Below, piece after piece: positions 1 through 33,175 of a DNA stretch of 33,175 bases. Source of the DNA: Opitutia bacterium (GTDB lineage Bacteria; Verrucomicrobiota; Verrucomicrobiia; Opitutales; Seribacteraceae). The notes under the pieces were generated by a model. That model saw only the letters and a program-made list of their open reading frames with translations, made no database searches and was not told where the DNA came from. The position numbers and the translations under genes are program-made. The stretch lies in NCBI GenBank assembly GCA_002694035.1, contig NZKY01000159.1, positions 1 to 33,175 on the forward strand. The letters are read 5' to 3'. Within the stretch, counting starts at the first letter, position 1. Every line of letters starts with the position of its first letter.

Positions 1-209
1 ATGTATTTAGGTTAAAATGGTTAACTCTTCATTTTCGTAAATGTCCATTTAACCCGGTTTATTTAAAAATTGCCTGGAATTACTTATTTCATTTATTTAA
101 CACTCTTGGCTTTGTGGGAAAGATTACTCCAAAGGAATTAATTCAGGAAATCATAATCCGGTTCGGCCCGCCCGAACTCCTTCCTCATCCCACAAAAGAA
201 ATATTATAA
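1..209 (+). CDS. C-terminal end of an unidentified protein (5' truncated)
   Basis: An open frame enters from the left edge (first full codon at base 3) and stops at TAA 207-209, giving 68 residues. The fragment is hydrophobic and aromatic in its middle (Trp, Phe, Tyr, Leu) and ends in a Pro-rich tail with the motif RFGPPELLPHPTKEIL. It has coding-like composition and converges tail-to-tail on clpX, leaving only 22 bp. I do not recognise the family from this fragment. An enzyme or glycosyltransferase C-terminus is possible but unsupported. The start and most of the gene lie outside the window. Confidence 0.55.
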   Translation, partial: VFRLKWLTLHFRKCPFNPVYLKIAWNYLFHLFNTLGFVGKITPKELIQEIIIRFGPPELLPHPTKEIL

Positions 210-231
210 TTTAAATTGAATAAATTTAGGC

Positions 232-1533
232 TTAGGCGGCGTCCCTTTTTTCGGTTGGGATAGGATTAATCTTGGCTTTTCCTTTTCCTTTGACCACTCC
301 TGCGCTGATAACCACTTCGACTGCACCCTCAATAGCAGGCAGGTCGTACATGACATCAAGCATGATAGTTTCCATGATTGACCGAAGAGCACGGGCACCG
401 GTCTTCATTTCTACAGCTTGTTGAGCGATTGCCAGAATTGCTTCGCGGGTAAAGCGTAGGTGGGCTCCTTCCATAAGGAAGAGTTTCCGATATTGTTTAA
501 GGAGCGAGTTCTTAGTTTCCTTTAAAATCCGTACAAGTTCATCTCTAGAAAGTTCTTCAAGGACAGATACCACGGGTAAACGGCCAATGAATTCAGGAAT
601 AAGCCCATATTTGACCAAGTCTTCAGGTTTGACTTCGGCAAGGAGTTCCTGGGCCTCTTTTCGCTTTTCAGCAGAGTATCCGACCATTCGGTTTCCAGTC
701 CGTTGTTCAACAATATTATCGATGTCCACGAAGGCACCTCCGCAGATAAATAAAATATTTGAAGTGTCGAGTTGGATATATTCTTGATTTGGATGTTTTC
801 TTCCGCCCTGCGGGGGAACATTACAAATTGTACCTTCAAGAATTTTGAGGAGTGCTTGCTGAACTCCTTCACCAGATACATCACGAGTTATGGAAACATT
901 ATCAGTTTTGCGACCGATCTTATCGATTTCGTCCACATAGATAATTCCACACTGTGCTTTTTCCACATTGTGGTCAGCTGACTGTAATAAGCGAAGTACA
1001 ATGTTCTCCACATCATCACCGACATATCCTGCTTCAGTTAAAGTAGTTGCATCTGCAATGGCAAAGGGAACATCAAGCATACGGGCTAGTGTCCGTGCGA
1101 GATAAGTTTTCCCACTACCAGTGGGTCCAATAAGAAGGACATTACTTTTTTCAATTTCAACATCATCTAATTCACCGGAAGAGAATTGATCGAGTTTGTT
1201 TTCCCCAATATTTAATTCAGATGCCAGGCGTTTGTAATGATTATGGACTGCAACGGAGAGAACTTTTTTTGCATGTTCTTGGCCAATCACATGCTGATCT
1301 AGAAAAGCTTTGATCGCACTTGGCCTTTGAAGATTAAAGACTGGTTTTTCGCCAGAAGATTCCCTGACTTGAGAGGATGGGGTTTCCCCAAGTTCGCGAT
1401 CGATAATTGTTTTACATACACGAACACAGGAATCACAAATAAAAACGCTGGCGGGTCCGGCGATCATCTTTTTTACTTCGCCCTGTGGTTTCCCACAGAA
1501 TGAGCAAAAATTGATTTTCGTCGGTTTCGCCAT
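232..1533 (-). CDS. clpX: ATP-dependent Clp protease ATP-binding subunit ClpX
   Basis: AAA+ unfoldase that recognises tagged proteins, unfolds them and feeds them into ClpP in the cytoplasm. The 433-residue length is typical. The N-terminal zinc-binding domain has Cys10, Cys13, Cys33 and Cys36. Walker A is GPTGSGKT (136-143), Walker B is IIYVDEIDK (197-205), the pore loop is GYVGDD (169-174), the RKH loop is GRKHPN (244-249) and sensor 2 is GARALR (379-384). The loop that docks on ClpP reads VGY (284-286) where E. coli has IGF. It is the last gene of the tig-clpP-clpX operon, 13 bp after clpP. The ATG at 1531-1533 has no convincing Shine-Dalgarno sequence. Confidence 0.98.
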
Positions 1534-1546
1534 GGTAAAAGGAAAT

Positions 1547-2146
1547 TTATTCCTTGGGTTTTTTGGAAATTACTTCGTCCACTAATCCGTAATCACGGGC
1601 TTCTTCAGCAGACATGTAATAGTCCCGGTCGGAATCTTTTTCGAGTTGTTCAATGGTTTTTCCACTATGCTGGGAAAGAATTTCGTTAATTGTTTGTCTC
1701 CAACGAAGAATTTCCTTAGCGGCAATAGAAATATCCGAGGTTTGTCCGCCGGCTCCACCACTTGGCTGATGAATCATAACACGACTATTAGGAAGAGCAA
1801 AGCGTTTACCTGGGGTTCCGGCAGCAAGGAGAACTGTGCTCATACTTGCGGCCATGCCTATGCAATAAGTTACCACATCACATTCGAGAAAGTGAAGGGT
1901 GTCATAAATTGCCATGCCGTCTGAGACACTGCCCCCCGGTGAATTGATATACACATGAATGTCTTTTTTTGGATCTTCCATTTGGAGGAATAAGAGCTGT
2001 GCGATAATGGAGTTGGCCACATAATCATCAATTGGTGTACCGATGAAAACAATTCGATCACGAAGTAGGCGGCTATAAATATCCCAGGCACGCTCTTGGC
2101 GTCCTTCACGTTCGTATACATACGGTAATGGTAAATAGGCTCCCAT
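1547..2146 (-). CDS. clpP: ATP-dependent Clp protease proteolytic subunit ClpP
   Basis: Serine peptidase that forms the double-heptamer proteolytic chamber used by ClpX. It is 199 residues, a normal length. The catalytic triad is intact by alignment to E. coli ClpP: Ser101 in GMAASM, His126 in MIHQPSGG, and Asp175 in [12 protein letters not shown]. The glycine-rich oxyanion segment [11 protein letters not shown] is present. It lies between tig (35 bp upstream) and clpX (13 bp downstream) in the conserved order tig-clpP-clpX. The ATG at 2144-2146 is preceded by an A/T-rich stretch without an SD. Confidence 0.98.
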
Positions 2147-2181
2147 ATTTATAATCTATTTTGCTTTGGTTATTTTAAAAG

Positions 2182-3558
2182 TTACTTTGTTTTCTTTTTC
2201 TTAGTCTTTGCAGGTTTCTCTTTCGTTTCGGTAGTTTTTTCCTCTGCTTCGGCAAGTTTTTCTTTTGTTTTGGACGACATAAGTTCAAGAGTTTTGTCGT
2301 GTAAAATATCCTGTCTCAATCGATTTAAGCGTACTTGGTCCTTGACGAGTTCCTGAACATATGTATTTGGGTCCGTCCTCATCATCATTGCTTCTCTGGT
2401 CGCAGCCTGAGCCAAGTCTTCGTTGGTAACTTCGACTTTTTCAATCTCAGCGATTTGTCCAAGCATGATGGTGATTTTTACTCTTGCCAGTGCTTGTGTC
2501 TGGGCTTCTTTCCAAAGTTCATCTTTTTTCGATTCCATGTCCTCCTGTTTTGCACCCTGCTGGGCAGCCCGTTGAATGTTGGATTGGAAAATGGCTTTGG
2601 ATTCTTCTTCTACAGCCTGTTGGGGGAGGGGGAAGTCAGGGAGTTCAAGAATCTTTTGGGTGATTTGACTCCTTTTACCGTCAATATTTTCTCTTTCCTT
2701 GCGTGATACAAGATCGTCCTTAATTTTCTTCTTTAGATCTTCGAGGCTCTCAGCTTTGAGAGATTTTAGGAAATTCTCGTCCTCTGCATCAGGGGCTTTT
2801 TTCTCCCGGACTTCGTGAACTTCAAGGGAATAATTTACCTTTTTACCGGCAAGTGGAGCGACTTCAAAATCATCCGGAAAGTCGGCTTCCACATCTTTTT
2901 TATCATCCTTTTTCATGCCGACCACAGCCTGAGCGATAGCATCCACACCTAGACCTTTTGCCTGACCTGCTTCTTCCCAGGTGTTCGTTTGCTTCCCATA
3001 CATGGGTTTGTCAGGAAGTAGTTCTGCCACCGGTGAACCGTCGAGTGTTCCTTCGTAGGAACATTTTACATAATCGCCCGATTCTGAAGCCCGATCGACT
3101 TCATCAAAAGAGGCACGCTGGTCACGAAGAGAGTTCAATTCTTTTTCCACATCTTCATCGGATACATCGGTGGGATGAACGGTGAGTTCAAATTCTTCGT
3201 ATTTTGGCAATTCAAAATCAGAAATGATATCAACTGTGACTTCAATGCTGGCAGATGATTCAGAACTTACATTACCGGGTTCCACTTTCAGAATAGAATA
3301 TACCTTGATATCTTTTTCGGCTAAAACTGCCTCATACGCGGAGGTGGAAACTTTTCTTGTTAATTCCTGTTGTATTTCTTTGGCAAATCTTTTTCGGATA
3401 ACTTGTTCAGGGGCTTTACCTTTTCGAAAACCTGGAATGTTGGCCATTCGGCTAAATTCCCTGCAAACCTCCTTGCCTTTGGAAGACATTTCGTCCGAGT
3501 CGAAAGTCACATTGACAATTTTACGAGCGTCACCCGCATCTTTTATTTCTACATTCAC
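2182..3558 (-). CDS. tig: Trigger factor (ribosome-associated chaperone / PPIase)
   Basis: Ribosome-bound folding chaperone for nascent chains. It is 458 residues. The N-terminal domain carries the ribosome-docking signature GFRKGKAP (43-50). An FKBP-like peptidyl-prolyl isomerase domain occupies roughly residues 160-250, followed by the helical substrate-cradling domain. The last ~35 residues are a Lys/Glu/Thr-rich tail ending KTKKKKTK, probably disordered. The start is GTG (3556-3558). An in-frame TAA 18 nt upstream leaves no alternative, and there is no SD. It is first in the operon with clpP and clpX, behind a good promoter at 3629-3657. Confidence 0.97.
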   Translation of the reverse strand: MNVEIKDAGDARKIVNVTFDSDEMSSKGKEVCREFSRMANIPGFRKGKAPEQVIRKRFAKEIQQELTRKVSTSAYEAVLAEKDIKVYSILKVEPGNVSSESSASIEVTVDIISDFELPKYEEFELTVHPTDVSDEDVEKELNSLRDQRASFDEVDRASESGDYVKCSYEGTLDGSPVAELLPDKPMYGKQTNTWEEAGQAKGLGVDAIAQAVVGMKKDDKKDVEADFPDDFEVAPLAGKKVNYSLEVHEVREKKAPDAEDENFLKSLKAESLEDLKKKIKDDLVSRKERENIDGKRSQITQKILELPDFPLPQQAVEEESKAIFQSNIQRAAQQGAKQEDMESKKDELWKEAQTQALARVKITIMLGQIAEIEKVEVTNEDLAQAATREAMMMRTDPNTYVQELVKDQVRLNRLRQDILHDKTLELMSSKTKEKLAEAEEKTTETKEKPAKTKKKKTK

Positions 3559-3628
3559 GATAGAGGGAAGGATTTAGTTTAAGTTATTTAAATATTTTAC
3601 AAGAATTTGCACAGAGCAAAACAGTGCT

Positions 3629-3657
3629 ATTAAACCAAAAAAAACCTTAAGGGTCAA
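3629..3657 (-). promoter_or_regulatory. Predicted sigma70-type promoter of tig-clpP-clpX
   Basis: Read on the minus strand, TTGACC (3657-3652) and TTTAAT (3634-3629) each match the consensus at 5 of 6 positions, with an ideal 17-bp spacer. The predicted start near 3622 leaves about 64 nt of leader before the GTG of tig. No heat-shock sigma32-type box was seen. The -35 element lies in the loop of the inverted repeat at 3637-3670. Confidence 0.5.
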
Positions 3658-3670
3658 CGAGATAAAGGTT
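3637..3670 (-). terminator. Possible weak intrinsic terminator after the 3680-4282 gene
   Basis: On the minus strand, AACCTT (3670-3665) can pair with AAGGTT (3648-3643) across a 16-nt loop, followed directly by six T residues (3642-3637). The stem is short and the loop long, so it would be weak. It overlaps the predicted tig promoter. Confidence 0.25.
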
Positions 3671-3679
3671 AAGTTTAGC

Positions 3680-4282
3680 TTAGCGTGCGGGACTCCATGG
3701 GATTGATCGAACTGATAAAATTGAGTCTTTTTTGTAACTGAAATCCTCTATCGTTTTTCGAAAAGCAAGTGGGGAAAAATTCTTAATTTGCAAAATCCAC
3801 TCACCAGATTGGGAGTTTTCTCCAATTATCTTGAATTTGTCCTCGTTTAATTCTTTTTCAAATGTAGAAATTTCCAATCCTTTAACCGGCGTCAGGTAAA
3901 GCTCGGAAGCACGATAAAACTCGTATTTTGGGCCGGGATTAATTTCCTGTGCCAGGATGAAAAGTCTTTCTGAACGGAAGGATCCAGCGGATTCAATAAC
4001 CCAAGACTTGATCGGAAGGGTGAGATTTGAATCATGGGTAGTTTGGTTATTTTCAAAAAAGACAACAATTCCATGAGGTATTTTTGAGCAAATTGCATCA
4101 GGAATAGGAGAAAATGGGGATCCATCAGAAGCACATTTCAAAGATTGATAATTTCCCGGCCTCTCTCTTGTCTGTTCGGCCTTTTTTTGAAGGGCATAGC
4201 GAACAAGCATGGATGACAGGGCGACTCCAATGGCAATTCCGATCCAAATTGAAAAGGAGCGTTCTTTTTTGGAAATAGCCAT
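3680..4282 (-). CDS. Hypothetical single-pass membrane protein
   Basis: 200 residues. The basic N-terminus (KKERS) is followed by one hydrophobic segment at about residues 10-28, then Lys/Arg residues, consistent with a signal anchor. The rest is predicted to be outside the cytoplasm. Two Cys residues (Cys50 and Cys65) could form a disulfide. No conserved motif is recognised. It is transcribed towards tig but separated from it by 121 bp containing a separate promoter, and is divergent from the thioesterase at 4334. The ATG at 4280-4282 has no SD. Confidence 0.7.
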   Translation of the reverse strand: MAISKKERSFSIWIGIAIGVALSSMLVRYALQKKAEQTRERPGNYQSLKCASDGSPFSPIPDAICSKIPHGIVVFFENNQTTHDSNLTLPIKSWVIESAGSFRSERLFILAQEINPGPKYEFYRASELYLTPVKGLEISTFEKELNEDKFKIIGENSQSGEWILQIKNFSPLAFRKTIEDFSYKKDSILSVRSIPWSPAR

Positions 4283-4333
4283 TTAAAAATTCATTCGTTG
4301 CATATTGTAGGTCTTCTGGAGTAGAGAAAGATT

Positions 4334-4738
4334 ATGCTTTCGGCAAGCGTTGACATTCGAGTGCGTTATGAAGAAACCGATAAAATGGGCGTGGTCTATC
4401 ACTCAAATTATTTTATCTGGTTTGAGGTTGCCCGGGTGGCATTGCTTGATGAATTGGGATGTCCTTATTCAGAACTTGAAAAAGATGGTTTTTTTCTTCC
4501 CGTTTTAAAATGTGAAGCAAGTTTTAAATTGCCTGCCGTGTTTGATGATCGGTTAAAAATCACGGTACGGATAGAAAAATTACCTGTTGCACGGATTGAA
4601 GCTTCTTATGTTGTTAAGAGAGGAGATATTTTACTCGCAACCGGTTCCACTCAGCATGCGTTTGTTTCTGTTGAGGGTAGAGTGGTTCGTCCACCAGATA
4701 GTTTTCTGGAAATTGCCAAGCAATATTTTAGCGATTGA
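4334..4738 (+). CDS. YbgC/4-hydroxybenzoyl-CoA-type acyl-CoA thioesterase
   Basis: Hot-dog-fold thioesterase of 134 residues, predicted to hydrolyse acyl-CoA (or acyl-carrier) thioesters in the cytoplasm. The family signature is clear: YEETDKMGVVYHSNYFIWFE, with the catalytic Asp16 in ETD followed by GVVYHxNY. The length fits the family. In many Gram-negatives the relative YbgC sits with tol-pal genes; that is not so here. The 3' end overlaps the convergent aroK by 11 bp. A GGAG lies about 13 nt before the ATG, farther than optimal. The exact substrate cannot be read from the sequence. Confidence 0.88.
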   Translation: MLSASVDIRVRYEETDKMGVVYHSNYFIWFEVARVALLDELGCPYSELEKDGFFLPVLKCEASFKLPAVFDDRLKITVRIEKLPVARIEASYVVKRGDILLATGSTQHAFVSVEGRVVRPPDSFLEIAKQYFSD

Positions 4739-5276
4739 TATCGTTTGCTTCGCGATATTTTTGAATAATAATTTCAGCCATCGTCTGAATACTTCTCTGT
4801 TCGGATGATATAATATGATCGGCTTGAGAGTAGATTTCTTCCCTTTCCAAAATGAGTTTTTTGATTTTTGCCATAGGGGCAGGAGATTGAAGAAGCGGAC
4901 GGTCTGAATTATTTTTTGTTCTATGGTAAATTGTCTCGGGGGTTGCAGATAAACAAAAAACATGCCCTTTGTTTTTTAAGATATTCATCATTCCGGACTG
5001 AATCGGTAGTCCGCCACCGCAAGATATCAAGCAGTCACTCGAAGGGTGTCCTTGGTTTATAAAATTCTTTTCCAAATCTCGAAATTTTGCTTCTCCCAAA
5101 GAGGAAAAGATCTGAGAAACGGATAAGTTGGTTTCCTTTTCAATTTCCACATCCGAATCGATAAAGCGGAGACCAAGTTTTTCAGCAACCACTTTCCCCA
5201 CAGAACTTTTTCCCGTGCCCATGAAACCTATAAGGTATAGATTTGTTAATTTGTGCTCTGATGGATTCTTGATCAT
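4728..5276 (-). CDS. aroK: Shikimate kinase
   Basis: Phosphorylates shikimate at the 3-hydroxyl in chorismate synthesis. The frame is open from 5318, but the ATG at 5274-5276 gives a 182-residue protein of normal length that begins just before the first strand (TNLYLIGFMGTGKS). The longer start would overlap the 5' side of the divergent gene and add an unusual hydrophobic leader. Walker A is GFMGTGKS (17-24), DSDVEIE starts at residue 40, CGGGLP and DRPLL are the shikimate/lid elements, and REEIYSQAD is near the C-terminus. No other aro gene is nearby. There is no SD. Confidence 0.93.
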   Translation of the reverse strand: MIKNPSEHKLTNLYLIGFMGTGKSSVGKVVAEKLGLRFIDSDVEIEKETNLSVSQIFSSLGEAKFRDLEKNFINQGHPSSDCLISCGGGLPIQSGMMNILKNKGHVFCLSATPETIYHRTKNNSDRPLLQSPAPMAKIKKLILEREEIYSQADHIISSEQRSIQTMAEIIIQKYREANDINR

Positions 5277-5299
5277 GAGGATAAAAAAAGAAATGAATA

Positions 5300-5318
5300 T
5301 TGCTTGCGAATCAAGCAA
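5300..5318. repeat. Perfect 7-bp inverted repeat in the aroK/bfn divergent region
   Basis: TTGCTTG and CAAGCAA flank a 5-nt loop (CGAAT). The element sits between the two divergent starts (5276 and 5339), where an operator would be expected. It is 21 nt before the ATG of the BFN gene. It could equally form an mRNA hairpin. There is no T tract, so it is not a terminator. Confidence 0.45.
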
Positions 5319-5338
5319 AGAAAAGGAATAATAAATCC

Positions 5339-5782
5339 ATGAATAATGACTCTGTGGAAGTCACCGTAAAAGGAGTAATGCCAACTTCCAATGGATGTGC
5401 AATCTTCTTGGGTAATGACGATAAGACCTTTGTGATTTATGTGGACCCGTCGATCGGTAATGCTATCAACATGACAATAAATCAGGTGAAGAAGGAAAGA
5501 CCGTTAACGCATGATCTAATTGGTCTGATTTTGCGTGGGCTGGAAACAAGCATCGAACGGGTCTTGATAAACGATGTGGATGAGGGAACCTTCTTTGCCC
5601 GTATTATTTTAAGGATGGAAAATGAGTTAGGTAAGAAGATAATCGAATTAGATGCCCGACCCAGTGATTCTATAGTATTGGCATTGCAAATGAAGCAACC
5701 CATCCATGTGGCGAATAAAGTTTTGGAAAATGTCGAGGATATGTCTGAAATCCTTGAAAGAATTCTTCGTAAGCAGGATTAA
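5339..5782 (+). CDS. BFN-domain (bifunctional nuclease family, DUF151) protein
   Basis: 147 residues. Family hallmarks are visible: an early strand with a GCAIFLGNDDKTFVIYVD block, the RPLTHDLIGLILRGL segment, EGTFFARIIL, and the terminal signature LDARPSDSIVLALQMKQPIHV. Proteins of this family have reported DNase/RNase activity in plants, and related domains occur widely in bacteria; the role here is unknown. An upstream in-frame ATG at 5300 is rejected because ATG 5339 has an AGGA about 11 nt upstream and begins at the domain. It heads the plus-strand run towards dus and lnt, with 23 bp to dus. Confidence 0.88.
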   Translation: MNNDSVEVTVKGVMPTSNGCAIFLGNDDKTFVIYVDPSIGNAINMTINQVKKERPLTHDLIGLILRGLETSIERVLINDVDEGTFFARIILRMENELGKKIIELDARPSDSIVLALQMKQPIHVANKVLENVEDMSEILERILRKQD

Positions 5783-5805
5783 GTTAACTTAAATTTATTC
5801 GATTC

Positions 5806-6900
5806 ATGATTTCATGCCTTGAATCGTTTGATTCTTCTTCTTTGAAATCGATTCCTCCTTCTCTTGTCGATGGTCAGTGGCCAACTGCCCTGGCTCCTAT
5901 GCAGGATGTAACCAGTTTGCCATTCATGAAGGTAATCGCAAAGAGGGGAGCACCTGATTTTTTCTTCACGGAATTTTTTAGGGTTCATGCAAATTCACGA
6001 ATTGACCCGGAAATTTTGTCGGCTGTTACCGAAAATCCCACTGATCGTCCTGTTTTTGCACAATTAATTGGGGAAAATATTTCCGATCTCCGAAGAACGG
6101 TTAAGGATTTGATGGCATATCCTGTCGCCGGAATTGATTTAAATCTCGGATGTCCGGCACCTCGAGTTTTCAGAAAAAATGTGGGTGGTGGTTTGCTCAG
6201 GGTACCTGGTCGGGTGAGCGAGATTTTAGACATGCTCAGAGTGGAGGTGGATTCGCTCCTAACGGTTAAGATGAGAATTGGGTTTGAAGATGATCGATTT
6301 TTTGAAGAATTACTTAATTCAATTAATAAATATGAAGTTAACTTATTGAGCCTACATGCCCGAACTGTGCTCGGTGGATATCGTTCTGATCCGAGTTACT
6401 CACATGTTTCTAAAGCAAGGGAATTTGTAAATTGTCCAGTTTTGTTAAACGGAAATGTATCTTCTTCAAAATCCGCATTATTTTTAAAGGAGCAGACTGG
6501 AGCACATGGGGTAATGGTGGGTCGGTCTGCGATTAGAAATCCATGGATTTTCAGACAGATTCGTGAAGCTCAATCGGGGGTGTCAATCTTTAGACCAACA
6601 ATGAAAGATGTTTATCAGTACATTATTGATTTGTATGAAGCATTGAACAAGCCTGCTCTGGATGAAAAAAAATGTGTGGCAAGAATGAAAAAATTCCTCA
6701 ATTTTGTAGGTTTATCTGTGGACTCGGATGGTGGATTCCTTCATGAAATGCGCCGTTCACAGAACAAAACAGAATTGCTTAAGGTATGCTCCACTTACCT
6801 TATTGATCATGGGAATGCTGAAAAGTGCTTTAGTGATGAGCCATTTGATGGTTTGGTTGCCAGACCCAGTTCAGAGTCCAAAGAAGGATGCCATCTGTAA
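5806..6900 (+). CDS. dus: tRNA-dihydrouridine synthase
   Basis: FMN- and NADPH-dependent reduction of uridine to dihydrouridine in tRNA. It is 364 residues, a TIM barrel plus helical domain. APMQDVT (30-36) is the phosphate/FMN-binding start. Asn113 and Cys116 in NLGCPAPR include the catalytic acid Cys. KNVGGGLL, TVKMRIGF, HARTVLGGY, NGNV and VMVGRSAIRNPW are the remaining conserved blocks. The residue after GCPAP and the general length fit the DusB-like bacterial group, but I leave the subclass open. It is followed after 12 bp by lnt, so probably co-transcribed. No SD. Confidence 0.95.
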   Translation: MISCLESFDSSSLKSIPPSLVDGQWPTALAPMQDVTSLPFMKVIAKRGAPDFFFTEFFRVHANSRIDPEILSAVTENPTDRPVFAQLIGENISDLRRTVKDLMAYPVAGIDLNLGCPAPRVFRKNVGGGLLRVPGRVSEILDMLRVEVDSLLTVKMRIGFEDDRFFEELLNSINKYEVNLLSLHARTVLGGYRSDPSYSHVSKAREFVNCPVLLNGNVSSSKSALFLKEQTGAHGVMVGRSAIRNPWIFRQIREAQSGVSIFRPTMKDVYQYIIDLYEALNKPALDEKKCVARMKKFLNFVGLSVDSDGGFLHEMRRSQNKTELLKVCSTYLIDHGNAEKCFSDEPFDGLVARPSSESKEGCHL

Positions 6901-6912
6901 GGTAAAAGACTA

Positions 6913-8493
6913 ATGGCTAGTTTCATAAGAGTCGTTTGGGCACCGATTTTTGCACCTTGTGCAACTTATTTTTTCCTCCTCTTTGCTCAACCTCCAAGAG
7001 ATTCGCCTGAATGTGCCTATTTCTTTTTGTTACCTGCCTTGGCTTGGTTTATGTTTAAGCCAAAGCGGAGAATTGTGCTGCTTTCTTTTTTTGTGGCTGG
7101 ATTCCTCTACCATGTTTCATTAATTGGCTGGATGAGGCATGTTGCAATGCCTGGAATGTTAAGTTCCTCAATTCTTTTATCCATTTATAATTTGCCCTGG
7201 TTTTTTTTGGCAAGCGTTCTCATTCCATGGTCTTTAAAGGGTAAATTTTTTCATAGGTTAGTTTCCATCTTTGGCCTTTCTTTTACTTGGGTTGCTATTG
7301 AATGGGCAAGGTGTCAGTTTACTCTCGGGTTTCCATGGTGTCCGCTTTCAGTAACTCAGTGGGAAAGACCTGTTCTTTTACAAACAGCCCAGTGGTTTGG
7401 TGGTTGGATCGTTTCATTTTTCTTGGTTTTTTTTAATTTATGCCTCGCCTCATATGTTCACCACTTGATCATCAGGAGGAAGAATTTAAAAGCGGGGATG
7501 TTTGGTAATATTTGTCCGGATTTTTATTTAGCCATCCTTCTTTTCATATTCATGATCAGTCCTTTTTTCATGGATAGGGAGGATTCGGGAACTGAAACCA
7601 AGGTATTAAAAATTGGAATATGCCAACCTTATTTGTTAGAAAAGTGGAAAGGGGATAATGCAGATTTGCATAAAGAAATTCTTTCCCGACAAACCAGTTT
7701 TTTAGGTCTGATGGAACCGGATCTAATCTTATGGCCTGAAGCTTCTACGCCTTATGCCCTAAACAAAGATAAATTATGGGTTGAAGAATTGTCCAAAAAA
7801 ACATCAACTCCGTTACTTGTTGGATCTGTTTTGAGGGATGGTGGAGTAGTTTATAATACCATATCGGAAATTCTACCAAATAGCGGATTTCAAAACAATT
7901 GGTATGCAAAAAGGACTTTGGTTCCTTTCGGTGAATATGTTCCTTTCCCATTTAAATGGATACCAGGATTACAAAAAATGGTTGGGCCAGTTGGCAATTT
8001 TCAGAGTGGAAATGAAATAAAAACATTTTCACCTTTCTCGAATTTGGGACAAAAATCCATCAAAATTGGCCCTTTGATTTGCTATGAGGATATTTTTCCT
8101 AATTTAAGCCGTGAAATTTCTCTTTCCGGTGTAGATCTATTTTTTGTTACCACAAATAATGCATGGTTTGGTGAGGAAGGTTGTGCTGAGCAACATGCGG
8201 CCCATTCGGTTCTAAGAGCCGTAGAGACGCAAAAGCCGTTCGTCAGGTGTGGTAATGCAGGATGGTCCGGGTGGATTGATTCAAAAGGCTATCAAAGGGA
8301 GGTAATCAGGGACGAAAATGGGAGTATTTATTGTGATCGGGCAACTTGCTTTCAAGTAAAGTTGAAAGGAAATCATGAACGAAATGTTTCCTTTTATACA
8401 AAATGGGGCGATTGGTTTGCCTATGTTTCAGCTTTTGTGACTTTGGGATTATTTTATTTTTGTTTGAGCAATATATTTAAAAGAAAATTATGA
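6913..8493 (+). CDS. lnt: Apolipoprotein N-acyltransferase
   Basis: Inner-membrane enzyme that adds the third acyl chain to the N-terminal Cys of lipoproteins; its presence indicates a Gram-negative envelope. It is 526 residues. The N-terminal half has about six hydrophobic segments, followed by a nitrilase-like periplasmic domain and a final membrane helix near 503-520. The Glu-Lys-Cys catalytic triad is complete: Glu276 in LWPEAS, Lys333 in YAKRTLVPFGEYVPF and Cys390 in GPLICYED. The ATG at 6913 follows dus by 12 bp, with an AAGG about 11 nt upstream. It serves the lipoproteins encoded further along the window. Confidence 0.97.
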   Translation: MASFIRVVWAPIFAPCATYFFLLFAQPPRDSPECAYFFLLPALAWFMFKPKRRIVLLSFFVAGFLYHVSLIGWMRHVAMPGMLSSSILLSIYNLPWFFLASVLIPWSLKGKFFHRLVSIFGLSFTWVAIEWARCQFTLGFPWCPLSVTQWERPVLLQTAQWFGGWIVSFFLVFFNLCLASYVHHLIIRRKNLKAGMFGNICPDFYLAILLFIFMISPFFMDREDSGTETKVLKIGICQPYLLEKWKGDNADLHKEILSRQTSFLGLMEPDLILWPEASTPYALNKDKLWVEELSKKTSTPLLVGSVLRDGGVVYNTISEILPNSGFQNNWYAKRTLVPFGEYVPFPFKWIPGLQKMVGPVGNFQSGNEIKTFSPFSNLGQKSIKIGPLICYEDIFPNLSREISLSGVDLFFVTTNNAWFGEEGCAEQHAAHSVLRAVETQKPFVRCGNAGWSGWIDSKGYQREVIRDENGSIYCDRATCFQVKLKGNHERNVSFYTKWGDWFAYVSAFVTLGLFYFCLSNIFKRKL

Positions 8494-8495
8494 GA

Positions 8496-8524
8496 TTGAT
8501 ATATGTGTTTGATAAAAACATAAT
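8496..8524 (+). promoter_or_regulatory. Predicted sigma70-type promoter for the HDOD genes
   Basis: TTGATA (8496-8501, 5/6 match) and CATAAT (8519-8524, 5/6 match) are separated by 17 bp, immediately after the lnt stop. The predicted start near 8531 gives a leader of about 31 nt before the ATG at 8562. Confidence 0.5.
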
Positions 8525-8561
8525 TAGTTAATCACTTTGGAAGATTAATAACCCTTTTATC

Positions 8562-9479
8562 ATGGAATCGAATTCAATAAACTACGAATATTTGGTTAAT
8601 CAAATTCAACGGAATTTGCCTACTTTACCTACCATTGTTAACGAATTGACAAATGTTCTGCAAAATCCTGATGCTTCCACTTTTGCAGTTGAGGATGTAA
8701 TGACAGCTGATCAGTCCATGACCATGAAAATTTTGAGAGTTGCAAACACATCTTTTTATCGTGGTAATCGGGAAAGAGTGACTGATGCCAACGAAGCTAT
8801 CGGGACACTCGGCTTTGAAAAAATAAGAAATGTTGTACTCACAACTTCTGTATTTAAGATGTTTTCCGGACCTTCCGCGGAAGAAAAATTTTCCTTAGAA
8901 GGCCTTTGGAAGCACTGTCTCGGGGTTGCCTCTGCATCTCGTTGTATAGCAAATTATTTAGGAAAATCATGGCATGAAAGAGCATACACCTGCGGATTGG
9001 TTCATGATATTGGTAAAGTTGCCCGTTTTAAGTTAGATGAATCCGAGGAAAGTGAAGATTTTATTCGTGATTCCCAGACATCATTGGATAAGAAAATTAA
9101 TTTTTTTAAATCAGAACTAATTAACCAGTCTCCGAGGCATGATTATTTGGGATTTCTAATCTGTAAAAATTGGGGATTATCAAATTATGTGGAAGGTGTT
9201 GTCCGTTGGCACCACGAACCAAATCCTGAAAATCGGCAGAAAGTAACATCCGAAGATGCCAATGAGCTAATTGATTTGGTGATCCTAGCAAACTGGGCAG
9301 TCAATGTGCAAAAATTTGGTTTTAGTGGTCACGAAAATCCAGATACTCCTTCTGATGCTCTTTTAAGTAGGCTAAATCTTCATAATACTCAGGTTGACCA
9401 AATTCAGACCGATATTGAAAATGAATTAAAGATGACCGAAGATTTTTGTGATCTACTTGATAACGGGACTATGTCCTGA
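8562..9479 (+). CDS. HDOD-domain signalling protein, copy 1
   Basis: 305 residues, almost all one HDOD domain (about 15-290). LPTLPTIV at the N-terminus and MKILRVANTSFYRG, EAIGTLGF and LVHDIGKVAR are typical HDOD blocks. His118 (LWKH), His148-Asp149 (VHDIGK) and the later RWHHEP are retained, so metal binding and phosphohydrolase activity cannot be excluded, although many HDOD proteins are non-catalytic adaptors. HDOD proteins usually act in signal transduction (cyclic-di-GMP, motility, stress). No receiver or GGDEF domain is attached. It is the first of a tandem pair, behind its own predicted promoter at 8496-8524. Confidence 0.92.
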   Translation: MESNSINYEYLVNQIQRNLPTLPTIVNELTNVLQNPDASTFAVEDVMTADQSMTMKILRVANTSFYRGNRERVTDANEAIGTLGFEKIRNVVLTTSVFKMFSGPSAEEKFSLEGLWKHCLGVASASRCIANYLGKSWHERAYTCGLVHDIGKVARFKLDESEESEDFIRDSQTSLDKKINFFKSELINQSPRHDYLGFLICKNWGLSNYVEGVVRWHHEPNPENRQKVTSEDANELIDLVILANWAVNVQKFGFSGHENPDTPSDALLSRLNLHNTQVDQIQTDIENELKMTEDFCDLLDNGTMS

Positions 9480-9497
9480 ATATTCTTTAGTTAAGGG

Positions 9498-9526
9498 TTG
9501 ATTAATTTTTATATTCCACCTATTTT
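9498..9526 (+). promoter_or_regulatory. Possible promoter giving a leaderless transcript of HDOD copy 2
   Basis: TTGATT (9498-9503) and TATTTT (9521-9526) each match 4/6 and are spaced by 17 bp. The -10 ends exactly 7 nt before the GTG at 9533, so transcription could start on the start codon. The match is only moderate in an A/T-rich spacer. Confidence 0.3.
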
Positions 9527-9532
9527 TTTTGT

Positions 9533-10450
9533 GTGGGATCGGAAAACATTGGCAGTGTTATTGATTACAATGTAATTAGTGAGCAGTTAAAGGATAATCT
9601 GCCGACACTTCCCACTGTATTTGAATCTCTTTCAGAAATGCTGAAAGACCCGAACACTAGTACTGATTCAATTCAAGAGGTTATGAAGTCTGATCAGACT
9701 TTAACTATGAAAGTTCTCCGAGTTGCAAACAGTGTTCATTATCGGGGAGAAAGAGACAGAGTTACAGATGTTGGTGAAGCCATTGGAACTCTCGGCTTTG
9801 ATAAAATTCACATGGTTATACTTTCCGCATCGGTCTTTAAAGCTTTTTCTTTCAAAAATTCTAAAGATTTAAACTATGATCCTGTCGAGTTGTGGAAGCA
9901 TAGTCTTGGAGCGGCAGTAGCCTCTTCAACTATTGCTGAATTAACAAATCATTGTCCAAGACAAAGGGCCTACAGTTGTGGACTCGTTCATGACATTGGT
10001 AAAGTTGCCCGTCTTCAAATTCATCCTGAATCCTTTTGCGAAGATGTTGGGGATGCCCTTTACGATGAAGTCACATTTTTAGAAGTGGAGGAGAAAAAGA
10101 ATTCGCCGACTCACGATCGAGTTGGGCAAATTGTGTGTAAAGAGTGGGGGTTAAATCGTGATGTGGAATCTGTTATTCGCTGGCATCACCAACCTGATAT
10201 TGTTGAGCGGGGGACAGTCGGAGAAGATGAGTTAAATAAACTGATTGATGTCGTTCATGTAGGTAATTGGATGTCTCATTCCCTACATTTTGGTTTTAGC
10301 GGTCATCGTTCGCATGGAAAGCTCTCTCAAGAGGTTATGGAACGACTTTATCTGGATGATGATCAAATTGATTTTTTCAAAGAAGAAACTCGTGAGAATT
10401 TTAAAGAGTTTAGAAAATTTTTGAATTTAATTGAGCGAGCCGTCGGTTAA
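9533..10450 (+). CDS. HDOD-domain signalling protein, copy 2
   Basis: 305 residues, the same length as copy 1 and alignable end to end: LPTLPT, MKVLRVAN, YRGERDRVTD, EAIGTLGFDKIH, LWKHSLGAA, RAYSCGLVHDIGKVAR, RWHHQP and FGFSGHR all recur. The HD residues are kept. This is a tandem duplication that has diverged well beyond recent identity, so both copies are presumably maintained. The start is GTG at 9533 without an SD; no ATG lies near the conserved N-terminus. The spacer from copy 1 is 53 bp. The function is a regulatory guess from the family only. Confidence 0.92.
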   Translation: MGSENIGSVIDYNVISEQLKDNLPTLPTVFESLSEMLKDPNTSTDSIQEVMKSDQTLTMKVLRVANSVHYRGERDRVTDVGEAIGTLGFDKIHMVILSASVFKAFSFKNSKDLNYDPVELWKHSLGAAVASSTIAELTNHCPRQRAYSCGLVHDIGKVARLQIHPESFCEDVGDALYDEVTFLEVEEKKNSPTHDRVGQIVCKEWGLNRDVESVIRWHHQPDIVERGTVGEDELNKLIDVVHVGNWMSHSLHFGFSGHRSHGKLSQEVMERLYLDDDQIDFFKEETRENFKEFRKFLNLIERAVG

Positions 10451-10544
10451 TTTTCTTATATACTTGCCATTTTTCGTAATAAATTCCATTCCTAAGGTTT
10501 GGATTTAATTCCTTATTTTGTGCAAATCTTAAAACTCTAATTCG

Positions 10545-11567
10545 ATGTCTATAAAAATTGGTATAAATGGTTTCGGCCGAATCGGTCGTTTAGTTTTTCG
10601 TGCTCTTGTTGATCAAGGATTACTTGGTAACAAGTTTGATGTTGTGGCAATAAATGACCTAGTGCCATCTGATAATCTTGCATATCTGCTAAAGTATGAT
10701 TCCACACAAGGACGCTTCAATGGAACAGTCGAAGCACCCACTAATGATTCTCTAGTTGTTAATGGTAACACAATAAAATGTCTTGCTGTTAGAGAGGGCC
10801 CTGCAGCTTTACCCTGGGGAGATCTTGGCGTTGACATTGTCATCGAGTCCACTGGTCTATTTGTGAGTAAAGAAGCAGCTGAAGGTCATTTGCAAGCGGG
10901 TGCGAAAAAGGTCATTATCTCAGCTCCTGCGAAAGGTGATGTTCGAACTATTGTTTTAGGTGTTAATGACGAGCAATTATTATCCGATGACCATATCGTA
11001 TCTAATGCATCATGCACAACCAACTGTTTGGCACCAATGGTTAAAGTGGTTTTAGAAAATTTTGGTATTGTAGAAGGTCTTATGACCACAGTGCATAGTT
11101 ACACGGCTACTCAAAAACCTGTTGATGGCCCATCTATGAAGGATTGGAAAGGTGGAAGAGGTGCTGCAATTAACATCATTCCATCCACTACAGGTGCTGC
11201 TAAAGCTGTAGGTTTAGTTTTGCCAGAAGTGCAAGGAAAATTAACCGGTATGGCTTTTCGGGTTCCCACCCCTACAGTTTCTGCAGTTGATCTTACTGTG
11301 AAAACTGAGAAATCGACTTCGTATGAGGAAATTTGTCAAAAAATGAAAGAAGCTGCCGAAGGTCCTCTTTCTGGTATCTTGGAATATACTGCTGATGAAG
11401 TTGTATCGACTGATTTTATTCATTGTCCTGCGTCTTCAATTTTTGATGCTGGTTCTGGGATGGGCTTAAGTGATACATTTTTTAAGCTGGTATCTTGGTA
11501 TGACAACGAATGGGGATACAGCAATCGTTGTGTTGATTTGTTGAACAGAGTATCTCAATTTGTTTAG
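10545..11567 (+). CDS. gap: Glyceraldehyde-3-phosphate dehydrogenase, type I
   Basis: NAD-dependent oxidation and phosphorylation of glyceraldehyde 3-phosphate in glycolysis. It is 340 residues, a normal length. The Rossmann start is INGFGRIGR (7-15), catalytic Cys157 is in [12 protein letters not shown], and His184 is in TVHSYTATQ. The phosphate-binding [12 protein letters not shown] and terminal [12 protein letters not shown] are present. It heads the gap-pgk-tpiA block, 61 bp before pgk, and a hairpin in that spacer may set relative expression. The ATG has no SD. Confidence 0.98.
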
Positions 11568-11591
11568 GGTTAATCTTCGATCCAACCTACT

Positions 11592-11612
11592 GGTGCAATT
11601 TTAAATTGTACC
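11592..11612 (+). promoter_or_regulatory. Hairpin in the gap-pgk spacer
   Basis: GGTGCAATT and AATTGTACC form a 9-bp stem (one G-U pair) around a 3-nt loop. No T run follows, so it is not a classical terminator. It could be an mRNA-processing or stability element protecting the gap message, or a protein-binding palindrome. Confidence 0.45.
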
Positions 11613-11628
11613 TACATTCTTTGTTATT

Positions 11629-12828
11629 ATGACCCAAGTAAAAACTGTCGATGATCTTGATCTATCGGGTAAAAAAGTATTTGTCCGAGTTGATTTTAAT
11701 GTACCTCTAGATGCTGATGGGAGCGTTAGTGATGATACGCGCATTAAGGCAGCTCTGCCGACTATTAAAAAGCTTTATGAACAGAACGCTAAGATAATTT
11801 TGGCTAGCCATCTGGGCCGCCCTAAAGGCGAGAGGGTAGAGTCTATGAGCCTTTCACCGGTTGCCCCAGTTCTTTCCGAAAGGCTCGGGCTGCCCGTTTT
11901 GTTTCTTAATGACTGTATTGGTACTGATGTCGAAGAGGCAATAAACGGATTACAAGGCGGGCAAATTGTATTACTCGAAAATCTCAGATTTCATAAAGGG
12001 GAAACAGAAAATGATCCTCAATTTGCTAAAGAGCTTGCTTCACTTGCAGATGTCTATGTGAATGATGCATTTGGTACCGCACATCGAGCACATGCTTCTA
12101 CTTTTGGAGTTCCTGATCTTTTACCTGTAAAAATATCGGGTTATCTGATTGCTAAAGAACTCGAGTTTCTTGGGCAGAAAACATCTTCGCCCGACAGACC
12201 ATTCACGGTTATCCTGGGTGGTGCAAAGGTAAGTGACAAGATTATGGTTATTGATGCTCTTCTTGATAAAGCAGATACAATTATTATTGGTGGTGCGATG
12301 GCTTATACTTTCGCCTTGGCAAATGGAAAGAAAGTTGGTGATAGTTTAAGTGAGCCTGATAAAGTTGAGTTGGCACGTTCTGCATTACAAAAGGCTAAAG
12401 AAAAAGGGGTTCGTTTTCTTTTACCGATTGATACACTTGGAACCAATAGTTTAAATTTTGACCAGAAAACCTTGGGTGAAACTAAAGTTTTTGAGGGTGA
12501 TATTGAGGATGGTTGGGAAGGAGTAGACATCGGTCCCAAGACTACCGAGTTATATGCCAAGGAAGTTGCAGGTGCAAAGACTGTTTTATGGAACGGTCCT
12601 ATGGGTGTTTTCGAAATTGAGGATTCCAGTAAAGGTACCTTTGCCGTTGCCCAAGCTGTCGCAGATGGTGATGGAATTTCGATTATTGGAGGGGGAGATT
12701 CTGTGAAGGCTATCAATAGAAGCGGATATTCCGGTCAGGTATCATTCATGAGCACAGGTGGAGGTGCTTCACTCGAGTTCCTTGAAGGAAAGTCGCTACC
12801 GGGTGTTTCAATTTTGGATCCTAAGTAA
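11629..12828 (+). CDS. pgk: Phosphoglycerate kinase
   Basis: Transfers phosphate between 1,3-bisphosphoglycerate and ADP. It is 399 residues, typical of bacterial enzymes. The substrate-binding N-domain contains VFVRVDFNVPLD, ASHLGRPKGE and LLENLRFHKGE. The nucleotide domain contains ILGGAKVSDKI, LWNGPMGVFE and the glycine-rich IGGGDSVKAI. STGGGASLEFLEGKSLPGV closes the protein as usual. It is between gap and tpiA (27 bp to tpiA), the standard lower-glycolysis arrangement. The ATG has no SD. Confidence 0.98.
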   Translation: MTQVKTVDDLDLSGKKVFVRVDFNVPLDADGSVSDDTRIKAALPTIKKLYEQNAKIILASHLGRPKGERVESMSLSPVAPVLSERLGLPVLFLNDCIGTDVEEAINGLQGGQIVLLENLRFHKGETENDPQFAKELASLADVYVNDAFGTAHRAHASTFGVPDLLPVKISGYLIAKELEFLGQKTSSPDRPFTVILGGAKVSDKIMVIDALLDKADTIIIGGAMAYTFALANGKKVGDSLSEPDKVELARSALQKAKEKGVRFLLPIDTLGTNSLNFDQKTLGETKVFEGDIEDGWEGVDIGPKTTELYAKEVAGAKTVLWNGPMGVFEIEDSSKGTFAVAQAVADGDGISIIGGGDSVKAINRSGYSGQVSFMSTGGGASLEFLEGKSLPGVSILDPK

Positions 12829-12855
12829 TACATTCTAATCTTAAATTAATTTAAA

Positions 12856-13620
12856 ATGTCCCGAAAATATTTAATAGCCGGTAATTGGAAGATGAACAAG
12901 ACTGCTACCGAAGCAGTTGACTTAATTGAAGAAGTGAAATCTTTGGTTGGAAATCAATCTTCTGTTCAAGTTTGTGTTTGTCCCTCGTTTACATCTTTAG
13001 CCAAAGCCTCGGAACTTGTGGAAGAATCACAGCTTTTATTGGGTGCACAGGATATGAATGCTGAATCTTCCGGTGCTTTTACTGGGGAAATATCAGCTGA
13101 AATGCTTAGGGATTTGTATGTTAGTTTTGTGATATTGGGACACAGTGAAAGACGACAATTTTTTGGAGAAACCAATCATTCGGTCAATAAGAAGATCCTA
13201 GCGGCGGTTGAAAATAATTTGAAACCCATTTATTGCATTGGCGAGACCCTTGAGGAGAGAGAAACTGAAAAAACATTAGATGTAGTTGGATCTCAAGTTC
13301 GTGAAGGATTAGAAAGTTTTCCTTCTCAATCAATTGAAAATTTGGTTCTTGCTTATGAACCCGTATGGGCGATCGGCACAGGAAAGACTGCTACAGACGA
13401 AATGGCCCAGGAGGTCCATGCTTATATCCGTAAAGTTTTAACTGATATATTTGGTGAATCTTCAGCCTCAAAAATAAGGATTTTGTATGGTGGTTCAATG
13501 AAACCAGAAAATGCTGCCGGACTTCTTGCCCAAGAAGATGTTGATGGTGGTTTGATTGGAGGTGCTTCTCTCACCGCCCGTGCATTCTCTGGTATTGTTG
13601 AAGCTGCCTTGAATGCCTAA
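12856..13620 (+). CDS. tpiA: Triosephosphate isomerase
   Basis: Interconverts dihydroxyacetone phosphate and glyceraldehyde 3-phosphate. It is 254 residues. The active site is complete: Asn10 and Lys12 in AGNWKMNK, His96 in ILGHSERR, and Glu168 in AYEPVWAIGTGK. The phosphate-gripping RILYGGSMKPENA and GGLIGGASL follow. It is last in the gap-pgk-tpiA block; no secG follows. The next gene is convergent, with only 6 bp between stop codons. There is no SD. Confidence 0.98.
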   Translation: MSRKYLIAGNWKMNKTATEAVDLIEEVKSLVGNQSSVQVCVCPSFTSLAKASELVEESQLLLGAQDMNAESSGAFTGEISAEMLRDLYVSFVILGHSERRQFFGETNHSVNKKILAAVENNLKPIYCIGETLEERETEKTLDVVGSQVREGLESFPSQSIENLVLAYEPVWAIGTGKTATDEMAQEVHAYIRKVLTDIFGESSASKIRILYGGSMKPENAAGLLAQEDVDGGLIGGASLTARAFSGIVEAALNA

Positions 13621-13626
13621 ATTTCT

Positions 13627-14094
13627 TTAGAGGATTTCCTTTAGTTCGAGGGGGTGAGTCTTCGCTTTTACTTTGGTGAAAGTTTTTTCGATTATGCCCG
13701 AATCGTTTATGAAAAAAGACATTCGATGAATACCTTCAAATGTTTTACCCATAAATTTTTTTTCTCCCCATACTCCAAAGGTCCGAGCTAGGGAGTGATC
13801 CTCGTCCATAATCAAGGGGAAAGGGAGGTTATACTTTTTTATAAAGTTCTCGTGTGATTTTGCTGAGTCTCCAGAAATTCCAAATAACAGAATATTCTTT
13901 TTAATAAAAAAATCATAATTATCTCTAAATCCACATGCCTGTGCAGTACAACCAGGGGTGTTGTCCCGAGGGTAAAAATAAAAGATATAATTTTTGCCAA
14001 GTAAGCTTTGGTCGGAAATTTTGTTTCCCTGCGAATCACTAGTGGAAAAAGTTGGGACTTTTTCATTTTCTTTTAATGGTGAAACTTTTTGCAT
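13627..14094 (-). CDS. bcp: Thioredoxin-dependent peroxiredoxin, Bcp/PrxQ type (cytosolic)
   Basis: Reduces hydrogen and organic peroxides. The frame is open from an ATG at 14133, but that would overlap the upstream gene by 38 bp. ATG 14092-14094 starts 1 nt after that gene's TGA and gives 155 residues, the normal Bcp length. The peroxidatic Cys and a second Cys five residues later are in TPGCTAQACGFRD, the PrxQ arrangement. There is no signal peptide. It is the last gene of the four-gene minus-strand cluster and shares it with an exported relative at 14353-14916. Confidence 0.92.
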   Translation of the reverse strand: MQKVSPLKENEKVPTFSTSDSQGNKISDQSLLGKNYIFYFYPRDNTPGCTAQACGFRDNYDFFIKKNILLFGISGDSAKSHENFIKKYNLPFPLIMDEDHSLARTFGVWGEKKFMGKTFEGIHRMSFFINDSGIIEKTFTKVKAKTHPLELKEIL

Positions 14095-14095
14095 T

Positions 14096-14356
14096 TCAGA
14101 TAACAAAGGTTGCAGTTTTTCCAACAAGTTCAATTAGAGTTGAATTCAGGGAGTCTTCTAAAGTTTTGACTAATTCGGCTCTTTTTATTTTCTCCTGGCT
14201 AAAAGCGACTTTGATCATTTTGTCACGTTCTAAGACTATCTTTATTTCTTTTATAGCATTTTCGGTGAGACCTTTTTTTCCAATTTTGATATCAACCGTC
14301 CTGACTTTTGCCATTGATTTGAGAGTTCTCCGTTCTTTACCGGTTGAAGGAATCAT
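14096..14356 (-). CDS. YhbY-like CRM-domain RNA-binding protein
   Basis: 86 residues. From about residue 20 the sequence follows the CRS1-YhbY (CRM) fold: IKIGKKGLTENAI matches the GxxG loop region of YhbY (GKNGLTE), then DKMIKVAF and the last strand ELVGKTATFVI (VIGKTLVLY in YhbY). In E. coli YhbY associates with 50S precursors, so a ribosome-assembly role is likely. The usual N-terminal helix is shorter or replaced by a basic, Ser/Lys-rich segment. Its ATG overlaps the TGA of the upstream peroxiredoxin (ATGA), which implies translational coupling. Confidence 0.75.
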   Translation of the reverse strand: MIPSTGKERRTLKSMAKVRTVDIKIGKKGLTENAIKEIKIVLERDKMIKVAFSQEKIKRAELVKTLEDSLNSTLIELVGKTATFVI

Positions 14357-14916
14357 TTATTTTCCTCTACAAATTTTAGAACATGAGCACTGTCCATAGC
14401 AGCATTAACCCGTTCATTTTTAAAAAGGAGTTTCCCATTTTTGGAGATTAGAAATGTCCATCTTTTTGTAGTAATACCTCTTTCTAAAGTATATCTGTCA
14501 CCATTTACAAAGCGTTCAATTTTGCCACCTTTACTCGTGGGAACATTAAATAATTTTGCTACTTTTCCCGTTGGGTCTGATAAAAGGGTAAATGGAATGT
14601 TTTCTGATTTTGCAAAAATAGAAAGATTTTCAACTTGGTCTCCACTAATTCCAATAATTTCGAAATTTTTCTTTTTCCATATATCTAGGTCGTCTCGGTA
14701 AGCACAAGCCTGTTTTGTGCATCCTCCAGTCATTGCAGCCGGATAAAAAAAGAGAAGGATGCCTTTTTTATTGTTAAATTGATTCGAACTCCACTTTTTG
14801 CCTTTGGAGTCAATTGCTTCGAAGATTGGAACGGAATCGCCAATTTCAATAGCGTTTAAAAGTAGTGTGTTAAAAAAAATGATGATTAAACCCGATTTTA
14901 AAATTAGATTTCTCAT
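14353..14916 (-). CDS. Exported peroxiredoxin (Bcp/AhpC-TSA family)
   Basis: Thioredoxin-fold peroxidase. From ATG 14914-14916 the protein is 187 residues and begins with a typical signal peptide (MRNLILK, then a hydrophobic stretch, then a likely cleavage near NAIE). An upstream in-frame ATG at 14955 would add 13 residues and remains possible because it lies 3 nt after the SDR stop. The active site is GGCTKQACAYRD, with both redox Cys residues. Later blocks (IIGISGD, FTLLSDPTGKVAKLF) are typical. Periplasmic location is inferred from the leader. It is translationally coupled to the YhbY-like gene. Confidence 0.88.
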   Translation of the reverse strand: MRNLILKSGLIIIFFNTLLLNAIEIGDSVPIFEAIDSKGKKWSSNQFNNKKGILLFFYPAAMTGGCTKQACAYRDDLDIWKKKNFEIIGISGDQVENLSIFAKSENIPFTLLSDPTGKVAKLFNVPTSKGGKIERFVNGDRYTLERGITTKRWTFLISKNGKLLFKNERVNAAMDSAHVLKFVEENK

Positions 14917-14958
14917 GATTTTATTGTGAGACGAAAATTGAAGATTAACAACCATTCT

Positions 14959-15663
14959 TTACCAAGGAATTGCAATTCCATCTTCGCCGATAAAACTTCC
15001 AGTTTCTATTTTATCTAAATTTTGTAGGGTAGAAATTATTTTGGACACAGATTCGGGTACCTCATATTTTGCATTTTCTCCTCCCATTTCGGTTTTTACC
15101 CATCCGGGACTTTGCGAAATCACTTTTATATTTTTAGATTTTAAATCAATCGAAGACTGTTTGGTTAACATATTCAAAGCTGCCTTGGAACATTGATAAG
15201 CAATTGCACCTCCCAATTGAGTTTCTCCTCTTAGAGAGATGGATCCGAGTCTGGAAGAAAGGTTAATGATAGTTGGGCTTGATGACTTTTGTAAGATTGA
15301 AAGTGCATACTTCGTTACAAGCAAAGAACCCACAAGGTTCACTTTGTAAATTTTTTCGGCAGAAGTTGCTGAAATTTCATGCAGGTCATTCCAATCGATT
15401 ATTCCAGCATTGTTGAAAAGTATATCAATCTTCTCATTTTTACATTCTAAATGCCTGAAACATTCTTCTATTGAAGTCTCATCCTCCACATCCATTTTTA
15501 AAATTTGAATGTTTTCAGGGCTCACACTTTTGATCGAATTAAGCTGATTTACCCTGTTTGGTTGTCGACAAGTCGCATAAACATGATGGCCAATGGTGCT
15601 AAGTTGTTTGGTAAGTTCGAGACCAATTCCACGGCTTGCACCTGTTATTAAGATTTTTTTCAT
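14959..15663 (-). CDS. Short-chain dehydrogenase/reductase
   Basis: NAD(P)-dependent oxidoreductase of 234 residues, starting at ATG 15661-15663 (an ATG three codons earlier is also open). The cofactor motif TGASRGIG is at residues 7-14, NNAG is present, the catalytic Ser is in INLSSRLGS, and the active-site YQCSKAAL has Tyr and Lys correctly spaced. Arg after CR and the DVED acidic position leave NADP versus NAD open. It resembles the C-factor-like SDR group. The substrate is unknown. It is first in the minus-strand cluster with the two peroxiredoxins and divergent from an aldo/keto reductase. Confidence 0.9.
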   Translation of the reverse strand: MKKILITGASRGIGLELTKQLSTIGHHVYATCRQPNRVNQLNSIKSVSPENIQILKMDVEDETSIEECFRHLECKNEKIDILFNNAGIIDWNDLHEISATSAEKIYKVNLVGSLLVTKYALSILQKSSSPTIINLSSRLGSISLRGETQLGGAIAYQCSKAALNMLTKQSSIDLKSKNIKVISQSPGWVKTEMGGENAKYEVPESVSKIISTLQNLDKIETGSFIGEDGIAIPW

Positions 15664-15726
15664 ACAAATCAAAATGAAGTGAAAATAATGTAGATCAAGA
15701 ACAAGAGGAACGATAAGATTAAAGTG

Positions 15727-16725
15727 ATGAAAAATAAAAGATTAGGAAATTCAGATCTGCATCTTTCCAAAATTGGCTTGGGCACTTGGGCGATTGGTGG
15801 TGGAGATTGGGGGATGGGATGGGGAGATCAAGATGAGGACGATTCTATAAAAAGTATTATTGAGGCTTTAGAGGTTGGTATTAATTGGATTGATACTGCC
15901 CATGCATACGGTTTTGGAGTTGCGGAAGAAATGGTTGGTAAAGCATTAAAGGAATACAAGGATGATGAGATTATTGTTGCAACCAAATGTGGGGTTCTGT
16001 CTGAAGAAGATAATAAACCCAGAAGATTTATTTCACGGGAAACTATCCTTGAAGAAGTTGAGGGATCATTAAAGAGATTAAAACGTGATCATATTGATCT
16101 TTATCAGATTCACTGGCCTAACCCTCCTGAAAATTTATCTGAATCCTGGGAAACTTTGCAGGATTTGAAAAAGGCAGGCAAGGTAAGATGGGCTGGGGTA
16201 TGTAATTGTTGGGAACCAGAATTAATTCAACTTAACTCCATAGCTAAGGTTACCTCTAATCAACCCATGTATAGCATGTTGGAAAGAAAGATTGAAGATA
16301 AGGTTTTACCATGGTGCGAACAAAATAATACAGGTGTTTTGGTATATAGTCCTATGCATTCTGGAGTTTTGACCGGGAAAATTTCCTCAACTTGGCTTGA
16401 AAATTTACCCTCAAATGATTGGAGAAAACATAAGAAAGATCATCCCGTAGTCAGTCCCCTTTACACCGAACTTGGTTTACAAGCCTTTCTCATTCTGCAA
16501 GAAAGTTTGCGATCAATGGCATTGGAAAAAAGCATGTCGGTCGGACAACTCGCGGTGAGTTGGGCTCTAAGTCACGAATCGGTTACTTCTGCTATCGTAG
16601 GAGCTAGAAAGAGTGGTCAAATTACTGAAATTGTAAAAGCCGCTGATCATGACTTAACAGAGAAAGATAAAATTTTTATTATGAATCAGATTAAACTTTT
16701 TGAGGATAAGCTTGAAAATGGTTGA
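15727..16725 (+). CDS. Aldo/keto reductase
   Basis: NADPH-dependent carbonyl reductase, 332 residues from ATG 15727 (a GTG one codon earlier is less likely). The catalytic tetrad is present: Asp and Tyr in NWIDTAHAYGFG, Lys in IVATKCG, and His in YQIHWPNP. GxxxW near the N-terminus (GLGTWAIGG) and the C-terminal AIVGARKSGQI cofactor loop are typical of the YajO/IolS-like groups. The substrate cannot be named. The 3' end overlaps the panB start by 8 bp (ATGGTTGA), so the two are likely translationally coupled. There is no SD. Confidence 0.92.
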   Translation: MKNKRLGNSDLHLSKIGLGTWAIGGGDWGMGWGDQDEDDSIKSIIEALEVGINWIDTAHAYGFGVAEEMVGKALKEYKDDEIIVATKCGVLSEEDNKPRRFISRETILEEVEGSLKRLKRDHIDLYQIHWPNPPENLSESWETLQDLKKAGKVRWAGVCNCWEPELIQLNSIAKVTSNQPMYSMLERKIEDKVLPWCEQNNTGVLVYSPMHSGVLTGKISSTWLENLPSNDWRKHKKDHPVVSPLYTELGLQAFLILQESLRSMALEKSMSVGQLAVSWALSHESVTSAIVGARKSGQITEIVKAADHDLTEKDKIFIMNQIKLFEDKLENG

Positions 16726-17785
16726 AGAAATAAAAAAAACTTCCAACAGAAGCAAGAAGACCAGCGAAGTTAGAAGCTCTTCGCAAGCTTTGCAAAAAGC
16801 TTCCGTTAAAAGAAAACCAAGTGCAGAACAAACCAAGGCGAAGCCAATTGTTCCAAAACCCAAAAAAGTCAAAACTCGTGCTGACAAAAAAATCAAAACT
16901 AGTGAAGATAATATTCAAAAGAAAGACGATGCAGGTAATTTGGATGACGAGGTTAAAAAATCTCCTAAACTCTCATATGATAAGAAGAGACTGGTTGATC
17001 TGTCCGAAATTCATCCGACTACAAAGTATATTTATCAGCTGAAAAAAAAGCGGACTATAATCGGGTTAACTGCTTATGACTCGATTATGGCAAAACTTGT
17101 CTCTAAAGCGGGAGTTGACTTTATTCTTGTTGGAGATTCTGTCGGGACAACCATGCTCGGTTTTGATACGACTATTCCTGTTACAATAGACGATATGGTC
17201 CATCACACTGCTGCTGTTCGAAGGGGAATGCCAGGTTGTCTGGTGGTTGCAGATTTACCCTTTGGAGAGGCAAGTCTTTCTTTCGATCGATTATTAGATT
17301 CGGCAAGACGACTTATGCAATGCGGGGCAGACGCAGTTAAGATTGAAGGTGGAAAGGATATTGCAGATGATATTGAAAAACTTGTTGCAACTGGTATTCC
17401 GGTGATGGGGCACATTGGACTCTTGCCTCAAACTGTAAAAGCTATTGGTGGATATAGAAAATTTGGTACCACCCGTGAGGAAGCGGATGATTTGTATACT
17501 GATGCTATAAGTTTGGAGGAAGCGGGTTGTTTTGCCATTATTGCAGAGATGATAGATGAAGAAATTGCCGCTCATCTGGCAGACCAGATATTGCCTCCTC
17601 TGATTGGAATTGGGAGTGGTCATCAAACAGATGGTGAAATTCTTGTGACTCATGATTTACTCGGTTTAACTCCAAGTCCCCTGCCATCATTCGTGAAACC
17701 ATGTGCGTCTCTTGGGCTAGACGGTCTCAACGCTTTACAGAATTATGTAGTGAATTTGAGGAACCGTCCGGTTAAGAAAAAATGA
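16718..17785 (+). CDS. panB: 3-methyl-2-oxobutanoate hydroxymethyltransferase with a Lys-rich N-terminal extension
   Basis: First step of pantothenate synthesis, adding a hydroxymethyl group from methylene-THF to ketoisovalerate. It is 355 residues, about 90 more than E. coli PanB. The catalytic domain starts near IHPTTKYIYQ and contains GLTAYDS, LVGDSVG, HTAAVRRG, VADLPFG, VKIEGG, GHIGLLPQ, the catalytic Glu in IIAEMIDEE, and GIGSGHQTDGEILV. Residues 1-85 are a Lys/Ser/Thr-rich, probably disordered tail. ATG 16718 overlaps the aldo/keto reductase stop; a TTG at 16940 would give a normal-length enzyme. It overlaps gpsA by 4 bp. No panC or panD is nearby. Confidence 0.93.
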   Translation: MVEEIKKTSNRSKKTSEVRSSSQALQKASVKRKPSAEQTKAKPIVPKPKKVKTRADKKIKTSEDNIQKKDDAGNLDDEVKKSPKLSYDKKRLVDLSEIHPTTKYIYQLKKKRTIIGLTAYDSIMAKLVSKAGVDFILVGDSVGTTMLGFDTTIPVTIDDMVHHTAAVRRGMPGCLVVADLPFGEASLSFDRLLDSARRLMQCGADAVKIEGGKDIADDIEKLVATGIPVMGHIGLLPQTVKAIGGYRKFGTTREEADDLYTDAISLEEAGCFAIIAEMIDEEIAAHLADQILPPLIGIGSGHQTDGEILVTHDLLGLTPSPLPSFVKPCASLGLDGLNALQNYVVNLRNRPVKKK

Positions 17786-18795
17786 ATTTTTGTGTTTTAG
17801 GTGCCGGTGCATGGGGTACTGCGATGGCAGTTTACCTCTCGAAAATTGGCCATTCGGTATCTTTGGTACCTAGGAGGGTTGAGCACGCACTTAAACTTTC
17901 CTCAGAACGTGAGAATAAAGATTACTTGCCCGGAATTAAATTTGATAATGATTTACAGGTTGGTTGTTCTGTAAGACCTGTCTTAATGGAATGTGACTAT
18001 TTATTTTTTGCCTGTCCATCTCATGCATTGAGAAAAACCTGTGAAGTTGTTAAGCTTTTCAATTCAGATTCCTGGAAATTAAAAGGTGGTATTGCGTTGT
18101 GTAAAGGGCTTGAACCAAATTCTAATATGTTTCCTCATGAGGTGATTCAGTGTGAACTTGGAGATGAAATTGGTGCCGGGTATTTAACCGGACCAAGTCA
18201 CGCTCATGATGTTGCAGATGACCTTCCGACGGCTATGGTGCTTGCCATGAACGGAGCAGAAAACTTGTTAATTGATTTGCAGAATGCTATAAGCTCAGGA
18301 AATATGAGGATTTATCGTTCTCATGATCGAGTGGGAGTCGGGCTTGGTAGTTGTTTGAAAAATGTTTACGCGATTGCAACGGGCCTATCAGATGGTTTGG
18401 GGCTTGGAGATAATGCAAGAGCCGCTCTACTGACACGCAGTATGAACGAGATGATTTCTTTGGGCGTTGCATTGGGGGGAGATAGCGAAACATTTTTTGG
18501 TCTGGGTGGTTTTGGAGACCTTATTGGAACCTGTATGGGCGAATGGAGTCGAAATCGAAAATTTGGATTGGAGTTATCTAAAGGGGGATCACCTGAAGAA
18601 ATCATTTCTAAGCAGAAAACAGTGGTCGAGGGATATTGGGCAACTGGTTGTTTTTATAATAAATGCCAACACTTAAAAGTGGAGATGCCCATACTGTCCG
18701 AAATTTATCAAATTCTCTACAAAGAGAAAGACCCTCTGCTAGCACTGCGTGATTTGATGAATAGGGATTTAAAATCAGAGTCTGGTGGTGAATAA
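17782..18795 (+). CDS. gpsA: Glycerol-3-phosphate dehydrogenase [NAD(P)+]
   Basis: Reduces dihydroxyacetone phosphate to sn-glycerol 3-phosphate for phospholipid synthesis. It is 337 residues. The dinucleotide motif is LGAGAWGTA near the N-terminus, PSHALR is the substrate/cofactor loop, and the catalytic Lys lies in GSCLKNVYAIATG. GLGDNARAALLTR, FFGLGGFGDLIGTC and SRNRKFG are family hallmarks, and EGYWAT occurs in the C-domain. Its ATG overlaps the panB TGA (ATGA), so expression is coupled. It uses the triose-phosphate product made by the gap-pgk-tpiA block. Confidence 0.97.
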   Translation: MNFCVLGAGAWGTAMAVYLSKIGHSVSLVPRRVEHALKLSSERENKDYLPGIKFDNDLQVGCSVRPVLMECDYLFFACPSHALRKTCEVVKLFNSDSWKLKGGIALCKGLEPNSNMFPHEVIQCELGDEIGAGYLTGPSHAHDVADDLPTAMVLAMNGAENLLIDLQNAISSGNMRIYRSHDRVGVGLGSCLKNVYAIATGLSDGLGLGDNARAALLTRSMNEMISLGVALGGDSETFFGLGGFGDLIGTCMGEWSRNRKFGLELSKGGSPEEIISKQKTVVEGYWATGCFYNKCQHLKVEMPILSEIYQILYKEKDPLLALRDLMNRDLKSESGGE

Positions 18796-18824
18796 AATCA
18801 CATAAATTTTAATATTTTATTTCT

Positions 18825-19484
18825 GTGAACACTGCTAAGAGACAAAAAATTAAAGCCCCTCATAATGAAGATCGTTTATTGCTTCATTCATGTTGTGCTC
18901 CGTGCGAGGGAGAAGTCTTAGAAACTTTGATTTATTCAGGGATTCAACCAACGGTATTTTTTTACAATCCTAATATTCATCCTAAAAAAGAATATGAAAT
19001 AAGAAAAGCAGAAGACCAAAAATTTTGCGAAAAAATCGGAGTTGAGCATGTTGATGTGGATTACGATGTAAGAAATTGGTTCGAACGGGTTAAAGGACTG
19101 GAGTGGGAACCAGAGCGCGGTGCTAGATGCACCTCTTGTTTTGACATGAGGTTTGAAAGAACTGCATTGTTTGCTCATGAAAACAACTTTACCTTGTTTT
19201 CAAGCAGTCTGGGGATTTCACGATGGAAAAATATGAATCAAATAAATAGTTGCGGACTTCGTGCAGCGGCTCGTTATGAGAACTTAACATATTGGACTTA
19301 TAATTGGAGGAAATCTGGAGGCTCTCAAAGAATGATTGAAATTTCGAAGCGGGAAGGTTTTTATCAACAAGAATATTGTGGGTGTGTTTACTCCCTTAGG
19401 GACACTAACAAATGGCGTGTATCTCAAAACCGTCCTAAGGTTGAAATTGGGAAAAATTTTTACACTCCTTCCAAAGAAAAGTAG
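18825..19484 (+). CDS. queH: Epoxyqueuosine reductase QueH
   Basis: Last step of queuosine synthesis in tRNA, removing the epoxide oxygen; QueH is the alternative to cobalamin-dependent QueG. It is 219 residues. The family's metal-ligand motifs are all visible: Cys-Cys in [13 protein letters not shown], the Cys pair in RCTSCFDMR, and CGC in [21 protein letters not shown] is also conserved. The start is GTG 18825 without an SD; a TATTTT box ends 7 nt before it. It is 7 bp from cysE and 29 bp from gpsA. Confidence 0.95.
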
Positions 19485-19491
19485 TAATTTT

Positions 19492-20301
19492 ATGAATTCA
19501 GAATCGGTTTGGAAAGTTTTGCTTAAAGAAGCGAAGACGGTTGCAGCAAAAGAAAGAATTTTATCCAAAGTAATTGCAGAATATATTTTGGACAGAGAAA
19601 GTTTGGCTGATGCTTTGGGTTGGAGGCTTGCCTCTAGGTTGGTTAAGAGTAGCGTTCCGGAAAATGATATTCGAGAGTTAATTAAAAATGCTTTTGACGA
19701 AGATAGTGATTTGTTGAGGAGTGTGGAACTTGATTTAATCGCAGTAACCGAAAGGGACCCTGCTTGTAACGATTTTTTAAGCCCATTTCTTTATTTCAAA
19801 GGTTTTCAGGCACTATCTTGTTACAGGGTTGCACACTATCTGTGGAAACAAAACCGGAATGAGCTTGCACTGTATTTGCAAAGTTTGATCGCAGTAGTTT
19901 ATTCTGTTGATATTCATCCTGCAGCATCAATTGGCCATGGTATTTTACTTGATCATGCGACTGGGTTTGTAGCCGGCGAAACCACAGTAATTGAAAATGA
20001 TGTATCCATTCTCCATGAGGTTACCCTTGGTGGGACTGGGAAGGAACGTGGAGATCGCCATCCTAAAATTCGTTCCGGCGTGCTATTGGGTGCGGGTGCA
20101 AAAATTCTTGGAAATGTTGAAATTGGAGAGGGTGCAAGAGTTGGGGCAAGTAGTGTTGTACTAAAAGATGTACCACCTTATGTATCTGTTGCAGGCGTAC
20201 CAGCCAAAGAAATTGGAGTTGTTCATGATGCTGTTCCCGCACTTGGTATGGATCACAACCTTTTGGAGGTTAAAGAATACGAGGGTGGGGGTGGGATTTG
20301 A
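19492..20301 (+). CDS. cysE: Serine O-acetyltransferase
   Basis: Acetylates serine with acetyl-CoA to make O-acetylserine for cysteine synthesis. The frame is open from 19336, but ATG 19492 gives 269 residues and starts at the usual N-terminal helical domain (SVWKVLLKEA), 7 bp after queH. The catalytic core closely follows E. coli CysE: DIHPAASIGHGILLDHATG, GETTVIENDVSILHEV, TLGGTGKERGDRHPKI, then hexapeptide coils (GAGAKILGNVEIGEG). The tail ends in a Gly-rich segment. No SD is seen. No cysK is nearby. Confidence 0.97.
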   Translation: MNSESVWKVLLKEAKTVAAKERILSKVIAEYILDRESLADALGWRLASRLVKSSVPENDIRELIKNAFDEDSDLLRSVELDLIAVTERDPACNDFLSPFLYFKGFQALSCYRVAHYLWKQNRNELALYLQSLIAVVYSVDIHPAASIGHGILLDHATGFVAGETTVIENDVSILHEVTLGGTGKERGDRHPKIRSGVLLGAGAKILGNVEIGEGARVGASSVVLKDVPPYVSVAGVPAKEIGVVHDAVPALGMDHNLLEVKEYEGGGGI

Positions 20302-20317
20302 TTCGTATCCAGTTACA

Positions 20318-20345
20318 TTGACGAATAATCTTCATAGTATATAAT
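20318..20345 (+). promoter_or_regulatory. Strong predicted promoter, probably leaderless, for the adenylate-kinase-like gene
   Basis: TTGACG (20318-20323, 5/6 match) and a perfect TATAAT (20340-20345) are spaced by 16 bp. The -10 ends 7 nt before the A of ATG 20352, so the expected transcription start falls on the start codon itself. No SD exists upstream, in agreement with a leaderless message. Confidence 0.6.
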
Positions 20346-20351
20346 AAATTT

Positions 20352-21632
20352 ATGACTTCCACTGCTGAGACTGATCCAGAAAATAAGACCTCCTCCGTAG
20401 AGCTTCCCAAATCCAATTTGTTACCTAAAGCAACTGGTCCTACAGAGGAGGGAGCGAAAAAAGTAGAAGATCTTGAGGTAAAAGATGCTCAATTGATCTT
20501 TCATTCAGTCTGGCATGAATTAGAGCAGGAAGTGGGAGTTGAAAATCTTCATTTTCCTGCTGAGATTTTTTGGTTAAATGGAGCACCTGGTGCGGGTAAA
20601 GGTACACAGACTGCTTTCATAATGGAGTTTCGTGATTTAACAGAGAAACCAATTATTGTAAGTGAGTTACTCAATTCTCCGGAAGCTAGAAAAAAAATAG
20701 ATGCTGGTTTACTTGCTGGAGACCGAGAAGTAACTCGTTTAGTTTTAAGAATTCTCCTAGAACCAAATTATCAAAGTGGCGCTATTGTAGATGGATATCC
20801 AAGAACCAAAACGCAGGTCGAATGTCTAAAATTATTTCATCGTCGTTTAACCGAATTAAGAAGTAAATATTTGGGTACTTTTCAAGAGGCACAATTTCCG
20901 AAACCACGTTTTCATATAATCATGCTTTTTATCGATGAGGAGGAAAGTGTGAGAAGACAATTTCTTCGTGGAAAGAGAACTATGGAGCATAATGCGGAAG
21001 TAGAGGCTTCTGGTGTTGGGCAGATTCGTGAAGTTAGAAAAACAGATTTGGATGAAGATGCCGCTCACCGCCGATATAAAACTTTTAAGGAATCGACTTA
21101 CGATTCTCTAACTACGCTTAGGGATGTTTTTCATTACCATTTTATAAACGCACACGGCTCGGTCATTGAGGTACAGCAAAGAATTATTCAAGAGTTAAAG
21201 TACCAAAGTTCATTGGAATTGGATGAATCCACGCATGATTGTATATCGTCTATTCCGTTGGCAGAGAAGTTGTCCTTACATGCAAGACAGCACTTAGTTC
21301 AGCGTCTTGATTCATATCAGAAATTTCATCCTGAGCTTTTTGAGCAAGTTGTTGGTTTGATCAAAAGTAAATTTATTCCTATTGTTGAAAAGCATTCGAT
21401 TTCGGGGCTCGCCTATATTAATTCAGAAGCACCCGTTTTTGCTGATCCTTTGGCAATAGCCATGCTTATTGATGTTTTTACTGAGCGCGGATTTACCGCA
21501 GTGGTTGATATACGAAGGATGGAAGTTCCTTCCCGAATAAATCCTCAGACATATGAAATAATTAATCGGGAAAAGAAAGTCTATCGGGTAAGAATAAATT
21601 TTCCCGGTTCAAAAATTCGAAGAGGTTTATAG
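20352..21632 (+). CDS. Adenylate-kinase-like nucleoside monophosphate kinase with N- and C-terminal extensions
   Basis: 426 residues, about twice the size of adenylate kinase. Residues 1-70 are a polar, Glu/Pro/Ser-rich leader. The kinase domain begins with the P-loop GAPGAGKGT (77-85). Further blocks are [18 protein letters not shown] (DGFPRT in Adk), RFLRGKR-type lid residues ([13 protein letters not shown]) and [10 protein letters not shown]. Residues from about 285 to the end form an additional ~140-residue domain that I do not recognise ([20 protein letters not shown] onward). The phosphate acceptor is uncertain, and the extension may make it regulatory. It has its own strong promoter. 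Confidence 0.85.
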
Positions 21633-21659
21633 ACCTAAACTCCTTAAAATTATTTTATT

Positions 21660-22772
21660 ATGGATATTCGTTATGAAAAACTAGCTAATACGCTTGTTCA
21701 TCATTCTACAAAGCTAAAACCACAAGAAAAGGTATTAATTCACGCTATTGATATACCAAGAGATATGGTATTGTGCTTAATCCGTGCAGTTAGGGATTGT
21801 AATGCTATTCCGTTTGTTCAAGTGCAGGATGGACGAGTCGATCGTGAATGTATTTTAGGAGCAGAAGAAATTCAGTTTGAAACTTCTCTAGAGTGGGAAA
21901 TGCAGAGGATGAAAAATATGGATGCATATATTGCGATTCGAGGATCGCTTAATGTATTTGAGAATTCAGATCTTCCACAAAATGATATGAAGAAGGCCAT
22001 GAAAATCTTGAAGCCTCTTCTTGATTGGCGAGTAAAAAAAACAAAATGGTGCGTCTTAAGATGGCCATCCTCCTCCATGGCACAACAAGCTAAAATGAGC
22101 AGTGAAGCATTTGAAAAATTTTATTTCGATGCTTGTTGCATGGATTATGGTCGCATGACTGAGGGAATGTCTGCATTGGAAAAGCGTATGAAAGTAGCAG
22201 ACCGAGTAAAAATTACCGGTTCAGGAACAGACCTCCGTTTCTCATTGAAAGGTATAGATGCAGTTTCCTGTGGCGGTACATATAATATCCCGGATGGTGA
22301 GGTTTTCTCATGTCCAGTCCGGGACAGTGTAGAAGGTGAAATTACCTTTAATGCCGATACGATTTATCAAGGTGTGTCCTTTTCAAATGTTTTTTTACGA
22401 TTTGAAAAAGGAAAAATTGTAGAATCGCACTCCTCTTCAAACTCTGAAAAATTAAACGAAATATTGGACTCTGATGACGGTGCCCGTTTTATCGGAGAGT
22501 TTGCAATCGCATTCAATCCAATGATTCGTGAACCAATGCAAGATATCCTTTTTGATGAAAAAATTGCCGGTTCTTTTCATTTTACTCCTGGGCAGGCTTA
22601 CGAGGAGGCAAATAACGGTAATAAATCTCAGGTTCACTGGGACATGGTCAATATTCAAAGACCAGAATACGGTGGTGGAGAAATATGGTTTGATGACGAA
22701 TTGATACGTAAGGATGGTGAATTTGTTCCAGATGATTTAATCAAGTTAAATTCAGGTTATCTTCTAGCCTAA
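21660..22772 (+). CDS. Aminopeptidase, M29 (leucyl aminopeptidase II/AmpS) family
   Basis: Metal-dependent N-terminal peptidase, 370 residues, cytoplasmic. The two-domain family pattern is clear. The N-domain has [12 protein letters not shown]. The metal site includes Glu in [12 protein letters not shown], Glu in GEFAIAFNP, Glu-Lys and His in [11 protein letters not shown], and His-Asp in [19 protein letters not shown] at the C-terminus is usual. It starts 28 bp after the kinase-like gene. A TAAAAT box (21645-21650) lies just before the ATG but has no good -35. There is no SD. Confidence 0.92.
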
Positions 22773-22783
22773 TTTTGACCCTA

Positions 22784-22789
22784 GGGGAG
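22784..22789 (+). promoter_or_regulatory. Shine-Dalgarno sequence deciding the start at 22797
   Basis: GGGGAG ends 7 nt before ATG 22797 but only 1 nt before the in-frame ATG 22791. Spacing therefore favours the second ATG. It is one of the few clear SD sequences in the window. Confidence 0.6.
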
Positions 22790-22796
22790 CATGACC

Positions 22797-23798
22797 ATGC
22801 AGGTAATGTCAAATTTAATTGAAAATTTGCCTAAAACTGAAACACATCTTCACATGGAGGGTGCACTTCCATGGTCCCTATTGGCAAAAAAGTACCCAAA
22901 ACGCTTTTCTAATATTCCCGATTTCAGGAAGGAAGGGTTTAGGTATGATAACTTTGAGCAATTTGAATCCATTTTGATTGAGCATGCAATGCAATGGTTT
23001 GATTCCCCGAATAGTTACCATGAGGCTGCGAAAATAATATTTCAATCTCATGTTCGACAGAATGTAAAATATGTTGAGATTAGTTTTCATGCAGGAATGA
23101 TCGAATTTTTAAGTATTCCTGGTGAAGAAATTTTAGATGCTATAATTGATGCCGTTCCAGATGGTTTAGAAGTACGAGTTTTTCTTGGAATGAGCCGTAA
23201 TGCTTATAATTCATTTCTTGGTCCAATACTGGATCAAGCATTGACCTGGGATAAACTGAGTGGAATTGATCTGCATGGACTGGAGTCGTTGCCATTTGAA
23301 TCTTGGACTATACCTTTTTGGGAAAGAGCTCGCCTAGAAAGTAAAGTGGTAAAAGCTCATGCTGGGGAATTTGGACCTGCTTCCAATGTAACGCAGGCCG
23401 TAAAAGAGTTAAATGTCAGACGTATTCAACATGGAACCCGTTCGATTGATGATGAAGAAGTTATGAAAATGTTGGTTGAAGAGGGTGTTACTTTGGATAT
23501 GTGTCCGATTAGCAATTACAAGCTTAGGGTAGTCAATAGTTGGAAAGATCATCCATTGCGTGAATTTTTGAGTCGAGGAATTTGTTGTACCGTCAGTACA
23601 GATGATCCCCTTTCCTTTAATAATTCCTTGCTGGATGAATATGAGGCTCTAAAGACAAAACTTGGATTAACTAATCAGGAAATAATTCAAGTCGTTAGGA
23701 ATGGATTTGAAGTTGCTGATCTTCCACTTCAAAAAAAGGATCAATACTTGGCAGAAATAAAACATTTAGTAACAGAGAGTGATTTTTATAATGGCTGA
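22797..23798 (+). CDS. Adenosine/adenine deaminase-like metal-dependent hydrolase
   Basis: Amidohydrolase-fold enzyme of about 333 residues. Zinc-site residues are complete: HxH in ETHLHMEGAL, His and catalytic Glu in KAHAGEFGP, His in IQHGTRSI, and the Asp pair in STDDPLSF. CPISNYKLRVV is the conserved CPxSN block. The opening PKTETHLHMEG resembles both adenosine and adenine deaminases, so the purine substrate stays open. The start was set by the GGGGAG at 22784. Its 3' end overlaps rluD by 8 bp, and the aminopeptidase ends 24 bp upstream. Confidence 0.9.
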   Translation: MQVMSNLIENLPKTETHLHMEGALPWSLLAKKYPKRFSNIPDFRKEGFRYDNFEQFESILIEHAMQWFDSPNSYHEAAKIIFQSHVRQNVKYVEISFHAGMIEFLSIPGEEILDAIIDAVPDGLEVRVFLGMSRNAYNSFLGPILDQALTWDKLSGIDLHGLESLPFESWTIPFWERARLESKVVKAHAGEFGPASNVTQAVKELNVRRIQHGTRSIDDEEVMKMLVEEGVTLDMCPISNYKLRVVNSWKDHPLREFLSRGICCTVSTDDPLSFNNSLLDEYEALKTKLGLTNQEIIQVVRNGFEVADLPLQKKDQYLAEIKHLVTESDFYNG

Positions 23799-24714
23799 GG
23801 TGTTCTTTTCTTGTGAGGAAAATTCCCCTGATCGAGTTGATAAAATTCTGGCACGTGCATTTCCTCATAAAAGTAGAGCTTTAATTCAACGGGCCATAGA
23901 AAGTAATATGGTAAAAAGAAAAAATGGTACAAAACTAGAACCTAAAACAAAGATTTTTCCTGGAGAAGAACTAGTTTTAGACCTTTCAATAGAGGAAAAA
24001 AGATCCCTTAGCCCTAAAAATATTCCTCTTCAAATTATTTTCGAAGATGAAGATTTAGTTGTTCTTAACAAACCTAGCGGAATGGTTGTTCATCCTGGCG
24101 ATGGAACGGAAGATGATACCCTTATTCATGCCATGTTGTATAAATACCCTGATGGTCTATGTCCGGTTGGTTCTCCCGAAAGACCTGGCATTGTTCATCG
24201 TCTAGATAAGGAAACAAGTGGTGTTATGGTGGTTGCAAGATCTGAGAGAGCATACCACTCATTGGTTAAACAATTTGCCGATCGAAAAACTGAAAAAACA
24301 TATTATGTCTTAGTTACAGGAGTAATGAAAGAGAATGAAGGTGAAATTGATTATCCAATTGGCAGACATCCAAAAATTAGAGTTAAAATGGCTGTGGTTG
24401 ACCACGGAAAACCAGCACAGACTAGATGGGAAGTTCTTTCCACATCGGGAAATAATTTTAGCTTATTAAAAGTCAAGATTTTGACTGGAAGAACCCATCA
24501 GATTCGCGTTCATTTTTCTTATTTAGGGCATCCGCTTGCAGGCGATTTGACCTATGGTGCAAAAAAGAGTGAGTCGTTTCAAAGAGTTATGCTTCATGCA
24601 AAAACCCTTGGTTTTTATCATCCCGTCACAAATGAGAAAAAAATATTTGAAACTAAATTACCGGAAGATTTTAGAAATAGCTTGATGCAGATAGGGTTTA
24701 ATTTAAGTAAATAA
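23791..24714 (+). CDS. rluD: 23S rRNA pseudouridine synthase, RluD/RluA family
   Basis: Isomerises uridine to pseudouridine in 23S rRNA. It is 307 residues from ATG 23791; a GTG four codons earlier is open but less likely. An N-terminal S4 RNA-binding domain (about 14-70) is followed by the catalytic domain: VVLNKPSGMVVHPG, and the catalytic Asp139 in HRLDKETSGVMVVAR. Then come EKTYYVLV, ILTGRTHQIRVH and LGHPLAGDLTYG. S4 domain plus length favour RluD over RluA, although RluC-type specificity cannot be excluded. The start codon lies inside the end of the upstream gene (ATGGCTGA), indicating coupling. Confidence 0.94.
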   Translation: MAEVFFSCEENSPDRVDKILARAFPHKSRALIQRAIESNMVKRKNGTKLEPKTKIFPGEELVLDLSIEEKRSLSPKNIPLQIIFEDEDLVVLNKPSGMVVHPGDGTEDDTLIHAMLYKYPDGLCPVGSPERPGIVHRLDKETSGVMVVARSERAYHSLVKQFADRKTEKTYYVLVTGVMKENEGEIDYPIGRHPKIRVKMAVVDHGKPAQTRWEVLSTSGNNFSLLKVKILTGRTHQIRVHFSYLGHPLAGDLTYGAKKSESFQRVMLHAKTLGFYHPVTNEKKIFETKLPEDFRNSLMQIGFNLSK

Positions 24715-24732
24715 AGGAGACTTTGATCTACC

Positions 24733-25530
24733 TTAAGATAAATTTTTGGTAATTAGTTCAAAAGCTTCATCCACATGATCTACGATCTTAAAAAGATTGA
24801 GATCCTTAGGTGAAATTACTCCCCATTTAACAAATTGATCAAAATTTATTAATTCTTCCCAAAATTCTTTTCCAAAAAGTATGATTGGCATTTCTTTATT
24901 CAGCTTTTTCGTTTGGATGAGAGTCAATGTTTCAAATAGTTCATCCATTGTTCCAAAACCGCCAGGAAAAACTACGACCATTTTTGCATGATAAAGAAAA
25001 TAAAATTTTCGGAGAAAAAAATAATGAAATTCGAAAGAAAGTTCGGGCGAAGCGAATTCATTAACACCTTGCTCAAAAGGTAAGCTGATGCCAAAGGCGA
25101 TAGATTTACCATTTGCTTGAGAAGCACCTTTGTTAGCAGCCTCCATCATACCTGGTCCACCGCCAGAACATATAAAATATTTTTTATCTGTTTCTTTGAT
25201 CCAGTCAGTTAAGCGAGCGGATAATGAAACTGCATCATCATAATATTTAGAAAGAAGTACCGAGCTTTCCCTTCTTGCAAGTTCTTGTTTTTGATCTAGA
25301 TCTATTTCGTTTTGTGAAGGAATTTTACCTAAGTATGAGTTAAGTTCTTCTTTAGCCTCAGCCAATGGTTTGGAGCGTGCAGATCCAAAAAAAACGATTG
25401 TATTCTCAACACCTTCACTCTGTAGGCGTACATCTGGTTCTGTTAACTCGCAAAGAACGCGAATTGAACGAGCTTCGTGGCTATTTAAAAATTCTTTATT
25501 TGCGTAGGCTTTTGATGGATTTGTTGACAT
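24733..25530 (-). CDS. LOG-family protein (TIGR00730-type nucleotide phosphoribohydrolase)
   Basis: 265 residues. The family signatures are GGGPGMMEAANKGA and PGGFGTMDELFETLT, the nucleotide-binding and catalytic motifs of LOG proteins, which release free bases (cytokinins in plants and some bacteria) from nucleoside monophosphates. FFGSAR marks the first strand. The first ~45 residues and the insertion before the second strand make it longer than the minimal ~190-residue LOG, similar to the larger bacterial group. It converges on rluD with 18 bp between stops. The ATG at 25528-25530 has no SD. Confidence 0.92.
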   Translation of the reverse strand: MSTNPSKAYANKEFLNSHEARSIRVLCELTEPDVRLQSEGVENTIVFFGSARSKPLAEAKEELNSYLGKIPSQNEIDLDQKQELARRESSVLLSKYYDDAVSLSARLTDWIKETDKKYFICSGGGPGMMEAANKGASQANGKSIAFGISLPFEQGVNEFASPELSFEFHYFFLRKFYFLYHAKMVVVFPGGFGTMDELFETLTLIQTKKLNKEMPIILFGKEFWEELINFDQFVKWGVISPKDLNLFKIVDHVDEAFELITKNLS

Positions 25531-25577
25531 GTTCTGATTTTGACCTTTTCCGGTGAAAAAGAAAAGACCTTAAAATC

Positions 25578-25655
25578 GTGAAAAAAAATGATTTTTTTCT
25601 AAAGTTTGCTTTCGTCTTGTCGACTATTGGTTGTAGCCGCAAGGATGCAGCTTAA
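25578..25655 (+). CDS. Possible tiny lipoprotein (25 residues)
   Basis: A GTG-initiated frame of 25 codons ends at TAA 25653-25655. It reads as a compact lipoprotein precursor: basic KKND start, hydrophobic FFLKFAFVLS, a lipobox-like STIGC, then a six-residue tail of mixed charge (SRKDAA). The organism has Lnt, so lipoproteins are made. Size and layout recall entericidin-like peptides, but no homology can be claimed. There is no SD and no well-spaced promoter. It could also be the decayed N-terminus of a longer lipoprotein, since the frame continues open for another 11 codons after the stop. Confidence 0.35.
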   Translation: MKKNDFFLKFAFVLSTIGCSRKDAA

Positions 25656-25676
25656 TTTAAGTCTGATTCGATCAAC

Positions 25677-25682
25677 AGGAGG
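25677..25682 (+). promoter_or_regulatory. AGGAGG consensus Shine-Dalgarno with an apparent 5-codon leader ORF
   Basis: A perfect AGGAGG, rare in this window, is followed 5 nt later by TTG AAT CAC AAC TGT TAA (25688-25705). The stop lies 10 nt before the TTG start (25716) of the acidic protein. It may serve a leader peptide, mark a mis-set start for the downstream gene, or be chance. Confidence 0.3.
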
Positions 25683-25715
25683 TCGATTTGAATCACAACT
25701 GTTAACATTATCCTA

Positions 25716-26012
25716 TTGGATAGAAAACATCTTAATGTTGTGATATATATTAGTGATTACTTAAACTTTGACGAGATCAATGACAGAACTTTTTTGCCTG
25801 AAAATAATATTCTTCCTTCTGCCGAAGATGAGAATTTAATTTCTTTTCCTTCTGATTCTGATGATCAGATTTCAAACGAAGAAATTGGTAAATGGGTAGA
25901 TCAACTCATGGAAATGCCTGAAAAAGATCTAGATTTGCCAGAACTAGATGATATTCAAAGCTTTCATGATCCTTTTGAGGTTATCGCCGAGAGAATTTTA
26001 TCTGAGGAATAA
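25716..26012 (+). CDS. Small acidic protein of unknown function
   Basis: 98 residues from TTG 25716 (or 90 from GTG 25740); no ATG is available near the N-terminus. About one third of the residues are Asp or Glu, giving a very acidic protein. The N-terminal segment (NVVIYISDYLNF) looks like a short strand, and the rest reads as polar helices (ISNEEIGKWVDQLMEM, DPFEVIAERILSEE). There is no signal peptide, Cys or known motif. It is flanked by a possible mini-lipoprotein and a MORN-like lipoprotein. The start is uncertain because a perfect AGGAGG lies 33 nt upstream, out of range. Confidence 0.5.
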   Translation: MDRKHLNVVIYISDYLNFDEINDRTFLPENNILPSAEDENLISFPSDSDDQISNEEIGKWVDQLMEMPEKDLDLPELDDIQSFHDPFEVIAERILSEE

Positions 26013-26137
26013 TTTAAATATTTTTAAAGTTCTCTGTCATTTTCTCTCCTGAGATGCTATGATAGTGCATATTTTTATCTTTTGTTTAAATTTCAGCATG
26101 CACAAAATTGGTTGTCCTGATCGCTAATTTTCCATCT

Positions 26138-26716
26138 ATGTTAAAATTTCTTAGGCAATATTTATTTTACATTTTATTTTTTCTTTTACTCGGGTGTGGC
26201 GAAGAAGGTAATAATGTTAAAGATACGGGTTCAAAAGCAGAAGATTTACCAAAAACTGAGGTCGAAGTTAAAGATTACATCGATGAACGTTTGGTTTCTA
26301 AAGATCGAAAGATTGAAAAAATTCTTTCTGATTTTGGTAAACCTCTAAATAGTTATCCAACCATTTTTCAGGATAATACAACAATAAGAAAAAATGGTAG
26401 GTTGTACCGGAAAAACTTACTCGATGAACCATTCACAGGTACCGTGGTTGAAAATTTTTCGAATGGAACATTATCTTTATCGACTTCTTATTATCGAGGT
26501 TTGCCACACGGACAACAAATTAGGAATTACCCTAGTGGTCAAAGGGCTTTAGTTGTAAATTTCGATTATGGTGTTTTATCAGGAGTAAAATCCCGTTGGT
26601 GGGAATCTGGTATCCTTCGTGAGGAAGCATACTGGAGTGAAGGCAACTTTTTGGGTAGGAGATTGTGGGACCGTACCGGTCTATTAATAAAGGAAGAGAT
26701 TATACCGAGGGATTAG
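26138..26716 (+). CDS. Lipoprotein with MORN-like repeats
   Basis: 192 residues from ATG 26138; an earlier start (26108) would put a non-signal-like stretch ahead of the leader. The hydrophobic FYILFFLLLGC segment ends in a lipobox, giving a lipid-anchored Cys, followed by a charged linker. The C-terminal half carries repeats of the MORN variant found in YwqK-like proteins: EPFTGTVVENFSNGTLSLS, GLPHGQQIRNYPSGQRAL, GVLSGVKSRWWESGILREEA and GNFLGRRLWDRTGLL. Function is unknown. YwqK-like proteins are called antitoxins in some annotations, but no toxin partner is evident. The stop is 2 bp from the convergent gene. Confidence 0.8.
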   Translation: MLKFLRQYLFYILFFLLLGCGEEGNNVKDTGSKAEDLPKTEVEVKDYIDERLVSKDRKIEKILSDFGKPLNSYPTIFQDNTTIRKNGRLYRKNLLDEPFTGTVVENFSNGTLSLSTSYYRGLPHGQQIRNYPSGQRALVVNFDYGVLSGVKSRWWESGILREEAYWSEGNFLGRRLWDRTGLLIKEEIIPRD

Positions 26717-26718
26717 AT

Positions 26719-27606
26719 TTAGGTTTGTTCTATTTCCTTTATTTTTTCAAGATAATTTCCGAAATCACCTACTCGAATGATCGATAAATTTTCAATCACA
26801 TTTCTTTTTTCGATTTCCCTTAATAATTCAAAGGTTTCATCGCTAAAATCATCAGGTACAACAACTACAAGATGCCTCGCCTGTAATCTGAAGTTTGTGT
26901 CACTTAAGGTTCTAATTAGTGAAGTTTCATCTTCTTTTTCCCAACAATTTCTTATTTCAATACCCAATGATAATGCAGGCACCCAAAGATCTGTTTCACC
27001 GACTAGATATCTTTTTCGAACATCTATTTGGAGCATCGATAATTTATGTTCACAAATATGGATGAGGTCCATAATTGATGCCGAATGAGTAGAGAGAGAT
27101 TCTTTTTCCTTGGATACAAGAGAAGCAAGGTAAGCAATTAAATCTCCATGATGAAGAACTTGCATTCTCTCTCTGGCATAACTTCGAAGATGAGGGTCTG
27201 GAAATAAAGACTCAAGAGATATCAAGACTTCTTGACCATTTGAAACATTATTAGTTTTGTTTTCCATTTCCGAAATTGTCGCTTCCAGGTTTTCAGGAAA
27301 GGAGATGGGGTGGACTCTAAGATCGTAACTTGCCTGTGTTTTAGAAATCTCACTAAGTGCTTCTCTTATCCACATACCTAAATAAAAAACCTCTTTGTTA
27401 TTTTCATAACCCGACTCTCTAAAGGCTTTAATTTTTTCTCTGTAGGTAAAGACTCCCCTGTCGTAATAGTCGTAAGGCCCATCCAATCGATTAACAGAAG
27501 CAGCAACTTCTTCGAGCAGATCGCGATCATCTTTCCAATCTCTACGCCTTCTGTGATAAACAGGAGTACCGATTGTTGAAGCACGTGGCCTATTAAACTT
27601 TTTCAT
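26719..27606 (-). CDS. Hypothetical protein, possible PD-(D/E)XK nuclease fold
   Basis: 295 residues, cytoplasmic, with a very basic N-terminus (YHRRRRDWKDDRD). The region 190-252 has a restriction-endonuclease-like pattern: LQIDVRKRYLVGETDLWVPA followed by LGIEIR, giving Asp206, then Glu217-Ile-Arg219 (D-x10-E-x-R, with Arg in place of the usual Lys), then a strand LVVVVPDD. The middle is helical. I recognise no named family. The fold call is by pattern only and could be wrong. A promoter-like TTGCAA-17-TATAAA lies at 27648-27620 on the minus strand. It is divergent from the nuclease-fold gene at 27696. Confidence 0.6.
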   Translation of the reverse strand: MKKFNRPRASTIGTPVYHRRRRDWKDDRDLLEEVAASVNRLDGPYDYYDRGVFTYREKIKAFRESGYENNKEVFYLGMWIREALSEISKTQASYDLRVHPISFPENLEATISEMENKTNNVSNGQEVLISLESLFPDPHLRSYARERMQVLHHGDLIAYLASLVSKEKESLSTHSASIMDLIHICEHKLSMLQIDVRKRYLVGETDLWVPALSLGIEIRNCWEKEDETSLIRTLSDTNFRLQARHLVVVVPDDFSDETFELLREIEKRNVIENLSIIRVGDFGNYLEKIKEIEQT

Positions 27607-27619
27607 TAGGGTACCCGTT

Positions 27620-27648
27620 TTTATAAATTAATAACCTTAATTTTGCAA
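27620..27648 (-). promoter_or_regulatory. Possible promoter of the 26719-27606 gene
   Basis: On the minus strand, TTGCAA (27648-27643, 4/6) and TATAAA (27625-27620, 5/6) are spaced by 17 bp, ending 13 nt before the ATG. This would give a very short leader of about 6-8 nt. Confidence 0.4.
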
Positions 27649-27695
27649 CATTGATATGATTGCAAACGAACTGAATAAATAATTTACTACCACAT

Positions 27696-28385
27696 ATGTT
27701 GATCAGGAATTCCTTGTTGTTAATGTTGTGCCTACTCATAACTTTAGATTTTTTGTTGGCTGCGGATTCGGATAATAATCAAACCAATCAAAAAGTCGAA
27801 ATTGTCCGGGTGATCAAACCGGGAGTCTTTGATCTTCAAACTGAGTCTTACCTTGTTAGAATGAGAGCTTGGGGTGTTGAATTTCCTCAACGCGGTCAAC
27901 CAGGTTTTCAGGAAGCTATAACATTTACAGAACAAAGTTTACTATCCACCAACCCGAAAATCGAAATTAAACAAGAATTTGACATACAAAATATGAAGGT
28001 GGTTGATATTACCCACTCAAAGAATGGATTAAATTTTAGTCGTGAGGCAATAACGCAAGGTTTTGGTTGGCATTTGGAAAAAGAAACCAATCGTTTTGGA
28101 CCATTTTTGTTAGCCCAATTAAAAGCGAAAAGATTGAATTCTGGCATATGGGCAAACAACTTTAATTACAGGCAAATAGAGAGTCCAACTGCTATGCCAA
28201 AGCCTTCATTTCCTGGAATGATGAATAGAATGAACAACTTTGTACCCACACTTAGTTATTGGGAGACGAGCTTTGGAAAAATACACAGACCAGGTTGTTC
28301 TTTTTATCAGAGAGGAAGAGGAAAATTGACCTCTAAACCTCAGGGCATAGATTGTAGGATTTGCGGAGGGAGGAAGGCCAAATAA
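27696..28385 (+). CDS. Exported staphylococcal-nuclease-fold protein, probably catalytically altered, with a Cys/His C-terminus
   Basis: 229 residues with a signal peptide (hydrophobic SLLLMLCLLITLDFLLAA, cleavage near Ala23). The SNase-like domain (about 33-155) is clear from VRMRAWGVEFPQRGQPGFQE and SREAITQGFGW, ending LNSGIWANN. Against staphylococcal nuclease, Arg35 is kept (Arg57), but Asp40 becomes Glu62, Glu43 becomes Gln65 and Arg87 appears to be Thr120, so classical hydrolysis is doubtful. The tail has His197, Cys201, Cys220 and Cys223 (HRPGC and CRIC), a likely zinc knuckle. ATG 27696 has no SD. It may bind nucleic acid outside the cytoplasm. Confidence 0.82.
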   Translation: MLIRNSLLLMLCLLITLDFLLAADSDNNQTNQKVEIVRVIKPGVFDLQTESYLVRMRAWGVEFPQRGQPGFQEAITFTEQSLLSTNPKIEIKQEFDIQNMKVVDITHSKNGLNFSREAITQGFGWHLEKETNRFGPFLLAQLKAKRLNSGIWANNFNYRQIESPTAMPKPSFPGMMNRMNNFVPTLSYWETSFGKIHRPGCSFYQRGRGKLTSKPQGIDCRICGGRKAK

Positions 28386-28425
28386 GAAATTCATTTTAAA
28401 AATACAAGATTTAGCCATCTTTGTT

Positions 28426-28454
28426 TTGAAGATTAATAAAAACTTGATAGTAAT
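28426..28454 (+). promoter_or_regulatory. Possible leaderless-type promoter of the M29-like gene
   Basis: TTGAAG (28426-28431) and AGTAAT (28449-28454), each 4/6 matches, are spaced by 17 bp. The -10 ends 7 nt before ATG 28461. It is individually weak but has the same geometry as the promoter at 20318-20345. Confidence 0.25.
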
Positions 28455-28460
28455 AACATC

Positions 28461-29651
28461 ATGATTCTTCCAAATATCGATGAATTTCCTTCATTCTCTT
28501 TAAAACGTCTTTTGAGCACTTGTTTCGGCACTGAGTCCAGCGGATCTGAAAAAATCTGTATTTTAATTGATCTACCCGACTTAAACCTGATGCATAACCA
28601 CAAATTTCTTACATTAGACGGTTTTTCTGTTCAAAAATATGCTTACAATACTTTTCTACATGATTTAAAGAATGGTGTTTCAGACGAGCTCTCATACACG
28701 GAGAATGGCTTTTTCGCTTTCAAAACAACAGGGGGCAGTAACTTAGATCCCGAAGATGAAGCGGTTAACGGAAATGGTGATACACTTTCTCTAGAAAGGG
28801 ATATATACCCAAATTTTGATATTATTTTGGCAATAACCGATTTTTCTTTGACCGCTCCGCTAACTGCATCCGCCAAAATCCATGGTTTCCGAGGTGCAAC
28901 TTTACATGGGGTTAATGAAGTAATATTAAATTCTGGTTTGTCTGTAGATTATTTTAAAATAAGCAAACAAGCCGAGCTATTCCGCTCGGTTCTCAACCAT
29001 ACCGATTACTTTGAAATTGATTTTCACACATTAGGGAATGATTCTACATTGCGTATTGACTGTGATGGTCAAAACGCCCAAAAGAGTCATGGTTTATGTC
29101 CGAAGGGAATACCTGATGTCGCTAACTTGCCTGCGGGGGAAGTGTATTTTGTACCTACTTCGGCATCAGGTTCTTTCCCATTCCGTTTTTCGGATGGCAC
29201 CATTGCACAAATGGAGGTTCTAGATGGTGCAATTACCAAAGCGATATTACTCTCTGGAGACAGCGAACTTGTTAATGCTCGAAATAAGCAGTTATCTGAT
29301 GATCCTGCCACCGGCATTATTGGCGAACTTGGATTTGGAACGCAACTACTTCCATTCTCTGGAAAGGATATACAAGACGAAAAGATCCTTGGTACTTGCC
29401 ATGTTGCTACTGGTCGTAGCGATCATCTTGGTGGAACATTGACACCGGATCTTTTCAACTCAAAACTAAACGCTTCGCACGACGATATTCTCTACGCACC
29501 CCCTAAAACACCAGAAATTACTGTGAAAGAAGTACGAATGTACAAAGACGGTCAGGGCACACCAATTCTCAGAGATTTTGTACCCACTCCTTTTCTGCTA
29601 GATAAACTTGAGCCTGAGTATCCTGTTGAAAAATTTGCTGTCAGTACCTAA
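28461..29651 (+). CDS. Divergent M29-like (leucyl aminopeptidase-like) protein
   Basis: 396 residues, no signal peptide. The C-terminal half shows the M29 metal-site order: Glu in ANLPAGEVYFVP, Glu in IIGELGFGTQ, Glu and His in DEKILGTCHVATG, and His-Asp in NASHDDILYAP. This places it as a distant relative of the aminopeptidase at 21660. The N-terminal half diverges strongly and lacks the usual opening. The last ~50 residues (after YAPPKTPEITVKEVRM) are an addition. Peptidase activity is likely but the substrate is unknown. It is followed after 2 bp by a secreted basic protein, suggesting co-transcription. Confidence 0.8.
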   Translation: MILPNIDEFPSFSLKRLLSTCFGTESSGSEKICILIDLPDLNLMHNHKFLTLDGFSVQKYAYNTFLHDLKNGVSDELSYTENGFFAFKTTGGSNLDPEDEAVNGNGDTLSLERDIYPNFDIILAITDFSLTAPLTASAKIHGFRGATLHGVNEVILNSGLSVDYFKISKQAELFRSVLNHTDYFEIDFHTLGNDSTLRIDCDGQNAQKSHGLCPKGIPDVANLPAGEVYFVPTSASGSFPFRFSDGTIAQMEVLDGAITKAILLSGDSELVNARNKQLSDDPATGIIGELGFGTQLLPFSGKDIQDEKILGTCHVATGRSDHLGGTLTPDLFNSKLNASHDDILYAPPKTPEITVKEVRMYKDGQGTPILRDFVPTPFLLDKLEPEYPVEKFAVST

Positions 29652-29653
29652 TT

Positions 29654-29998
29654 TTGAGATTCTTTTCTTTTATACTTATATTTTTGTTTTCTGGATTCCT
29701 AGCATTCATTCATGCTTATCGTCCAGTTCCCAATGTTCCACTAGTACCTAAGGTCAATAAGGTCAGATCTGTTCCCTCTTTTTCATCTTACAAGAGAGCA
29801 CCATTTGTTCCCTCATCTAGGATGTCAAAAAAAGCTCCTGCTGCTCCACGAGCACCCGTAACGAAGATGCCCAGGTTAGTCAAGAGGGCACCCCTGATTA
29901 AGCGAGCTAAACCTGTCCGTACTGTCCCGCTTGTAAGACGAGTACCAGTTCCACAAAGAGTACCTTTTGTCAGACGCACATCATTTAAGAGATTGTAA
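29654..29998 (+). CDS. Secreted Arg/Lys/Pro/Val-rich low-complexity protein
   Basis: 114 residues from TTG 29654, 2 bp after the M29-like stop. A strong signal peptide (RFFSFILIFLFSGFLAFIHA) precedes about 93 residues of low complexity: roughly 15 Arg, 10 Lys and 18 Pro, with no Asp or Glu anywhere in the protein. A degenerate motif recurs: VPLVPK, APFVPS, APLIKR, VPLVRR, VPFVRR. Such a cationic exported chain could bind DNA, lipopolysaccharide or peptidoglycan, but no function can be assigned. I do not recognise a family. The TTG start is accepted because it abuts a textbook leader. Confidence 0.7.
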   Translation: MRFFSFILIFLFSGFLAFIHAYRPVPNVPLVPKVNKVRSVPSFSSYKRAPFVPSSRMSKKAPAAPRAPVTKMPRLVKRAPLIKRAKPVRTVPLVRRVPVPQRVPFVRRTSFKRL

Positions 29999-30057
29999 AT
30001 TTTAACGCCAAGAGGGTAAATTTTTCCTTAAAAGCTTTGCATTGAAGTTATTTTTTT

Positions 30058-30062
30058 AGGAG
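30058..30062 (+). promoter_or_regulatory. Shine-Dalgarno sequence of the giant surface-protein gene
   Basis: AGGAG ends 9 nt before ATG 30072, and an in-frame TAG at 30057-30059 excludes an earlier start. It is one of the few genes here with a good SD. Confidence 0.65.
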
Positions 30063-30071
30063 ATTAATTTC

Positions 30072-33000
30072 ATGCTTTTGCCCTTTTTTTCAATTGCTCT
30101 TTGGAGCAAACAAATCCTAAGAATTTGGATTTGTTCCATTAGGTTTGGAATTTTTGCAATTTCAGTTGCTTCTGTCATTTCTGCTGATGATCCGGCTGTA
30201 TCTTCATTTAGTACTTTTTCAGTCGATTGGAATGGTTCAGTCTTCTTGATTTCTGGCGAAGCACTAAACCCACAGCCTTTTCCATCGTTAACCCTTTATG
30301 AGAATAATTTTTATAAATTCGAACATAATGGTAGCGCTGGTTTTAGGTTAAATATTGGAGAAAATAATAGTTCTACTTATGTCGATTCTGATCTCTGGAA
30401 TAATGGTGCTCTTTCCCCGCATGAATATCTTTTCTTTCAACCTGACATGAACACTTCGCGAACCCTGTACTACTTTAATCCAGAAAGTAATAGTTCGGTT
30501 GGGCAAATTCAAATATTATCTCACGAATCAGATCTATATTTTCCTGTAGTAACTAATCCTTCTGCAAAGTTTGGGAAATCCATCACAATTAATGAATGGA
30601 ACCAAACAATCGTGGGTGCTCCAGGAGAAGCTGGCTTTGATGATGGCGAAATGCATATCTTTAACCGTGAAGCAAATGGTACATATTCATATTTTGAAAA
30701 AGTCTCACCTCCAATAAGTGGGCTATCCGCTCAGTTTGCTCATTCTATTGAATCAGTTGATAACTACCTCTTCGTTGGATCTCCAGATGTGGTGAACTAT
30801 TCCGGTGTTGTTGATGTGTTCAAAAGAGAAAATAATGGGAGTTATAGTTTTGATAGCAATTTAAGTATTTCTATTGATTCAGGGGACAGTTTTGGATGGA
30901 GTTTATCTGGTGATTCAATCTATCTTGCAATAGGTTCCCTTCAAACCATTAATAACGGAGGGGGAGAAGTCTCAATTTTCGAAAATAACGGAACCAACTG
31001 GAATTTTTCCCAGACTTTATTCGCTGTGGATGAAAATAATCAGAGCGGTGATGAATTTGGTTATGATTTAAAGGTTGATAATAGCAGACTTATTGTAGGT
31101 GCACCCAAAGTTGATGCCAATGGAACCAATTCTGGTTCTGCTTACATTTATGAAAGGAATTCAACCGGTTGGTACCAGACTGCAATTTTATCTCCATCAG
31201 GGCCTTCTGCCGGAGATGAATTTGGCTACGCGGTTGCTCTATCAGGTAATCTGGCTTTCGTGGGAGCTCGACAAAAAGATGGAAATGCTATCGATGCCGG
31301 AGTTGTCTATGTATTTCATTTCGATGGAGTAACTTGGACCGAAGTTTATCAGATTTATCCTCCCACCGATATGGCTAATCAATATTTTTCGTCTGATCTT
31401 GAAGTTCATGATGATATTTTAGCTGTTTCGTCACCTAGAATAGGGGAAGGTAGCATTTACATTTATCGTTTTGAGAATAATGGTTCGAAAATTAGTTATT
31501 TATCTAATTTATCGTTATCCGAAACAAATTCATCAGATCAAAGTTTTTTATCCTTATCTGTACAAAAGGGGGCAGTTTTTGTTGGTGTTCCTGGAGACAG
31601 TACGAAAGCAAATTCAAGTGGAACCACAGTTGTATTTCAGAATGATGCATGGCAGGAAAAATTTCTCCCTGAGGTTGCTCCGATTATTGAAAGTAATTCA
31701 TCAATTTATCATCAAATGTCAGAGGATAACGGCACATATTATTATGACTTCAACGGCTCACACCCAATAGATTCCAATTTGAGTTGGTCTATAAATCAAT
31801 TCCCCGATTCGAATGCAACTTATGATTTAAATTCAACTACTGGCGAATTTAGCTATACTCCACAGGCTGATTTTTTTGGAATTCATTCCTTTTCGATTCA
31901 ATTATCAAACGGTACTTTATCTGATTCCTTAGATTTTAATATGACTGTTCATTCCGTTGAGGATGCTCCAGTTTTTGACGGACCTTTTAACCTAATTGCT
32001 GGAATGGAAGGTGATGAATACAACCAAACAATAGCAGTTCGCGATGTCGACGGCGATTTACTGACTTTAGGCTATTTTTCTTCGCCTTCTTTTGGATTGA
32101 ACACGAGCGGTTTTAATTTGTTTGGTACGCCAAATCCTGGAAGTGCAAACGGCCAGCCATATCAGGATTATAATATAACACTTTCTTTAGATGATGCTAA
32201 AAGTGCCACCGTTTATCAGAGTTTTTCAATTAGAATCCTCAAAAGAAATAATCCACCTGTTATATGGGTTGATGGGAATTCAAGTGTAAATACTTACAAT
32301 ATTAATTTGTCTGAGGACTTTGACAGTAATGCATGGTATGCTTCTCTCCCTCATCTTGATTATAATGATTCGGATGGTCATAAAATTGATTTAAATGTTT
32401 CCATAAATCCTTCATTTGGAAATTTGAGCTGGGATATCAATGCTACTGATTTAAATCAAAGTATTACTTATTCTCCACACGAAAATTTTAATGGAATTGA
32501 TTCATTTACAATGATTTTACGAGACCTTGAGGGAGAAGGAAATAAATCTCACGAATTGACTTTCAATATATCGGTAGCAGCAGTTAATGATGCTCCTGAT
32601 ATTACATCGGCTCCACCGATGAGTATAGTACAAGAGGGTGACCTTTTTTCCTATCAGATTGTTGTCACGGATCCTGATCTTTTTGATACTGGGAGTACAG
32701 AACAACTCAGCGTCTCAGTAGAAAATTTACCTCCTAGTGGATGGCTTGAATTTAATTCAACCACCAATTTACTTTCCGGAACTCCACAATGGTCTGATTA
32801 CGAAGAAGGTCCTCCACGCCTGATTGTCATAAAAGTTCAGGATTCAGGGGGTTTGGAAGATACCCAGGCTTTTACATTGGAAGTAAAACCACATAATTAT
32901 CCACCTGTGATCACGCAAGGAGCTAGCTTTTCTGCTACTCTCGATGAAGATACTTCTATTAATTCATGGGGCGGACTTGATTTGACAGTTTCTGGTTTAG

Positions 33001-33175
33001 ATCAGGTTCAGGGTGTTTTAAACTGGGAAATCTCTCAACAGGCGATAAACGGACAAGCTTCAGTAACAGGTTCTGGAACCACTCCTGCCTCCCTCACTTA
33101 TCAACCGGATGGAAACTTTTCGGGCACCGACCTTTTTATTCTTCGCGTTTTCGAATCATTGGATCCAAATGCATC
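30072..33175 (+). CDS. Giant secreted surface protein: cupredoxin-like domain, seven-bladed FG-GAP propeller, Ig/cadherin-like domains (3' truncated)
   Basis: Open from ATG 30072 to the right edge: 1,034 full codons without a stop. A signal peptide ends near VISA-DD (residue 38). Residues about 45-160 resemble the degenerate cupredoxin-like domain of marine surface proteins (PSLTLYENNFYKF, TLYYFNPE) without copper ligands. Residues about 164-525 hold seven FG-GAP/integrin-alpha blades (for example GDEFGYDLKV with LIVGAP). From about 530 on come tandem cadherin/Ig-like domains: GEFSYTPQADFFGIHSF, VEDAPVF, VNDAPDI, and a He_PIG-type PSGWLEFNSTTNLLSGTP. About 42 of about 87 Asn are in N-X-S/T sequons. 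Likely an adhesin or matrix protein; length unknown. Confidence 0.9.
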   Translation, partial: MLLPFFSIALWSKQILRIWICSIRFGIFAISVASVISADDPAVSSFSTFSVDWNGSVFLISGEALNPQPFPSLTLYENNFYKFEHNGSAGFRLNIGENNSSTYVDSDLWNNGALSPHEYLFFQPDMNTSRTLYYFNPESNSSVGQIQILSHESDLYFPVVTNPSAKFGKSITINEWNQTIVGAPGEAGFDDGEMHIFNREANGTYSYFEKVSPPISGLSAQFAHSIESVDNYLFVGSPDVVNYSGVVDVFKRENNGSYSFDSNLSISIDSGDSFGWSLSGDSIYLAIGSLQTINNGGGEVSIFENNGTNWNFSQTLFAVDENNQSGDEFGYDLKVDNSRLIVGAPKVDANGTNSGSAYIYERNSTGWYQTAILSPSGPSAGDEFGYAVALSGNLAFVGARQKDGNAIDAGVVYVFHFDGVTWTEVYQIYPPTDMANQYFSSDLEVHDDILAVSSPRIGEGSIYIYRFENNGSKISYLSNLSLSETNSSDQSFLSLSVQKGAVFVGVPGDSTKANSSGTTVVFQNDAWQEKFLPEVAPIIESNSSIYHQMSEDNGTYYYDFNGSHPIDSNLSWSINQFPDSNATYDLNSTTGEFSYTPQADFFGIHSFSIQLSNGTLSDSLDFNMTVHSVEDAPVFDGPFNLIAGMEGDEYNQTIAVRDVDGDLLTLGYFSSPSFGLNTSGFNLFGTPNPGSANGQPYQDYNITLSLDDAKSATVYQSFSIRILKRNNPPVIWVDGNSSVNTYNINLSEDFDSNAWYASLPHLDYNDSDGHKIDLNVSINPSFGNLSWDINATDLNQSITYSPHENFNGIDSFTMILRDLEGEGNKSHELTFNISVAAVNDAPDITSAPPMSIVQEGDLFSYQIVVTDPDLFDTGSTEQLSVSVENLPPSGWLEFNSTTNLLSGTPQWSDYEEGPPRLIVIKVQDSGGLEDTQAFTLEVKPHNYPPVITQGASFSATLDEDTSINSWGGLDLTVSGLDQVQGVLNWEISQQAINGQASVTGSGTTPASLTYQPDGNFSGTDLFILRVFESLDPNA

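What the first reader, a model, noticed from the sequence alone, without database searches (positions are those of the whole stretch)
30072..33175. Extreme N-X-S/T sequon enrichment in a bacterial surface protein
Hand counting of the translated frame gives about 87 Asn in about 1,034 residues, of which about 42 start an N-X-S/T sequon (X not Pro). With Ser plus Thr near 19% of residues, about 16-17 would be expected by chance. The sequons are spread over every domain and favour NGS, NGT, NSS, NLS and NST, often in exposed turns such as ENNGS at blade edges. This is the pattern expected of a protein selected for Asn-linked glycosylation, a bacterial system known mainly from Campylobacter-type PglB oligosaccharyltransferases and rarely considered in this kind of organism. 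Simple Asn/Ser richness does not by itself explain the +2 coupling.
Basis: partly seen in the sequence, partly recalled or inferred. Interest (0 to 1): 0.78.

Follow-up and report, generated by a model that had tools for sequence, protein, structure and literature searches.

The report
N-glycosylated giant surface protein, marine Verrucomicrobiota
A family of open-ocean bacteria outside the groups known for it appears to attach sugars to asparagines on giant surface proteins: the proteins are dense with the exact five-residue tag that the Campylobacter sugar-attaching enzyme PglB reads, and the same genomes encode that enzyme.

Summary
In detail: 42 N-X-S/T sequons in 1,034 residues, against 15.5 expected and 11 reversed. 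In 32 of the 42 the residue at -2 is Asp/Glu, so the enriched unit is the bacterial PglB sequon D/E-X-N-X-S/T: 32 against 1.8 expected, 0 in mirror image. The genome, a marine Opitutales (Verrucomicrobiota), encodes a full PglB/STT3 on another contig with every key catalytic and sequon-reading residue, including the arginine that reads the -2 acid. PglB is confined to this family: 31 of 42 genomes, 0 of 20 other families of the order, 1 divergent case among 387 other Verrucomicrobiota. Homologues in the family are 11-fold enriched in the pentapeptide; comparable proteins in PglB-lacking relatives are not. The sites evolve under selection (D/E and S/T interchange, neighbours vary, proline avoided at -1 and +1) and lie in turns. 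Best explanation: PglB-type N-glycosylation of giant, multi-site surface proteins. Not shown: the glycan, its lipid-linked precursor pathway, or any glycopeptide. No held paper reports this for the phylum. A strong, testable extension of a known system rather than a new mechanism.

The parts
30072..33173 (+). N-terminal 1,034 aa of a giant (about 3,290 aa) secreted surface protein, cut by the contig end; continues on contig C58 (L010)
   Evidence: Open ORF, no stop before the end; FG-GAP_2, Big_9, He_PIG, Cadherin_5; C58 aligns with orthologue residues 1008-3116 directly after this part
30072..30188 (+). hydrophobic N-terminal export signal (approximate boundary)
   Evidence: sequence shows directly...RFGIFAISVASVISADDP; inferred, no signal-peptide program available
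30192..31706 (+). small beta domain followed by FG-GAP beta-propeller (residues 41-545), 16 extended sequons, 14 in turns or loops, none inside a strand
   Evidence: AlphaFold2 pLDDT 85.5, secondary-structure mapping, Foldseek best hits integrin alpha heads
31707..33173 (+). cadherin-like / bacterial Ig (Big_9, tandem-95) domains, 16 further extended sequons
   Evidence: Pfam, NCBIfam tand_rpt_95, sequon list
30225..33122 (+). span of the 32 D/E-X-N-X-S/T PglB-type sequons (first DWNGS at Asn54, last DGNFS at Asn1015)

Best explanation
The protein is a target of Campylobacter-type (PglB/STT3) asparagine-linked glycosylation in a family of marine Opitutales. After export by Sec, a single-subunit PglB (contig C90, 1,064 aa) transfers a lipid-linked glycan to Asn in D/E-X-N-X-S/T pentapeptides in exposed turns of the propeller and Ig/cadherin domains, giving a surface protein that can carry dozens of N-glycans over its N-terminal half. 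Selection has created and kept these pentapeptides in this and a few other giant surface proteins. Shown: the enzyme gene, its conserved catalytic and -2-reading residues, the matched substrate motif, its evolutionary maintenance, and absence of the signature where the enzyme is absent. Inferred: that the enzyme is active, which glycan is used, how it is made and flipped, and that the glycans shield the protein from proteases or phage or aid adhesion.
For: (1) 32 extended sequons against 1.8 expected, mirror 0; other giants of the genome 32 against 2.8, 67 against 9.1 and 16 against 3.0. (2) PglB in the genome: Pfam STT3 and STT3-PglB_core, C. lari PglB 5OGL E 6e-42, Foldseek best hits 5OGL/6GXC/3RCE. 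(3) In 29 of 29 family PglBs the equivalents of D56, R147, D154, D156, E319, R331, R375, WWD and I572 are conserved; R331 is the residue that reads the -2 acid (PMC7226087; PMC4894442). (4) P0001 homologues in the PglB family: 763 pentapeptides against 66 expected (mirror 69). Matched Big_9 sample: PglB+ 157 against 29, PglB-lacking families of the order 14 against 21. (5) Close orthologues: Asn kept in 84% of extended sequons against 46% of plain sequons and 52% of other Asn; with Asn kept, -2 stays D/E in 125/134 (24 by D-E exchange), +2 stays S/T in 128/134 (31 by S-T exchange), while -1, +1 and +/-3 drift. (6) Pro exclusion exactly as PglB requires: P at +1 in 3 of 766 (5.5% expected, p 3e-15), at -1 in 11 of 774 (p 2e-9). 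(7) Sites in turns.
Against: No glycopeptide, glycan or enzymatic activity has been measured. No pgl-type gene cluster: PglB sits in an operon with a 764-aa membrane protein and a 559-aa coiled-coil protein. Only two initiating phosphoglycosyl transferases and a nearby ABC exporter pair read from sequence speak for a lipid-linked donor. Tyr468 of C. lari PglB is Ser in all 29 and the Met of MXXI is Ile/Thr, so the donor sugar may differ. Other secreted-like proteins show almost no excess (51 against 41). Some family genomes with pentapeptide-rich homologues lack a PglB hit (G007, G010, G017, G022), but these are 57-87% complete. The matched PglB+/PglB- comparison is across families, so lineage is a confounder.
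Confidence: 0.91

Rival explanations
1. Asn/Ser-rich low-complexity drift or repeat duplication gives the sequons without any modification.
For: The protein is rich in Asn, Ser and Thr and has repeated domains; FG-GAP and Ig repeats recur.
Against: Only the +2 offset is coupled; mirror pentapeptides are 0; 32 distinct 15-mers with mixed codons; other frames show nothing; D-E and S-T exchanges maintain the motif; other central residues in [DE]-x-?-x-[ST] are not enriched; a 3,351-aa Asn-rich protein of the same genome has 57 forward and 57 reverse sequons.
Confidence: 0.01
2. The motif is structural: Asx turns or calcium-binding D-x-N-x-D/S loops of integrin-type propellers and cadherin domains.
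For: FG-GAP propellers and cadherins do bind calcium through Asp/Asn loops (established knowledge); sites lie in turns.
Against: D-x-N-x-D is depleted (8 against 21); Glu is used at -2 in proportion to its abundance; Pro is excluded at +1 and -1; the same Big_9 domain type in PglB-lacking relatives shows no excess; sites turn over between distant orthologues (6-11 of 23-26 shared) while density stays.
Confidence: 0.03
3. The sites are used by a different enzyme, for example a cytoplasmic HMW1C-type N-glucosyltransferase.
For: Such enzymes also use N-X-S/T on bacterial adhesins (established knowledge).
Against: They are not known to need an acid at -2; no HMW1C domain over cut-off in the genome (best 14 bits); a PglB with the -2 arginine is present.
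Confidence: 0.02
4. PglB was recently lost or inactivated in the living population and the sequons are relics, or glycans are added only to a few of the sites.
For: A few family genomes of about 90% completeness (G033, G436) have no PglB hit.
Against: PglB is present in 12 of 14 high-quality family genomes and 29 full-length family sequences keep the catalytic residues; sites are still under purifying selection.
Confidence: 0.03

Closest known systems
Campylobacter jejuni / C. lari PglB general N-glycosylation system
   Same: Single-subunit STT3-type enzyme with D56, DXD, TIXE, R331, R375, WWDYG equivalents; acceptor D/E-X-N-X-S/T with Pro excluded (PMC4894442)
   Different: Different phylum; 1,064 aa against about 713; Tyr468 to Ser, MXXI to (I/T)XXI; no pgl gene cluster beside it; the detectable targets are giant multi-site surface proteins
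Desulfovibrio-type PglB (D. gigas, D. desulfuricans, D. vulgaris)
   Same: Bacterial single-subunit oligosaccharyltransferase outside Campylobacter and its relatives
   Different: Those have relaxed -2 preference (PMC4894442); here the acid at -2 is strongly selected in the substrates
Archaeal AglB and S-layer N-glycosylation
   Same: Multi-site N-glycosylation of surface proteins (established knowledge)
   Different: Bacterial extended sequon and -2 arginine; phmmer at E 0.001 finds only PglB chains, not AglB
Integrin alpha head (FG-GAP beta-propeller)
   Same: Fold of the N-terminal region
   Different: Membership not tested beyond Pfam FG-GAP_2; used here only to describe the architecture

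Membership tests
PglB/STT3 oligosaccharyltransferase (enzyme on C90) | STT3 N-terminal and STT3/PglB/AglB core domains | tested here: met
   PF02516 76.8 bits (cut-off 24.5), PF21436 84.6 bits (cut-off 23)
PglB/STT3 oligosaccharyltransferase (enzyme on C90) | Catalytic Asp in EL1 (D56), DXD, R147 | tested here: met
   D84, D186/D188, R179 in 29/29, aligned with C. lari PglB
PglB/STT3 oligosaccharyltransferase (enzyme on C90) | WWD(YG) motif that binds the +2 Ser/Thr | tested here: met
   WWDYG 608-612; WWD in 29/29
PglB/STT3 oligosaccharyltransferase (enzyme on C90) | TIXE Glu (E319) and -2-reading Arg (R331) | tested here: met
   E430 and R442 in 29/29, 12 residues apart in the window genome as in C. 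lari (319, 331); placed by motif and spacing because the HMM alignment does not span this loop; some relatives carry a 7-residue insertion
PglB/STT3 oligosaccharyltransferase (enzyme on C90) | MXXI motif | tested here: inconclusive
   I572 equivalent kept 29/29; Met replaced by Ile (27) or Thr (2)
NCBIfam NF050801 ProtGlycPglB (equivalog) | score above curated cut-off | tested here: not met
   205 bits, E 1.6e-60, cut-off 1300: a homologue outside the curated equivalog group
PglB-type N-glycosylation system | acceptor sequon D/E-X-N-X-S/T, X not Pro | tested here: met
PglB-type N-glycosylation system | lipid-linked oligosaccharide assembly and flippase | tested here: inconclusive
   two phosphoglycosyl transferases PF02397; flippase not identified
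PglB-type N-glycosylation system | demonstrated N-linked glycan on the target | not testable with these tools
   needs mass spectrometry

The most novel reading that the evidence does not exclude
A free-living marine Verrucomicrobiota family runs a PglB system of its own kind: it decorates giant, rapidly diverging integrin-head-like and cadherin-like surface proteins at dozens of sites each, a hyper-glycosylated coat comparable to archaeal S-layers, with a donor sugar different from the Campylobacter one (Tyr468 to Ser in all members).
Probability: 0.5. Interest if true: 0.82.

Novelty: new variant of a known kind. Interest (0 to 1): 0.74.

Why it matters
[quoted passage not shown] Here the substrate side carries a statistical and evolutionary imprint of the enzyme's exact specificity, so enzyme and targets can be paired from sequence alone in uncultured ocean bacteria. 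It gives a new phylum for N-glycosylation, a PglB whose -2 rule can be read from its natural substrates, a new enzyme for glycoengineering, and a general method: scan genomes for D/E-X-N-X-S/T excess over its mirror image.

Tried and rejected
Calcium-loop, low-complexity, repeat and NGT explanations: tested and rejected. G033 and G436 as natural PglB-loss experiments: uninformative, one Big_9 protein in each shows 5-6 pentapeptides against about 2 expected, and three PglB+ sisters of the same genus show 2-5. The FecR-like protein beside PglB and the coiled-coil operon protein as targets: no excess (18 against 27; 6 against 13); the 764-aa operon membrane protein has 70 against 9.8, but nearly all from three conserved positions, so it is weak evidence. 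Exact residue alignment of the EL5 loop to C. lari PglB by HMM: the alignment stops short, so E430/R442 rest on motif and spacing. The window genes checked with Pfam are housekeeping or unmatched. No paper with 'oligosaccharyltransferase' and 'Verrucomicrobiota'; other literature searches found no report of this. Only open-licence papers were searchable.

Full report
Observation. The ORF at 30072-33173 (+) encodes 1,034 residues and runs off the contig end. It holds 42 N-X-S/T sequons (X not Pro) against 15.5 +/- 3.4 in 10,000 shuffles (maximum 29), and 11 reversed S/T-X-N. The coupling of Asn to Ser/Thr is seen at +2 only: 44, with 12-23 at all other offsets.

The -2 position of the sequons is Asp or Glu in 32 of 42, against 4 of 44 for other Asn (Fisher 1.4e-10). 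The enriched unit is D/E-X-N-X-S/T: 32 against 1.8 +/- 1.3 in shuffles, 0 in mirror image. This is the acceptor sequon of Campylobacter PglB (D/E-X-N-X-S/T, X not Pro; PMC4894442). All 32 are distinct 15-mers with mixed codons, and the other five frames give 0-1, so DNA repeats are excluded.

The enzyme. The same genome (2.88 Mb, 165 contigs, 93% complete) has one STT3 hit, on contig C90, in an intact 1,064-aa gene. It scores over the Pfam cut-offs for STT3 and STT3-PglB_core, matches C. lari PglB 5OGL at E 6e-42, and an AlphaFold2 model of modest confidence (pLDDT 66.5) has the three C. lari PglB structures as best Foldseek hits. Reading the alignments: D84 = D56, R179 = R147, D186/D188 = D154/D156, R508 = R375, WWD 608-610 = 463-465, I724 = I572. 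E430 of the TIRE motif and R442 are placed as E319 and R331 by motif and identical 12-residue spacing. All of these are invariant in 29 family PglBs. R331 contacts the acid at -2 and WWD binds the +2 Ser/Thr (PMC7226087). [quoted passage not shown] the Met of MXXI is Ile or Thr; there is a C-terminal extension. NCBI's PglB equivalog matches at E 1.6e-60 but far below its cut-off, so this is a PglB homologue outside the curated equivalog group.

Who has it. A scan of named genomes returned 31 loci, all from Opitutales/Opitutia or Verrucomicrobia(ota) genomes, most of them single-cell or metagenome-assembled; that they are marine is inferred from isolate names such as TMED and from general knowledge. 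Within the window's family 31 of 42 genomes, and 12 of 14 high-quality ones, in all four genera, have PglB. Twenty other families of the order have none. An even draw of 388 genomes of the phylum gave one more, with two divergent STT3-like proteins that carry KWGYG/RWGYG in place of WWDYG.

The protein and its relatives. Orthologues in the family are about 3,290 aa. Contig C58 aligns with orthologue residues 1008-3116, just after the window's part, so the gene most likely continues there; the two contigs overlap by 78 bases with a few differences. Extended sequons are dense over about the first 1,900 residues and scarce in the C-terminal third, an internal control. Domains: FG-GAP_2, Big_9, He_PIG, Cadherin_5. 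A confident model of residues 41-545 (pLDDT 85.5) resembles integrin alpha heads; 14 of 16 extended sequons there lie in turns or loops and none inside strands.

Enzyme and motif go together. 29 loci of homologues in the PglB family hold 763 pentapeptides against 66 expected, mirror 69. Sampled the same way by the Big_9 domain, PglB-bearing genomes give 157 against 29 (mirror 25), and PglB-lacking families of the same order give 14 against 21 (mirror 12). Asp/Glu at -2 of a sequon is 158/378 against 14/208. Homologues are related, so these totals are not independent counts, but the window protein alone is statistically conclusive.

Selection. In five close orthologues Asn is kept in 134/160 extended sequons, 23/50 plain sequons and 114/220 other cases. 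Where Asn is kept, -2 remains acidic in 125/134 (24 through D-E exchange) and +2 remains S/T in 128/134 (31 through S-T exchange), while -1, +1 and +/-3 differ in about 28-48%. Distant orthologues share only 6-11 of 23-26 sites yet keep the density. Pro is avoided at +1 (3 of 766, p 3e-15) and -1 (11 of 774, p 2e-9), Thr is mildly preferred at +2, other central residues are not enriched, and D-x-N-x-D is depleted. These are the acceptor rules of PglB, and they exclude calcium loops and compositional drift.

Range of targets. In 756 kb sampled, the excess sits in a few giants: the window protein with C58, C55 (32 against 2.8) and a 6,462-aa ORF on C5 (67 against 9.1). The other secreted-like proteins give 51 against 41 (mirror 27), and a large Asn-rich protein on C140 only 9 against 4.1. 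Signal peptides and membrane spans were called by a crude hydropathy rule. The system therefore looks directed by selection at a small set of giant surface proteins.

Mechanism and limits. Most likely the protein is exported, PglB moves a lipid-linked glycan en bloc onto the pentapeptides, and the mature protein carries a dense N-glycan coat on its N-terminal half. Enzyme, motif, selection and co-occurrence are shown; activity, glycan, donor pathway and purpose are inferred. Two phosphoglycosyl transferases exist; one lies in a locus whose genes read like an exosortase and a Wzm/Wzt exporter (by eye). No HMW1C-type enzyme passes its cut-off.

Novelty. [quoted passage not shown] No held paper joins oligosaccharyltransferase with Verrucomicrobiota. 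The chemistry is known; the phylum, the multi-site giant substrates, the missing pgl cluster and the altered sugar-contact residue are new. Only open-licence papers were searchable, so a published report elsewhere cannot be excluded.

Noticed in passing
L009 (contig C90) 301-7506: PglB lies in a conserved operon-like block with a 559-aa coiled-coil protein and a 764-aa membrane protein in 27-30 of 31 genomes; the 764-aa protein itself has three conserved D/E-X-N-X-S/T sites. Function unknown.
   Followed up: partly
L031 (contig C5) 613-19998: A 6,462-aa ORF with 67 extended sequons (9 expected, 9 mirror), start region looks LamG-like.
   Followed up: partly
L190 and L191 (genome G345): Another Verrucomicrobiota family has two divergent STT3-like proteins with KWGYG/RWGYG in place of WWDYG.
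   Followed up: no
L201 (contig C36) 9426-19721: A phosphoglycosyl transferase near NusG-like, exosortase-like (7 TM, 548 aa) and Wzm/Wzt-like genes: a candidate surface-glycan export locus, read by eye.
   Followed up: no
30192-31706: The N-terminal propeller's best structural matches are integrin alpha heads (alphaM, alphaX, alpha4).
   Followed up: partly
L192-L197, 3' end of the giant gene: C-terminal region of orthologues ends in a Trp/Tyr-rich repeat (WFWTERWGWSWT...YLYNS...W.FFR), followed by a convergent gene that reads like deoxyxylulose-5-phosphate synthase.
   Followed up: no
21660-22772 and 28461-29651: Two M29-type (thermophilic metalloprotease) aminopeptidase-like genes in the window, the second only weakly matching.
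   Followed up: no
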